Translations under genes and position numbers: made by a program
Notes under the pieces: model-generated
Database searches by the model: none
What the model saw: only the letters and a program-made list of their open reading frames with translations
What the model was told of the DNA's origin: nothing
NCBI GenBank assembly: GCA_022766945.1
Contig: JALEOU010000069.1
Span: forward strand, 62,001 to 126,000
Origin: Fusicatenibacter sp.
GTDB taxonomy: Bacteria > Bacillota > Clostridia > Lachnospirales > Lachnospiraceae
Reading direction: 5' to 3'
Length of the DNA stretch: 64,000 nt
Shown here: one piece after another, positions 1 through 64,000 of the stretch
Numbering within the stretch: the stretch's first letter is position 1
Layout of the letters: every line of letters starts with the position of its first letter

Positions 1-442
1 CAATTCCAAGGTCAATCAAATACTGCCTTATATTTGCATACGACGCACCATTTTGAAATTCCCGGATCCCGGAATCCGGATATGCCATACCTCGCACTAT
101 GATACCAAATTGCTCCTCCAGTTCCGTTCTGCACTCCAGAATATCTCTGATACCATCTATTGCGCGCAGTTTTCCCGGCGCCCGATGATATTTTCCATGA
201 ACGGCAATTTCATGTCCTGTCCCGAGAAGATACCGGGAAACTTCCTGTGCATTCAAATGAAAACCGTCCGGACTGCTCAAAAGATAGCCGCTATTGATAT
301 TAAATGTCACTTTCATATGATACTGATTCACAATCTCCGCCAGTCTGAGATCAAAACAGCTCCCATCATCATAGCTCAGCGTTACTGCCTTTGTCTTTCC
401 TCCCGGAAACCGCAAAAAACGATACTTTCTGATTTTCTCCAT
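1..442 (-). CDS. Polysaccharide deacetylase family protein (3' end beyond window)
   Basis: Minus-strand translation from ATG at 442: MEKIRKYRFLRFPGGKTKAVTLSYDDGSCFDLRLAEIVNQYHMKVTFNINSGYLL...GHEIAVHG; the TLSYDDG and HEIAVHG motifs are NodB-type. Open to the window edge. Confidence 0.85.
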   Translation of the reverse strand, partial: MEKIRKYRFLRFPGGKTKAVTLSYDDGSCFDLRLAEIVNQYHMKVTFNINSGYLLSSPDGFHLNAQEVSRYLLGTGHEIAVHGKYHRAPGKLRAIDGIRDILECRTELEEQFGIIVRGMAYPDSGIREFQNGASYANIRQYLIDLGI

Positions 443-675
443 CAGCACATGCCTCCTCTGTTCATCTGCCCTTATTTTATCTCCATCCCATGTCAACAGC
501 AATACGAATTATTACTCTTACCTCTCCAAAGGCATGGAAAAGATAGCACTGCACAACAAAAAAGATCAAACGTCCAAAAAAGCAAGGAAAAAATGTTTGG
601 CAATACCGCTTTTCTGAACACAGAAAAAAACCTTGGTCGTAAGTATCGGAAGCATTTTGTTTTATGACCGTAAGA

Positions 676-699
676 GTCCCTGGGCTTATTAAATTTTTA
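676..699 (-). repeat. Copy 1 of a short dispersed element (AAATTTAATAAGCCC[A/T]GGGAC on minus strand) just after the spoIIR stop
   Basis: gtccctgggcttattaaattttt matches 40711-40733 at 22 of 23 positions. Confidence 0.6.
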
Positions 700-703
700 T
701 AAA

Positions 704-1375
704 CTAGAACCAGTAGAACCCAAACGTAATTTTTGCATTCTTGAGAATATAATCATACGCATCATCACTCAGCACGGTTTTCAGCTGCTCTTCCCCTTCC
801 TCTTCCAGCACCGGATGCAGGGCATCGGAAAAACAGAGGGATGGATAGAGCATACACCACCAATTATGGCCTTTTCCTTCCCCAATTGTTACCTGCAGTG
901 CATCATAGGTGCCGGCCGGCAGAGTGTAATCTCCATATGTTTTTTCCGGAAAGTAACTTTTGCCAAGGGTTACCTGTATCGGATCACTGCTCCCGGCTGC
1001 CGCTGCCGCCTGATTCGCCGTCTCCTGCAGTTGGCACAACTCTTCTTCCAACAGTTTCTCTGAGGCAGTTTTGCTGCTGCAGCCGGATTCTTCCAACAGA
1101 TGGTTGATCTGTGACAGCAATGCATCCCGAACCTCAAGTTTGATCTGTTGGTCCCGAATAGTATCGCTGTTGGCCTTAACATGGAAGCGCACCACCTGGG
1201 AAGCGATTTCCTGCTGGACTTTGTGCTCCTGATCCGCAGCTTTTTCCATCCAAAGTGCTGCGGCAAATGCCGCAAGAATTCCGACGAACGCTGCCGGATG
1301 TGTACCCGTCACTTTTCTCACCTGATGAAACAGAGTTCTCCCTTTTGACCTGTTGTTTTGCTGTCTCTTCTCCAT
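704..1375 (-). CDS. spoIIR: Stage II sporulation protein R
   Basis: VVRFHVKANSDTIRDQQIKLEVRDALL and GDYTLPAGTYDALQVTIGEGKGHNWWCMLYPSLCF are SpoIIR hallmarks; N-terminal TM segment. Confidence 0.93.
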   Translation of the reverse strand: MEKRQQNNRSKGRTLFHQVRKVTGTHPAAFVGILAAFAAALWMEKAADQEHKVQQEIASQVVRFHVKANSDTIRDQQIKLEVRDALLSQINHLLEESGCSSKTASEKLLEEELCQLQETANQAAAAAGSSDPIQVTLGKSYFPEKTYGDYTLPAGTYDALQVTIGEGKGHNWWCMLYPSLCFSDALHPVLEEEGEEQLKTVLSDDAYDYILKNAKITFGFYWF

Positions 1376-1499
1376 GTTTTGCTCCTGATCCCCATATACA
1401 GGATGTCTGTTGAAACAGACACCATCATCGATAACAGTAGTTGCTTTTATAAAAGATCATGACCATTTTTTTCCTTCACTATTCATTCCGGCAATCACT

Positions 1500-2135
1500 T
1501 CACTGCGCCAGTCGAATCTGTTCTCCCCAAACGATAACTTCCGGCAATCCGGGCAGTGTTCCATAGTTGTACCACTCATAATAGAGATCCGCAAGTGTCA
1601 CCGGCTCTCTCTCCTTTGTCTCCCGATTTTCATACAGACCATTCAGATACTTTCCCACCGAATCCTCACCGGAACCATTGAGCACCATAAGTTTTTTCGG
1701 ATCTCCGGTCATAAAAACCAACGCCTGTCCTCCCAGATCCCGGTTTTGCTCCAGATATTTCAGCACCTCCTCCATCTGATTCTGTTCCAGAAGCAATTGT
1801 TCTCCAAAGATCACAGCCTGCACGTGTCCCAGATCCAGTTGGTATTCCTGCGAAAGATCGTAAAGCTCCCCGATTTTCTCCAGACTTTCCGCACGAAAAC
1901 AGGTTCCTTCTCCGCCCGAGCTTTCTTCTTCGCCGGTTCCCTCTCCGCTCTTGCCCTGTCCGGTCAGCACGGGAAGATCCGCCATCCCATAGATCACTTC
2001 ATACATACCCTCGCGAAAATCAAAAGAAACGGCCAGCGGATACGCCTTCTTCTCCGGCTCCACTCCGCCGCAGCCGCCAAATATCAGAACCAGAAGCAGA
2101 CACAGCCACACGACTCCTTTTTTCTTTTCTCTCAT
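1500..2135 (-). CDS. Short Ger(x)C-type spore germination lipoprotein
   Basis: Lipoprotein-like signal (LLLVLIFGGCGG), AVSFDFREGMYEVIYGMADL, position after GerAB-like permease; only 211 aa. Confidence 0.7.
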   Translation of the reverse strand: MREKKKGVVWLCLLLVLIFGGCGGVEPEKKAYPLAVSFDFREGMYEVIYGMADLPVLTGQGKSGEGTGEEESSGGEGTCFRAESLEKIGELYDLSQEYQLDLGHVQAVIFGEQLLLEQNQMEEVLKYLEQNRDLGGQALVFMTGDPKKLMVLNGSGEDSVGKYLNGLYENRETKEREPVTLADLYYEWYNYGTLPGLPEVIVWGEQIRLAQ

Positions 2136-2141
2136 CCCCGA

Positions 2142-3227
2142 TCACTCTCCTTTTTTTTGCATACGCCCGGCAATGGTAAGGATGACTGTCAATCCAAGAA
2201 ACACCGGAAGATACAGGTATCGAACCGCATCCTCATACAATGCCTGCAGTTGATATCTCCCGCCGGAACCAAATGCCAGAAGCCAGATACCTGCTCCCAG
2301 CAAAAGCCGGGCAATACCTCTTTTTTGCGTCAGGTCCCCGTAAAAGAGAAGACTCCCGAGGGAAAACAGCAGTGCGCAAAGCAAAACTGCCATCCAGATG
2401 ACATCGAAGCGTTCCAGAAAGCCCCCTGGCAGATTTGTCCCGCTCATGAGAAGCAGCACCGGATCCTGTCTCTTTGCAGCGCCTTCCGTTCCCAGTGTTC
2501 CCATCAGAATCACTCCAAACCCCAAAACCAAAAGCAGCAGCTTTCCGATCCCTCTGCGCAGCGGTTTCACCACACTTTTGTTCCTCTCTACTTTTGGGAG
2601 CAAAAAGGGCAAAAAACCGACGATTATCCCCACCTGAAGTGTCTCCAACACCCCTTTTCCGATTTTTTTCCACACAATTGTCCCACCAGAGCTTTTTGCT
2701 TCCTCCTGCATCTGCTTTGCTGATTGTACATATGCGTCCCATCGAACCTGCCCCAGAGCAAAAAACAGAAGCAGAACAACGCTCCAGAATACCCAGGGAT
2801 AGAGTGCCTCCGCCAACCGGGCTCTTTTCTGCACCTTGCCGTTCATTCCCAGAAAGACAGCCAGAAGAATCAAAAAACCCAGCCATTCCTTTCCGACTCC
2901 CTCCAGCAGATAGGAACCGGACAGATCCGTCATCCTCTCCAGAAGACAGCCTCCGGCCAGCAAAAGATACGAAAAATAGATCAGGCGAATCAGGCTGCCT
3001 GCAGCAGCGCCCACAAAAGCATCCAGATGATGATACACATTTTCCAGTCTCACCAGAAAAAAGATCCAGCACATCAAACCCAGGCCGCCCAGCAAAATGC
3101 CAACCAGCTCCGCATAGCCGCCCATTGCGCCTCTGCCCGAAAGCAGCCAGAAAAAAGGGCCAAGCAGTGTCAGCATCATCTGCCGCACAGCCTGTCGATG
3201 TGAAATTCTGCCGTTATCCGCGAACAT
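2142..3227 (-). CDS. GerAB/GerKB-type spore germination permease
   Basis: Multi-TM protein starting MFADNGRISHRQAVRQMMLTLLGPFF; overlaps the end of the gerA-like gene by 14 nt. Confidence 0.85.
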   Translation of the reverse strand: MFADNGRISHRQAVRQMMLTLLGPFFWLLSGRGAMGGYAELVGILLGGLGLMCWIFFLVRLENVYHHLDAFVGAAAGSLIRLIYFSYLLLAGGCLLERMTDLSGSYLLEGVGKEWLGFLILLAVFLGMNGKVQKRARLAEALYPWVFWSVVLLLFFALGQVRWDAYVQSAKQMQEEAKSSGGTIVWKKIGKGVLETLQVGIIVGFLPFLLPKVERNKSVVKPLRRGIGKLLLLVLGFGVILMGTLGTEGAAKRQDPVLLLMSGTNLPGGFLERFDVIWMAVLLCALLFSLGSLLFYGDLTQKRGIARLLLGAGIWLLAFGSGGRYQLQALYEDAVRYLYLPVFLGLTVILTIAGRMQKKGE

Positions 3228-4767
3228 CCTGATCTCCTTTCTCTTTCTGTTTCTCTTTTTCCATCTGCTCTTCCTCCGCTGCCATGCGAAGCCGTACCCG
3301 CTGCTCCCTTCTTGCAAAGACCGGACGGAATCTCATATTCCGCAGTGGTCCTCTCACCACCTGATCCCGCTCCCCTGTAAGTCCCGGCAATCCGCCTCCC
3401 ACAAACGGCATCAGATAAGGGATGCCAAAGCTGGTGAGCCCCGACAAATGTCCCAGGAGAACAAACAAACCCAGCACCATTCCAAAAATACCCAGATACC
3501 CTCCAAGGAAAATGAATCCAAATTTCAGCAGCCGAAACGGCGCGGAAAATTCTTCGTTTGGTATTGCGAAAGAACACAGTGCACTTAAAGCCACAACAAC
3601 CACTGCCATAGGGCTCACCAGGTTAGCCGATACCGCAGCATCACCGATGATCAGTCCGCCCACAATACCGATCGTACCTCCCAGGGGACCCGGCATCCGC
3701 ACCCCCGCCTCGCGTATCAGCTCAAATGCAAGTTCCATCAGCAGAATCTCGATAACTCCCGGAAAAGGAACGCCCTTTCGGGCCTCCGCGAAGGACAGCA
3801 GCAGATTGGTGGGCAAAACTCCCGTGTGAAATCTGGTGACTGCCAGATAACCGCCAGAAATCAAAAGTGCCAGAAGCATCGCTCCGTATCTGAGCAGCCG
3901 CTCAAAAGATGCTATATAAAAATGATGATACCGGTCCTCACTGACCTTCAGAAAACTGTCAAATGTGGTGGGGAGCAAAATTCCCACCGGGGAATTATCA
4001 CAGAGCAGCACGATTCTCCCGTTGAGAATCTCCATTGCCGCCCGGTCCGGGCGCTCTGTCGTCTCAAATTGCGGAAATGGAGATCTCCAGTGCTCCTCGC
4101 AGAGCTGTTCCGGAATGCCGCTGTCCAAAACCCCGTCAATCTCAAAGGAGGAAATCCGTTGTTTCATCTCCTCCAGAAATTCCGGATAAATCAGTTCCCC
4201 CGCATAAACCAGGGCAAGCACCGTATCCGATCTGACCCCGCAATGAATTTCTTCCACCTTCAGATCGGTTGTCCGCAGTCTCTTGCGAATCAGTGCCGTA
4301 TTGGTTTTCACCGAGTCGGCGAATCCTTCCCGGGATCCTCGAAGCACCTTTTCCGACTCTGCCTTCTGGACTCCCATATTCGGGTACCCTTTCGACGAAA
4401 TCTTGATGGCTCTGTCATATCCGTCCAGAAAAAAGATCGCATTTCCCGCCAGCATGGAAGTCATGGCTTCCTCCAGATTCCAAAACTCCGCTGTATCCGA
4501 AATTCCCAGCGCATTATCGGACAGAAACTGCGGAATCTGATCCGCAGGAATTTCCCAGAGATGATTGATCAGTTTTCCGATCACGGAATCCTCCAGTGTC
4601 ACATTGCTGATGGCCACTTCTACATAAACCAGAAGGGCATTGACCTTCTCCTTTTTTCCAAGCCGCATGGGTCTGATGATAATATCGTCACATCGGCTGC
4701 AGCATCTGCGAACATATTCCTCATTTTCCCAAAGCAGCTTTGAAACTTTCGTTTCCTGTTTTTCCAC
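3214..4767 (-). CDS. GerA-type spore germination protein
   Basis: GNAIFFLDGYDRAIKISSKGYPNMGVQKAESEKVLRGSREGFADSVKTNTALIRKRLR is the GerA family signature. Start placed at GTG (VEKQETK) after GGGAGG; the ORF extends to 4839 but would enter the upstream terminator. Confidence 0.92.
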   Translation of the reverse strand: MEKQETKVSKLLWENEEYVRRCCSRCDDIIIRPMRLGKKEKVNALLVYVEVAISNVTLEDSVIGKLINHLWEIPADQIPQFLSDNALGISDTAEFWNLEEAMTSMLAGNAIFFLDGYDRAIKISSKGYPNMGVQKAESEKVLRGSREGFADSVKTNTALIRKRLRTTDLKVEEIHCGVRSDTVLALVYAGELIYPEFLEEMKQRISSFEIDGVLDSGIPEQLCEEHWRSPFPQFETTERPDRAAMEILNGRIVLLCDNSPVGILLPTTFDSFLKVSEDRYHHFYIASFERLLRYGAMLLALLISGGYLAVTRFHTGVLPTNLLLSFAEARKGVPFPGVIEILLMELAFELIREAGVRMPGPLGGTIGIVGGLIIGDAAVSANLVSPMAVVVVALSALCSFAIPNEEFSAPFRLLKFGFIFLGGYLGIFGMVLGLFVLLGHLSGLTSFGIPYLMPFVGGGLPGLTGERDQVVRGPLRNMRFRPVFARREQRVRLRMAAEEEQMEKEKQKEKGDQDVRG

Positions 4768-4820
4768 TTTTTTTCGCACCTCCCGGCGATCTAAAAAATG
4801 TACATGTACTGGCATCAAAA

Positions 4821-4860
4821 AAATCCTGTTACAGAACATTTCAGCACTGTAACAGGATTT
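4821..4860 (-). terminator. Intrinsic terminator of the GntR gene
   Basis: AAATCCTGTTACAG / CTGTAACAGGATTT perfect 14-bp arms followed by T-run on minus strand. Confidence 0.85.
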
Positions 4861-4924
4861 CCCGTTTCACAGAATCTATACGCAGGGATTTCCTGAAAAG
4901 CAACACCCCTGCTTTCCTATCTCA

Positions 4925-5653
4925 TCATTTACTTTCGTTTGTCTTCCCGCATTTTTCTTCGCCATCTTCCAGATTCTGCATGCGCATGGAGTGCATAATG
5001 CTCTCCTGCTGCCGCTCGATATGCTCGCGAATCATCATCTGAGCACCCCTCGAATCTCCCGCTTTCACGCTGCGGAAAATGGCATCGTGCTCTTCCACCA
5101 GAGAACGGCGAACTCCGGAATCCTTCAGGTATTCAATCCGATAGCGGTACATCTGCTCCCGCAGATTGTTGAGCAGCTGAACCAGTCTTGGATTATCCGT
5201 CGCTTTATAAATAACATCATGATAAGCGACATCCGCCTCCGCCAGAGCCTGGAGGTTATTGGAATCCAGCAATTTTTCAAAGTTTCTCGAAGCGCGGTAC
5301 AGCTCTTCTAACTGCTCACGATTGATTCTCTGACATGCCAGCCTGGTCGCAAGTTCTTCCAGACCAAGACGCACTTCCAGCACATCCTTAAGATCTTTCT
5401 CTGTAATCTTCGCCACCTGCGCACCTTTTCTGGGGACCATGATCACCAGACCTTCCAGTTCCAGCATGCGGATCGCTTCTCTGATCGGAGTCCTGGATAC
5501 ACCAAGCTGATTAGCAAGTTTGATTTCCATCAGACGTTCCCCGGGCTTTAGCTCTCCCTTTAAGATCGCCTGACGCAGGGTGTGAAACACCACATCCCGA
5601 AGCGGAAGAAACTGGTAATCCTCCATCTTCATTCCGTAATCATTTATCTCCAT
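4925..5653 (-). CDS. GntR family (FCD domain) transcriptional regulator
   Basis: LRQAILKGELKPGERLMEIKLANQLGVSRTPIREAIRMLELEGLV winged HTH. Confidence 0.9.
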   Translation of the reverse strand: MEINDYGMKMEDYQFLPLRDVVFHTLRQAILKGELKPGERLMEIKLANQLGVSRTPIREAIRMLELEGLVIMVPRKGAQVAKITEKDLKDVLEVRLGLEELATRLACQRINREQLEELYRASRNFEKLLDSNNLQALAEADVAYHDVIYKATDNPRLVQLLNNLREQMYRYRIEYLKDSGVRRSLVEEHDAIFRSVKAGDSRGAQMMIREHIERQQESIMHSMRMQNLEDGEEKCGKTNESK

Positions 5654-6521
5654 GTCGTCCGCCCCCCGTTCTCGATACCGTTGTAAGGAATGTCTGCCTG
5701 GAAAGTCCGCTTTCTTTGAGCTGATCACAGGCATACTGCGCTTTTTCCTGATCATCAAAAATTCCAAAGACGGTCGGACCGCTGCCGCTCATCATGGCAT
5801 TAATCGCTCCATGTTCCATCATGTGTGCCTTAATCTTATCGATCACCGGATAGGCAGGACACGTAACGGTCTCAAGCACATTTCCCATCCGGTCTGTGAT
5901 ACCGCGCAGATCCTGATTGCGGATCGCCTGAACCATGCCGTCAATATCCGGATGACAGACTGTCTCATCCAGATGCAGATTTCCATAGACGAATTTCGTA
6001 GATACATTGATACCCGGTTTTCCGATCAGAACATAGCAAAACGGCATCTGTGGAAGTGCTGTCAGTTTCTCTCCGATTCCCTCTGCCAGGGCAGTTCCCC
6101 TCATCACACAGTAGGGAACGTCCGCCCCGATTCTGACACCGCGTTCCATCAGCTCCTGCATGGAAAGTCCCAGCTGAAAGATCTTATTGACCCCCACCAG
6201 CGCTGCAGCCGCATCCGAGCTCCCGCCTGCCATCCCCGCAGCCACCGGTATAAACTTGTTCAGCTGAATCTGAACACCCTCCTGAATGTCAAATTCCTCC
6301 ATCAGCAGATGGGCTGCCTTGTAGACAAGATTATTTTCATTACAGGGAAGAAACGGCAGGTTCGTCTGGATTCGGATTCCCGGTTCCTCACTTCTTAGGA
6401 TCTCCAGCTGATCATACATCTGAATCGTCTGCATGACCATACGCACTTCGTGATATCCGTCTTCTCTCTTTCTCACAACATCAAGGCCAAGATTGATCTT
6501 CGCAAGAGCTCTCAGTTTCAT
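5640..6521 (-). CDS. ispE: 4-diphosphocytidyl-2-C-methyl-D-erythritol kinase
   Basis: KINLGLDVVRKREDGYHEV, PVAAGMAGGSSDAAAAL, MSGSGPTVFGIF GHMP kinase motifs. Confidence 0.95.
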   Translation of the reverse strand: MKLRALAKINLGLDVVRKREDGYHEVRMVMQTIQMYDQLEILRSEEPGIRIQTNLPFLPCNENNLVYKAAHLLMEEFDIQEGVQIQLNKFIPVAAGMAGGSSDAAAALVGVNKIFQLGLSMQELMERGVRIGADVPYCVMRGTALAEGIGEKLTALPQMPFCYVLIGKPGINVSTKFVYGNLHLDETVCHPDIDGMVQAIRNQDLRGITDRMGNVLETVTCPAYPVIDKIKAHMMEHGAINAMMSGSGPTVFGIFDDQEKAQYACDQLKESGLSRQTFLTTVSRTGGGRHGDK

Positions 6522-6679
6522 AAATCGCACCAACTTTCGGGATAATAAAGGTTGTTTTTTGTATACATAAATAGTACTGGATTTCCTCACATTTTTCAAG
6601 AGTTTCTTTTCCCGGAGCAGCTACATCACTACTGTTCAGGCGATCTCCCGAAACAGCTGTGCAGTAATGCCGCACAAAA

Positions 6680-6740
6680 AACGCCTTATTTTCAAATCGC
6701 ACTTCCGTAAAGGATCGATTGAAAACGAGGCGTTTCTTTA
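6680..6740 (-). terminator. Long hairpin terminator downstream of the small membrane protein gene
   Basis: AAACGCCTcgTTTTCAATCG...CGATTTGAAAAtaAGGCGTTTTTT on minus strand. Confidence 0.65.
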
Positions 6741-6761
6741 CACATTTTATGAGTTGCCGGG

Positions 6762-6778
6762 CAAATGAGCCTGACGTT
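6762..6778. repeat. Copy C of CAAAYGAGYCTGACGTT dispersed element
   Basis: caaatgagcctgacgtt, 15/17 identical to 59158-59174. Confidence 0.5.
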
Positions 6779-6800
6779 GATTTTTGATTTGAATCTCCAT

Positions 6801-7157
6801 TTACAGTCTCATCAGAAGATAATCTGCGATACTGGCAACAACGAGAAAGGCGGCGCACAGAATTCCCAGCGCGGTTTTCGGCCCTATAACGGCAAAGTGG
6901 GAACGCCAGCCGTTATCCGCTGTAAATTTCTCCGGTTTTTTCCCTTTCGAAAGGAGCATTCCGGCAAGGAGGAACAATCCCAGAGAAAAAATCAGAAGAA
7001 GACCATCTTTTGCCGCTTCCAGACCGGATAAAGCTTTGTTCTCTCCGATCAGAAAACCGCCAAGGAACAAAAGCAGCGCCGCAGCGGCGGCGGCGGCAAC
7101 GCCGATCGCCAGGACTTTCAGACAATCATATACAATCTGCTTTCCCTTTTTTCTCAT
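6801..7157 (-). CDS. Small hypothetical membrane protein
   Basis: MRKKGKQIVYDCLKVLAIGVAAAAAAALLLFLGGFLIGENKALSG..., three hydrophobic segments; no family recognised. Confidence 0.6.
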   Translation of the reverse strand: MRKKGKQIVYDCLKVLAIGVAAAAAAALLLFLGGFLIGENKALSGLEAAKDGLLLIFSLGLFLLAGMLLSKGKKPEKFTADNGWRSHFAVIGPKTALGILCAAFLVVASIADYLLMRL

Positions 7158-7218
7158 CACTATCTTCTCTCCTGTTTCGTATCTGCCGCACATGGCTGCT
7201 GCTTTTTGTACCGCAAGA

Positions 7219-8199
7219 CTAGTTCTTCCTGCAGCGGTAACATGCTACATAATGTTCATTTCCAATATCGGTGAGCGGCGGCATTTCCTTTGCACACTGC
7301 TCTGTCGCATACTGGCATCTGCCGCGGAATTTACATCCCGGCGGCGTGTTGATCGGACTTGGAACTTCTCCTGCCAGACGAATCTTATTGGCATCTCTCT
7401 CCTGTTCAATCTCCGGATCCGGGATCGGAATCGCAGAGAGAAGCGCCTGTGTATAAGGATGCTGCGGATTTTCATACAATTCCTTGGACGTCGTAAGCTC
7501 CACCAGCGTTCCCAGATAAAGAACTGCCACACGGTCGGAAATATGCTTTACCATGGACAGATCATGTGCCACGAACAGATAGGTAAGTCCCATTTTCTTC
7601 TGAAGATCTACCAGAAGATTGACAATCTGCGCCTGAATCGATACATCCAGCGCGGAGATCGGCTCATCCAGCACGATAAACTCCGGCTGTACCGCAAGGG
7701 CACGGGCGATTCCGATTCTCTGGCGCTGTCCGCCGGAAAATTCATGCACAAAACGGTTCGCGTGCTCCATGGTCAGTCCTACCAGTTCCAGGTAATGATA
7801 AATCATATCCTGACGCTCTTTTTTGTCTTTTGCCAGATGATGAATATCGATTCCTTCTCCGATGATCTCCGCCACTGTCATACGCGGGTCCAGAGAACCA
7901 TAGGGATCCTGGAACACCATCTGGACTTTTTTCTTGAAATTCTGTTTCTCTTTTCCGCTGATGGTATGGACATCCTTGCCATCGTAAAGTACCTGACCGT
8001 CCGTCCTGTCATACAGGCCGATACAGGTTCGTCCGCAGGTGGTCTTGCCGCAGCCGGACTCGCCCACCATACCAAGGGTTTCTCCTTTATAAATCTGGAA
8101 AGAAACGTCATCCACCGCTTTGAGTGTGGCATTTCTGCCGACTTTAAAATATTTTTTCAAATGGCTCACTGAAAGGAGCACTTCTTTTTCCTCACTCAT
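7219..8199 (-). CDS. oppF: Oligopeptide ABC transporter ATP-binding protein
   Basis: GESGCGKTTCGR, EFSGGQRQRIGIARAL, LDEPISALD and C-terminal Cys-rich OppF/DppF tail; ATGA overlap with upstream gene. Confidence 0.93.
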   Translation of the reverse strand: MSEEKEVLLSVSHLKKYFKVGRNATLKAVDDVSFQIYKGETLGMVGESGCGKTTCGRTCIGLYDRTDGQVLYDGKDVHTISGKEKQNFKKKVQMVFQDPYGSLDPRMTVAEIIGEGIDIHHLAKDKKERQDMIYHYLELVGLTMEHANRFVHEFSGGQRQRIGIARALAVQPEFIVLDEPISALDVSIQAQIVNLLVDLQKKMGLTYLFVAHDLSMVKHISDRVAVLYLGTLVELTTSKELYENPQHPYTQALLSAIPIPDPEIEQERDANKIRLAGEVPSPINTPPGCKFRGRCQYATEQCAKEMPPLTDIGNEHYVACYRCRKN

Positions 8200-9224
8200 C
8201 GCTGTCCTCCCTTCAGATTGGGCATCTCCACTTTGGGCGCCATCGGATGATGCAGCCAGCATGCTGCCACATGGCCATCACCAAAATCGGTTGTTTCAGG
8301 CATCTCTTCCTTACAGATCTGCATACAGTACTTACACCTGGTGCAGAACGGACATCCCACCGGCGGATTCAGAAGATCCGGCGGAGTTCCCGGAATCGAG
8401 GCAAGCTCCTGTTTGTTTTCCAGATCCAGACGGGGTACCGACTGAATCAGCGCCCAGGTATACGGATGGCGCGGTGTGTAGAAAATGTCAGAACATTTAC
8501 CTTTTTCCACGATCATACCGGAATACATCACAGCGATATCCTGTGCGATATTTGCAACGACACCCAGATCATGGGTAATCATAATTACCGAAGTATTGTG
8601 TTTCTTCTGCAGGTCCTTGATAATATCCAGAATCTGTCCCTGAATGGTCACATCCAGTGCAGTGGTCGGTTCATCACAGATCAGCAGTTTCGGATCACAT
8701 GCAAACGCGATTGCGATCATAACACGCTGACGCATGCCGCCGGAAAACTCGTGCGGATACTGCCTGACACGCTTCTCAGGCTCAGGAATTCCTACCATGC
8801 GGAGCATCTCTACTGCTTCCGCAGCTGCCTCTTTCTTGCTCATATGTTTATGTACCATCAGGTTTTCCATGATCTGTTTGCCCACACGCATCGTCGGATT
8901 TAACGATGCAAGCGCATCCTGGAAAATGATGGCGCACTCGCCGCCTTTGTAGGCCTGCCACCGTTTTTTATCGTACTTGAGGATATTCTCCCCATTGTAA
9001 AGAATCTCACTGCCCTCTTTGATCTCACCCTGAGGTCCTTTGATCAGACCCATGATGGATTTTGCTGTTACGGATTTTCCACAGCCGGACTCGCCCACGA
9101 TCGCCAGGGCTTTACCGGTTTCCAGTTCAAAGGAAACACCGCGGACAGATTTCACTTCACCGGCATAGGTGTGATAGGAAACCCGCAGGTTTTTCACTTC
9201 CAGAATCTTACTGTTTTCGCTCAT
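8196..9224 (-). CDS. oppD: Oligopeptide ABC transporter ATP-binding protein
   Basis: GESGCGKSVTAKSIMGL, EFSGGMRQRVMIAIAFACDPKLLICDEPTTALDVTIQ. Confidence 0.94.
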   Translation of the reverse strand: MSENSKILEVKNLRVSYHTYAGEVKSVRGVSFELETGKALAIVGESGCGKSVTAKSIMGLIKGPQGEIKEGSEILYNGENILKYDKKRWQAYKGGECAIIFQDALASLNPTMRVGKQIMENLMVHKHMSKKEAAAEAVEMLRMVGIPEPEKRVRQYPHEFSGGMRQRVMIAIAFACDPKLLICDEPTTALDVTIQGQILDIIKDLQKKHNTSVIMITHDLGVVANIAQDIAVMYSGMIVEKGKCSDIFYTPRHPYTWALIQSVPRLDLENKQELASIPGTPPDLLNPPVGCPFCTRCKYCMQICKEEMPETTDFGDGHVAACWLHHPMAPKVEMPNLKGGQR

Positions 9225-9247
9225 TGGTTTTTCCTGCCTTTCCCATC

Positions 9248-10159
9248 TTATTGACGCAGCCGCGGATCCAGCGCATTGCGGAGTCCATCGCCCAGCAGGT
9301 TAAATGCCATAACAATCACACAAAGCACCAGACAGGGGAAGAACAGCTGGCTCGGATAGAAATCCATCGTCTGCTGACCCTGGGAAATCAATACGCCAAG
9401 ACTGATTTCCGGTGCCTTCAGACCGATTCCAAGGAAGCTAAGACCTGCCTCGGTGAAAATGAACTGCGGAATCGCGGTGGACGCATCCAGGATCAGAATA
9501 CTGAGCATATTTGGTACGTAGTGTTTCAGAATAATTCTTGATGATTTTGCACCCAGAACTTCTGCAGCGTAGACATATTCCGACTCACGCAGCTGCTTGA
9601 TCATACCGCGGACCTGACGGGCCGTGCTGCACCATGCGGTGATACTGAGTGCTACCAGAAGGGCAAACATGTTATTGCCCAGAACCATCATAATCAGGAT
9701 CGTAACCAGAAGACTGGGCATTGAATTGATAACCTCAATCACCCGCATCATGATATCATCCACCCAGCCGCCGAAATGAGCCATCACCGCACCGTAAATG
9801 GTTCCGACAACCATCTTCAGTGCCGTAGCCACCAGAGCGATCAGAATAGAAGCTCTCGCACCTACCCAGACACGGGAAAACAGATCACGTCCCATATTGT
9901 CTGTTCCGAACCAGTATTTTGCGCTGGCTCCCTGATTTTTTTCCGCAACATTCATACTGATATAGTCATAGCCTCTGATGTGCGGTCCGATGATTACCAT
10001 AATCACCATCAGAATCAACACGCCAAGAGATACCATAGCTACAGGGTTTTTCTTCAGTCGCCTCCAGGCATCCTGCCAGTAGGAGATCGTCGGCCGTTCA
10101 ATCCGGTTTGCTTCTTCCTGAGAAAAGCCTACAACTTTAAATTTATCAGGTGTTAACAT
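9248..10159 (-). CDS. oppC: Oligopeptide ABC transporter permease
   Basis: FGTDNMGRDLFSRVWVGARASILIAL and EAGLSFLGIGLKAPEISLGVLI. Confidence 0.94.
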   Translation of the reverse strand: MLTPDKFKVVGFSQEEANRIERPTISYWQDAWRRLKKNPVAMVSLGVLILMVIMVIIGPHIRGYDYISMNVAEKNQGASAKYWFGTDNMGRDLFSRVWVGARASILIALVATALKMVVGTIYGAVMAHFGGWVDDIMMRVIEVINSMPSLLVTILIMMVLGNNMFALLVALSITAWCSTARQVRGMIKQLRESEYVYAAEVLGAKSSRIILKHYVPNMLSILILDASTAIPQFIFTEAGLSFLGIGLKAPEISLGVLISQGQQTMDFYPSQLFFPCLVLCVIVMAFNLLGDGLRNALDPRLRQ

Positions 10160-10174
10160 CCGCTTTCCTCCCTC

Positions 10175-11137
10175 CTACCTGCTGCTGCCCGGCATGGAAA
10201 TCCGGGGATCAACGACTACATAAAGAATATCCGTGATAAACAGAACCACGATGTACAGCAATGCCAGAAGAACCGTCTCACCCAAAACAATCGACAGATC
10301 CTGATTATTTACCGCTGTCACATAGTACTGTCCGATACCGGGAATGGAGAAGATACTCTCGATAAAGAAAGAACCTGTGATACACATTGCCACAGACATA
10401 GGCAGCTGCGTCATAACCGGAATAAAAGAATTTCGCAGGATATGCTTACGGATCACAGCACCTCTGCTAAGACCCTTGGACTCTGCGGTCAGCACATAGT
10501 CCTGATTGATGACATCCAGCATGGAGGTCTTTAAAAGACGTGCATAGGTCGCGATATAGCTGAAACATCCGGTCAGCGTGGGAAGTACCGTGTATTTCCA
10601 TCCGCCGAACCACAGATCTTTGCCCGAAGGCCAGCCGATCGTCGGGAACCATCTGAGATTTCCCGCAAAGATTTTCTGCAGCATCAGTCCGAAAATCAGA
10701 TGAGGTATGGAAATCAAAAGTACCGAAAGACCCACTACCAGATAATCAGCTATGGTACCTCGCTTCATCGCAGCCAGAATACCCAGCAGCAGTCCCACCG
10801 TAACACCGAGGAGCATCTGCTGAAGACCCAGACGGGCAGATACCGGAAGGCGGTCATGAATCAGGCCGGAAACCGTCTGTCCTGCATAGACGAAAGATTC
10901 TCCGAATCTTCCATGACACATATCTTTCATTGTGAGCACGTAGCGCTCCATCATAGGCTTATCCAGCCCGTATCTCTCATAAAGCCTCTCTCTCGCCTGG
11001 GGCTGCAGCTTGTCGGCACGCTGAGTCAGCGGATCACCCGGTACAGCCTCCAGCAGGAAAAAGGTTGCCGTTGCGATCAGAAACAGTGTCAGTACCATTT
11101 CCAGAAAACGGCGCACACAATATTTTGCCATAAGCAT
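10175..11137 (-). CDS. oppB: Oligopeptide ABC transporter permease
   Basis: YCVRRFLEMVLTLFLIATATFFLLEAVPGDPL; ESIFSIPGIGQYYVTAVNNQD. Confidence 0.94.
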   Translation of the reverse strand: MLMAKYCVRRFLEMVLTLFLIATATFFLLEAVPGDPLTQRADKLQPQARERLYERYGLDKPMMERYVLTMKDMCHGRFGESFVYAGQTVSGLIHDRLPVSARLGLQQMLLGVTVGLLLGILAAMKRGTIADYLVVGLSVLLISIPHLIFGLMLQKIFAGNLRWFPTIGWPSGKDLWFGGWKYTVLPTLTGCFSYIATYARLLKTSMLDVINQDYVLTAESKGLSRGAVIRKHILRNSFIPVMTQLPMSVAMCITGSFFIESIFSIPGIGQYYVTAVNNQDLSIVLGETVLLALLYIVVLFITDILYVVVDPRISMPGSSR

Positions 11138-11153
11138 TTCCCTGCCTTTATGC

Positions 11154-11188
11154 CAAAGAAGGACCTATATAAAATAAGCCCTTCTTTG
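11154..11188 (-). promoter_or_regulatory. Intercistronic hairpin between oppA and oppB
   Basis: CAAAGAAGG / CCTTCTTTG 9-bp perfect arms, 17-nt loop, no T-run on minus strand. Confidence 0.55.
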
Positions 11189-11228
11189 CGTTTTTTGCTA
11201 TATTTTTCGATTCAAATCATTTACTGAA

Positions 11229-13013
11229 TCAGTTGCCTCTGCCCTCAATGTAAGTGATATACAGCTCCTGGCTTGCTCCGAAGGAAGATGTTCTGAAATC
11301 TTTTACCCAATTCTGAAGGAAGTACTCTTTCGTGGTGTAATAGATCGGGATCAGTCCGCAGTCTTCCACTAACAGAAGATTCTCAGCCTGCTCATAAATC
11401 TCAAAACGTTTTGCATTGTCGCCCTCTCCATTGAGAGAATCCAGCAGTGCATCGTACTCTGCATTGGAATATCCGCCGGTGGAAGAATAGATACCGCTGT
11501 AGAATACATCCAAATAATCCAGCGGATCATTGTAATCACTCCACCATCCACTGTTCATAATGTCATAATTTCCGGCATCTCTTTCTGCCTTGAACAGAGA
11601 GTAGTCACCAACGGTATTCAGCTCAACTTTGATGCCAAGCATCTGCTGCCAGATCTGCTGCAGATACTCACGCTCTGTCTGATTCTCCATGGTGGAACCA
11701 TAGGAAAGATAGGTAACGGTAATATCAGAAAGCGGAGTGGTAACACCAAGCTCATCCAGACCTTCCTGGAACAGTGCCTGCAGTTTCTCTGCATTTCCTG
11801 CGTACTCCTGATACTCTGCGGTCAGCGGCTCCTCAGACTGGCTGCGGTAGGAGCTTCCGTCAAATGTGATTGCCGGAGAGATCAGTCCATAAGCCGGTTT
11901 GTATCTTCCATACACTGCGGAAATCATTTCTTCACGATTTACTGCATAGCTCAGAGCTTTGCGGATTTTTGCGTTGCTCATCAGACCTGAAGAACCGCCG
12001 GTTGTAAAGTTAAATGCAAGATATACCGTTCCCGGATAATCGGAAGTGTTCAGCTGAACGTTTCCTGCTTCTGCTTCACCCTTATATTTTACAGAATAAT
12101 CACCGGAAGTCTGAAGCACATCCAGCTCTCCGTTGTCAAACATGGTAGCTGCGGTGGAATCCTCTGCTACCAGATACCAGTTAATGGCATCCAGATGCGT
12201 ATTCTCAGCATCCCAGTACTCTGTGTTCTTGGTCCATACCATCTTGTTGTCCTCAACCAGCTCGCTCATGCAGTACGGTCCGTTGTATACACAGAGAGTC
12301 CAGTCTTTACCCCAGTTATCGCCTGCTGCCTCTGCGATATCCTGACGTGTCGGATACAGCGGAGTAGCAACCAGCTTCGCGGTAAAGGTCGGGTCCGCAA
12401 TCTTTAAGGTTACTTCAAATGTATAATCATCAAGTGCTTTTGCCATAACATCATCTGCGGAACCTGTGCCGTTATAGTACTCCTCAGCACCTACCACATT
12501 GAAGATGAAGGATGCATAATCGTATCCGATGCTCGGATCCAGAAGTCTCTTCCAGCCGTACTCATAATCACGAGCGGTAACCGGCACTCCGTCAGACCAT
12601 TTTGCGTCCTGTCTCAGATGGAATGTGTAAACCAGCTGATCATCAGAAACGTCAACGCTCTCAGCGCCTGCAAGGATAAAAGTCTCTCCGTTCTCATCTG
12701 CAACATTGCGGTACAGACCTTCGTAGCAGTCAGCCATCATCCAGCGCCATCCCATGTCCTGCACATCGTAGTTGTTACCAAAAGAGGAAACTCTCAGGTT
12801 CAGTACCTGTGTATCTCCTCCGGTCGTTGTGGTATCAGATGCTGCAGATTCGGATGTAGATGACTCTGAAACACTGCTCTCAGATGTGCTTGCAGTATTT
12901 GCTGTGCTGCTTCCGGAAGCAGTACTTCCTGTGTCACCGCCACAGGCTGCAAGGCATCCTGCCATCATCGCACCGGTTAACACCAGTGCAAGGACTTTGC
13001 TTTTCTTGTACAT
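11229..13013 (-). CDS. oppA: Oligopeptide ABC transporter substrate-binding lipoprotein
   Basis: MYKKSKVLALVLTGAMMAGCLAACGG lipobox; Ser/Thr-rich linker; SBP family 5 sequence. Confidence 0.94.
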   Translation of the reverse strand: MYKKSKVLALVLTGAMMAGCLAACGGDTGSTASGSSTANTASTSESSVSESSTSESAASDTTTTGGDTQVLNLRVSSFGNNYDVQDMGWRWMMADCYEGLYRNVADENGETFILAGAESVDVSDDQLVYTFHLRQDAKWSDGVPVTARDYEYGWKRLLDPSIGYDYASFIFNVVGAEEYYNGTGSADDVMAKALDDYTFEVTLKIADPTFTAKLVATPLYPTRQDIAEAAGDNWGKDWTLCVYNGPYCMSELVEDNKMVWTKNTEYWDAENTHLDAINWYLVAEDSTAATMFDNGELDVLQTSGDYSVKYKGEAEAGNVQLNTSDYPGTVYLAFNFTTGGSSGLMSNAKIRKALSYAVNREEMISAVYGRYKPAYGLISPAITFDGSSYRSQSEEPLTAEYQEYAGNAEKLQALFQEGLDELGVTTPLSDITVTYLSYGSTMENQTEREYLQQIWQQMLGIKVELNTVGDYSLFKAERDAGNYDIMNSGWWSDYNDPLDYLDVFYSGIYSSTGGYSNAEYDALLDSLNGEGDNAKRFEIYEQAENLLLVEDCGLIPIYYTTKEYFLQNWVKDFRTSSFGASQELYITYIEGRGN

Positions 13014-13066
13014 AGTTTCTTCCTCCTCTTTCCTTTTTCACTGAATCAACACTCAGCAATGGATTG

Positions 13067-13114
13067 CAATGCAGTTCTGTGATCTCTTGCGCTTTAACGT
13101 GCCAAACTGCATTG
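13067..13114 (-). promoter_or_regulatory. Second inverted repeat in the oppA leader
   Basis: CAATGCAGTT (13067-13076) and AACTGCATTG (13105-13114), perfect 10-bp arms. Confidence 0.55.
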
Positions 13115-13116
13115 AA

Positions 13117-13155
13117 TAAAAAAAGACGCTAATCTTACTTTTCTATATTAGCGCC
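13117..13155 (-). terminator. Terminator-like hairpin with U-tract in the oppA leader
   Basis: Minus strand GGCGCTAAT atagaaaagtaag ATTAGCGTC then TTTTTTT. Confidence 0.75.
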
Positions 13156-13169
13156 TTTGCTTGACACTG

Positions 13170-13198
13170 ATATTATCACTATTATGATTAAATGTCAA
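13170..13198 (-). promoter_or_regulatory. Near-consensus sigma-A promoter for oppA
   Basis: Minus strand TTGACA - 17 nt - TAATAT. Confidence 0.75.
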
Positions 13199-13503
13199 TC
13201 TTTTTTCGACAGGTTTTTGCGCTATTTTTCATAAATCACCCTCAAATTTACTGCTTCGACGGCTAATTTCGAAAAGACCTTCGAAAAAAACAGCATATTT
13301 TTTCAGAAAAACTGCACAAAACCTGTTTTACTATGCAGGCAACGGACGCTGTGCATAAAACAGATCTCAACGCAGACACTATTTTTTGCACTGCGTATTC
13401 ATGGTATCATTATATACGCAGCTTTCCTTTTTGTCCAATTTAAAAAGCCAATAATCTGTAATAGGAAAAACTTTACGGAATAAGGACTCCCTTCGTCTTT
13501 ATT

Positions 13504-13537
13504 TCCCATTGATTTAATAGAGTATATGGGATATAAT
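13504..13537 (+). promoter_or_regulatory. Promoter of the Rrf2 gene with overlapping TCCCAT/ATGGGA inverted repeat
   Basis: TTGATT - 17 - TATAAT at 13509-13537; 6-bp arms flank the -35/-10 spacer. Confidence 0.55.
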
Positions 13538-13559
13538 GGTTCTGGAGGTGTAGTGCAGT

Positions 13560-13994
13560 ATGAGAATTTCGACAAGAGGAAGATATGCTTTGCGTCTGAT
13601 GCTGGATCTTGCTCTGAACAATACCGGGGAACCGGTAAGGCTCAAAGATGTGGCGAAAAGACAGGAGATTTCAGAAAAATATCTGGAACAGATTATTTCT
13701 ATTCTGAATAAGGCTGGTTATGTAAAGAGCATCAGGGGACCCCAGGGAGGTTATACGCTTCGCAAAAAGCCGGAAGAATATACAGTAGGAATGATTCTTC
13801 GCCTGACAGAGGGAAGTCTTTCCCCTGTGGAATGTGTGGAGGATGATGCCTCAGGGTGTTCCCGTATGGATCAGTGTGCAACCCTCATGCTCTGGAAGAA
13901 GTTAAATGAAGCGATCAACGATGTGGTTGATCACGTAACGCTGGAAGATCTGGTGACCTGGCAGATGCAGAAGGTCGATGAATATGTCATCTGA
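13560..13994 (+). CDS. cymR: Rrf2 family regulator, CymR-like
   Basis: MRISTRGRYALRLMLDLAL...EISEKYLEQIISILNKAGYVKSIRGPQGGYTL; next to cysteine genes. Confidence 0.75.
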   Translation: MRISTRGRYALRLMLDLALNNTGEPVRLKDVAKRQEISEKYLEQIISILNKAGYVKSIRGPQGGYTLRKKPEEYTVGMILRLTEGSLSPVECVEDDASGCSRMDQCATLMLWKKLNEAINDVVDHVTLEDLVTWQMQKVDEYVI

Positions 13995-14011
13995 CGGCAA
14001 GAATGAAAAAC

Positions 14012-14053
14012 ACCGGAAATGTCGTATTGTCTTTGACATTTCCGGTATTTTTT
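14012..14053 (+). terminator. Intrinsic terminator after the Rrf2 gene
   Basis: ACCGGAAATGTC / GACATTTCCGGT followed by T-run. Confidence 0.9.
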
Positions 14054-14106
14054 TGTTCGATTATTCACAATCTGACCGGGAGATCATCCGGACACCCGAA
14101 GAATTC

Positions 14107-14730
14107 TCAGACGCAGAAATCTTCCAGATCATCTTTCAGATACACAAGAGCCTGATCCAGATCCTTTTTTCGCAGACTTTCAATGATATCGGTATGATGG
14201 GCGATGTCCAGAGCAGCGGTGGTATTGCTCCAGGTCTGCCAGTAGAACTGTGCATAAGCTCTTTTGAGAATGTTCATAGAGCGTTCAAGCTCCTGATATG
14301 CATATTCATTTCTGGAAAAAGAAAGCAGCTTCAGATGGAAGTTTGTGTTTGCTTCCCAGTGCACCCAGATGCTGTCCGTGTCCGCCTTGCACTGTTCATC
14401 GATTCGTTCCAGATCGTTCAGATTCTCATCAGTGAGAGAATGGAAACTCTGATGCAGATAACCGCCTTCCAGAATCAGACGATAATTCAAAATATGCGCA
14501 ACATCTTCACGGGTCAGACTTACTACCTGATAGCCAAATCTCGGAAAACTTCTGAGAATTCCTTCATTGCACAGCGCTACGAGTGCTTCCCGGATCGGTG
14601 TCTTGCTGTAACCGAATTTCTGAACCAGTTCCTGTTCGTTGATGATCTGGTTGGGCTTATACTCATCCGTAAAAATTCCATTCAGTATAGATTGATAAAC
14701 GATATCTTTCAGACTGCCATGCTGTTTCAT
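14107..14730 (-). CDS. GntR family (FCD domain) transcriptional regulator
   Basis: INEQELVQKFGYSKTPIREALVALCNEGILRSFPRFGYQVV. Confidence 0.9.
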   Translation of the reverse strand: MKQHGSLKDIVYQSILNGIFTDEYKPNQIINEQELVQKFGYSKTPIREALVALCNEGILRSFPRFGYQVVSLTREDVAHILNYRLILEGGYLHQSFHSLTDENLNDLERIDEQCKADTDSIWVHWEANTNFHLKLLSFSRNEYAYQELERSMNILKRAYAQFYWQTWSNTTAALDIAHHTDIIESLRKKDLDQALVYLKDDLEDFCV

Positions 14731-14914
14731 TATGCTCTCCCCATTTACTCCGTAATTTGTATTGCAGACCTGTACAGCCTTTTTCGAATCTCCTTGCTGT
14801 TCTGTACAGATATAAGAATGCTTACTTTTATTTAGCCTTATTTTTCATGATAACAAAAATTTCCAACATTGTAAATGATGTTTTTGAAGGAAAAGAAAGT
14901 GAACACTTGACTTC

Positions 14915-14928
14915 TGATAATATCAGTG
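14915..14928 (+). promoter_or_regulatory. Operator candidate TGATAATATCAGTG upstream of the cysteine desulfidase gene
   Basis: Identical 14-mer to minus strand 13178-13165 at the oppA promoter; contains a near-palindrome CTGATAATATCAG. Confidence 0.5.
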
Positions 14929-14969
14929 ATATATCATAAGTATATTGAATACAATTTCAAGGAGATCGC

Positions 14970-16262
14970 ATGATGGATAAGCAGTTATATGATAATTATG
15001 TGAAAATTTTGAAAAATGAACTGGTGCCGGCACTTGGCTGTACAGAGCCGATTGCCATTGCCTACGCCGCGGCAAAAGCCCGTGAGGTACTCGGACAAAT
15101 GCCTGAGTCGATTGAATTATGCTGCAGCGGAAACATTATCAAGAATGTGAAGGGAGTGAAGGTGCCGAATTCCAACGGTCTGAAGGGAATCGATGTGGCA
15201 GCCACTCTGGGCGTAGTCGGCGGACGCGCAGACCGGGAACTTGAGGTACTTGAGGATGTCACAGAGGAAGATATCGAAAAGACCAAAGAACTGGTGGCCG
15301 CCGGATTTTGTACCTGCATGCTCAAAGAAGGTGTAGAGAATCTTTATATTGTCGCCCGGGTAACTGCCGGAGAGCACAGTGCAGAAGTTACGATTGTAAA
15401 CCGCCATACTCTGATCTCACGGATTGTGAAGGACGGTCAGGTGCTTTACTCCATCGCAGCACATGAAGAATCCCCGGAATATGTGGATAAAAGTCTCCTG
15501 AACGTGAAGGATATTCTCCAGTTCGCAGAGGAAGTAAATCTGGAGGATGTCAGGGAAGTACTGAAACGCCAGATTACCATGAACTCGACGATTGCAGACG
15601 AAGGACTGGCACATCCCTACGGCGCTCAGGTGGGCAGAACCCTTCTGAAGGAGTACGGTGATGATGTAAAGATTCGCGCCCGCGCCCGCGCCGCAGCAGG
15701 ATCGGATGCCCGTATGGGCGGATGTTCCCTCCCGGTTGTGATCAACTCCGGCAGCGGGAATCAGGGAATGACGGTATCTCTTCCGGTTATTGAATTTGCA
15801 AGAGAACTGAAAGTATCCGAAGAGAAGCTGTACCGTGCCCTGGTAGTCAGCAATCTGATTGCAATTCACCAGAAGAAGTATATCGGAAGCCTTTCCGCCT
15901 ACTGCGGCGCTGTCAGCGCGGCCTGCGGCGCGGGTGCTGCAATTACTTATCTGTACGGAGGAGACTATGAAGATATTTCCTTCACGATTGTAAATACCAT
16001 TGCCAATGTAGGCGGAATTGTCTGTGACGGAGCCAAATCTTCCTGTGCAGCAAAAATCGCATCCGCGGTAGACGCGGCGATTATGGCGCATTTTATGGGA
16101 GTAAACCACAGAACTTTCCAGCCCGGAGAGGGAATTGTGCAGGAGGATGTGGAAGGCACCATCAAGAGTATGGGATATATCGGACGTGTCGGCATGAAAG
16201 ATACCGATACAGAGATTCTGAATATTATGATCGACCGGGTTGATATCGATCAGGTTTGCTAG
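14970..16262 (+). CDS. L-cysteine desulfidase family (UPF0597/CyuA-like, serine dehydratase alpha-like) protein
   Basis: LVPALGCTEPIAIAYAAAKAREVLG, GSGNQGMTVSLPV, CDGAKSSCAAKIASAVDAA. Confidence 0.88.
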   Translation: MMDKQLYDNYVKILKNELVPALGCTEPIAIAYAAAKAREVLGQMPESIELCCSGNIIKNVKGVKVPNSNGLKGIDVAATLGVVGGRADRELEVLEDVTEEDIEKTKELVAAGFCTCMLKEGVENLYIVARVTAGEHSAEVTIVNRHTLISRIVKDGQVLYSIAAHEESPEYVDKSLLNVKDILQFAEEVNLEDVREVLKRQITMNSTIADEGLAHPYGAQVGRTLLKEYGDDVKIRARARAAAGSDARMGGCSLPVVINSGSGNQGMTVSLPVIEFARELKVSEEKLYRALVVSNLIAIHQKKYIGSLSAYCGAVSAACGAGAAITYLYGGDYEDISFTIVNTIANVGGIVCDGAKSSCAAKIASAVDAAIMAHFMGVNHRTFQPGEGIVQEDVEGTIKSMGYIGRVGMKDTDTEILNIMIDRVDIDQVC

Positions 16263-16297
16263 TGCAGCTGCTGTTCACCGGTACCGAACGCCAGACG

Positions 16298-16345
16298 AAA
16301 AAGAGAAGGAAAGATTCGCAAGTTGGCTTCTTTCCTTCTCTTTTT
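16298..16345. terminator. Bidirectional intrinsic terminator
   Basis: AAAAAGAGAAGGAAAG / CTTTCCTTCTCTTTTT perfect 16-bp arms between convergent genes. Confidence 0.9.
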
Positions 16346-16366
16346 ACACTTTTCGCTGGTATTCTT

Positions 16367-17673
16367 CTATTCTACTGCCTTGAATGCTTCGTCCAGATCT
16401 TCAATGATATCGTCGATGTTTTCAGTTCCGATGGAGAGACGGATCGTGTTTGGACGGATGCCCTGATCGAGAAGTTCTTCCTCGGTGCACTGGCTGTGGG
16501 TTGTCGTTGCCGGATGGATGACCAGGGATTTTACATCCGCCACATTGGCCAGCAAAGAAAACAGCTCCAGATTATCAATAAAGTCTTTTGCTTTCTGGGC
16601 ATCGCCTTTGATCTCAAACGTGAAGATGGATCCGCCGCCGCCCGGGAAATACTTCGCATAGAGTTCTTTCTGTTTCGGATCGTCTGATACGGACGGATGA
16701 TGTACCTTTTCAACCTGCGGATGATTGTTCAGATACTGTACCACTTTGAGTGCATTCTCCACATGACGCTCCACACGCAGGGACAGTGTCTCAAGACCCT
16801 GCAGGAAGAAGAATGCATGGAACGGAGAAAGGGTAGCGCCTGTATCGCGCAGGAGGATTGCGCGAACCTTGGTCACAAAAGCTGCTGCTCCCACTGCTTT
16901 TGTAAAGCTGATGCCATGATAGCTCGGGTTTGGCTCTGTCAGTGACGGGAATTTCCCGGAAGCTTCCCAGTCGAATTTACCGCTGTCCACGATCACGCCG
17001 CCAATCGTTGTTCCGTGGCCGCCGATGAATTTTGTTGCGGAATGTACCACGATATCTGCACCGTATTCAATCGGGCGAACCAGATACGGTGTTGCAAATG
17101 TATTATCCACTACCAGAGGAATTTTGTGCTCATGAGCAATCTTTGCAACTGCCTCGATATCCACCACATCCGAATTCGGATTTCCAAGGGTCTCGATAAA
17201 AATAGCTTTCGTATTTTCCTGAATGGCTGCGCGGATTTCATCCTCATTAAAAATATCCACAAACGTAGCGGAAATACCGTACTGCGGCAGGGTGTGCGCC
17301 AGAAGGTTATAGGAGCCTCCGTAAATATTTTTTGCAGATACGATATGATCCCCACTCTGTGCCAGATTGATCAGGGTATAGTTGATTGCTGCTGCTCCGG
17401 AAGCAACTGCCAGAGCTGCAACGCCGCCTTCCAGAGCTGCGATTCTCTGCTCAAATACATCCTCCGTCGGGTTCGTCAGACGTCCGTAGATATTGCCGGC
17501 ATCCCGAAGTCCAAAGCGGTCTGCTGCGTGCTCAGAATTGTTGAATACGTAGGAGGAAGTCTGATAGATCGGCACGGCTCTTGCTCCGGTCACCGGATCC
17601 GGTTTCTCCTGTCCTACATGAAGCTGTAAGGTTTCAAATTTCAGGTTTCTCTCTGCTCTTGTTTTCTTGCTCA
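16367..17673 (-). CDS. metY: O-acetylhomoserine sulfhydrylase / aminocarboxypropyltransferase
   Basis: [32 protein letters not shown]...[21 protein letters not shown]. Confidence 0.93.
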
Positions 17674-17894
17674 TATATTTTATTCTCCTTATCATCCATT
17701 TTGTATTTGCCGCTGTATGGCAGTATTCAAAAGAGTGGTCTCTTTTTCGATCTGATCTTCTGTTTTATATTTTCTGACACGGTACGCTGCACATGACATC
17801 ATATATCACGGTACGGCCGGTGAATCTGACTGCTCTCATATCTCATCCGCTCCGTTTCCTATCTTTTTTGTAATTCCTATCTGTTTACAAGGTT

Positions 17895-17923
17895 ATTGTA
17901 CTTAGAAACCCTGCTTTTGTCCA
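17895..17923 (-). promoter_or_regulatory. metY promoter
   Basis: Minus strand TGGACA - 17 - TACAAT. Confidence 0.6.
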
Positions 17924-17944
17924 ATACGAAAAACAAATGGTTAG

Positions 17945-17963
17945 TTATAGTTATTTCCTATAA
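17945..17963 (-). promoter_or_regulatory. LysR-type operator TTATAG-N7-CTATAA upstream of metY
   Basis: Perfect 19-bp dyad centred about 66 nt upstream of the predicted metY start site. Confidence 0.6.
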
Positions 17964-17976
17964 TCCTTTCACAAAT

Positions 17977-18027
17977 ACAAAAACGTAACGATTCACCAAC
18001 CTTTCCGGTTCATCGAATCGTTACGTT
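17977..18027 (-). terminator. Terminator of the lysR gene
   Basis: AACGTAACGATTC ... GAATCGTTACGTT 13-bp arms then T5 on minus strand. Confidence 0.85.
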
Positions 18028-18032
18028 CTGCT

Positions 18033-18941
18033 CTACAAAACATATTCCCGATATTTCTTTAACTCTTCCAGATACCGCGCACCCAGCGGGCTGATGGACA
18101 TTCCTTTTCTGCTGATATAGCCAATCACCATACTTTCATCTGCTTTCAGCGGTACCGCAATATAATCACTTCCGTTCAGTTCCTCGCAGATGATTCCGGA
18201 GCATAGCGTATAACCGTTTAGCCCAACCATCAGATTCAGCATCGTTGCACGGTCATTAGCTTTGATGATTCTCTTGTACTCATAGGTGCTCAAAACTTCC
18301 TCTGCCAGAAAAAAGGAATTGCTGCTTCCCTGGTCAAAAGAGAGACACGGATATTCTGTCAGCTCATCCATCCCGATCTCCTCTTTTTTGGCGAGCGGAT
18401 GTCCCTTCCACAGATACACATACGTGCCACAGGAAAACAGTTCATGGAACTCCAGATTATTCTCTTTCAGAAGTTTTGTCAGCACCTTATCGTTAAAATC
18501 ATTGCGATACAGAATTCCCAGTTCACTGCGGAAATTTTTGACGTCCTGTATCACATCCCAGGTCCGGGTTTCATATACCGCAAATTCATATTCATCCATG
18601 CCAAACTGCTTCACCAGCTCCACAAATGCCTTGACCGCAAAACTGTAATGCTGCATGGATACACTGAATTTTTTCTTCTCTTTTTCTCTTAAAACGAAAC
18701 GCTCCTCCAACAGACGGTATTGGTCCGCCACCTGCCGGGCATAACCCAGAAACTCCTCTCCTTCCGGTGTGAGCATGGTACCCCGGCTGGTTCTTCGGAA
18801 AATCTCCATACCGATTTCCTGTTCCAGATCACGGATCGCTGCAGACAGCGTCGGCTGAGAGATATAAAGCTCTCTTGCCGCCTCATTCATGGAATGGGAG
18901 TCCGCTGCCTGGATCACATAGCGAAGCTGCTGTAACGTCAT
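18033..18941 (-). CDS. LysR family transcriptional regulator
   Basis: MTLQQLRYVIQAADSHSMNEAARELYISQPTLSAAIRDLEQEIGMEIFRRTSRG. Confidence 0.95.
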   Translation of the reverse strand: MTLQQLRYVIQAADSHSMNEAARELYISQPTLSAAIRDLEQEIGMEIFRRTSRGTMLTPEGEEFLGYARQVADQYRLLEERFVLREKEKKKFSVSMQHYSFAVKAFVELVKQFGMDEYEFAVYETRTWDVIQDVKNFRSELGILYRNDFNDKVLTKLLKENNLEFHELFSCGTYVYLWKGHPLAKKEEIGMDELTEYPCLSFDQGSSNSFFLAEEVLSTYEYKRIIKANDRATMLNLMVGLNGYTLCSGIICEELNGSDYIAVPLKADESMVIGYISRKGMSISPLGARYLEELKKYREYVL

Positions 18942-18952
18942 AAAGTCCTCTC

Positions 18953-19885
18953 TTATCTCACAAACAATGGAGTGGAATAATAGCGGTCTCCATTATCCGG
19001 CAGCAGAACGACAATCGTCTTGCCTCTGTTTTCCTCTCTGCCCGCCAGTAAAATTCCGGCATACAGAGCTGCTCCCGAAGAAATACCCGTCAGGATCGCT
19101 TCTTTTTCCGCCAGATACTTACCGGTTGTAAATGCATCCTCATTTTCCACCTTAATAATCTCATCATAAATGTCGGTGTTCAAAGTATCCGGAACAAATC
19201 CGGCTCCGATTCCCTGAATCTTGTGCGGACCTGCTACACCTTCGGACAGAACCGGTGAAGTCGCCGGTTCAACAGCCACTACCTTTACCTCCGGTTTCTG
19301 TGCTTTTAAGTACTCACCGGTACCTGTGATGGTTCCTCCGGTGCCAACGCCTGCCACAAAAATATCCACCTGTCCGTCGGTATCCTCCCAGATCTCCGGT
19401 CCGGTTGTGCGTCTATGTGTCTCCGGGTTCGCCGGATTGACAAACTGTCCGGGGATAAAGCTGTTCGGAATCTCTTTTGCCAGCTCGTCCGCTTTGGCAA
19501 TCGCTCCCTTCATGCCCTTTGCACCGTCCGTCAGCACCACTTCCGCACCGTAGGCTTTCAGAATGTTCCGGCGCTCCACACTCATCGTCTCAGGCATGGT
19601 CAGAATCATACGGTATCCTTTCACAGCCGCAACTGCCGCCAGGCCGATTCCGGTATTTCCGGAAGTAGGTTCAATAATCACGGAGCCTTCTTTTAAAATA
19701 CCCTTTGCCTCCGCATCTTCGATCATAGCCTTTGCGATCCGATCCTTCACACTTCCCGCCGGATTAAAATACTCCAGCTTCACCAGAAGTCTTGCCGCCA
19801 GACCTTTCTCTGCCTCAATTTTCTTAAGTTCTACCAGCGGAGTACCGCCGACAAGGTCCAATACACTGCTATATACATTCGCCAT
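18953..19885 (-). CDS. cysK: Cysteine synthase A
   Basis: [61 protein letters not shown]. Confidence 0.96.
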
Positions 19886-19946
19886 CTCTATTCTCCTCCT
19901 GATCTTTTCATTTATTTCCTATTAACTTTGTATGTTTTATATGTTT

Positions 19947-19975
19947 ATATTATACCTCTCATCCGCCCTTGTCAA
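19947..19975 (-). promoter_or_regulatory. cysK promoter
   Basis: Minus strand TTGACA - 17 - TAATAT. Confidence 0.6.
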
Positions 19976-19978
19976 TAA

Positions 19979-20830
19979 TTATTTTTCTTTTGCCTTTGAC
20001 TTTGCTTTCTTTTTCGCTTTTACTTTGTGCTCCGAATAATACTGTTTTGCTTCTTCTGCTTCCTGTTCTTCCCTTTCTTTTCTATGACTTTCTGCCTCTG
20101 CAATCCGAACATCCGCTTCTTTCTTTTTCGCTTCGAAATCCTTGCGCTGCTGTGGATCCATCAGTAGTCTCTTGTAATATGCACTTGCCTGATAAAGAGC
20201 CTGTACAGGATTGTTGCCAAGGACACGGTCTTTTACTACCAGAACAGTTGTCGGGCCCTCTGCATATTTCAGGAAAAGACTGTCGTGTCCACAGCAGAGT
20301 CCCATCATAATGTTCAAGTCAACCCCCTGCTTTGCAAGAAGCTTTGCCTGAGCGATCGGATTGCACATAATAGCTCCGGTCTGACAGGTATATGCCTCAT
20401 CAAGACCTACCGTCTCCGTTTTCTTCATAGCACCTACCTTACAGGCTGCCCCGTAGACTTCAAATCCGTTCAGTCGGAGAATTTTGGCAAGTATCTTGCT
20501 TTCCTGAATCAATCCGACGCAGGATGCTATGCCAAGTTTTTTTGCTCCGATTCTCTTTGCAAATTCCATCGTCTCTTCTACTCTGGTCAGCTGTTGATAA
20601 AATCCACCTTCCACTTCAGCAGAAGCAATCGAAATCCGACGATTAATCGGATCATGATACAGCTCTTCCAATTCTTCATACTCTTCTTTGCTAAGACCTG
20701 TTGTAAGACAAAAATCCGGATATGTTTTGTCCTGGCGCCCACAGTTAAACACACCACAGTCAATACAGCTGTGAGGACATCCCCCCGGAATTGCCTGCTT
20801 CTCGTTTTCACTTACTTTTTTACTGCTCAT
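19979..20830 (-). CDS. DUF1847 family Cys-rich protein
   Basis: CPHSCIDCGVFNC, CQTGAIMCNPIAQAKLL, GLCCGHDSLF, LGNNPVQALYQASAYYKR; Lys-rich C-terminal tail. Confidence 0.8.
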   Translation of the reverse strand: MSSKKVSENEKQAIPGGCPHSCIDCGVFNCGRQDKTYPDFCLTTGLSKEEYEELEELYHDPINRRISIASAEVEGGFYQQLTRVEETMEFAKRIGAKKLGIASCVGLIQESKILAKILRLNGFEVYGAACKVGAMKKTETVGLDEAYTCQTGAIMCNPIAQAKLLAKQGVDLNIMMGLCCGHDSLFLKYAEGPTTVLVVKDRVLGNNPVQALYQASAYYKRLLMDPQQRKDFEAKKKEADVRIAEAESHRKEREEQEAEEAKQYYSEHKVKAKKKAKSKAKEK

Positions 20831-20843
20831 CTATCGATTCCTC

Positions 20844-21983
20844 CTATGATCTTTTCTCCAGTGCACGTTCTACACAATCCAACGCTCGAACCAGCTGGGA
20901 TCTGGGACAGCCAAAATTGATTCGTACAAATCCCTCTCCGACACTTCCATAATCTCTTCCATCATTAAACCGTACCTTTGCATTTTCCTTAAAAAAGGCA
21001 AAAGGATCTTTAAGGCCTGTCTTTCGGCAATCAATCCATGCAAGATACGTTCCCTGATTATGTACAATTGAAAGTCCCTCTATCTTCTTGATTCGCTCTT
21101 CCAGATAATCTCGGTTTCCTCTAAGATATGAACGCAATTCTTCTTTCCATTCATTACAGGATCCGTTATATGCCGCATCCAGTGCCTCTATTGCAAGAAC
21201 ATTGGGCGTTGAAAACAGACCCAATGCCTGATCTTTGAACTTTCTCCGGAGTTCTGGATTCGGAATAATGGCAAACCCTGCGGGTAATGATGGAATATTA
21301 GCTATCTTCCCCGCGCTTGACAAAGTAATACTGTTTTGTTCTGCTTCCTTGTTGAGTGAGAAATACGGAATGTGTTTTCCTTCCAGTACCAGTTCACAAT
21401 GAATTTCATCACATACCACCAGCAACTGATGCGTTTCTGCAAATGAAGCGGCCTGCTCTAGTTCCCCTCTCGTGTAAACACGGCCAACCGGATTATGCGG
21501 ATTACAGAGCACAAGAACACCGATATCATCCGTCACTGTCTCTTCCAGCGCATCGAAGTCCATTTCATAAAACAAATTATTTTCTTTCATCGGAACTTCT
21601 GTCACATGGGTATGTGCCTCCTGAGATAGACGCCGGATATGAGAATACATCGGCGTGGAGTAGATCAGTCCTCCCCCTCCTACACGGCAGGCGAGGTTTG
21701 CTCCTGGCATCACACTTGGAATATATACAACCCAGTCCGGATCCACATCTACGTCATAAGTTTGCTTATAATGATTGACTATCGACGCGATCGCTTCTTT
21801 TATTCTTCCGCCGTATCCGAACGCACCATGGCTGAAACGTTTCTGCACTGCATCAAGAATTGGCTGTGCTGTCAGAAAGTCCATATCGGCAACCCACATT
21901 GGAAGGTAATCTCCTCCCTGACCATCCCACTTTGCACAATTGGTTCCCTTCCTGTTTATGATCTGATCAAAATTTGTACTCAT
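20844..21983 (-). CDS. MalY/PatB-type PLP-dependent cystathionine beta-lyase (C-S lyase)
   Basis: LPMWVADMDFLTAQPILDAVQKR...VLCNPHNPVGRVYTRGEL...CDEIHCELVLEGKHIPY. Confidence 0.92.
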   Translation of the reverse strand: MSTNFDQIINRKGTNCAKWDGQGGDYLPMWVADMDFLTAQPILDAVQKRFSHGAFGYGGRIKEAIASIVNHYKQTYDVDVDPDWVVYIPSVMPGANLACRVGGGGLIYSTPMYSHIRRLSQEAHTHVTEVPMKENNLFYEMDFDALEETVTDDIGVLVLCNPHNPVGRVYTRGELEQAASFAETHQLLVVCDEIHCELVLEGKHIPYFSLNKEAEQNSITLSSAGKIANIPSLPAGFAIIPNPELRRKFKDQALGLFSTPNVLAIEALDAAYNGSCNEWKEELRSYLRGNRDYLEERIKKIEGLSIVHNQGTYLAWIDCRKTGLKDPFAFFKENAKVRFNDGRDYGSVGEGFVRINFGCPRSQLVRALDCVERALEKRS

Positions 21984-22044
21984 TTCTACATCCTTTTTTC
22001 TGTATTGTCCTGAAATCATCTAAAATCCTGCGCTGATCGAACGC

Positions 22045-22797
22045 TTAAATGCAATAATTATCCTTTGGCAAAATACGCTGCAGAAATTCACGTGTTCTCT
22101 GATTTTTCGGCGAGAGAAGAATTTCTTTTGGTGTGCCTTCCTCTACCACCACCCCACCATCCATAAATACAATTCTGGATGCGATATCCTGAGCAAAACT
22201 GATTTCGTGTGTCACAACAATCATCGTTCTGCCTTCTTTAGCTACCTTTGCCATTACACGGAGTACTTCGCCTACAAGCTCCGGATCCAGTGCTGAAGTC
22301 GGTTCATCAAACAGAATCACATCCGGATCCATGGCAAGTGCCCTTGCAATTCCCACTCTCTGCTGCTGTCCTCCGGAAAGTTTTGAAGGATATGTGTCCG
22401 CCTTATCCTCCAGCCCGACTTCCTTGAGCAGATCTTTTCCTTTCTTTTCCGCTTCCGCTTTACTAAGACCTTTTACCAGAATCAGGCCTTCTGTGACATT
22501 TTCCAACGCTGTCTTATTCTTAAACAGGTTGTAGTGTTGAAATACCATAGCACTTTTCCTGCGAATCTCCGTAATCTGCTTCGCGGAAGCATGCTTCGCA
22601 TCCAACGTTAGATCACCAATCGTAATCTTTCCGGAATCTGCTGGTTCCAGAAAATTGATACTGCGCAGAAGTGTGGTCTTTCCGGAACCGGAGGGTCCAA
22701 GAATTACCACTACTTCTCCCTTCTTCACTTCAATGCTGACATCTTTTAGAACTTCATTTTTCCCAAAAGATTTTTTTATATGTTCCAGCTTTATCAT
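22045..22797 (-). CDS. Amino-acid (probably cystine) ABC transporter ATPase
   Basis: [68 protein letters not shown]. Confidence 0.92.
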
Positions 22798-22838
22798 AAT
22801 GTGATTCCCTTTCTCCCGGATTCATTCTGCTTCATTTC

Positions 22839-23555
22839 TCAGGCAGCCGAACTGTGCCATACATTTCTTCTGTTAAACCAGTCAAACAATCGCTCCAGCA
22901 AGATCGTAAGCCCCCAGTATATAATCGCTTCTGCAAAATACGCTTCCAGATTGTTAGAATACAACGTAGCCTTAATCCTGCCCGCCTGCACAATATCCAT
23001 AACACCGACATATCCGATCAGAGAAGTGGCTCGCAACATCGTAATATACTGATTTCCCAACATAGGAAGTGCTACCGGAACAGCCTGGGGCAAAATGTAC
23101 CGCCAAAATACAGTTCCCGGTTTTATCCCAAGGGAAAGACCTGCTTCCTTTTGACCTTTGTCCACAGAGTTAAGTGCAGATTTTACAGTATTTGACAAAA
23201 ACGCTGCACTTGAAAGAGATAATGCCAAAATTGCCAAAAATAAAGGAGGAACTGCGCTGGCATTTTCTTCCCATCCCAGGCGGTCAGCCAATACACTAAA
23301 CCCACCCCTAACAAAATAATAAACCAAAAGCAAAAGCAGAATCGACGGAATTCCACGTACAATCAATACATAAGCATTTCCTAAGGCCTTCAGAACCCGC
23401 ACCTTTGAATCCCGAAGCAGCGTCAGGAGAATTCCAAAGGCAAGACCGATCACTATCGATGCAGTTGCCGTAAAAAAGCAAACAGGGACATAGGTAAGAC
23501 ACGCTTGAAAAATATCCGCCATTGCCTCAGGATCAAAAAAATAACCGCCGCTCAA
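22839..23555 (-). CDS. Amino-acid ABC transporter permease
   Basis: HisM-type; RGIPSILLLLLVYYF...QKEAGLSLGIKPGTVFWRYILPQAVPVALPMLGNQYITMLRATSL. Confidence 0.9.
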   Translation of the reverse strand: MSGGYFFDPEAMADIFQACLTYVPVCFFTATASIVIGLAFGILLTLLRDSKVRVLKALGNAYVLIVRGIPSILLLLLVYYFVRGGFSVLADRLGWEENASAVPPLFLAILALSLSSAAFLSNTVKSALNSVDKGQKEAGLSLGIKPGTVFWRYILPQAVPVALPMLGNQYITMLRATSLIGYVGVMDIVQAGRIKATLYSNNLEAYFAEAIIYWGLTILLERLFDWFNRRNVWHSSAA

Positions 23556-23573
23556 TGATTTTTCCTCCTGTTC

Positions 23574-24269
23574 TTATGTGTATCGATTTGCTCTCACAGA
23601 AATCGCTTCAAATGCTCTTTCCAAAATCAGAGAAAGCATAAAATAAATCAATGTAACATCCACGTACCCTTCCAGCGGATGGAACGTGTCAATCGACGCA
23701 AGATTGACCGCTCCCATTAGATCTACTATACCGACCAGACAAGCGAGAGATGTGTTTTTTAAGATATTTATTAAAATATTTCCAAATTCCGGAAGTGCAA
23801 TTCGAATCGCCTGAGGAAATACAATCCGGCGAAATGCCTGGCCTCTTGTCAATCCAATCGCATAGGCTGCCTCCGTCTGTCCTTTGTCAACTCCAGATAC
23901 AGCCCCGCGAAACATTTCTGCAAAAAACGCAGAATTCATAACGGAATAAGCAACCGTCACATAGACAAACAAATCCATACGATTAATATTGAAATGAAAG
24001 AGTGTCATACACAGTTCCTGAAACAAAAACGGAATTGCAAAAAATATCATTAACAAAAGCACATTTGGAGGAGTTGCCCGAAGAAAAGATGTCAGCACAA
24101 TGGCAATCTGCTCCAATACCGGCAGGTGATAAATCCTGACAAGGGCCAGTATTAGTCCGATCAGAATACCAAACACTGCTGAAACCAGAGCAATCTTCAG
24201 GGTTGTCGGCAGGTATTGTATAATTTTGGGAAAATATTCCACACACAGTTCAAAACGGAAAAAATCCAT
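23574..24269 (-). CDS. Amino-acid ABC transporter permease
   Basis: HisM-type; RATPPNVLLLMIFFAIPF...QTEAAYAIGLTRGQAFRRIVFPQAIRIALPEFGNILINILKNTSL. Confidence 0.9.
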   Translation of the reverse strand: MDFFRFELCVEYFPKIIQYLPTTLKIALVSAVFGILIGLILALVRIYHLPVLEQIAIVLTSFLRATPPNVLLLMIFFAIPFLFQELCMTLFHFNINRMDLFVYVTVAYSVMNSAFFAEMFRGAVSGVDKGQTEAAYAIGLTRGQAFRRIVFPQAIRIALPEFGNILINILKNTSLACLVGIVDLMGAVNLASIDTFHPLEGYVDVTLIYFMLSLILERAFEAISVRANRYT

Positions 24270-24290
24270 AAATAATACACCTTCCTGATT

Positions 24291-25202
24291 TTACTTCTCC
24301 TTGAATTCGTCTACCGTATAATCTTCGCCGTACCATTCAATGGAAAGCTCGGAGAGTTTTCCCTCTTTCCGCAGTTGAGCAAGTGCTTCGTCTACGCGAT
24401 CACGGAGGGTTGTCTCATCCAGATTAAAAAGGATGTAGCAGTCCGAAGCCATAATGGTATCACCCACTGTAGTAAACTCAGATCCGTAGTTTTGGTTAAT
24501 ACGATCTACGTTTCTCTGAACCATTGTACAGGCTTCCAATTCTCCATTCTGGAACATTGGGATTGCTACAGAATACCCACCGGTTACATAGATCAGCTCC
24601 ACCTGTGCATCCGGATGCTCTGCATTATAAGTCTGCCAGAAATAATCATCTGAACCGCCTGCTGCTTTTACCCAGATTTTAGTACCCTCCTTCAGATCAT
24701 CCAATGACTGAATGGCGCTGTCTGCACCGTAGACAGTAAGATTCTGAGAATAAGTCAAATAATACTCATTTGTAAATAAATATTTTTTGCGGCGTTCCTC
24801 ATTTTCTTCCCATCTCTGAAGAGAAGCATCAATTTTATCCGTCTCCAATGCAAGAAGCGCATCTGTGCTGGAGATGGTTGTGTATTCAAACTCATATTCC
24901 GGCAGCAATTCATCAATGGCCTTCAGCATTTCCGGTTCGAATCCGGTATATTCTCCGTTTTCTCCAATATAAGAATCCGGATTGGAATCGGAATTTACGG
25001 AAATCAGAATCTTTCTCGGATTCTCAGCAGTTGGAGCATTCAAATCAGAGGCAGAAGAGGCACTGGAAGATGCGGCTTCTTCTTTCGTCTCCCGTGATCC
25101 GGAAGAAGAAGCGGTATTAGTGGAAGAACCGCATCCGGCAAAACCAGAGGTTGTCACAACAACTGCAAGAATCAGTGCAAATTTATAAGAATATTTTTTC
25201 AT
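24291..25202 (-). CDS. Amino-acid (probably cystine) ABC transporter substrate-binding lipoprotein
   Basis: Lipobox TSGFAGCGSS; SBP family 3: NGEYTGFEPEMLKAIDELLPEYEFEY. Confidence 0.9.
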   Translation of the reverse strand: MKKYSYKFALILAVVVTTSGFAGCGSSTNTASSSGSRETKEEAASSSASSASDLNAPTAENPRKILISVNSDSNPDSYIGENGEYTGFEPEMLKAIDELLPEYEFEYTTISSTDALLALETDKIDASLQRWEENEERRKKYLFTNEYYLTYSQNLTVYGADSAIQSLDDLKEGTKIWVKAAGGSDDYFWQTYNAEHPDAQVELIYVTGGYSVAIPMFQNGELEACTMVQRNVDRINQNYGSEFTTVGDTIMASDCYILFNLDETTLRDRVDEALAQLRKEGKLSELSIEWYGEDYTVDEFKEK

Positions 25203-25437
25203 CGTTATTTACCTCGTTTCATTTATATATTTATTCTCTTAAGTATCAGAAGTTCGATGAACAGGCACACATGACAAAACCTGACCGCCACGGACAGTGC
25301 ATGCGGTTTTCACACATTCGTCCACACATCTTGTTTCGTAAGATCCTTCCTGACTTCATAGACATCTTTCTCCTTTACCTCCTTTAATCAGCATCTCTTT
25401 CATCCTTTCGGTACGTTTCCTGCTGAATATGCCCTGA

Positions 25438-25487
25438 ATTTTAACCTACTTTTCATAGTATGTCAATAGGATACAAAAACATGGTTA
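25438..25487 (-). promoter_or_regulatory. Promoter and adjacent upstream motif of the amino-acid ABC operon
   Basis: Minus strand TAACCATGTTTTTGTAT then TTGACA - 17 - TAAAAT. Confidence 0.55.
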
Positions 25488-25515
25488 TTCGTTTTTCCTT
25501 GAACCAGTTTAAAAA

Positions 25516-26043
25516 TTATTTAAGCCACCCCGCCAGCACCATGCTGACCGCGATTCCCGATATCGTGGACAGCAATGCCCCCGCAAGGGTATAGCGTGTC
25601 TTTGTCACTTTCGCCGCTGCAAAATAGACAGACATAGTATAGAAAATCGTTTCCGTACAGCACATCATGACAGAGGCAGACAGGCCGATATAGGAATCCG
25701 TTCCATATTCTTTGTAAATATCCAGCAAAAGACCCGTCGCTGCACTGCTGGAAAACATCCGGATAATAGAAAGAGGTACCAGTGCCGAAGGAAATCCGAC
25801 AGGGGAGAGCAGTTTTCCCAGAATCTGCGACAGAAAATCCAGAAAACCGGAAGAGCGCAGCACCCCCACCGCTACCATAAGGCCGATCAGGCTTGGCAAT
25901 ATCGCGGCAATTGTCCGCAGTCCATCTTTTGCTCCCGTAATAAAATCATCAAACACACTGCATTTCATCAACAGTGCGAACCCCACAATGGAAAAGATCG
26001 TCAGTGGTATCATCAGATCAGACAGAACCGATAGTATGCGCAT
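25516..26043 (-). CDS. spmB: Spore maturation protein B
   Basis: Nucleoside-recognition domain; SALVPLSIIRMFSSSAATGLLLDIYKEYGTDSYIGLSASVMMCCTETIFYTMSVYF. Confidence 0.93.
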   Translation of the reverse strand: MRILSVLSDLMIPLTIFSIVGFALLMKCSVFDDFITGAKDGLRTIAAILPSLIGLMVAVGVLRSSGFLDFLSQILGKLLSPVGFPSALVPLSIIRMFSSSAATGLLLDIYKEYGTDSYIGLSASVMMCCTETIFYTMSVYFAAAKVTKTRYTLAGALLSTISGIAVSMVLAGWLK

Positions 26044-26073
26044 GGAACTGCTCCTTTTCTTGAAAAGATTCAG

Positions 26074-26143
26074 AAAGCCTCCGCGGAAAAAGACTTCTCC
26101 AAAACAGGTTCTGTTTCTTTGAAGCTTCTGCCGCGGAGGCTTT
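26074..26143. promoter_or_regulatory. 13-bp perfect inverted repeat upstream of spmB
   Basis: AAAGCCTCCGCGG (26074-26086) / CCGCGGAGGCTTT (26131-26143). Confidence 0.6.
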
Positions 26144-26182
26144 TCACCCCGCTACTATATCTATTCTGATTTTTGTACTGTT

Positions 26183-26226
26183 AGAACGGATCTGACGTTC
26201 CCGCGAAATGGGAACTTTTCCCAAGA
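26183..26226. repeat. Copy B of the 3'-flank dispersed element
   Basis: agaacggatctgacgtt - hairpin - tcccaag just after the GH36 stop; 13/17 match to copy A core. Confidence 0.4.
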
Positions 26227-26237
26227 TTCTGTCTGTA

Positions 26238-28454
26238 TCAGACGGGAGAAACCGCAAACAGACGGGCCATATACGTTTCCGGGAACCGGAGTACCAGATC
26301 ACCGCTTTCCTCCTCGTATCGGAACACTTCTCCGCCATTTTCCGGATAAATACAGGAAACTTTTAGCTGTTTTCCCGGATAAGCACTCTGCAGCGGTACC
26401 CGGAAGGTGTCTTCTCCGCCTCTTCTCCAGACGGCCAGATAAATTTTACCGGAAGGGACACGAATTCCTGCCGCCAGATGCGTATCCTCATTGTCTGCAA
26501 GTCCCAGCGGCCAGAAGGGTACGCCTTCTTTGAGATCCTGCCGGATCGTCTTATAGCAGTCGATCCCTTCTTTTACCAGATCAAAGCGCTCTTTGGAAAT
26601 TTCCGCCAGATGACCGCTCTGATGGATCCGAAGCAGCATTGCGTTGACCATATTGAAAATAACCTCTTCTTTTGTACCGTCCCGCAGAGGATACGACCAG
26701 ATGGCCGCCTGCTCCGGTGTCACACCTGCTGCTGCGTTCGCCGCAATCGTTGCGTAATAGCGATAATCTTCCTGATCGCTGGTGGACTGGATACTGTTTC
26801 TCGCAAGCATTGCATAGTCCATCCGAAGGCCGCCGCTGGAACAGTTCTCAATCACCAGGTCCGGATATTTCCGGTAAATGCCATCCAGCCATGCCAGATA
26901 AGCTCTCTCATGCTGCAGCAATCCGTCCCCGACGCTGTCCGCATCTACTTCCGTGCCGATCCCTGGTTCAATGTTATAATCCATCTTGATATAACCCACA
27001 CCGTACTCCCGTACGACCCGGTCAATCACTTCCGTCACATGTTCAATCACCAGCGGGTGCCGGAAATCCAACTGATACCGGCTCCTGTCATACACCCGTC
27101 TGCCATGGCGGAGGAAAAAGCATTCATCCGGCAGGATTTCTGCTTTTTTACAGTAGATTCCCATCACTTCCAGCTCCAGCCACACACCTGGCACCATCCC
27201 TTTGGAGCGGATATAGTCTGTCACTTCCGAAACACCGTTGGGGAAGCGCTTTCTGCTCTCCTTCCATTCTCCGACGCTGTCCCACCAGTTTCCGTCAGCA
27301 TACCATCCGGCATCAATGACAAAATACTCACAGCCGGCTTTTGCGGCCGCATCAATCAACGGCAATTCCTTTTCTGTTGTGGGATCTCCGAACAGGCAGT
27401 TCATATAATCATTGAAAATAACCGGAAGTTTTTCATTATCCTGATTTGGACGGCGGATTCGTCTCCGGTAGTTGGTAAGAATCCCGATTGCCTCCTCAAA
27501 ATCGTCATGGCATACACCCACTGCAGCTGGAACGGTTGTAAAGCTCTCACCAGGCTTTAAATTTTTAAACCAGTGAGACTGTGTCTCCGTAGGACCGCTG
27601 ACCGCAAGATAAAAATGTCCGTTCTGATCTCCGATCTCATAATGCCAGGAACCACTGTGCTCGATCTGGAAGAAAAGACCGGTATCTGCCGCAGAATTTC
27701 CGATATAGCCAAGCGGCAGGTATTCCTTGGCGGACCAGTTTCCGGTATTGGTCACTTCGATGGTCTTGGAGGTTCTCTGATAACACTTTGTCTGACTCTG
27801 TCCCATGCCAAGATCCGCAAACCGGTATTTTTTCAGTGTCAGTTCCTTCTGCCATCCGTTATGAGGAATCACCACCGTCATCTTCTCGTCCGAGCTGACA
27901 TAAGACGGATCATTTTGACGGTGCTCTTTTTCGATTCCGGTGTAGCTGAAGGTCGAGATATACTCCAGAGTTTGTTCTTCCTGTCCATCATTGAAAACGG
28001 TGTGATACATCCGGACGATGGGCAGCCCGTCATAGAACTGCAGAACGCTCTCCACTCTCGCTCCGGTAACCTCATCCTTCTGGGTGATCACCAAACGGTC
28101 TCCCTCGGCGGTGCGTTCCTCGCGAATATCCGAATACTTCAGCAGATAACCGGGGGCTGTCGCAATGTATTTGTTTCCGTGTTTTTCATACGGGCGGTTA
28201 TACCCGGAAAAATTCACCTGTACCAGCTGAAATGCTTCCCGAATAAAATTTTCTCTCCAGTGTTTCTCCTCTTCTTTCCACTCCCCGCAGGGCTTTCTGC
28301 ACAAATTTTCCCGGTCAAATTCCGCATTCGAAAAGTGGAAAAGCTTCAGTTCTCCATCCGCAGTTACCCCAAAAACAAGATGAATTCCGTTCACGCAATA
28401 AGAATAGAGTGTTGCAGGAATCGGAGTTGTGATTTGTTCTACGTGTTTCTCCAT
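26238..28454 (-). CDS. Alpha-galactosidase, GH36
   Basis: EYFVIDAGWYADGNWWDSVGEW, YIKMDYNIEPG, ENCSSGGLRMDYAML, SDQEDYRYYA. Confidence 0.94.
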   Translation of the reverse strand: MEKHVEQITTPIPATLYSYCVNGIHLVFGVTADGELKLFHFSNAEFDRENLCRKPCGEWKEEEKHWRENFIREAFQLVQVNFSGYNRPYEKHGNKYIATAPGYLLKYSDIREERTAEGDRLVITQKDEVTGARVESVLQFYDGLPIVRMYHTVFNDGQEEQTLEYISTFSYTGIEKEHRQNDPSYVSSDEKMTVVIPHNGWQKELTLKKYRFADLGMGQSQTKCYQRTSKTIEVTNTGNWSAKEYLPLGYIGNSAADTGLFFQIEHSGSWHYEIGDQNGHFYLAVSGPTETQSHWFKNLKPGESFTTVPAAVGVCHDDFEEAIGILTNYRRRIRRPNQDNEKLPVIFNDYMNCLFGDPTTEKELPLIDAAAKAGCEYFVIDAGWYADGNWWDSVGEWKESRKRFPNGVSEVTDYIRSKGMVPGVWLELEVMGIYCKKAEILPDECFFLRHGRRVYDRSRYQLDFRHPLVIEHVTEVIDRVVREYGVGYIKMDYNIEPGIGTEVDADSVGDGLLQHERAYLAWLDGIYRKYPDLVIENCSSGGLRMDYAMLARNSIQSTSDQEDYRYYATIAANAAAGVTPEQAAIWSYPLRDGTKEEVIFNMVNAMLLRIHQSGHLAEISKERFDLVKEGIDCYKTIRQDLKEGVPFWPLGLADNEDTHLAAGIRVPSGKIYLAVWRRGGEDTFRVPLQSAYPGKQLKVSCIYPENGGEVFRYEEESGDLVLRFPETYMARLFAVSPV

Positions 28455-28541
28455 AAAAACCTCCCAAGTTGTGTCGTAAAACAGCATGACCCAAATCCGA
28501 TCATACTTTTATCTCAACTATAATACACAAACAAAAGTCCG

Positions 28542-29330
28542 TCAATTCTTTCCCGGGCAAGTCCCGGCTGTTTTGCCATTGCCCGGACAGTAGGCTCTGA
28601 CCTTTTGCATACAGAACGGCAATTCCAGTCCGTTTTCCTCCAGAAGCTCTCTGTCGGAAAGGATCTCCATCGCATCCCCGTCGCGGATGATCTCTCCGTT
28701 TGACAACAGGATAACTCTGCTGCAGGTTTCCAGAATCATGTCCAGATCATGAGACGCTATGATCTTCAGATGTTCAAATTCATTCAAAATATGAATCAGA
28801 TTTCTTCGATTGCCCGGATCCAAAGCAATCGATGGCTCGTCCATCAGAATGATATCCGGGGTCATGGCGAGAATCGTGGCAATGGATGCCATTTTCTTCT
28901 CTCCGCCGGACATCTTGTAAATATGTTTGTCCTTCAGATGTTCGATATGAATCATTTCCAGCGCCCGGTGAACCCGTTTCTCCACTTCCGCCTCCGAAAG
29001 GCCATAATTTCTCGGTGCAAAGGCGACATCGTCATAGACAGTGGACATAAAAAGCTGGCTGTCGGAATCCTGAAAGACATATCCGATCTTCTCCCGGATC
29101 TTCGGCAGCATCTCTTTTACTACCGGCATCTCCTCCACACGGATGCTGCCCTCGTAATCCAGATTCAGTCCCACCAGAAGTTTAAGCAGCGTAGACTTTC
29201 CCACACCGTTCGCACCGATCAGTCCGATACTGTCATTTTCATGAGCGGTAAAGGAAATATCTTTGAGAATCGGGATTGATTTCTCATAGCTATAGCTGAC
29301 ATGCTCCAAATTGATATGTATATGACTCAT
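28542..29330 (-). CDS. cbiO: ECF-type cobalt/nickel transporter ATPase
   Basis: GANGVGKSTLLKLLVGL, GYVFQDSDSQLFMSTVYDDVAFAPRNYGLSEAEV. Confidence 0.92.
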   Translation of the reverse strand: MSHIHINLEHVSYSYEKSIPILKDISFTAHENDSIGLIGANGVGKSTLLKLLVGLNLDYEGSIRVEEMPVVKEMLPKIREKIGYVFQDSDSQLFMSTVYDDVAFAPRNYGLSEAEVEKRVHRALEMIHIEHLKDKHIYKMSGGEKKMASIATILAMTPDIILMDEPSIALDPGNRRNLIHILNEFEHLKIIASHDLDMILETCSRVILLSNGEIIRDGDAMEILSDRELLEENGLELPFCMQKVRAYCPGNGKTAGTCPGKN

Positions 29331-29353
29331 TTTTCTTTCGCACCTTTCCCTGA

Positions 29354-30130
29354 TTATCCCAGTCTTACAAATTTCAACACCCCGAAAATGGCCAGCCACA
29401 AAATCAGATATGCATAGTCCTTTCCTTTGCAGGGTTCTTTTGCCGCGTAGTAAAATTCTCCGCGGTAACCCCGCAGAGTCATGCTTTCATATACCTCATT
29501 TGCCCGATCCATGCTTCGAAGCAGAAGCTGGCCTGCAAGACTTCCCCAGACTTTAAAGTGAATCCCCTTCTGGTTTGGCGCCCGCAGGGAATAAGCCTGC
29601 ATGATCCGGTTTGCTTCCTCCAGAAGGACACTGACATACCGATACGTCAGCAAAATCTGTGTTACCAGAATCGCCGGTACATGGATCAGCCGCAGGGCAT
29701 AACAGATCTTTTCAATGGACGTGGTGGCTATCAGAAGATACGCCGCCAGCACACTGTAGATTCCTTTGATCATCAGGGTCAGCATGGAAATCATACCGCC
29801 TGTGATCATCACAGATCCAATCTGCAGGCATGGCTCACGATCAAAAAAAGGATTAAACAGTCCCATAAAACAAACCAGCGGCAGTACAATCCGAAGCCGC
29901 CGCAGGCTGTCCCGAAAAGAAATATCACCAAGGATAAAAACAACGATCAGATAGATTCCCATACGCAGAAGCCCTGTCAGATCGTATTTGGAAAAGGATA
30001 CGGTAATCGCAATAAAAGAAAGTGTTAAAACAAGTTTAACCAGTGGGTGAATATGATTCACCCACTGGTCCCGTTCTGCAATCGTATCCATATGATGTAT
30101 CTCATACAATGCGTTGCTCAATTTACTCAT
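29354..30130 (-). CDS. cbiQ: ECF-type cobalt/nickel transporter transmembrane protein
   Basis: VNHIHPLVKLVLTLSFIAITVSF; LLLRSMDRANEVYESMTLRGYRGEF. Confidence 0.9.
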   Translation of the reverse strand: MSKLSNALYEIHHMDTIAERDQWVNHIHPLVKLVLTLSFIAITVSFSKYDLTGLLRMGIYLIVVFILGDISFRDSLRRLRIVLPLVCFMGLFNPFFDREPCLQIGSVMITGGMISMLTLMIKGIYSVLAAYLLIATTSIEKICYALRLIHVPAILVTQILLTYRYVSVLLEEANRIMQAYSLRAPNQKGIHFKVWGSLAGQLLLRSMDRANEVYESMTLRGYRGEFYYAAKEPCKGKDYAYLILWLAIFGVLKFVRLG

Positions 30131-30133
30131 TTT

Positions 30134-31126
30134 TTATTTTTTACTCTTTCTGAAGAATTTAAACGCGTAGCAGGCTCCCATACAGACAACCAGCACAATC
30201 GCAGATCCAACTACACCGGAAAAAGAAGTTCCGACTGCAGATTCTGAATTCTTGAATGCGTAATCCGGAAGCAGCGCTGTCTTTTCCTGGATATTTTCAG
30301 CCGCCGCATAAGCGCTGTTTTCTCCCGCTTCAATCTCTGTTGAACCGGTGATCTTCTCAATCGACCACTCCAGTCCGTCCGGGTGAGAAGAAGCAAACAA
30401 TGAAAGTCCTCCGCTGATCAAAAGTGCCGCTACTGCCAGAATCACAATTGCGTTCTTGTACGTCACCTTACTGTCAGACTTTTCAACTCCTCCCTGCAGC
30501 ATCTCGGGTCTTGTCTGATAGACAAAGATCAGAACTGCTGCGGTAATCAGGCCTTCCACAAAACCGATCGCCAGATGAATCGGCTGCATTGTGCTCACAA
30601 ACACACCAAACGGAAGATCTGTGATACCGGAAAGAAGTGTTTCAATCGTCACACTGAAGGCACCCAGCTGCAGTGTAACCATACATCCCAGAATTGATGC
30701 TCCGATAATCTTTCCTCTGGACATCCCTTTCTTCATAATTGGATTCCAGATCAGGAAGTATCCAAGGAAACATCCATAGAAAGCCATATTCCAGATGTTG
30801 CATCCCAGCGCCAGCAATCCTCCATCCGCAAAAAGCAGACACTGAATCAGCAGCACACCGATCATCGTCAGAAATGCAGCATAAGGTCCAAGCAGCGCAG
30901 TCAGAAGCATACCTCCGCAGAGATGTCCGCTGGATCCGGTTCCCGGAATAGTAAAGTTGATCATCTGCGTAGCAAACACAAATGCACCCATCACTCCCAT
31001 CACCGGAATTTTCTTCGGATCACTTTCCAGACGTACCTTTTTGACTGAATATCCTGCAGTTACTCCTGAACAGACATACATCGTTGCCGCCACTGCAGGT
31101 GCGATTAATGCATCCGCCATATGCAT
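30134..31126 (-). CDS. cbiM: CbiM/NikM with C-terminal PDGLE (CbiN/NikN-like) domain fusion
   Basis: MHMADALIAPAVAATMYVCSG...NFTIPGTGSSGHLCGGMLLTALLGP; C-terminal SSHPDGLEWSIEKITG. Start with GGAGGCG RBS. Confidence 0.9.
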   Translation of the reverse strand: MHMADALIAPAVAATMYVCSGVTAGYSVKKVRLESDPKKIPVMGVMGAFVFATQMINFTIPGTGSSGHLCGGMLLTALLGPYAAFLTMIGVLLIQCLLFADGGLLALGCNIWNMAFYGCFLGYFLIWNPIMKKGMSRGKIIGASILGCMVTLQLGAFSVTIETLLSGITDLPFGVFVSTMQPIHLAIGFVEGLITAAVLIFVYQTRPEMLQGGVEKSDSKVTYKNAIVILAVAALLISGGLSLFASSHPDGLEWSIEKITGSTEIEAGENSAYAAAENIQEKTALLPDYAFKNSESAVGTSFSGVVGSAIVLVVCMGACYAFKFFRKSKK

Positions 31127-31184
31127 AACGAATCGCCTCCCCCTCAATTTTTTCTGTAAGTATACCATCCGGCATTTCCTCTCA

Positions 31185-31273
31185 CAAGCCCCCCGGGGGG
31201 ATAATTAATTACCTATTTTTTCATTTTTTTATTTATTTTTTTTGGCTATTTTTTTATCCCCCCAGGAGGCTTG
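31185..31273. repeat. 20-bp GC-rich inverted repeat flanking an A/T-rich spacer in the cbiM leader
   Basis: CAAGCCCCCCGGGGGGATAA (31185-31204) vs TTATCCCCCCAGGAGGCTTG (31254-31273): 18/20 complementary, the other two G-U. Confidence 0.8.
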
Positions 31274-31442
31274 CGGGTCTGATATGCAAAGCTTAAAATA
31301 AAGACAACGAAGCCGTAAGGCGCGTTGTTCTATGTTCTTTGTGTTTCCGCTTTCGCAAAGTGCATAAAACCATGCCTCCGGGTCTGAAATTCCTCCGCAG
31401 CAAAGCCGGATCCGGTGTGACTTATCAAAAAAAACAAGAAGA

Positions 31443-31485
31443 GATGCCATCAGCAGATTATTCCTTGTCTGCTGATGGCATTTTT
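31443..31485. terminator. Terminator-like hairpin downstream of the DJ-1/PfpI gene
   Basis: ATGCCATCAGCAG / CTGCTGATGGCAT, 13-bp arms, T6 on plus strand; on minus strand TTG(T)8 follows after 8 nt. Confidence 0.7.
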
Positions 31486-31489
31486 TCAA

Positions 31490-32092
31490 TCAATAAAATC
31501 CATTCTCATCCAGTTCCCATGCATACTCCAGTTCCGCAGCAATTCGTTCTGCCACACCGGTATCGATAATATCAGCCACCAGACCTAATGTCATATCCAG
31601 TGACATAAGAGCATTTTTACAGGAATAAAATTTCCCGTCAGCCGCCCAGCCGACATCATCAATCCAGTTCACCGCAGCAGTAAACATCTGTTTCCAGTTG
31701 CTGTCGCCGGAATAACAGGCAACATTTCTGTGATAGAGCAATCCTGTCTGAGCCAGCATACCCGATGCGTTTCCCACCATAAGGCAGGCATCCGCGCGGG
31801 AAATACATCTCTTCAGAGCTGCAATATATTTTTCATCATGGTGAATCAGACGCCTCGCTCCTCTGCCGCCCGGCAAAACAAATATTCCATCCGTCTCTTC
31901 CGGAACAAGGGGTTCCGTCCACACTTTCAGCCCCTGTGTACTGTTCATAATATCTCCGGAAACAGACAGGTAATTCAGATGAAACTCTCCCGGAAGCTTT
32001 CCAAACACAGATGCTGGTCCTGTCAGACTCGTCAGATCAAAATCATCATACAAAAGAAAATTAACATTCACTGCCGCTTTCCTCCGCCTCAT
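31490..32092 (-). CDS. DJ-1/PfpI family protein
   Basis: VNFLLYDDFDLTSLTGPASVFGKL; DGIFVLPGGRGARRLI; CLMVGNASGMLAQTGLL. Confidence 0.82.
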   Translation of the reverse strand: MRRRKAAVNVNFLLYDDFDLTSLTGPASVFGKLPGEFHLNYLSVSGDIMNSTQGLKVWTEPLVPEETDGIFVLPGGRGARRLIHHDEKYIAALKRCISRADACLMVGNASGMLAQTGLLYHRNVACYSGDSNWKQMFTAAVNWIDDVGWAADGKFYSCKNALMSLDMTLGLVADIIDTGVAERIAAELEYAWELDENGFY

Positions 32093-32182
32093 AAAATTCC
32101 GGCTGTCCGGCCCTCCCGGACGGCCCTTCAGTCAAACCTACAGACAGTATACTGAATATCTTCTTTCTGTGCAAGCACTGTT

Positions 32183-35100
32183 TCACTCCACACTCTTGAG
32201 TGATTCGATCATATCGATCTTCTTCAGCCGATAATACATCATAAAATTCACAAACAGCGCAAATGCCAGTGTGATCAGAGCGCTCCAGAGATAGCTTCTC
32301 GGAAAGATCATCCGGCCGAACATCATCATCTCTACCTCAACCGACTGTATCACATACTGATGCAGAAAAGATCCGATGCCCATACCGGCAACAATTCCAA
32401 TCAGTGTCAAAACCATATTTTCCCGGTAAACATAAGACGCCACTTCCTTGTCATAGAATCCCAGTACCTTTAAGGTCGCCAGCTCTCTCTGCCGCTCCGT
32501 GATGTTGATGTTATTCAGATTATACAGAACCACAAAGGCAAGCAATCCGGCCGAAATAATCAGCACGCAGATGACAATATCCAGCGAACGCAGCATATCT
32601 TCAATTTCCTGAATCAGATCCGTCGTAAAGGAAATTCCTGCTACACAGTCATAGCTCATGACCATTTCTCCCAGCGCTTTCTCATTTTCCTCTGAGGTAT
32701 CCTCATAGCGCAGCAGCAGCTGATTGTATTCCGGCAGTTCCCCGAACAGTTCCTGATACGTTTCCGTACTGATGTACAGGAAATGACGCACATAGTTTTC
32801 CACAATAACCGTGATGGTTACTTCCACAATCTCATGGTCTCCCATCTTGATCTGCAGTACATCTCCCGCCTCGATTCCGAGAAGATCCGCTGTTTTCTCA
32901 CTGATTGCCGCTCCCTGTTCCGGAAACTCGTATTTTTCCCCTGTCGTACGGTTCCGAAAATCATAGAAATCCTTAAAATTTGTGAGCTCTTTTGGCACTT
33001 CCAGTACTGCCTGTAATGTCCGTTTTGGGGAAATCAGATCTATGTTCTGGCAATACATTTCCAGCATCTGCTCCATACCCGGATAACCGGACAATTCTTC
33101 CTGGAGCGCTTTCTTCTCTGCTTCATCCACAGAGCCAAGCACTGCATTTGCCTGATAAGTAAACAGGTTCACAAACTGGTTTTTCGCAATCGCTGTGATA
33201 GAATCCTGCAGACCAAAGCCTACCACAATCAGACCCATACAGCCGCCGATTCCGATAACCGTCATGAAGAAGCGCTTCTTGTATCGGATCAGATTGCGCA
33301 CGGTAGATTTCTGCGTGAAATTCAGATGACGCCACAGGATTCTGATCCTCTCAAGGAAAATCCGTTTGCCGTTTTTTGGCGCCTCCGGGCGCATCAGTTC
33401 CGCAGGTCTCGCGGACAGCTCATGGTAACACGCAGCAAGAGTTGCAATTCCCGTGCATGCCGCACTCGCAAGAATCGCCATGCCGCCCTGATACCAGTCC
33501 AGGGGCGTCATATAATAAGGCAGTCCTGTGTACAGCATGCCATACGCATTCATGATCACCCAGGGAAGAATCTTCTCTCCGATGATCACACCGACCACCG
33601 CTCCGGAGATCGTGGAAAGCATGGCGTAGGCAAAATACTTCATGGCAATCACAGAATCCGAATATCCCAGCGCCTTCAGCGTTCCGATCTGCTGACGCTG
33701 CTCCTCGATCATACGGGTCATGGTCGTCAGACTCACAAGAGCTGCTACCAGAAAGAAAATCAGCGGAAACAGTTTTCCGATATTGGCAATTCTGCCCGCA
33801 TCATCCCCAAAATTTTTCGTTGAACTGATCTGCGTCCGATCCCACACATACCAGGTGGGGACCTCCAGCTCTGAGAGTTCTTTTTCGCCATCTGCAATCT
33901 TCTCTTTTGCCTCTTCCAGTTCCGGCAGAGCCTCGGCGCGGGCTTCCTCATATTCTTTCCAGCCATCCGCAAGCTCCTGCTCTTTTTGGGCAAGCTCTTC
34001 TTTTGCATCACTTAAGGAGACTCTTCCTTCTTCCAGGGTCTTTTTTGCATCCGCAAGCTGCTCCTGCCCGTCAAGAAGTGTCTGCTTTGCATCCGCAAGC
34101 TGTGTCTCTCCGTCTGTCACCTGTACTTTCGCCAGGGACAGCTGCTCTCTGCCTTCTGTGATTGTCTTCTGATAAGCAGCGATTTGTTGCTCTCCTGCCT
34201 GAATCTGAGCACGGGCATCTGACAATTGCTGTTCTCCATCCGCAAACTGTGCCTGGTATGCTTCGATTTGTTTCCATCCGTCTGCAATCCGGACACGGGC
34301 ATCCGCGATCTGCTGTTCCCCTTCCGCAAGCTGCTGCCTCGCAGCATCCAGTTCAGTCTCACCGGCAGCAAGCTCCTGCCATCCCTGTTCCAATGCCGCC
34401 TCTCCTTCGGCGATCTGTTGTTCCGCTGCGAGGAGCTCTTCTTCTGCCGCTGCAAGAAGCTGTTTCTGACTTTCGAGTTCCTGCTCAGCCGCAAGAAGCT
34501 GTTCCTCCTGACCTGAGAGTTCCTCTTCTGCCGCACTAAGCTGCTCTTCCGCAGCCAGAACACGCTCCTCCAGCTGTTTTACCAGCATACTGTCTTCCCC
34601 GAGAATCGCTTTCATCTGTTCCAGTTCTTCTCTGGCTGATACCACTTCCTGTTTTTTTGATTCCAGTTCCGCCTTTCCCTGCTCCAGCTGGCTTCTCGCA
34701 TCCTGCAATTCCTGCTCACCCTGTGACAGCTGTTCTTTTGCGGATGCCAGCTCGGCCTGCTTTTCCTCCAGCTCTACTTTTCCGGCTGAAAGTTCCTGCT
34801 CCTTTGCCTCCAGTTCGGCTCTCCCCGCATCCAGCTCGGCCTGCTTTTCCTCCAGAAGCGCCTGATTTTCCTTCAGCTCTGCTTCTTTTTCGTTCAGAAG
34901 CTGTTCCTGCTCTGCAAGCTGTGCACTCTGCTCATATAACTGCGCTTTTCCGGATTCCAGCTCGACCTCTTTTTCTTCTAATTCCGCCTTCCCTTTTTTC
35001 AGCTCTTTTGCCTGTGCGTCCAGTTCCTTCTGCCCGCTTTCCAGCTCCGCTTCCTTTTCCAGAAGCAGCGCTTTGGATGACTGCAGCTCATCCTCTTTTT

Positions 35101-36079
35101 CCAGAAGCTCGGACCAGCCATCTTCCAGCTCTTTCTCATTCTGGTTGATCGTTACAGCACCGTCCTCTATTTCCTGTTCTTTCCCGGCGATCGTTTCATT
35201 TGCCTCGCGGATCTGTCTGTCTCCATCCTTTAATTCCGCCTCTGCGTCAATAAGCTCCTGTTCTCCATCGGCAACCTCTTTTTTCGCATCTTCCAGTTCC
35301 TGAGAACCTTCTTCATACAAATGGTCATAACGCCGCTGGCATGCCGCCTCTGCCAGAGCTTCCACCGCGCTGCAGACCTGATCTACTCTGTCCTGATACT
35401 CATCGCCATAGCTTTCCATTTCCTTTGTACCTTCTGCCTGGACGTAAATCTCCGTATAATAGTCGGCAGTAAACACTTCCGGCATCAAAAGTACAAAGCT
35501 GTCAATTCCACCGTCTCCAATGGATCCGGTTCCTCTGGAAAGATCCATATAATAGGGCAGGGTCGCTGTGCCTGTAATCGTAAAACTTACTCTCTCCAGG
35601 GAATCCTCCAGCGGGTCCTCCGTCCCGGAGGTAAAGGTAATCTCATCGCCAATCCCACACCCTGAATTTTCCAGGAATTTGACGTCCACCAGGCACTCTT
35701 TTTCGTTCTCCGGCATCCTTCCCTCAAGAACTCTCGGCAGATTCATTTCCTCTCCGATGGCGATCAGCTTTACGACCTGTTCTGTCTCATTGATCTTATG
35801 CAGAACCTCCAGGGTTTTCCCCCCGGCAACTTTCTCCACACCGTCCACCTGTTCCAGATCCTCCAGATCCTCATCCACAAGTCCCAGCGTACTGATCACC
35901 CGCACATCCATCAGATTCACTTCATCATAATAGGTATCTGCAGAAAGTTCCATATCTCCCCGGGTGGCACGGATTCCGGAAAAGAATGCGGCTCCCAGAA
36001 GCACAATAAAAAATACGGAAATAAACCTACCCTTATTCTTCGTAATTTCCCGAATAAAATCTTTTCGAAATGCTTTCAC
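32183..36079 (-). CDS. FtsX-like ABC permease with a roughly 480-residue coiled-coil insertion
   Basis: N-terminal MKAFRKDFIREITKNKGRFISVFFIVLLGAAFFSGIRA, heptad region (EKEAELESGQKELDAQAKELKKGKAELE...), FtsX blocks TMTRMIEEQRQQIGTLKALGYS and ITERQRELATLKVLGFYDKEV. Confidence 0.92.
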   Translation of the reverse strand: MKAFRKDFIREITKNKGRFISVFFIVLLGAAFFSGIRATRGDMELSADTYYDEVNLMDVRVISTLGLVDEDLEDLEQVDGVEKVAGGKTLEVLHKINETEQVVKLIAIGEEMNLPRVLEGRMPENEKECLVDVKFLENSGCGIGDEITFTSGTEDPLEDSLERVSFTITGTATLPYYMDLSRGTGSIGDGGIDSFVLLMPEVFTADYYTEIYVQAEGTKEMESYGDEYQDRVDQVCSAVEALAEAACQRRYDHLYEEGSQELEDAKKEVADGEQELIDAEAELKDGDRQIREANETIAGKEQEIEDGAVTINQNEKELEDGWSELLEKEDELQSSKALLLEKEAELESGQKELDAQAKELKKGKAELEEKEVELESGKAQLYEQSAQLAEQEQLLNEKEAELKENQALLEEKQAELDAGRAELEAKEQELSAGKVELEEKQAELASAKEQLSQGEQELQDARSQLEQGKAELESKKQEVVSAREELEQMKAILGEDSMLVKQLEERVLAAEEQLSAAEEELSGQEEQLLAAEQELESQKQLLAAAEEELLAAEQQIAEGEAALEQGWQELAAGETELDAARQQLAEGEQQIADARVRIADGWKQIEAYQAQFADGEQQLSDARAQIQAGEQQIAAYQKTITEGREQLSLAKVQVTDGETQLADAKQTLLDGQEQLADAKKTLEEGRVSLSDAKEELAQKEQELADGWKEYEEARAEALPELEEAKEKIADGEKELSELEVPTWYVWDRTQISSTKNFGDDAGRIANIGKLFPLIFFLVAALVSLTTMTRMIEEQRQQIGTLKALGYSDSVIAMKYFAYAMLSTISGAVVGVIIGEKILPWVIMNAYGMLYTGLPYYMTPLDWYQGGMAILASAACTGIATLAACYHELSARPAELMRPEAPKNGKRIFLERIRILWRHLNFTQKSTVRNLIRYKKRFFMTVIGIGGCMGLIVVGFGLQDSITAIAKNQFVNLFTYQANAVLGSVDEAEKKALQEELSGYPGMEQMLEMYCQNIDLISPKRTLQAVLEVPKELTNFKDFYDFRNRTTGEKYEFPEQGAAISEKTADLLGIEAGDVLQIKMGDHEIVEVTITVIVENYVRHFLYISTETYQELFGELPEYNQLLLRYEDTSEENEKALGEMVMSYDCVAGISFTTDLIQEIEDMLRSLDIVICVLIISAGLLAFVVLYNLNNINITERQRELATLKVLGFYDKEVASYVYRENMVLTLIGIVAGMGIGSFLHQYVIQSVEVEMMMFGRMIFPRSYLWSALITLAFALFVNFMMYYRLKKIDMIESLKSVE

Positions 36080-36089
36080 GCCCGCTCAC

Positions 36090-36803
36090 CTACCATTCTA
36101 TCTCTTCCACCGGAGTAGGATGAGCATTGACCCGAACGTTGGCCACTTTGCCGCTGCGTATCTGTATCACTCGATCCGCCATCGGTGTCAGCGCCGAATT
36201 ATGTGTAATGACAATCACCGTCATCCCTTTCTGACGACAGGTATCCTGCAGAAGTCCCAGAATCGCCTTTCCTGTCACATAGTCCAGCGCTCCTGTCGGT
36301 TCATCACAGAGCAGCAGCTTTGGATTCTTCGCAAGCGCCCGGGCAATCGCCACTCTCTGCTGTTCTCCTCCGGAAAGCTGTGCCGGAAAATTGTCCATTC
36401 GTTCTTTGAGTCCCACTTCCTCCAGCACCGTTCTGGCATCCAGCGGATTCTCACAGATCTGCAGCGCTAACTCCACATTCTCCAGTGCTGTCAGATTCTG
36501 CATCAGATTATAAAACTGAAAGACAAATCCGATGTCTTCTCTTCGGTAGCGGATCAGCTTTTTGCCCCGATATCCGCTGACCTCTTCCCCGTCTACGAAA
36601 ACCTGTCCGGAGGTCGCCGTATCCATGCCTCCGAGAATATTCAATACTGTTGTCTTTCCCGCACCGCTTGGTCCCACAACAATCACAAATTCTCCCTTTT
36701 CTGCCTCAAAACTGATTCCATCGGCAGCTTTGATGGTCACTTCTCCCATCTGATAAACTTTCGTCACGTCCTTTAATACTACATAGCCCGCCATCCCGTT
36801 CAT
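36090..36803 (-). CDS. ABC transporter ATPase partner of the FtsX-like permease
   Basis: [64 protein letters not shown]. Confidence 0.94.
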
Positions 36804-36887
36804 CCTCCTGCAGTTTTATCCTTTGTTTTCAAATCCCCCTGCATTCTTTCTTCAAGTTTATCACAGCATTTTTATTTTCTCTATATT

Positions 36888-36916
36888 TTGACACGAATTT
36901 ATAAATGCTTTATACT
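36888..36916 (+). promoter_or_regulatory. Promoter of histidine phosphatase gene
   Basis: TTGACA - 17 - TATACT. Confidence 0.6.
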
Positions 36917-36953
36917 TAGGCTGTTGCTGTGGTGATTTTGGGAGGATACTGTT

Positions 36954-37670
36954 ATGAAACTGATTTTTATTCGTCATGGGGAACCTGATTATTCGATTGA
37001 TTCTCTGACTCCAAAAGGATGGCGCGAGGCTGAACTTCTGTCGCACAGAACTGCCCGCTGGGATGTCACTGATTTTTTCTGTTCCCCTCTTGGACGCGCG
37101 AGGGATACTGCTTCTTTTACTCTGAAAAATGCCGGGAGAGAGGCGACGATTCTGCCCTGGCTGCGGGAATTTGATGCGCCGGTGGATGACCCGGAGACCG
37201 GAAAGAAGCGAATCCCCTGGGATCTGATGCCGGACTTTCTGGATGCGCACCCGGATCTGTTCGATCTGCATAAGTGGTATCAGGATCCTTTTATGATGAC
37301 AGGGGATATGGAGAACAATTATCGTTTTGTCACGGATGGCATGGATGAGCTGCTGAAGAATTATGGCTATCTGCGGGACGGTTATCGCTATCATGCGGCA
37401 CCGGATGCCAAAAGGGACGCGGTGGTTGTCTGCTTTTGCCATCTGGGAGTTACCTGTGTCATTTTATCCCATCTGCTGAACATGACACCGGTTCAGTTGT
37501 GGCATGGTTTTTTCCTTGCTCCCACTTCTGTGACCGTGATCGGCACCGAGGAGAGAAAACCGGGGGAAGTCTATTTTCGCTGTGAAACGGCAGGAGATAT
37601 CTCTCATCTGCGCTATGCGGCGGAGCCAATCTCCTATTACGGTTCCTTCACCGAACCGTTTCAGTACTAA
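36954..37670 (+). CDS. Histidine phosphatase family protein
   Basis: MKLIFIRHGEPDYSIDSLTPKGWREAELLS; SPLGRARDTA. Confidence 0.92.
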   Translation: MKLIFIRHGEPDYSIDSLTPKGWREAELLSHRTARWDVTDFFCSPLGRARDTASFTLKNAGREATILPWLREFDAPVDDPETGKKRIPWDLMPDFLDAHPDLFDLHKWYQDPFMMTGDMENNYRFVTDGMDELLKNYGYLRDGYRYHAAPDAKRDAVVVCFCHLGVTCVILSHLLNMTPVQLWHGFFLAPTSVTVIGTEERKPGEVYFRCETAGDISHLRYAAEPISYYGSFTEPFQY

Positions 37671-37688
37671 AGCTCTTTTGTCAAAAAG

Positions 37689-37728
37689 CCCCGGACAGGA
37701 TTTCTTTCCTCCTGTCCGGGGTTTTTTT
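37689..37728. terminator. Intrinsic terminator between convergent genes
   Basis: CCCCGGACAGGA / TCCTGTCCGGGG then T7. Confidence 0.93.
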
Positions 37729-38227
37729 ATTTCTCGTATGCCTTAACAATTTCCGACATATACATGAAGTGATAATCCTTCTGTGGATACCATTTCTCGA
37801 TTTCCTCTGTTCCAAGGAAACACGCTTCCTTCATTTCCTGCACATACAGCTTTTTGCATACCAGTACCAGGGATGCTTCCTCAAATGTAGGCTGTCCATC
37901 CACTTCGGTCAGATGCAATCCGGCCTTTTCTATCTTGTCCGGCTCATCCCGTCCGGACACGCGTCCCACATATCCCATGGCTTTCTTCTGCTCTCCGTCA
38001 AAAAAGGACAGGGTGAAGGTATCGCCGGCATCCACAAACTCCCGTGTATAGCGCTGTGGGCGGATATAGCACGTAGCAATATTTTTTCCCCACATGATTC
38101 CGACGCCTCCCCAGGAAGCCGTCATCGTGTTCACCTGATCCCCTTTTCTCGCAGTGATCAGCATCCACTCATCGCCTATCATGGAAAACGGATTTTTTGT
38201 CAGATCTTTTACATTGATTTCCTTCAT
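37727..38227 (-). CDS. Flavin reductase (FMN-binding split barrel) family protein
   Basis: MIGDEWMLITARKGDQVNTMTASWGGVGIMWGKNIATCYIRPQRYTREF. Confidence 0.85.
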   Translation of the reverse strand: MKEINVKDLTKNPFSMIGDEWMLITARKGDQVNTMTASWGGVGIMWGKNIATCYIRPQRYTREFVDAGDTFTLSFFDGEQKKAMGYVGRVSGRDEPDKIEKAGLHLTEVDGQPTFEEASLVLVCKKLYVQEMKEACFLGTEEIEKWYPQKDYHFMYMSEIVKAYEK

Positions 38228-38368
38228 GTCTTTCTCCTCTTACATTTTCATTCTCATATAAGGTTACTGTTCAGATCGCACACGAAACAGCTGTACAAAA
38301 ATAGAATCTCGTAAGCAGATCCTTGAAAAGCGCCGGCACTCAAAAAGGTCCACTGGATACGATACTCG

Positions 38369-39658
38369 TCAGTTCGCTGCGAAAAAATCCTCTTCCATCA
38401 GATTTTCCAGCAGTTCCGCAAACAGGGTATTGGCCCACGCAAACCATGGACGCGTAAACTGTTCCGGCGCATTCGGGTCAAACGACTCATGCATATAGTT
38501 TGTTCCGCCGTGGGTATTGGAAAGCATCTCCAGACAGTCCAGAATCTCCTGACGGTCGATGGAAGTCAGTGCCTGCATCACAATACCGATCGGCCAGATA
38601 TACCCTTCCGGTGTGTGAGGACTTCCAACGCCTTTCGCCAGCTTTCCTTTGTAATAATATGGATTATCCGATGAAAGGATGAAGTTTCTGGTATTGCGGT
38701 ACAGCGGATCTTTCGGACTGCAGTATCCAAGATACGGCATCGCCAGCAGACTTGGGGAATTCGCGTCATCCATCATCACATAGTTGCCGAATCCATCGGT
38801 CTCGTAGGCGTAAATCTTTCCGTATTTCGGATGATCCACAATCGCATAATCATCGATTCCATCGCGAATCTCATTTGCCAGGTTTTCACACCGAAGTGCC
38901 AGCGCCTCGTCCGCATAGCACTCGCGGCAGATCTCGGCAGCATCTGTCAGAGCCACTACCGCCATCATATTGGACGGAATCAGATAGCCGAAACGGCAGG
39001 TATCATCGGAAGGACGGAAGCCTGACCAGGTCATTCCCGTCACATTGACCGGACGTCCCAGTCCTCCTGCCGGAAGTGTATCAGACTTGATACAATGACT
39101 CCTGCGGAAGAAATAGTCCGACTGTTTGTGATCCTGCTCTGTCGTAAAGGTCTCCACGATCAGCTCCATCATTTTGTGGAAGGTTTCCGTAAAAATACGG
39201 TCGCATCCGACTGTTTTCCAGTAAGTGTATCCCAGATACAGCGGTGCGCACAGAGAATCCACCTCATATTTTCTCTCCCACACATAATCATTCTTCTTTG
39301 TCTCATCCTCGTAACCGCCGTTGGCTCCGTTGGGGCCTTCGTTAAACGCATTTGCATATGGGTCTGCACAGACCATCTCCGCCTGTTTTGCGATCACCCC
39401 TTCCAGAATCTTCTGCAGCTCTTTATCTTCCGGGGCAAACCGCACATAGGGTCTTACCTGTGCCGCGGAATCTCTCAGCCACATCGCCGGAATGTCACCT
39501 GTGATCACGAAATAGCTTCCGTCCTCCAGCTGCTTTACGGTTGTCTCCATCGTGTTCAGGAAACACTGTTTCGCCAGAGGTGCAAGGGATGGGTAGTGTT
39601 CGCTGTAATAATCCTCCAGTTTTTGCGCCCGAGTCAGTAATATATCGGGAATGTTCAT
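38369..39658 (-). CDS. GH125 exo-alpha-1,6-mannosidase family
   Basis: VITGDIPAMWLRDSAAQVRPYV; TGMTWSGFRPSDDTCRFGYLIPSNMMAVVAL; HESFDPNAPEQFTRPWFAWANTLFAEL. Confidence 0.92.
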   Translation of the reverse strand: MNIPDILLTRAQKLEDYYSEHYPSLAPLAKQCFLNTMETTVKQLEDGSYFVITGDIPAMWLRDSAAQVRPYVRFAPEDKELQKILEGVIAKQAEMVCADPYANAFNEGPNGANGGYEDETKKNDYVWERKYEVDSLCAPLYLGYTYWKTVGCDRIFTETFHKMMELIVETFTTEQDHKQSDYFFRRSHCIKSDTLPAGGLGRPVNVTGMTWSGFRPSDDTCRFGYLIPSNMMAVVALTDAAEICRECYADEALALRCENLANEIRDGIDDYAIVDHPKYGKIYAYETDGFGNYVMMDDANSPSLLAMPYLGYCSPKDPLYRNTRNFILSSDNPYYYKGKLAKGVGSPHTPEGYIWPIGIVMQALTSIDRQEILDCLEMLSNTHGGTNYMHESFDPNAPEQFTRPWFAWANTLFAELLENLMEEDFFAAN

Positions 39659-39729
39659 AAGTTGTACCTCCTCCTGTTCGAAATCGCTACCCAGATTATA
39701 CCAGAGAAATGAGGTATTGGCAACGGACA

Positions 39730-40455
39730 TTAACGGTCCATGATCTTACAGAAAACAATCGCTACCGCCGTACTCACCGCGGTAGCTACGATCCCGGGTC
39801 CTACAATTGCTGCCGGATTTGCGCTGCCATACTGACTTCTGTAGGCAATCACATTTACCGGAATCAGCTGCAGCGAAGAGATATTCAGAATCAGAAAGGT
39901 ACACATCTCGTTGCTCGCGGTTCCTCTTACGACTGCCCTCTTCTGGCGTTTTTTTGTACCGTACCCGTATGACGTGATTTCCTTTCCGGACACAGTTCCC
40001 TGCAGTGATCTGCTCCCGGTATGCCGCTCTTCCTCCAGAAGTGCCAGCTCCTCCATCGCCATCAGTCCCGGCGGTGTGGCAGCAGCCCCAAGCCCAAAGA
40101 AATTTGCAATCAGATTGACCGCGATACGCTCCAGTGCCGGGTGTCCTTCCGGTATATCCGGAAACAGAAAGCGAAGAAACGGACGGATCTTCCGTGTGAT
40201 CCCTTCCAGTATCCCCGCTTTTCCTGCAACCTCCATCAATCCGGTCCACATCGCCGTGACGCCAAGCAGGCTGATCGCCAGCATCACTGCTTCCCGGGAC
40301 GCATCAATGGCCCCTTCTGTCACTGCACCCAGATTTCCGGTACACGCTCCATAAAAAATACCGACAAGAAGCATTCCGCCCCACAAATAATTCATACCCT
40401 GCACATCCTGTATATTCGGATTTTTTATACTATATTCCGCTTGTGTCCAGGTCAT
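39730..40455 (-). CDS. spmA: Spore maturation protein A
   Basis: GMLLVGIFYGACTGNLGAVTEGAIDASREAVMLAISLLGVTAMWTGLMEVAGKAGIL...NLIANFFGLGAAATPPGLMAMEEL. Confidence 0.93.
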   Translation of the reverse strand: MTWTQAEYSIKNPNIQDVQGMNYLWGGMLLVGIFYGACTGNLGAVTEGAIDASREAVMLAISLLGVTAMWTGLMEVAGKAGILEGITRKIRPFLRFLFPDIPEGHPALERIAVNLIANFFGLGAAATPPGLMAMEELALLEEERHTGSRSLQGTVSGKEITSYGYGTKKRQKRAVVRGTASNEMCTFLILNISSLQLIPVNVIAYRSQYGSANPAAIVGPGIVATAVSTAVAIVFCKIMDR

Positions 40456-40542
40456 GACACCTCAGACGATATCTTTTCCCATGTCAGTTAACTTTACTCT
40501 CATGGATTCAATTCCGCTGTTTTTTAATACTTTCCCGGTTTT

Positions 40543-40701
40543 CTATATGTTAGAACCGAACAGTCCGAAGAGAATCATTCCATTTTCCTTCTGGAAATCA
40601 TAAATTGTATCTGAGAGGGAGGACACTTTTCCCGTTGTTCCATTCTGATCATGAATCAGTTTGTTTACCGTTTTCGTTATCGGATTTCTGTCGAACTCCA
40701 A
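40543..40701 (-). other. Unannotated small ORF or gene remnant downstream of rsmI
   Basis: LEFDRNPITKTVNKLIHDQNGTTGKVSSLSDTIYDFQKENGMILFGLFGSNI; open frame continues upstream to the rsmI TAG in the same frame. Confidence 0.4.
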
Positions 40702-40710
40702 GGTTTGTCT

Positions 40711-40733
40711 GTCCCAGGGCTTATTAAATTTTT
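40711..40733 (-). repeat. Copy 2 of the AAATTTAATAAGCCC[A/T]GGGAC element
   Basis: 22/23 identical to the 3' flank of spoIIR; starts within 15 nt of the rsmI stop. Confidence 0.6.
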
Positions 40734-40743
40734 CTAAATTTTT

Positions 40744-41598
40744 CTAAACTTCCGTCTCCCGTTCCAGCAGATACCGGTACACTTCTCTTTTGGAAATGCC
40801 CCGGTCTTTTGCCACCAGCTTCATGGCTTCTTTTCTTGCGATTCCCTGTTTTTCATACTGCTTCATATGTTCCTCGATGGGAATCTCATCAAAGGCTGCC
40901 CGGGCTTTTTCTTCCAGCTCCCTGCGGCTGCGCCCTTCCAGCACCAGGACGCATTCCCCTTTCGGTTCTTCCGTCTCATAGCGGGTAATGGCATCCGACA
41001 GTGTTGTCTGCCAGGCTGTTTCATGTTTTTTCGTCAGCTCCCGACACAAGGTCATCCGACGGTTGCCTAACACTTCCAGAAGCTCTTTCAGTGTCTTTTT
41101 CAGCCGGTGGGGCGCCTCGTAAAGGATGATCGTCCTTGTCTCATCCCTCAGCTCTTCCAGCACCTGCTGTCTTTCTTTTTTATCCGGGGGCAAAAATGCC
41201 TCGAAGGCAAAGCGTCTGGTCGAAAGCCCGGACAGCGTCAGCGCCGTCACGCAGGCACAGGCTCCGGGCAGACTGGTTACTTCCACCCCGGCTTCACCGG
41301 CCATCCTCACCAGTTCTTCGCCCGGGTCTGAGATACCGGGTGTTCCCGCATCGGTAATCAGTGCAATATTGGTTCCCGCCAGCAGTTTTTCCACCAGCTC
41401 GCGCCCTTTCTCGTATTTGTTATACTCATGATAACTCGTCATGGGCGTATGAATTTCAAAATGGTTCAGCAGTTTGATGCTGTTTCTGGTATCCTCCGCC
41501 GCAATCAGATCCACTTCCTTTAGGGTTCGGATCACACGGGAGGTCATGTCTTCCAGATTTCCGATCGGGGTCGCGCATAAATACAATTTGCCAGCCAT
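40744..41598 (-). CDS. rsmI: 16S rRNA (cytidine(1402)-2'-O)-methyltransferase
   Basis: LYLCATPIGNLEDMTSRVIRTLKEVDLIAAEDTRNSIKLLNHF; ALITDAGTPGISDPG. Confidence 0.96.
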   Translation of the reverse strand: MAGKLYLCATPIGNLEDMTSRVIRTLKEVDLIAAEDTRNSIKLLNHFEIHTPMTSYHEYNKYEKGRELVEKLLAGTNIALITDAGTPGISDPGEELVRMAGEAGVEVTSLPGACACVTALTLSGLSTRRFAFEAFLPPDKKERQQVLEELRDETRTIILYEAPHRLKKTLKELLEVLGNRRMTLCRELTKKHETAWQTTLSDAITRYETEEPKGECVLVLEGRSRRELEEKARAAFDEIPIEEHMKQYEKQGIARKEAMKLVAKDRGISKREVYRYLLERETEV

Positions 41599-41621
41599 GG
41601 ATATCCTCCTTTTCTCCGGTT

Positions 41622-42362
41622 TTATCTTCCGTCTCCGTACAGTCTGCGGATCTCTTCGGTGTATACTCCGGGACTGTCGTAGACGATCAGCGGTTTTTCC
41701 ACTGTGATTCTCTGATTTCCGCCCTTCATAGCCTCGATCAGCACCAGGTTCGGTTCCCGATCCACAAAAGGGTAAACCAGCTGCATGCGTTTTGGCTCCA
41801 GGCGATATTTTTTTAAGGTACAGAAGATCTCCGCCAGGCGGAACGGCCGGTGTACCAGATAGAACCGCCCTTTTGTCTTCAGAACATCAGAAGCAGCCCG
41901 TGCCACGTCCTCGAAGGTACATAGTACCTCGTGACGTGCGATTGTCTTTTCTTCCACCGCGTTGGTCAGCCCGTGCTGCCCCGTCATATAAGGCGGATTG
42001 CAGGTCACTACCTCAAAGGATTCCTTTCCGAATAATTCCGCCGCACATTTTACATCACCCTCCACGATTGTAATCTCGTCCTCCAGATGATTGTAGAGAA
42101 CACTCCTCTTTGCCATGTCCGCGCTCATGGTCTGGATCTCCAGACCCGAAAAATGCTTTCCCTGTGTCTTTGCCCGAAGCAGGATCGGCACGATACCGGA
42201 TCCGGTGCACAGATCCAGCGCACGCTCTCCGGGCCTGACTTTTGCATAGGATGCGAGAAGCACTGCATCAATGCCATAGCAGAAAAGAGACGGTTTCTGA
42301 ATCATCCAGTACCCGTTCTGCAGATCATCCAGGCGTTCTCCCTCTTTTAACTGTATTTCCAT
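41622..42362 (-). CDS. tRNA1(Val) (adenine(37)-N6)-methyltransferase-like protein
   Basis: LDLCTGSGIVPILLRAKT; VVTCNPPYM (NPPY). Confidence 0.88.
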   Translation of the reverse strand: MEIQLKEGERLDDLQNGYWMIQKPSLFCYGIDAVLLASYAKVRPGERALDLCTGSGIVPILLRAKTQGKHFSGLEIQTMSADMAKRSVLYNHLEDEITIVEGDVKCAAELFGKESFEVVTCNPPYMTGQHGLTNAVEEKTIARHEVLCTFEDVARAASDVLKTKGRFYLVHRPFRLAEIFCTLKKYRLEPKRMQLVYPFVDREPNLVLIEAMKGGNQRITVEKPLIVYDSPGVYTEEIRRLYGDGR

Positions 42363-42406
42363 GTTTCTTCCCCCTCTTAGCGGATAGTGCTGCAATCAAC
42401 TTATCG

Positions 42407-42439
42407 AAAAAAGGAGTGCCGGCTTTTTTACGACACTCC
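42407..42439 (-). terminator. Hairpin with T-run between ricT and trmN-like genes
   Basis: GGAGTGtCG...CGgCACTCC TTTTTT on minus strand. Confidence 0.7.
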
Positions 42440-42471
42440 CCTGCTTTTTATTTCCTCATTTCCGTATCAGG

Positions 42472-43383
42472 TTACTTATCTTCCAGTTTTTCCAGCTCTT
42501 TCAGCTCTTCCGGAGAAAGTTCCTCAACAAGCCTGTCTTTCTTCTTATCCTTGCCTTTTTCTTTCTTATGTCTCGGCTTGAATTTCAACTCCTCCACCGG
42601 ATACTCCCGAAGTTCTTTCTCGTCATTGACATCCACCAGAACCTTGACCAGCTGGCGCAGAACATTGACGCCTGATACCTCGCCCTTCATCCCATCCGGC
42701 GTTGTCACAAAGTCTCCAACGCCCGGAAGCTTCCGGTTCAGATATTCATATGTCTCCTGCTCATTTTTCAGGCAGCACATCAGCCTTCCGCAGACTCCGG
42801 AAATCTTGGTGGGATTCAGAGAAAGATTCTGCTCTTTCGCCATCTTAATAGATACCGGGGCAAACTCCGCAAGGTACGTATGACAGCACAGCGGTCTGCC
42901 GCAGATTCCCATGCCGCCCAGAATCTTGGTCTCATCCCGCACGCCAATCTGGCGAAGCTCAATTCTCGTCTTAAATACCGCTGCCAGATCCTTTACCAGC
43001 TCACGGAAATCGATTCTTCCGTCCGCGGTAAAGTAAAACAGGACTTTATTGTTATCAAAGGTATACTCTGCATCAATCAGTTTCATTTCCAGATTATGTG
43101 CTTTGATCTTCTTCTGGCAGATCACGAAAGCATCCTTCTCTTTTTTGCGGTTGCTCTCTTCCCGGGCGTCATCCTTAGGCGTGGCAACCCGTATGACCTC
43201 TTTGAGAGGCTGAATCACTTTGGAATCATCCACCTCTTTGGGTCCCAGCACTACCAGCCCGTATTCCACACCTCTGGCAGTCTCTACGATCACATGGTCT
43301 CCCACCTGGATTTCCAGATCCCTGGGAGAAAAATAATATACTTTTCCTACGTTTCGAAAACGTACTCCTATAATTGTTGTCAT
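42472..43383 (-). CDS. ricT: PSP1/RicT (YaaT) family protein
   Basis: MTTIIGVRFRNVGKVYYFSP; GGMGICGRPLCCHTYLAEFAPVSIKMAKEQNLSLNPTKISGVCGRLMCCL. Confidence 0.95.
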   Translation of the reverse strand: MTTIIGVRFRNVGKVYYFSPRDLEIQVGDHVIVETARGVEYGLVVLGPKEVDDSKVIQPLKEVIRVATPKDDAREESNRKKEKDAFVICQKKIKAHNLEMKLIDAEYTFDNNKVLFYFTADGRIDFRELVKDLAAVFKTRIELRQIGVRDETKILGGMGICGRPLCCHTYLAEFAPVSIKMAKEQNLSLNPTKISGVCGRLMCCLKNEQETYEYLNRKLPGVGDFVTTPDGMKGEVSGVNVLRQLVKVLVDVNDEKELREYPVEELKFKPRHKKEKGKDKKKDRLVEELSPEELKELEKLEDK

Positions 43384-43387
43384 TTTA

Positions 43388-44377
43388 TCAGTTTTCCTTT
43401 ATTGTCAGGAACAAAAGTTCCATAGTCAAATCAAAATTCACATTGGCTTTCAGACGCACCCTGGCCTTCTGAATGGCATCAATGATCTGTTCCAGTCCCT
43501 CATAAGAGCTCTTCTTCGCTCTCTCACGGATGGAATTGATCTCCTGCTTAAATACCAGTGTATCCACTTCCCGGGTTGCTTTAAACAAAAGGACATCCCG
43601 AAACCATACGGAAAAAATATCCAGATAGTCCTCGATATTGTCCTTCTCCGCTGTCAGTTTTTTGATGGCTTCCACAATCTCATGCAGCTGCATGGTATCC
43701 GAATAGCGCACCAGGCGCAGTGCATTTTCCAGCACTTCGGCATACTCCGGTGAACCTGCGATACGCTCCGCCTTTCCGATATTTCCCTGCGCAAGGGAAG
43801 CATCCACCTCCGCCTGATAATCCGGAATATGCATCCGCTCCATCAGATAATTCTTTACCATCTGATTTCCCACCGGCTTCAGATTCAGCTGTACGCATCG
43901 CGATGTAATCGTCGGCAGAAGCGCATCCGGATTGTCTGCCAGAAGCAGGATCACCGCATAGGCCGGGGGCTCTTCAATTGTCTTCAGCAGCGCATTCTGC
44001 GCCTGCAGAGTCATTTTCTGAGCTTCATTTATAATATAAATCTTATACGGACTGCCGTATGGCTTGATTGTCACGTCATTGATCAGCTGTTCGCGGATCT
44101 CGTCGATGCTGATCGTATTCGGCTTCTCATGAGTGATAGAAATAATATCCGGATGATTCTTGCTGATTGCTTTTCTGCAGGAAGGACACTCCATACACGG
44201 CTCAATCCCATGCTGTTCACACTGCAGTGTCATAGCGAACAGTGTTGCCAGCAGTTTCTTCCCGGATCCGCTTTCCCCGCCGAAAAGATAGGCATGAGAG
44301 ACCTTTCCCATGGAAATTGCATTCTGCAGATGCTCAATAATCTCCTGATGGCCTACTACGTCACGAAAACCCTGCAT
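43388..44377 (-). CDS. holB: DNA polymerase III subunit delta'
   Basis: FRDVVGHQEIIEHLQNAISMGKVSHAYLFGGESGSGKK; CxECxxC zinc motif; NALLKTIEEPPAYAVILLLADNPDALLPTITSRC. Confidence 0.94.
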   Translation of the reverse strand: MQGFRDVVGHQEIIEHLQNAISMGKVSHAYLFGGESGSGKKLLATLFAMTLQCEQHGIEPCMECPSCRKAISKNHPDIISITHEKPNTISIDEIREQLINDVTIKPYGSPYKIYIINEAQKMTLQAQNALLKTIEEPPAYAVILLLADNPDALLPTITSRCVQLNLKPVGNQMVKNYLMERMHIPDYQAEVDASLAQGNIGKAERIAGSPEYAEVLENALRLVRYSDTMQLHEIVEAIKKLTAEKDNIEDYLDIFSVWFRDVLLFKATREVDTLVFKQEINSIRERAKKSSYEGLEQIIDAIQKARVRLKANVNFDLTMELLFLTIKEN

Positions 44378-44437
44378 AAAATCACCTCCTGAATTATTTT
44401 TCGTATCACTTTCAATCAAACAGATCGAACCGACCCG

Positions 44438-45055
44438 TTACTTACGCTCATTATAGCACAGTTTTTTTTCTTGTTCCACAAAATTCTGAATTTCAGAAAA
44501 ACAATCCTCTATCACTCCGTTGTTGGAAAATCGTTTCAAAATCCCGGCCTTCCGGATTTTTTCCTCCGCAAAATCCTCACAGTCTGCCAGAAAACGACGG
44601 CACATTTCCGCATATTTCGGCTGCTCCTGTTTTCGTTCTCTCTTCAGCGCTCTTGCCAGACGAATGCCGTCCTCTGTCTCCACGTACAGCGGAACCAGGA
44701 TTTTCTCGCCAAAATGAGCCTTCATTTTCTGATAAGAGTCCAGCGTCCCAATACCCAGATAATCATACTTTTCAGGGCAAATCTGCCCGTCGTCCGCCGT
44801 AAAATAATACCAGGGGCCGTGCACCGTCTGATACATCCGCTCTTCTATAATCTTTCCTTCTCTCCGGAGCCTGGCAAGCCTTTCCTCCGTCACAAAAAAG
44901 TATTCTCTTCCGTTCTCCTCACCGCTTCGGATCGGTCTCGTAGTATACAGGATCAGCGGCTTCAGTTCCAGATCTGCCTGTTTCAGCAGATGCTCGTAGA
45001 TATGATCCTTTCCGGAAGCACTTTTCCCCATCAAATAAAAGATTTTTCCCATCAT
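44438..45055 (-). CDS. Guanylate kinase-like protein
   Basis: MMGKIFYLMGKSASGKDHIYEHLL; LYTTRPIRSGEENGREYFFVTEE. Confidence 0.85.
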   Translation of the reverse strand: MMGKIFYLMGKSASGKDHIYEHLLKQADLELKPLILYTTRPIRSGEENGREYFFVTEERLARLRREGKIIEERMYQTVHGPWYYFTADDGQICPEKYDYLGIGTLDSYQKMKAHFGEKILVPLYVETEDGIRLARALKRERKQEQPKYAEMCRRFLADCEDFAEEKIRKAGILKRFSNNGVIEDCFSEIQNFVEQEKKLCYNERK

Positions 45056-45188
45056 CCATTCCCCGTTCTGTTCCTTCTTCCAACCGGAAGCAGCACCTAT
45101 TGATAAGTGTGCCGCCTTCTGGATTTTCATCCAAAATGCGGCGCACTTATCAGTATACCATGGGTAATTCCCAACTACAACCGATTTC

Positions 45189-45728
45189 TTAATTGGCACC
45201 CAGCCGGCCCAGACCCATAAGGATACTTTCTATTCCAATCAGGATCAGATAAATTCCGATGATCCAGTCCATGGACAATAGGGAGATGAACGGATTTAAG
45301 ATCATCAAAAATCCAAGGATCACGCCCAGCACATTGACGATCAGTGAAAACAGATAAGAAAGATTTCCCGCTGTGATCCGGATCATATGTAAATGCGACA
45401 GTCGGGAAATACAGTGTGCAATAAACCACACCGGAAGCAGCAGTGTCAGAATCCACTTCAGCGCATCCGGATAGACCAGAAGCATGATTCCGGCCATAAC
45501 ACTTAAGATTCCGGAAATCAGAGAGATCGTGGGACCAAAACCCGTATGCTGTTCCATCTTGATGTAAAAAACCATATCCGCGATTCCTGTGAGCACTGCC
45601 GTGATCCCATAGACAATCACCACCCCACTGATTGCGCTTCCCGGATGGACAAAGGTTCGGATTCCAAGAATTACCAGCAGAATTCCCGCAGTCAGTTCCA
45701 GCCACCCGAATCCGGAACGCCTTTTCAT
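45189..45728 (-). CDS. HdeD-like/DUF308 membrane protein
   Basis: Six hydrophobic segments; GILLVILGIRTFVHPGSAISGVVIVYGITAVLTGIADMV. Confidence 0.8.
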   Translation of the reverse strand: MKRRSGFGWLELTAGILLVILGIRTFVHPGSAISGVVIVYGITAVLTGIADMVFYIKMEQHTGFGPTISLISGILSVMAGIMLLVYPDALKWILTLLLPVWFIAHCISRLSHLHMIRITAGNLSYLFSLIVNVLGVILGFLMILNPFISLLSMDWIIGIYLILIGIESILMGLGRLGAN

Positions 45729-47554
45729 ACGGCAGCACCATCCTTTCTGTTTAATATTTCCATAAATTCTTCTCCGGTGATAGTTTCTCTTTCATACAGG
45801 AACATCGCCAGTTCATCCAGTTTTTTCCTGTTTTCCGTCAGCAGCTGTCTCGCCTTTTCATGCTGTTCCTTGACCAGAGATACGACCATCTGGTCGATTT
45901 CTTTCTGTGTGTCTGCGGAACAGGTCAGTGAACTGTCGCCGCCCAGATACTGGTTTGTCACCGTCTCCATAGCTACCATATCAAATTTCTCACTCATGCC
46001 ATACTGTGTAATCATCGCGCGGGCCAGCTTGGTCGCCTGCTCGATATCATTGGAGGCTCCGGTAGTGATTTCCCCAAAAACCACTTCCTCTGCTGCACGC
46101 CCTCCGGTATACGTGGCGATCTTGTTTTCGATTTCCTGTTTGGTCAGCAAATATTTATCCCCCTGCTCCACCTGCATCGTGTAGCCCAGGGCACCCGAGG
46201 TTCTCGGAATAATCGTGATTTTCTGTACCGGCGCGGAATGTGTCTGCATCGCGGCCACCAGTGCATGACCGATCTCATGGTAAGCAACCACCTTTTTCTC
46301 CGCATCAGAAAGCACAGCGTTTTTCTTCTGATATCCGGCAATTACGACCTCAATGCTCTCCTCCAGATCCGACTGGTTGACCACAGTCCGTCCACTGCGC
46401 ACAGCACGAAGCGCTGCCTCATTGATAATATTGGCAAGCTCTGCTCCGGAAGCCCCAGAAGCCATCCTGGCAATCGTGTGAAAATCCACATCATCGGAAG
46501 CCTTGATTTTTCTGGCATGTACTTTCAGGATCGCTTCACGTCCCTGCAGATCCGGCAGTTCCACGGGTACCCGGCGATCAAAGCGTCCCGGTCTGGTCAG
46601 TGCCGGGTCCAGAGATTCCGGACGGTTCGTTGCCGCCAGAATGATCACGCCGTTATTTCCCTCAAATCCATCCATCTCAGTCAAAAGCTGATTCAGTGTC
46701 TGCTCACGCTCATCGTTTCCCCCGACCTGACCGTCACGTTTCTTTCCGATCGCATCAATCTCATCGATAAACACTATACAGGGAGCTTTTTCCTTGGCCT
46801 GCCGAAACAGATCCCGTACCTTGGACGCACCCATTCCCACAAACATCTCCACAAATTCAGACCCGGAGATGGAAAAGAACGGCACATTCGCCTCACCTGC
46901 AACAGCCTTCGCCAGCATGGTTTTTCCGGTGCCAGGAGGGCCTACCAGAAGAATACCCTTTGGCATGGATGCTCCCACTTCCGTATATTTGTCCGGATTA
47001 TGGAGATAATCCACGATTTCTGTCAGACTCTCCTTTGCCTCATCCTCTCCCGCTACGTCGCTGAAATGAATTCCCTCGGCAGACTGTACATAAATCTTGG
47101 CGTTGCTCTTACCCATGCCAAATGCCATCGAATTCTTGCCGCCCTGCTGTTCCATCAGCTTTTTGCTCATGTACTGACCAAGTCCGACAAAAATGAGCAG
47201 CGGCAGAATCACAGTCAGAAAAATACTGAGCAGCGGCGACATGGTTTTTTCGATATCTTTTGCAAATCTCGCGCCGGACTCATACAGACGCTCCGTAAGG
47301 CCCGGATCGTTCATCGTTCCGGTTTTATAGATTGCGGTATTTTCCTTGTTGGTGAAAATAATCTGGTTATCCTCCACCTGTACTTCGCCGATATCTTTCT
47401 TTTCGATCATGCTCATGAAGGTCCCATAGTCAACCTCCACCACCTGCCGTTTCATCAGCAGCGGTGTTACCAGCAGATTAAACAGAAACAAAACCAGCAG
47501 GACAATCACGTAATAATAAATTAAAGGCTTTTTTGGTGTTTTTACTTCTTTCAT
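45725..47554 (-). CDS. ftsH: ATP-dependent zinc metalloprotease FtsH
   Basis: [51 protein letters not shown] zinc motif. Confidence 0.97.
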
Positions 47555-47703
47555 TTTGTATCCCCTCCCATTCTGTCTTCCTGAATCATCTGTGCTTCTA
47601 TCGCCTCCATGGACATAAGAAGCGCACGGTCTGCCGCCTGAATCGCAAAATCAATAGTTCCCTGTCTTTCATTATACGGTTTGAAAAAATAACTTCCATT
47701 CAC
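47551..47703 (-). CDS. Candidate 50-aa ORF translationally coupled to ftsH
   Basis: [56 protein letters not shown]; stop overlaps ftsH start (ATGA). Shorter than the ORF-track cutoff. Confidence 0.5.
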   Translation of the reverse strand: MNGSYFFKPYNERQGTIDFAIQAADRALLMSMEAIEAQMIQEDRMGGDTK

Positions 47704-47749
47704 AAAAACGGCAAAGTGTAAAAATGTTTTACACTTTGCCGTTTTTGTG
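47701..47749. terminator. Perfect 23-bp inverted repeat, terminator of the TetR gene
   Basis: CACAAAAACGGCAAAGTGTAAAA-atg-TTTTACACTTTGCCGTTTTTGTG. Confidence 0.92.
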
Positions 47750-47754
47750 AAACA

Positions 47755-48291
47755 TCAGGCATTGATTCTGTTTTGATTGCTGAGGATCAGATAGACCTGA
47801 TGAACAATCTCATCGAGATGTTCCGTATCCTCCGGGGTCCAGTACCGCAGTAACCCTAAGATCGCCTGCGTATGATACCGGAAGAAAAACTGCTGCTCCC
47901 ATGGCGTGTATCCCTGTTTAATTCCCTGCTTCTTTACAGTCGCTTCAAACAACTGACTGGTATGTTCCATCAGAAGATACTCAATCTCTTTTCCGTAATT
48001 CGATTCCATACTCTTTCGGATACCGGGAATCGCGTTAATCGCCAGCATAAAAAATTCCCTCAGTCCTTTCTCCGGATCCTCCTGCACACAGCAGTTCTGG
48101 AGAAGCTGCTTTGTCTCACGCTCCAGAACCCAGTCAAGGAGTTCCGGAATATCCGCAAAATGATAATAAAATGCCTGTCTCGTAATCTCGCACTCATCCA
48201 CGATATCTTTTACCGTCAGCTTTTTTACATTCTTTTCCACCACAAGCTTTCGGGCCGCTTCTGCGATCATCTCCTTCATATCCACTGCCAT
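47755..48291 (-). CDS. TetR family transcriptional regulator
   Basis: EAARKLVVEKNVKKLTVKDIVDECEITRQAFYYHFADIPELLDWVLE. Confidence 0.92.
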   Translation of the reverse strand: MAVDMKEMIAEAARKLVVEKNVKKLTVKDIVDECEITRQAFYYHFADIPELLDWVLERETKQLLQNCCVQEDPEKGLREFFMLAINAIPGIRKSMESNYGKEIEYLLMEHTSQLFEATVKKQGIKQGYTPWEQQFFFRYHTQAILGLLRYWTPEDTEHLDEIVHQVYLILSNQNRINA

Positions 48292-48343
48292 GGACTGCCT
48301 TCCTCCCTGCCCCGGACTTCTCTTTCTGTTCCCGGCCGTCTCT

Positions 48344-48712
48344 TCAGACCGGGCTTCTCCAGCTGTAATGCGGGCGTTCCCTTCTCCAGTCGATCCGACT
48401 CTGCCACATGGACAGCCCTGTGCCATCCTCCTGCATCGGGAAAGAATCCGTAATCAGACCCGTTGTCTGCTCCTTTCCAAAAAATACGATATCACAGAAA
48501 TCCACAACTGCCTCCCAGTCGCTGCTCAGATAATCGTGACCGCCTTCCCGGATATGGAGCGCATTTTTCTCTTTCGCGCCAAGAAAATGGAACACTTCAT
48601 CCGCCGCCATCCAGCTAATCTGGGTTCCGTAGGGATTCGACCAGGTATCCGCAAGCGCGTCCGTCGTAATGACAGAGCGCGGTGCAATACTCCCTGCCCG
48701 CGCAAAAATCAC
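48344..48712 (-). pseudogene. C-terminal fragment of an alpha/beta-hydrolase (CE15/acetyl-esterase-like)
   Basis: ARAGSIAPRSVITTDALADTWSNPYGTQISWMAADEVFHFLGAKEKNALHIREGGHDYLSSDWEAVVDFCD resembles the C-terminal third of such esterases; no N-terminal part present. Confidence 0.6.
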
Positions 48713-49398
48713 GCTTTAAACCGGTATCCAACACCCCAGATCGTTTCAATGTACTGCGGTTTTGCTGTATTAAACTCGATCTTCTCACGGATTTTTTTGA
48801 TATGCACGGTAACGGTCGCGATGTCTCCGATCGACTCCATATCCCAGATCTCCCGGAACAGTTCATCCTTGGTAAATACCCGGTTGGGATTCTCCGCAAG
48901 GAAGGTAAGCAGATCAAATTCCTTGGTCGTAAACTGTTTTTCCTCTCCGTTGACCCAGACTCTCCGGGCAGTCTTGTCAATCTTAATGCCGCGAATCTCC
49001 ACAATATCATTCGTCTTCTTTCCGCTGCCGATCAGCCGGTCATATCTGGAAAGATGTGCTTTGACTCTTGCCACCAGCTCACTCGGAGAAAATGGCTTCG
49101 TCATATAGTCATCCGCGCCAAGCCCCAGACCACGGATCTTATCGATATCATCCTTTTTTGCTGACACCATAATGATGGGCAGATCTTTTTTCTCCCGCAC
49201 CTGGCGGCAGATCTCAAATCCGTCGATCTCCGGCAGCATCAGATCAAGAATCAGCAGATCAAATTCTTCATTCAGTGCCTTGACAAGGCCCATATCCCCA
49301 CGGTTTTCAATCTCAACTTCAAATCCTGACAGTTCCAGATAGTCCTTCTCCAGATCTGCGATGGCCTCTTCATCCTCAACGATCAGTATTTTGCTCAT
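48709..49398 (-). CDS. OmpR-family response regulator
   Basis: KILIVEDEEAIADLEKDYLELSGFEVE; LLILDLMLPEIDGFEICRQVR; winged-helix C-terminus. Confidence 0.95.
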   Translation of the reverse strand: MSKILIVEDEEAIADLEKDYLELSGFEVEIENRGDMGLVKALNEEFDLLILDLMLPEIDGFEICRQVREKKDLPIIMVSAKKDDIDKIRGLGLGADDYMTKPFSPSELVARVKAHLSRYDRLIGSGKKTNDIVEIRGIKIDKTARRVWVNGEEKQFTTKEFDLLTFLAENPNRVFTKDELFREIWDMESIGDIATVTVHIKKIREKIEFNTAKPQYIETIWGVGYRFKA

Positions 49399-50902
49399 TT
49401 ATCGGTACCTCCTGATATTTTCTTAATACAAAGTACATCGTGGTGCCCACCCCTTCTTTGCTGGTAGCCCACACTTTGCCTCCATGATCCTCCAGAATCT
49501 TCCGCACAATCGACAGTCCGATGCCGCTGCCTCCCCGCGTAGAATTGCGGGATGCATCCGTGCGGTAAAAGCGATCAAAAATCTTTGTCAGATCTTTGGT
49601 GGCAATTCCCTTTCCATTGTCTTCAATCTCCACCTGGACAAAGTCTCCCACATCCTTCAGGCGGATATTAATCACCCGATGACTTTTGTCCATGTATTTA
49701 ATCGAATTACTGATAATGTTGTTGATCACACGCTTGAGCTGTTCTGCATCCGCGATCACAACCGCATCTTCCTCCAGATAGTTAAAATAAGTCAGATCCA
49801 CATGCTGAGCTTCCAGTTCCAGACTCAGTTCCTCCACACAGTCATCAAAGTAATCCGCGATATGAATCTTGGAAAACGTGTAAGGGATACGATTGGTATC
49901 AATCTTGGAATAAAACGTCAGCTCATTGATCAGACGGTCCATCTCATTCGCCTTATTATAAATCGTGCGGATATATTTATCCATCTTCTCCGGTGTATTG
50001 GCCACACCGTCCATAATGCCCTCCACATATCCCTTCACAGCGGTAATCGGCGTCTTGAGATCATGGGAAATATTGCTGATCAGCTCTTTATTCTCCCTGT
50101 CATATTCTACTTTCTCTTCTGCGGTCTCCTTGAGCCGGATGCGCATCTCCTCAAAATCCTCGCAGAGGTCATTAATCTCCTCGACACCGCAGGGTTCCAC
50201 CGTAAAATCCAGATTGCCATCCTTGATATTCTGTGTAGCCTTTTTCAGCTGTTCCAACGGCCCCACAACACCCCGGTAGATCCAGATGCTGAGGCAGGAA
50301 GCCGTAATCACAAGAATCACCACCGTTGCGATCAGAATATCCCTCAAAAGCCCCCGCACCTGCGGAGAAATCTTATTGGCTTTTGTGATGATAAACACAC
50401 TGCCTTCCTCCTGATTGTCAAACAGAAAATCCACCTGCTTGACAAGGCACTGATTCTGATTGATATAGAGATCACCCCTGGAACTGCTTCTTGCATTGCC
50501 GTAGGCAGGCAGATCCGTCAGAAGCAGCTCATCGGACATCTCCGAAGAACCGTTAAAAATAAGCAGATCCCCCTTTCGCACTGCCAGGAAGGAAAAACTT
50601 CTCTCCAGCTTTTTATTAACCGAATCCAGATAAGCAGCATCTGCCAGACGGGAAGGGTCTTCTTGTGAAATTTTTTCCAGTTCGGTGTACTCCTTGGATG
50701 TCAGGGCATTCAGCATCAGTGTATTATTGGAAATCGTCTCATAGGTCACATTCTGGATCCCATACTGTTCTCCGATTGCCCGGATCTTATAGACAAAGAA
50801 ACCATAATAAGTCAGACCGCACAACAAAACCGGTACCAGAATTACAGTAAAGAATGAGATCAACACACGTGTTTTTAATTTCATACTTTTCTTCTTTTCC
50901 AC
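49376..50902 (-). CDS. Sensor histidine kinase (HAMP, HisKA, HATPase)
   Basis: LISNISHDLKTPITAVKGYVEGI; VEIEDNGKGIATKDLTKIFDRFYRTD; GGSGIGLSIVRKILEDHGG. Confidence 0.95.
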   Translation of the reverse strand: MEKKKSMKLKTRVLISFFTVILVPVLLCGLTYYGFFVYKIRAIGEQYGIQNVTYETISNNTLMLNALTSKEYTELEKISQEDPSRLADAAYLDSVNKKLERSFSFLAVRKGDLLIFNGSSEMSDELLLTDLPAYGNARSSSRGDLYINQNQCLVKQVDFLFDNQEEGSVFIITKANKISPQVRGLLRDILIATVVILVITASCLSIWIYRGVVGPLEQLKKATQNIKDGNLDFTVEPCGVEEINDLCEDFEEMRIRLKETAEEKVEYDRENKELISNISHDLKTPITAVKGYVEGIMDGVANTPEKMDKYIRTIYNKANEMDRLINELTFYSKIDTNRIPYTFSKIHIADYFDDCVEELSLELEAQHVDLTYFNYLEEDAVVIADAEQLKRVINNIISNSIKYMDKSHRVINIRLKDVGDFVQVEIEDNGKGIATKDLTKIFDRFYRTDASRNSTRGGSGIGLSIVRKILEDHGGKVWATSKEGVGTTMYFVLRKYQEVPINEQNTDR

Positions 50903-51141
50903 GACAAGTTGTCCGCCTTTTTTCAGATTGCGCTTATCAAAGGGCAGACTGCGAGCCCAAGCGCTGTTTTTTTCATTATACCACAGCAGTGCCGCTTTTT
51001 GGCATTAACTAAACAGGATATTTCTAAAGTTTCTATAAAAACAGTTGTATGGCTGTTCTGTCTGGTTCATTGTATTGGGGAGGTTTTTTCTTTATACTGG
51101 AAGCAGATCAGAACTATTTGTTTCAGAAAGTGAGGTATCCT

Positions 51142-52173
51142 ATGGGTGTTCAATTAGGGAAGAAGATCCGAGAACTGCGTCTGAAGAAATTGGTTACGCA
51201 GGAACAGCTGGCCAGGACTTTGGGGGTGTCCTCTCAGGCGGTCAGCAAATGGGAGAATGATCTGGCGATGCCGGATATTCAGATTCTGCCGGAGCTGTCG
51301 GTGTATTTTGGGGTTACAATTGATGAACTGTTTAATCTGTCGAAAGAGGATCATTACAACCGCATTGAAAATCTCTGCTGTCAGAAGGAGCTGCTCAGCG
51401 CAGATGAGTTCCGCAGTTCGGAAGATTATCTGAAGACTCAGATCTCCATGGATGCAAAAGAGGGCCGTCCCTGGTATCTGCTGGCAGTGATGTACAATCA
51501 CATGGCGGATGGGCTCCGTGAACTGGCGGAAGCAGCTGCAAAAAGATATATTGAGCTGGAGCCGGAAGTGAAATGGGGACACAGTCAGCTGAATATAGCA
51601 CAGCAGGGTACGGTTTTTGAATGGAGTGTGACGAATCACTCTGACAGAATCAAATATTATCAGAATTTTATCGCCGCTCATCCGGGCTATGCAAGAGGCT
51701 ATCTGTGGCTTCTCGATGATCTGATCGCCGACTGGCGGTTAGATGAAGCCGAAGCAGTGGTACAGAAGCTGAAAAAAGTGCAGAATGATTTTCGTGTACT
51801 GCTCTATCAGGGTCAGATTGCCTGGTATCGTGGCAATCGGGATCAGGCTTTTGGTTTCTGGCACCAGATGGAAGAGGACGCGCCGACCGAGTGGCTCGTT
51901 TTCTCTACTATTGCGGACTGCCTGACCAGAAACGGGGAATATGAAAAAGCCATTTCCTATTACCGCAGATCCATGGAGCTTGCTCAAAAACCGCGGTACA
52001 CCGATGACGCCATGAGTATCGCACAGATTTACGAAATTCTCAACCGTCCGAAAGAGGCGATTGCAAGTTGGATGGAGGTCCTTTCCATCCTCGCAGAGGA
52101 ATGGGATACCTCAGAGGGAAGAGAAGTCGACCGCATTCTCGGAAAAATCCGCGAACTCGAAAAACAGCTGTAA
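51142..52173 (+). CDS. XRE-family HTH regulator with TPR-like C-terminus
   Basis: LGKKIRELRLKKLVTQEQLARTLGVSSQAVSKWENDLAMPDIQILPELSVYFGVTIDELF. Confidence 0.9.
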   Translation: MGVQLGKKIRELRLKKLVTQEQLARTLGVSSQAVSKWENDLAMPDIQILPELSVYFGVTIDELFNLSKEDHYNRIENLCCQKELLSADEFRSSEDYLKTQISMDAKEGRPWYLLAVMYNHMADGLRELAEAAAKRYIELEPEVKWGHSQLNIAQQGTVFEWSVTNHSDRIKYYQNFIAAHPGYARGYLWLLDDLIADWRLDEAEAVVQKLKKVQNDFRVLLYQGQIAWYRGNRDQAFGFWHQMEEDAPTEWLVFSTIADCLTRNGEYEKAISYYRRSMELAQKPRYTDDAMSIAQIYEILNRPKEAIASWMEVLSILAEEWDTSEGREVDRILGKIRELEKQL

Positions 52174-52219
52174 GCTCTGAAACGTCCACAGGACCTTTCT
52201 TTTGCAGGCACACTCCCAA

Positions 52220-52258
52220 AAACAGGCAGGATCACAGATATGGTGATCCTGCCTGTTT
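52220..52258. terminator. Intrinsic terminator between convergent genes
   Basis: AAACAGGCAGGATCAC / GTGATCCTGCCTGTTT. Confidence 0.88.
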
Positions 52259-52265
52259 CTTTTCT

Positions 52266-53231
52266 TTATGCCCACCACATTTCTCCGGCGGTTTCGTAAA
52301 TGATCGAATCCTTCAGAAATGCGATTGCTTTTTCCAGTCCTTCCTTTGGAGACATCAGTCCATCTTCATGCTCGATGCTGATCGCTCCATCGTATCCGAC
52401 CGTCTTCAGTGTGCTGATAATATTGTTCCACACCTCTCTGGAATGGCCGTAGCCCACGGTACGGAATACCCAGGAACGGTTCAGAATATCGCCGTAATCC
52501 TGAGTGTCCAGCACACCGATTTTCGCGGTATTCGCCGCGTCAATCTTCGTATCCTTTGCGTGGAAATGATAGATGGCGCCTTTCAGCATCTTGATCGCCT
52601 CACAGGGATCAATTCCCTGCCAGAACAGATGGCTTGGATCCACATTTGCCCCAATGATCTCGCCGACTGCAGCGCGCAGACGCAGCAGGGTGGATGGATT
52701 GTAAACACAGAATCCCGGATGCATCTCAAATGCAATCTTTTTGATTCCGATTTCCTGTGCAAGCTTTGCTGTCTCTTTCCAATAAGGAATCAGAACGCTG
52801 TTCCACTGCCAGTCAAGAATCTCCCGATATTCCGGCGGCCATGCGCAGGTCACCCAGTTCGGATTTTTCGAAGTCTCACAGTCGCCCGGACAGCCGGAAA
52901 ACGCAACCATGGTATCCACGCCCAGCATCACTGCCACTTTCATGGCGTCCACAAACTCTTCGTGAAAACGCTGTGCCGTCTCTTTGTTTGGATGCACCGG
53001 GTTTCCATGGCAGGCTACTGCGGACAGTTTCATGTTGTATTTGGCAAGAAGTGCTTTCAGTTCTTCCGCTTTCTCCGGATGTACCAGATACTCTTTCGGA
53101 TCCAGATGTGCCTTTCCGGGATATCCGCCTGCACCGATTTCCAGGCTGTCCACACCAAGGCTGCTAAGATATGCAAGTGATTCTTCCAGTCCCATCTGAT
53201 TCAGGACCGGAGACATAACAGAAAGTTCCAT
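52266..53231 (-). CDS. Sugar phosphate isomerase/epimerase (AP-endonuclease-2-like TIM barrel)
   Basis: LGVDSLEIGAGGYPGKAH; IGANVDPSHLFWQGIDPCEAIKML; YDGAISIEHED. Confidence 0.9.
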   Translation of the reverse strand: MELSVMSPVLNQMGLEESLAYLSSLGVDSLEIGAGGYPGKAHLDPKEYLVHPEKAEELKALLAKYNMKLSAVACHGNPVHPNKETAQRFHEEFVDAMKVAVMLGVDTMVAFSGCPGDCETSKNPNWVTCAWPPEYREILDWQWNSVLIPYWKETAKLAQEIGIKKIAFEMHPGFCVYNPSTLLRLRAAVGEIIGANVDPSHLFWQGIDPCEAIKMLKGAIYHFHAKDTKIDAANTAKIGVLDTQDYGDILNRSWVFRTVGYGHSREVWNNIISTLKTVGYDGAISIEHEDGLMSPKEGLEKAIAFLKDSIIYETAGEMWWA

Positions 53232-53302
53232 AATTACCTCCTACGATTTCAAAGCGTACCGGTAAAAACCTGCCGGTTCCCATCCGGTACGCTCCTGTTT
53301 TA

Positions 53303-54013
53303 TCAGTTATTTTCCACCGGTTCCACATGCGGGCAGACAAGCTCGATGTTTTTTCTCACCGGACATGCCCACTGCACTGCATTTTTGATGATCTGTTGTA
53401 CGTATTCGTTCCGGAAAGACGGATTCGTCTCATGTCCCGGCTGAAAATAGAAAATCTTTCCATTTCCGCGCACCCAGGTACAGCCGCTGCGAAACACCTC
53501 GCCGCCATTAAACCATCCCATGAAAATGGTCTCCTGCGGCTCTGCGATATCAAACGGTTCCCCGTACATTTCCTCCGGATCCAGCACAAAGGTTTCCGGA
53601 ATTCCCTTTGCGATTGGATGATTCGGCTTTACTGTCCAGATTCGCTCTCTGGCACCATCTCTCCATTTCAGATTGCAGGTGGTTCCCAACATTCTCCGGA
53701 AAATTTTGGAATGATGGCCGGAATGCAGTACAATCAGTCCCATTCCTGACAGCACATACCGCTGTACCCGGTCAACGATTTCATCCGGTACGCGGTCATG
53801 CGCCATATGGCCCCACCAGATCAGTACATCCGTGTCGGAAAGAACTTCTTCTGTCAGTCCGCACTCCTGCTCGTCCAGCGTCGCCGTTCTCACTTCTGTC
53901 TCTTCATTTTTCAGGAAACCGGCAAGATATCCATGCAGTCCGCCGGGATACAGTTCTGTCACAGCCGGTATTTCTTTCTCATGAATATTCTCATTCCATA
54001 CAGTAACTTTCAT
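53303..54013 (-). CDS. ThuA-like domain protein
   Basis: [78 protein letters not shown]. Confidence 0.92.
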
Positions 54014-54014
54014 A

Positions 54015-55070
54015 CTATTTTTTGCACCTTTCCTCAAAATCAGTGATCACAGCATTGTTTTCGCCCGATTCGAACAGCGCTTCCATCAGCTTCATTACCC
54101 GCATCACTTCGTCATGTTTGATGAGCTGCTCTTCCTTACCGCGAATTGCGTTCACCACATTCCGGTAGAAGTCACGGATATCGCTGTCGATCCGCGGGAG
54201 AGGATACTCTTTAATGGTCTCATCCGTTCTCGGCGCCATGGTCTTGGTAAGACCTGCGGCAGTCACTACAGGTACCGCCTCCCGGTTCTGCCAGTCGGAA
54301 ACCATGACAATCTTTCCGTTCAGCTGCCAGTCCTCTATTACGGCAGATCCGTTTTCCCCGAGCATATACCATCTGGGCAGACTGATGAAATTGCTGGTTC
54401 CGACTTCCACCACCACCGTAAGATCATGTTCAAATTTTAGCGTTACGGTAAATCCGTCATCACACTCTTCATTGGTAACATTGGAAAGCTCGGTATAGAT
54501 CGATACCAGCTTTTCCGGGATCATCTGCATAATCTGATCCAGAAGATGTACTCCCCAATCCAGTACCATGCCTCCGCCGCACTCTTTTTTGTTTCTCCAG
54601 TCTCCCGGTATGCCTCTGGATCCATGAACTCTCGACTCGATCCGGAACACCTTTCCCAGCGTTCCCTGATCATAGATCTGCTTCATTACCCGGAAATCTT
54701 CATCCCATCTGCGGTTCTGATGTACCGTAAAAAGCACCTGATTTTCATGGGAAGCATCGATCATTTCCTGCAGCTCTTCGTGATTTAAGGCTACCGGTTT
54801 CTCGCAGACCACGTGTTTTGCGGCTTGCATCACCCGAATGCACATATCCTTGTGCAGATGATTCGGAATTGCCACAGTGACAAGCTCTACCGTATCGTCC
54901 CCCAGCAGTTCTTCCAGAGTCTCATAAGCATAAATACCCTTGCTGTGGGCTGCTTCTCTTCTTTCTTCCAGAATATCGTAAATACCGGCCAGTTCCAGCT
55001 CTTCAATTCTTCCAATCAGATCGCAGTGCCAGCCTCCCATGCCGCCGTATCCGATGACTGCAATTCTCAT
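54015..55070 (-). CDS. Gfo/Idh/MocA family oxidoreductase
   Basis: [57 protein letters not shown]. Confidence 0.93.
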
Positions 55071-55114
55071 TTTTCTTTTCCTCTCTCCCGTCGTTGATTC
55101 TGTCAGATTTTCTG

Positions 55115-56272
55115 TCAGATTTCAGGTACCTCAATTTCGATCTCACGGCCTGCTTCTGCAGACTTGAAGATACCATCGATGATTGCCTGGTTGTAAATGA
55201 TCTGGGAAGTCGGTACCGGTGCCGGTGTGCCGTTCTTCACTGCATCCAGGAAGGAACGGATCTTTTTGTCGAACAGCTTGCTCACATCGGAATCCACAAT
55301 CGGAATCACTGTCTCTGTCTGCTGTCCGCAGATCTCATGATAGAGAATCATCGGTCCGCCAACACTGCCGTTCCAGCACTCTGTGGAAGGAATCCGAAGG
55401 CCGCCCTTGGTACCAAGAATAATAGTATCACCTGGTGTATCCATGTTCATCGCCCATGCAATACGGAAATCCAGAATAATATCGCCTTCCAGACGGATAA
55501 AGGCAGCTGCGAAATCATCTACCTCAAACTTCTTGGCATACTCCGGGTGGGTCGGATAATAATCCGGACGGGTACCAAAGAAATTGGACTTATAACCGGA
55601 AACGGTCAGCGGCTTCGGATAGCCGATTGCGTTGAGTACCATATCCAGTGAATAGCAGCCGATATCGCCGAGCGCACCGATTCCTGCTGTCTTGTCCTCG
55701 ATAAAGCTGGTTCCGTAAGGTGTCGGAATACCGCGTCTTCTTCCGCCGCCGGTCTGGATGTAATAAACTTTGCCAAGCTCGCCGGACTCTACGATCTTTT
55801 TGATCATCTTCATATTCTCGTCCAGTCTCGGCTGGAATCCGATGGAAAGCACTTTCTGGCTTTCTTTCTCTGCCTTACAGATCTCAACTGCCTCATCCAG
55901 AGTAACACACATCGGTTTTTCCAGAAGAACGTTCACGCCCTTTTTCAGTGCATAGATTGCACACTCTGCATGCGTTCTGTTGTATGTACATACGCTGACT
56001 GCATCCAGTTCAAGGGACTCGTCGTCCAGCATCTCTTTATGGCTTCTGTAGCATTTTGCTTCCACCTGGAATTTTCTGAAGAATGCTTCTGCTTTGCCTT
56101 CTACCAGATCTGCACCGGCTACCACTTCCACATCGGGCATATTCAGATAGCTTACCATATGTGCCTCTGCAATCCATCCGGTTCCGATAATACCTACACG
56201 AAGTTTTCTGGAGGTATCGATTGTCACTTCCTCCTCTGTATCTTTAAAACGATCCAGAATATTTTCTGCCAT
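55115..56272 (-). CDS. Gfo/Idh/MocA family oxidoreductase
   Basis: LRVGIIGTGWIAEAHMVSYL; NVLLEKPMCVTLDEAVEIC; GIGALGDIGCYSLDMVL. Confidence 0.93.
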   Translation of the reverse strand: MAENILDRFKDTEEEVTIDTSRKLRVGIIGTGWIAEAHMVSYLNMPDVEVVAGADLVEGKAEAFFRKFQVEAKCYRSHKEMLDDESLELDAVSVCTYNRTHAECAIYALKKGVNVLLEKPMCVTLDEAVEICKAEKESQKVLSIGFQPRLDENMKMIKKIVESGELGKVYYIQTGGGRRRGIPTPYGTSFIEDKTAGIGALGDIGCYSLDMVLNAIGYPKPLTVSGYKSNFFGTRPDYYPTHPEYAKKFEVDDFAAAFIRLEGDIILDFRIAWAMNMDTPGDTIILGTKGGLRIPSTECWNGSVGGPMILYHEICGQQTETVIPIVDSDVSKLFDKKIRSFLDAVKNGTPAPVPTSQIIYNQAIIDGIFKSAEAGREIEIEVPEI

Positions 56273-56292
56273 TGTTACGTTCCTCTCTTTCT

Positions 56293-57117
56293 TCAGTCTT
56301 TCAGAATGCTCTTTAAATAATCTACGCTGATCTTTGCGCATTCCAGCGGAGTATATCCCATACTCGGCTGATCCTGCTCTACGATAAACCATTTTGCACC
56401 GCTCTCGATGGATGCCTTTACAATCTCAGGAATATTCTGCAGTCCCTTTCCCACCGGACGGAACTCGAAACTGCCTTTTGCACTTTCCTTCTTGTCCTCA
56501 TCGATTCCAATCAGTGCATACATATTTTCTGATCTGCTTCCTGCAAAATCTTTCAGATGTACGGTCGGAATTCTTCCCGCATACTTTCTCACGTATTCCG
56601 AAGGATTTTCACCTCCCACATTCACCCAGCAGGTATCCAGCTGTGTCTGCAGGATTTCCGGTTTTACTTCCTCGTACAGAACGTCCAGCGCATATTGGCC
56701 ATTGATTTTGGTGAACTCAAAATCATGATTGTGATACTGCAGAACCATGCCTGCCTCTGCGGCAGCTTCTCCAATCACTTTTGCCCCTTCAATGACTTCC
56801 TGAAATTTCTCAGAACCGGGTCTGTACTCTTCTGTCAGATAAGGGATAACAATATAGCTGCAGCCGATGGTTTTGTAGCATGCTACGGTTCCTTTCGGAT
56901 CACTGATCAGTTCTACAAACGGCACATGGGCAGACAGCGGAATTAACCCTGTCTCCTCACACATTGCTTTCACTTCTTCCGGAGCATGACCGTACAGTCC
57001 TGCAAATTCCACTGCGCTGTAGCCCATCTCTTTGACTGCTTTCAGCGTTCCGGCAAAATCTTTTTCCAGATCTTCTCTGACTGAGTACAGCTGCAATCCG
57101 ATTTTTTCACTCCACAT
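56293..57117 (-). CDS. Sugar phosphate isomerase/epimerase (TIM barrel)
   Basis: LQLYSVREDLEKDFAGTLKAVKEMGYSAVEFAGLYG; VLQYHNHDFEF; QLDTCWVNVGG. Confidence 0.92.
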   Translation of the reverse strand: MWSEKIGLQLYSVREDLEKDFAGTLKAVKEMGYSAVEFAGLYGHAPEEVKAMCEETGLIPLSAHVPFVELISDPKGTVACYKTIGCSYIVIPYLTEEYRPGSEKFQEVIEGAKVIGEAAAEAGMVLQYHNHDFEFTKINGQYALDVLYEEVKPEILQTQLDTCWVNVGGENPSEYVRKYAGRIPTVHLKDFAGSRSENMYALIGIDEDKKESAKGSFEFRPVGKGLQNIPEIVKASIESGAKWFIVEQDQPSMGYTPLECAKISVDYLKSILKD

Positions 57118-57383
57118 GTTCGCTTACCGCCTTTCTTTTCTTATTTTTCCACCTGGCAGATGGCCAAATGGTTCTTTTTTTTGTTCCCGGGTCCCTTTTT
57201 CGCGGCCGGAAATATTCGGTCAATTCGTGCGGCAGCTTCTTACCGCCTGCACCCTCACAAAAAAAGACTCCTTCCCGGCAAAATGCTCAATACAATTTTT
57301 CAAAACATTTTCCAATCAGAAACTTTGCATAAACCTATAGTTTCGTTTTCTTCTTTTTTCCGAATATTTACCGGTTTTCCCTA

Positions 57384-57412
57384 TTTACATTTTATCTAAG
57401 TGTCCTTATAAT
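57384..57412 (+). promoter_or_regulatory. Promoter of the AraC-family gene
   Basis: TTTACA - 17 - TATAAT. Confidence 0.55.
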
Positions 57413-57472
57413 ACAAGTCATAAACACCCGGGTTTTGGACAAATATTGCGATAACTGCCAAGGGAGGTCTAT

Positions 57473-58282
57473 ATGCCTTATCAGATTGAAAACAGAAATT
57501 CATCCTTTTCCTCCGGCCATTTTTCCGGTCTGACAACCATCCCGCATCTTCACACGCATCTGGAAATGATCTATATGGCGGAAGGTTCCAGTGTCGCAAC
57601 CGTGGATTCCGAAAATTTTCTGATTGAAAAAGGAGACCTGTTTCTCTCCTTCCCTAATCAGGTTCATTATTACCATGACCGCTGCCCCTGCAGCGGCTAT
57701 CTGATCATTTTCTCCCACAGTCTGTTTCAGGAACTAAAGGATCTTTTTTTGTCCAACGTGCCGGTTTCTTCCGTTGTCAAAAAAGAACAGCTGACTCCCA
57801 GGATTCACCTGTTTCTTGAAAATATTACCGTAAAGAACAACTCCGGGAACTCCTTTGACCAGATTGCAGCCAAAGGCTATCTGCTCGCTCTGCTCGGTGA
57901 GGTACTTCCCTGCATAGCCTTAAAGCCAAATACTTCCAGTATGGACAGCATCCGAAGCATCCTGACCTACTGTTCCGAGCGCTATACCGAGCCGCTGACT
58001 CTCGAAACGCTGGCACGCAATCTGCATCTGAGCAAATACTATATTTCTCATATTTTCACGGAACGCATGCAGATCAGTTTTCCGGATTTTATCAACAGCC
58101 TGCGGATCGAACATGCCTGTACCATGCTGGAAAAAGATACCAACATCACCGAGATCGCTTTCTCCTCGGGCTTTTCCTCTGTGCGCACCTTCAACCGGGC
58201 ATTCTCCAAGTATATGCACATGACGCCCCGCGAATATATGAAACAAAAGGAAACGCTGCCTGCAACTCTGCTGGTCCCGTAG
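57473..58282 (+). CDS. AraC family transcriptional regulator (cupin + HTH)
   Basis: IPHLHTHLEMIYMAEGSSVATVDSENFLIEKGDLFLSFPNQVHYY; ITEIAFSSGFSSVRTFNRAFSKYMHMTPREYMKQ. Confidence 0.94.
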   Translation: MPYQIENRNSSFSSGHFSGLTTIPHLHTHLEMIYMAEGSSVATVDSENFLIEKGDLFLSFPNQVHYYHDRCPCSGYLIIFSHSLFQELKDLFLSNVPVSSVVKKEQLTPRIHLFLENITVKNNSGNSFDQIAAKGYLLALLGEVLPCIALKPNTSSMDSIRSILTYCSERYTEPLTLETLARNLHLSKYYISHIFTERMQISFPDFINSLRIEHACTMLEKDTNITEIAFSSGFSSVRTFNRAFSKYMHMTPREYMKQKETLPATLLVP

Positions 58283-58316
58283 CCTCGTGAATTCCCTGCA
58301 AAAAAAGGAGTATACG

Positions 58317-59071
58317 ATGAAAAAATCATATCTTTTCTTATCGCCATTGGCCTTTTTACACTTCTCCTTACGATCTTTCCCATGGAAGTCTCCAAAAAGG
58401 AAACGGCCGCTTTCCCGGAAGAGAAACCGCGCGAAGTCGTTGAATCCCGCTCCTGGAATCCGGAGTATTCCCGCTATTACACAAGCAACCATGATCGCGC
58501 ATATCACAGCGATCAGATTATCTACGGACAAGTCACAGACTTTTCCTGTGAAGCAGGCAGAAATTTTATCTTTACCTATGAAAAAGTTCAGATTCGGGAG
58601 GTACTCCAGGGAGACCTGAACGTAGGAGACACGATTTCCGTAGTAAAATGGAGCGGTGAAGTTACTGTCAGAGAAATGATCGACGGAAAGAGAGCTGCCG
58701 GACTCGAAGAGGAAGCAGCAGCCTATGAAGAGGAATACAAAGGAAAAGATCTGGATTCTCTCGTTATCCACGACAGCGGCTACCACGACATCGATTCCGA
58801 AATCGGACAGAAATCGGTCTATTTTCTCGAGGAACTCGACTGGGAAGACACCAAAAATCTGTATGCAAGGATTGATGCAAGTAAAAGTCAGTATCTGGAA
58901 ATTTCAGACGGAGTTTTCGAGAGTACCTTCGATGTTTTTAAGGAAAGAACAGATGAGGAAGATTCCGATTCCAGAGATGCATCAGAGAAACCTTCTCTTT
59001 ACACACTGGAAGAACTGGTAGAAAGTTTCACCCCGCCGCCGGTTTCTCTTAACATACCGACGGCCGGGTAG
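58317..59071 (+). CDS. Hypothetical exported protein; signal peptide and body are in different frames as sequenced
   Basis: RBS AAAAGGAG + ATG at 58317, but mature frame (open at 58382) requires +1 nt; with one extra A in the A6 run it reads MKKIISFLIAIGLFTLLLTIFPMEVSKKETAAF. Confidence 0.65.
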
Positions 59072-59090
59072 TGAAACCCGGCCCTTTTTA

Positions 59091-59133
59091 AAAAAGCTGC
59101 ATATCCCACATCTGAGATATACAGCTTTTTTTA
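59091..59133 (+). terminator. Intrinsic terminator
   Basis: AAAAAGCTGcATATC...GATATaCAGCTTTTTTT. Confidence 0.85.
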
Positions 59134-59157
59134 TTTTACTTTATACAATGCGTTCGA

Positions 59158-59200
59158 CAAACGAGTCTGACGTTTTTTTTCGTGCTTTGCACTCCCAAAA
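59158..59200. repeat. Copy A of the CAAAYGAGYCTGACGTT dispersed element
   Basis: caaacgagtctgacgtt plus gtgctttgcac hairpin and tcccaa, just after the metK stop. Confidence 0.5.
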
Positions 59201-59217
59201 TCAACGAAAACAATTGT

Positions 59218-60405
59218 TTACAGATATTTCTTCAGTTCTTCTGCTTTATCCAGCTTCTCCCATGGCAGATCCAGATCATTTCTGCCGAAGTGACCGTATG
59301 CTGCGGTCTGTTTGTAGATCGGACGGCGCAGATCCAGCATCCTGATAATTCCGGCCGGACGCAGGTCAAAGTTCTCGCGGACGATATCCGTCAGCTTGTT
59401 ATCGGAAAGTTTTCCGGTGCCGTAGGTATCGATCATGATGGAAGTCGGATGAGCCACACCGATTGCATAGGACAGCTGCACTTCACACTTATCTGCCAGT
59501 CCTGCTGCCACGATATTCTTTGCTACATAGCGGGCAGCATAAGCAGCTGAACGGTCTACCTTCGTGCAGTCCTTGCCGGAGAACGCTCCGCCGCCGTGAC
59601 GGGCATATCCGCCATAGGTATCTACGATAATCTTGCGTCCTGTCAGACCGGAATCCCCGTGAGGTCCGCCGATCACAAAACGTCCGGTAGGATTAATGAA
59701 GAACTTGGTATTTTCGTCAACCATTTCCTGCGGAATAATCTCGTCAAATACATATTTTTTGATATCCTGATGAATCTGCTCCTGAGTCACATCCGGGTTA
59801 TGCTGTGTGGAGAGAACAACTGCATCCAGACGAACCGGCTTTCCGTTCTCATCATACTCCACCGTCACCTGTGTCTTTCCATCCGGGCGAAGGTAGGGCA
59901 GAGTTCCGTCTTTTCTCACCTTTGTTAGCTGACGTGCAAGAAGGTGTGCCATGTAAATCGGATACGGCATATATTCTTCTGTCTCATTGGAAGCAAATCC
60001 AAACATCATACCCTGATCGCCTGCTCCGATCGCATCGATCTCCTCATCACTCATCGTATTCTCTTTTGCTTCCAGTGCCTTATCAACACCCATCGCGATA
60101 TCTGCAGACTGCTTGTCAATGGCAGTAATCACAGCGCAGGTATCCGCATCGAAGCCATACTTTGCACGGTCATAACCAATCTCACGAACCGTGTCTCTTA
60201 CGATCTGCTGAAAATCAATATGTGCATTGGAAGTAATCTCTCCCATAACTACAACAAGACCAGTTGTGGTACAGGTCTCACAGGCCACACGGCTCATGGG
60301 ATCCTGCGCAAGCAGTGCGTCCAGAATCGCATCGGAAATCTGATCGCAGACTTTATCCGGATGACCTTCGGTAACGGATTCGGAAGTAAACAGTCTTTTT
60401 TCCAT
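59218..60405 (-). CDS. metK: S-adenosylmethionine synthetase
   Basis: [63 protein letters not shown]. Confidence 0.98.
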
Positions 60406-60514
60406 TCTTATTCTCCTTTTTCTTCTTTTGCTCTTCTTCTCAAAAATTCTATCACGTCGATTTCCCTGTCAATGAAGCAGCCTGCCTGCAATTGGCTTCA
60501 CATCTCAGGGTAAA

Positions 60515-60679
60515 CAAAAGGCCCGCACAAAAGGCGGACCTGAATAACGATGTTCAAATCCCCTTATTGTTCGAAATCTTCGCTCAGGCTGGCACCTTCC
60601 CATTTTGAACTATCCGGTCAAAACAGGGGTTGCCGTGGTTTCACAGATCCTATGTATCTCCACCACTCTGAATAAGAGA
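60515..60679 (-). promoter_or_regulatory. SAM-I (S-box) riboswitch upstream of metK
   Basis: Minus strand CTCTTATTCAGAGTGGTGGAGATACATAGGATCTGTGAAACCACGGCAACC...GGAAGGTGCCAGCCTGAGCGAAG... followed by GGTCCGCC/GGCGGGCC-type hairpin with CTTTTGTTT. Confidence 0.93.
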
Positions 60680-60900
60680 AAAGCAACTATTGATATTTTT
60701 TATTTTCTTTGTTCCTTTGATACACTACCGCAAAACCCTCTGCTCGTCAAGGGTATTTTCCCCAAAAACCATAAAAATGTAACATTTTCCAAAAACTGTC
60801 CCATTTGCAGGATATGATTCCATCGCAAAACTATCCGCTTCTCATTCACGCTTGTATTGTTGTTATCACCCGGAAAAATGCGAGAATCCTACCATCCACG

Positions 60901-60932
60901 AAAAAACACCCGAACATTTTCGTCCGGGTGCT
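60901..60932 (-). terminator. Terminator of xfp
   Basis: CACCCGgACGAAAATGTtCGGGTG TTTTTT on minus strand. Confidence 0.88.
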
Positions 60933-61015
60933 TTAATATAAATCTTAAATCAGATCAAACTTCGAAATTTTCTGTGATTTGCAGACGTTTCGTTGCCGTA
61001 CAGGAAGTCTCTCTT

Positions 61016-63388
61016 TTAGTGCCACTCCCAGTTCCGTACTTCTTCCAGATCCTGGCCATACTCGGCAATGTACTGTTTGTGCTCGATCAGCTTATCATTC
61101 ATCTTCTGAATCAGATGAGAGCCTTTATTGCCCAGCTGCGGCAGATGCATAATCACATCCTTTACCAGATTGAACCGGTCGATCTGGTTCTGTACACGCA
61201 TATCGAACGGGGTCGTGATGGTACCTTCCTCCAGGTATCCGTGAACAGACATGTTGTGATTATGACGCTCAAAGGTCAGCTCATGAATCAGTGTCGGATA
61301 TCCGTGGAATGCAAAGATGACCGGTTTGTCCTTGGTGAACAGAGCATCGTACTCACGGTCACTCAGACCATGCGGATGTCTGGACTCAGACTCCAGTTTG
61401 AACAGGTCTACCACATTGATGACACGGATCTTCAGATCCGGCATCTCGTCACGCAGAATGGTAACTGCAGCCATAACCTCCAGAGTCGGGGTATCACCGC
61501 AGGCAGCCAGTACAACATCCGGCTCTTCCCCTGCATCATTGCTTGCCCAATCCCAGATGCTGACACCCTGTGTGCAGTGCTTAACTGCCTGCTCCATCGT
61601 CAGCCACTGGCAGCTCGGATGCTTGGATGCCACGATTGCATTTACATAATTCTTGCTCTTGATACAGTGATCAAAACAGGACAACAGACAGTTGGTATCC
61701 GGCGGCAGATACATACGTACCACATCTGCTTTCTTATTGGCGATGTGATCCAGAAATCCCGGATCCTGATGTGTAAATCCGTTATGATCCTGCTGCCATA
61801 CGTTGGATGTCAGAATAAAGTTCAAAGATGCAATCGGCTGTCTCCAGGAAAGCTGGTTGCAGACTTTCAGCCATTTTGCATGCTGTGCAGCCATGGAGTC
61901 TACAATGCGGATAAATGCCTCATAGCTTGCGAAGAAGCCGTGACGTCCGGTCAGCAGATAGCCTTCCAGCCAGCCTTCGCACATATGCTCGCTGAGCATA
62001 CCATCCATGATACGTCCGTTTCTTGCCAGATGATCATCATTCTCCACAAGTCCTGCATTCCAGTCACGATCCGTAGCTTCAAACGCACGGTACAGACGGT
62101 TGGACATAGACTCGTCCGGTCCAAAAATACGGAAGTTCTTATTCTCTTCATTCAGACGGAAAATATCACGCACATATCCGCCAAGTTCGATCATATCCTG
62201 TGCCTTTGTCTTTCCGGGAACTACCTCAATACCGTAATCGCGGAAATCCGGCAGACGCAGGTCTTTGAGCAGTTTACCACCGTTAGCGTGCGGATTTGCA
62301 CCCATGCGCGCATCACCCTTCGGGCAAAGTTCTGCGATTTCCTCTTTGATACGTCCGTTCTCATCAAACAGTTCTTCCGGATGGTAGCTCAGCAGCCACT
62401 CACGCAGCTGATCCAGATGCTCTGGTTTCTCCATCGTCATTGGAACCTGGTGAGCACGGAAAGTACCTTCGATCTGCTGTCCGTCCACCACCTTCGGGCC
62501 TGTCCATCCCTTTGGTGTGCGCAGAACGATCATCGGCCATACCGGTCTCTCCGGATTGTTATTTTCACGTGCACTTTTCTGAATTGCCTTGATTTCCTCG
62601 ATTACGACGTCCATGGTCTCTGCCATCTTGCGGTGCATGGTCATCGGATCATCTCCCTCTACGAAATAAGCCTTCCAGCCACAGCCCTTGAAGAATGCCT
62701 CTACCTCTTCTTTCGGCATACGCGCAAACAGGGTCGGGTTGCTGATCTTGTATCCGTTCAGGTTCATGATCGGAAGAACAGCTCCGTCTGTGATCGGATT
62801 CAGGAACTTGTTGGACTGCCAGGAAGTAGCCAGCGGGCCTGTCTCCGCCTCACCATCGCCAACGACAGCGACAGCGATCAGTTCCGGATTATCGAACACA
62901 GCACCAAACGCATGCGCGATGGAATAACCCAGTTCACCACCCTCGTTGATGGAACCGGGTGTTTCCGGTGCGCAGTGACTCGGTACTCCACAGGGGAAAG
63001 AGAACTGTTTAAACATCTTCTTCATTCCCTCTTCATCCTGGCTGATGTTCGGATACACTTCACTGTAGGATCCTTCCAGATAAGTATTGGAAATCTGGAA
63101 GTTTCCGCCATGTCCCGGGCCGGAAATGTAGATCATATCCAGGTCATACCGTTTGATGACACGGTTGCAGTGGGTCCATACAAAGTTCTGTCCCGGTACA
63201 GTTCCCCAGTGTCCGACAATTTTTTTCTTTACGTGCTCCATGGTCAGCGGCTCGCGCAGCAGCGGATTATCCAGAAGATACAGCTGACCTGCAGACAGAT
63301 AATTCGCTGCACGCCAGTACGCATTCATCTTCTCCAGCATTTCGTCGCAAAGCGGCTGCTTCTCAAGACAAGTTGTTACTTCGCTCAT
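61016..63388 (-). CDS. xfp: Xylulose-5-phosphate/fructose-6-phosphate phosphoketolase
   Basis: [70 protein letters not shown]. Confidence 0.97.
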
Positions 63389-63593
63389 AAGAAACTCCTT
63401 TCCTCTTGTTCGTTCCTTTTTTAACAATCTCATCTTATAACTTGTCCCTTATTTGCACAACTTATTTTTTGCTCTTTTATGCCGTTTTTTTATCGCATTT
63501 TGCGAACTTTCTGTTCTATTGTTTAATGGTTGAACAAATTAGCCTGCCCGTGTCATGTTCTCTCAAACCTCAATCTTTTTCTCTTTACAGCAA

Positions 63594-63638
63594 AACAGAC
63601 CGGCAGGATTACGCTCCTGATACCGGTCTGTTCGTTTT
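63594..63638. terminator. Hairpin between murA end and xfp start
   Basis: AACAGACCGG ... CCGGTCTGTT arms with inner CAGGA/TCCTG; T5 downstream on plus strand. Confidence 0.65.
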
Positions 63639-63657
63639 TCATTTTGTATGTTCTAAA

Positions 63658-64000
<343 letters not shown>

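Follow-up and report, generated by a model that had tools for sequence, protein, structure and literature searches.

A promoter followed at once by a terminator upstream of oppABCDF

The window (the whole stretch of DNA analysed, 64 kb in length) contains on its minus strand a complete oppABCDF operon, comprising oppA, which encodes an oligopeptide-binding lipoprotein (SBP_bac_5; 11229–13013), and the remainder of the controlled operon, oppB, oppC, oppD and oppF (7219–11137). The leader features described here all lie on the same strand. Upstream of the oppA ribosome-binding site (AGGAGG, 13022–13027) is a promoter spanning 13170–13198, in which a -35 element (TTGACA, 13198–13193) is separated by a 17 nt spacer, ending in TGA at its 3′ side, from an extended -10 element (TGATAATAT, 13178–13170, with TAATAT itself at 13175–13170). 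Judging from this geometry, transcription would be expected to start ~7 nt past the -10 box, within 13161–13165.

Only ~5 nt separate the expected start site from the 5′ arm of an intrinsic terminator (13118–13158), which is built from a 5′ arm (AAAGGCGCTAAT, 13158–13147), a 13 nt loop (13146–13134), a 3′ arm (ATTAGCGTCTTT, 13133–13122) and a U tract of seven T (13124–13118). The arms pair over 12 positions and the folding energy of the region is -13.6 kcal/mol. A standard terminator scan missed this structure because its loop limit was 8 nt. When the 64 kb were scanned for a promoter scoring at least 10/12 with a terminator beginning 4–20 nt past the -10 box, one site was found, compared with none in 15 dinucleotide shuffles, and this single real site also has the A1/G4 hexaloop described below.

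An earlier note on this DNA had described a strong promoter (TTGACA-17-TAATAT) with a near-immediate terminator on the minus strand, then a perfect inverted repeat ahead of oppA, and had seen no riboswitch, T-box or S-box core. Promoter and terminator are both present as described, and the second repeat (13114–13067) has perfectly matching arms, CAATGCAGTT (13114–13105) and AACTGCATTG (13076–13067). The lack of a known core is borne out by comparison with the Rfam covariance models, which returned nothing credible for the oppA leader at gathering or relaxed thresholds. A DNA similarity search with the leader against 397 family genomes gave short chance matches only. SAM riboswitch and T-box leaders, both found in this genome, are likewise cis-acting 5′ attenuators; they are large ligand- or tRNA-binding folds, whereas the oppA leader matches no Rfam family. 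One SAM riboswitch (RF00162, 71 bits) lies at 60561–60678 on the minus strand.

The terminator 5′ arm has an alternative hexaloop fold

A feature that the earlier note missed is an ANTAR-type hexaloop in the oppA leader. The terminator 5′ arm, AGCAAAGGCGCU, has a second possible fold, the mini-hairpin AGC-[AAAGGC]-GCU (13150–13161, minus strand), whose hexaloop (13158–13153) has A as its first and G as its fourth base (A1 and G4). Loop and 3′ stem strand of this hairpin are themselves the terminator 5′ arm, making the hexaloop and the terminator mutually exclusive at oppA; the mini-stem is worth -2.1 kcal/mol versus -13.6 kcal/mol for the terminator. In the known cases, ANTAR antiterminators recognise an A1/G4 hexaloop that overlaps and excludes a terminator, mostly ahead of nitrogen genes (PMC3369931), and we propose that the mini-hairpin serves as an antiterminator.

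Conservation among oppA orthologues

Thirty good oppA orthologues were recovered, five of which carry the element. In these leaders, from the same genus (L061) and from other Lachnospiraceae (L063, L065, L067, L088), the promoter, the spacer and the hairpin beginning AGCAAAGGCGCY are kept in place, the promoter being identical in L061 and near-identical in the other four. Single loop changes are present in the hairpins of L061, L065 and L088; they fall at positions 2, 3 and 5 and never at 1 or 4, an observation that is weak alone as it would arise by chance in ~30% of cases. Pair 3 of the mini-stem is an A-C mismatch in L063, L067 and L088. Some oppA leaders do not have the hairpin, and many other genomes carry oppA in a cyuA-oppA operon, where it follows cyuA and has no separate promoter.

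Conservation and covariation of both stems in relatives had been named in the earlier note as checks on the leader. The first hairpin is kept in oppA orthologues and the upper stem of the terminator covaries (see below); conservation does not extend to the second inverted repeat, whose downstream arm is altered even in the same-genus leader L061 and which is absent from more distant leaders. It was rejected as a conserved structure and is probably not part of the oppA switch.

Related leaders precede nitrogen genes across Clostridia

In Lachnospiraceae genomes, a promoter followed by a GCAAAGRCGC hairpin was matched 7 times, with 0 matches for the reversed control. The first pattern, which required TATWAT, missed the window's own leader, where the -10 box is TAATAT. 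A looser pattern gave more matches, and the non-coding ones were mostly situated right after a -10 box and right before nitrogen-related genes, among them those for glutamine synthetase III, amtB, pyrG, purF, gltB, asnB, gdhA, a glnQ-like ATPase and others. A covariance model added further leaders, including that of carA and, from this genome, the amtB leader and that of a LysR-type gene. Applied to other families of the class, the model recovered leaders of glnN, amtB and asnA. Because its weak matches include ordinary terminators (e.g. G054, L284, L201), only strong or hexaloop-checked matches were counted.

The full set of downstream genes comprises amtB, glnN, glnA, gltB, gdhA, pyrG, purF, carA, asnA/B, glnQ-like and oppA, and hairpins of the oppA design are located ~14 nt past the -10 box of those nitrogen genes in Lachnospiraceae and other Clostridia. 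The switch at the oppA transcript start is found again ahead of genes for handling ammonia and glutamine in gut Clostridia, and looks like a stripped-down ANTAR target. G occupies loop position 1 in two leaders (L276, L279); the corresponding loops of L335, L341 and L344, three glnA leaders outside the motif criteria, likewise begin with G.

Two placements of the motif are recorded as separate observations. In this genome a leader of the same type (L203, C27) precedes a LysR-type regulator gene, possibly a nitrogen regulator, and at L194 and L279 the motif stands ahead of genes whose products look like circularly permuted ATP-grasp enzymes.

The hexaloop is enriched and its stem covaries

Leaders of glnA and glnN were selected by gene alone, and this set is free of motif-search bias. 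Here A1 together with G4 was found in 35 of the 87 hexaloop hairpins able to re-pair into a T-tailed terminator, versus 23 of the 391 unable to do so (Fisher p = 8e-15; chance expectation 1/16), and a terminator-overlapping A1/G4 hexaloop was present in 31 of 55 leaders. The stems in these gene-selected leaders are diverse (e.g. AGAC/GUCU, ACAAC/GUUGU, GGAC/GUCC and AAAAC/GUUUU). Among the intergenic matches to the search pattern, the first pair outside the searched region was formed in 45 of 46, with all four Watson-Crick types represented, compared with a shuffle mean of 29.4 of 46 (p ≤ 5e-5) and with 3/9 coding matches.

Across 49 leaders the covariation score was 0.54, versus 0.24 when shuffled and at most 0.21 with slid partners, and 98% of cells in the mini-stem were paired. 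Because this set was picked by inspection, the enrichment and outside-pair tests weigh more. RNAalifold applied to 22 leaders, drawn from a pattern that fixes part of the lower stem, returned a stem of 14 pairs, five of which, in the upper part, show compensatory changes; the lower part is nearly invariant.

A single hexaloop at the transcript 5′ end

The ANTAR dual-hexaloop leaders targeted by EutV, NasR and AmiR (Ramesh et al. 2012, PMC3369931; Walshe et al. 2022, PMC8934654) share with the oppA leader an A1/G4 hexaloop, a stem of at least 3 base pairs (AGC/GCU, 3 bp, in the window), overlap with the terminator 5′ arm, nitrogen genes downstream and an ANTAR gene in the genome. In contrast, oppA-type leaders have one hexaloop, at the transcript 5′ end, and do not have P1, the second hexaloop 5–12 nt upstream. 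A promoter could be recognised for 93 leaders, and in 84 of these the hexaloop begins 9–20 nt (median 14) past the end of the -10 box, a distance so short that the transcript would start no more than a few bases from the hairpin, without space for P1. A proper P1 hexaloop was sought in six longer glnN leaders and none was found. For EutV, antitermination requires two hexaloops (PMC3369931, PMC8934654); its affinity for a single hexaloop is similar, yet both are needed for antitermination (PMC8934654). Since P1 is a defining feature, oppA-type leaders are not filed here as ordinary dual-hexaloop members, and on the basis of their sequences they would work like ANTAR leaders while being set apart from that group. 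The openly accessible literature searched contained no single hexaloop at a transcription start or other single-hexaloop leaders, no Lachnospiraceae ANTAR regulon and no family-wide regulon including oppA.

Upstream of glnN, L310 has two successive A1/G4 hexaloop elements with two T-tailed terminators; L304, also upstream of glnN, again has two successive A1/G4 hexaloop elements, the second lacking a clear T tail.

An ANTAR protein is encoded with glnA

ANTAR genes were found in 118 of 130 family genomes. A strong motif match was present in 42 of the 118 genomes with an ANTAR gene versus none of the 12 without (p = 0.009, with just 12 ANTAR-less genomes). In 11 of the 12 loci read the ANTAR gene is directly downstream of glnA; of a further 38 loci, 34 had glnA in the expected position. 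This genome encodes two ANTAR proteins and has the glnA-ANTAR operon (L248; NitR-like protein, 182 aa). The leader of its glnA operon contains AAAAC-[AAGGGU]-GUUUU ahead of a terminator, which suggests that the operon is autoregulated through its own leader. In the same genome the glnN leader contains AAC-[AAGGGC]-GUU, and an amtB leader of the same type is also present. The linkage of an ANTAR gene to glnA and to nitrogen assimilation, familiar from NitR/glnA antitermination in solventogenic clostridia, is shared by the present case. That system is mentioned in PMC4676874.

The glnA-linked protein combines a degenerate receiver with an ANTAR domain. Its sequence matches EutV, Rv1626 and NasR, and its predicted fold (pLDDT 87.8) is nearest to EutV, Rv1626 and AmiR. 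It differs from EutV-type response regulators in two respects: Pfam gave no Response_reg match, unlike for the second, EutV-like ANTAR protein of this genome, and in the alignment the phospho-acceptor (aspartate) motif is absent, while the predicted fold is still receiver-like. Of the EutV residues that contact RNA, E160, K147 and M172 are kept in the NitR-like protein and Y164, R142, N173, R175 and R177 are changed.

A model for the oppA leader and its alternatives

We consider it likely that the oppA leader operates by nitrogen-responsive ANTAR antitermination, through a single hexaloop at the transcript 5′ end and without P1. Starting from the computed features (promoter, terminator, exclusive hexaloop, covariation, gene distribution and glnA-ANTAR adjacency), we infer that a protein binds, which way the nitrogen signal acts and how that protein is switched, as follows. 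RNA polymerase would start a few bases ahead of AGCAAAGGCGCU, and by default the nascent RNA would form the terminator, such that transcription ends after ~45 nt. Under nitrogen shortage, an ANTAR antiterminator, most likely the glnA-linked NitR-like protein (L248), would bind the hexaloop as it emerges from the polymerase, and the bound hexaloop would sequester the terminator 5′ arm, allowing read-through into oppABCDF. Besides glnA-nitR itself, the same switch would govern amtB, glnN and numerous further nitrogen genes; peptide uptake would therefore be wired into the nitrogen regulon. The earlier suggestion of a compact attenuator is well supported by the conserved terminator, its covarying upper stem and the covarying alternative fold of the 5′ arm. 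The purpose then given to it, peptide uptake, is too restricted, since glutamine, ammonium and amide-transfer genes also have this element in front of them.

An attenuator could also be relieved by a factor other than an ANTAR protein, if another RNA-binding protein or trans-acting factor recognised the 5′ arm and blocked the terminator. The conservation of AGCAAAGGCGCU beyond the needs of a 3-bp hexaloop hairpin is consistent with such a factor, as are the several changed EutV RNA contacts in the glnA-linked protein; however, the mini-stem covaries through all four pair types, A and G are specifically enriched at loop positions 1 and 4, and the ANTAR gene adjoins glnA, whose own leader has the same element, and we regard this explanation as distinctly unlikely. 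It is more doubtful still, to the point of being improbable, that the hairpin acts without antitermination control, as a 5′-end RNA stabilizer with a leaky terminator or as the source of a short abortive RNA. Stabilizing hairpins are typically located at the 5′ end of messages, as here, and high expression is common among OppA-type proteins, but the conserved T tract, the covarying alternative hexaloop and the concentration of the element at nitrogen genes would be left unexplained. The short abortive sRNA once proposed for this leader may be a by-product, and accounts for neither the covariation nor the gene distribution.

The remaining alternative concerns the DNA. An operator-like palindrome, GTGATAATATCAG (13167–13179, minus strand), lies across the oppA -10 box, and a second, CTGATAATATCAG (14913–14925, plus strand), lies in the cyuA promoter; both are candidate operators of the GntR/FCD regulator encoded between 14107 and 14730, the neighbour of the two promoters. 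A similar palindrome pair is present in the divergent promoters of five other genomes, and a GntR/FCD gene adjoins the pair wherever the neighbourhood could be read. oppA could then be controlled chiefly at its promoter by this regulator through GTGATAATATCAG, with the terminator being minor or decaying at this gene. The recurrence of the palindrome in several genomes, at the promoters of oppA and of cyuA, its presence also in Faecalibacterium relatives that do not have the hairpin, and the weakness of the oppA mini-stem would all fit, and we rate this explanation as unlikely while giving it some weight. Against it, five other genomes retain the terminator and hexaloop, altered by point changes, and control at the DNA and at the leader can coexist; a second, DNA-level control of oppA through the candidate palindromic operators is likely.

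Returning to nitrogen-responsive antitermination, we lean towards a broader proposal in which Clostridia, chiefly gut Lachnospiraceae, would run a nitrogen regulon by single-hexaloop, start-site antitermination within the first 45 nt of the transcript, with an ANTAR protein, co-expressed alongside glutamine synthetase, whose switching does not depend on phosphorylation, and with no recruitment hairpin. If true, the general nitrogen control of a major group of gut bacteria would be readable from sequence, and peptide uptake would be tied to ammonia and glutamine status. Natural single-hexaloop leaders would also be at hand, allowing tests of why EutV requires two hexaloops and of what a minimal ANTAR antiterminator consists of. 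The question raised is how a regulator encoded in the glnA operon, with no phosphorylation site, would sense nitrogen; by analogy with Bacillus, it may do so by contacting glutamine synthetase.

Other features upstream of oppA

Part of a dispersed repeat with the consensus core CGTCTGCGTCGAGATCTATTTTCTGCACAGCGTCCGTTGCCGTCTGAACAGTAAC lies upstream of the oppA promoter at 13338–13377 (minus strand). The repeat has ~30 copies in the genome (among them L003 and L005–L030), and the relative G005 lacks it at this position. Upstream of this repeat is a second promoter-like site (11/12, 13437–13409). RNA from that site (13225–13437, minus strand) folds better than its shuffles (z = -3.6) and is possibly a small RNA.
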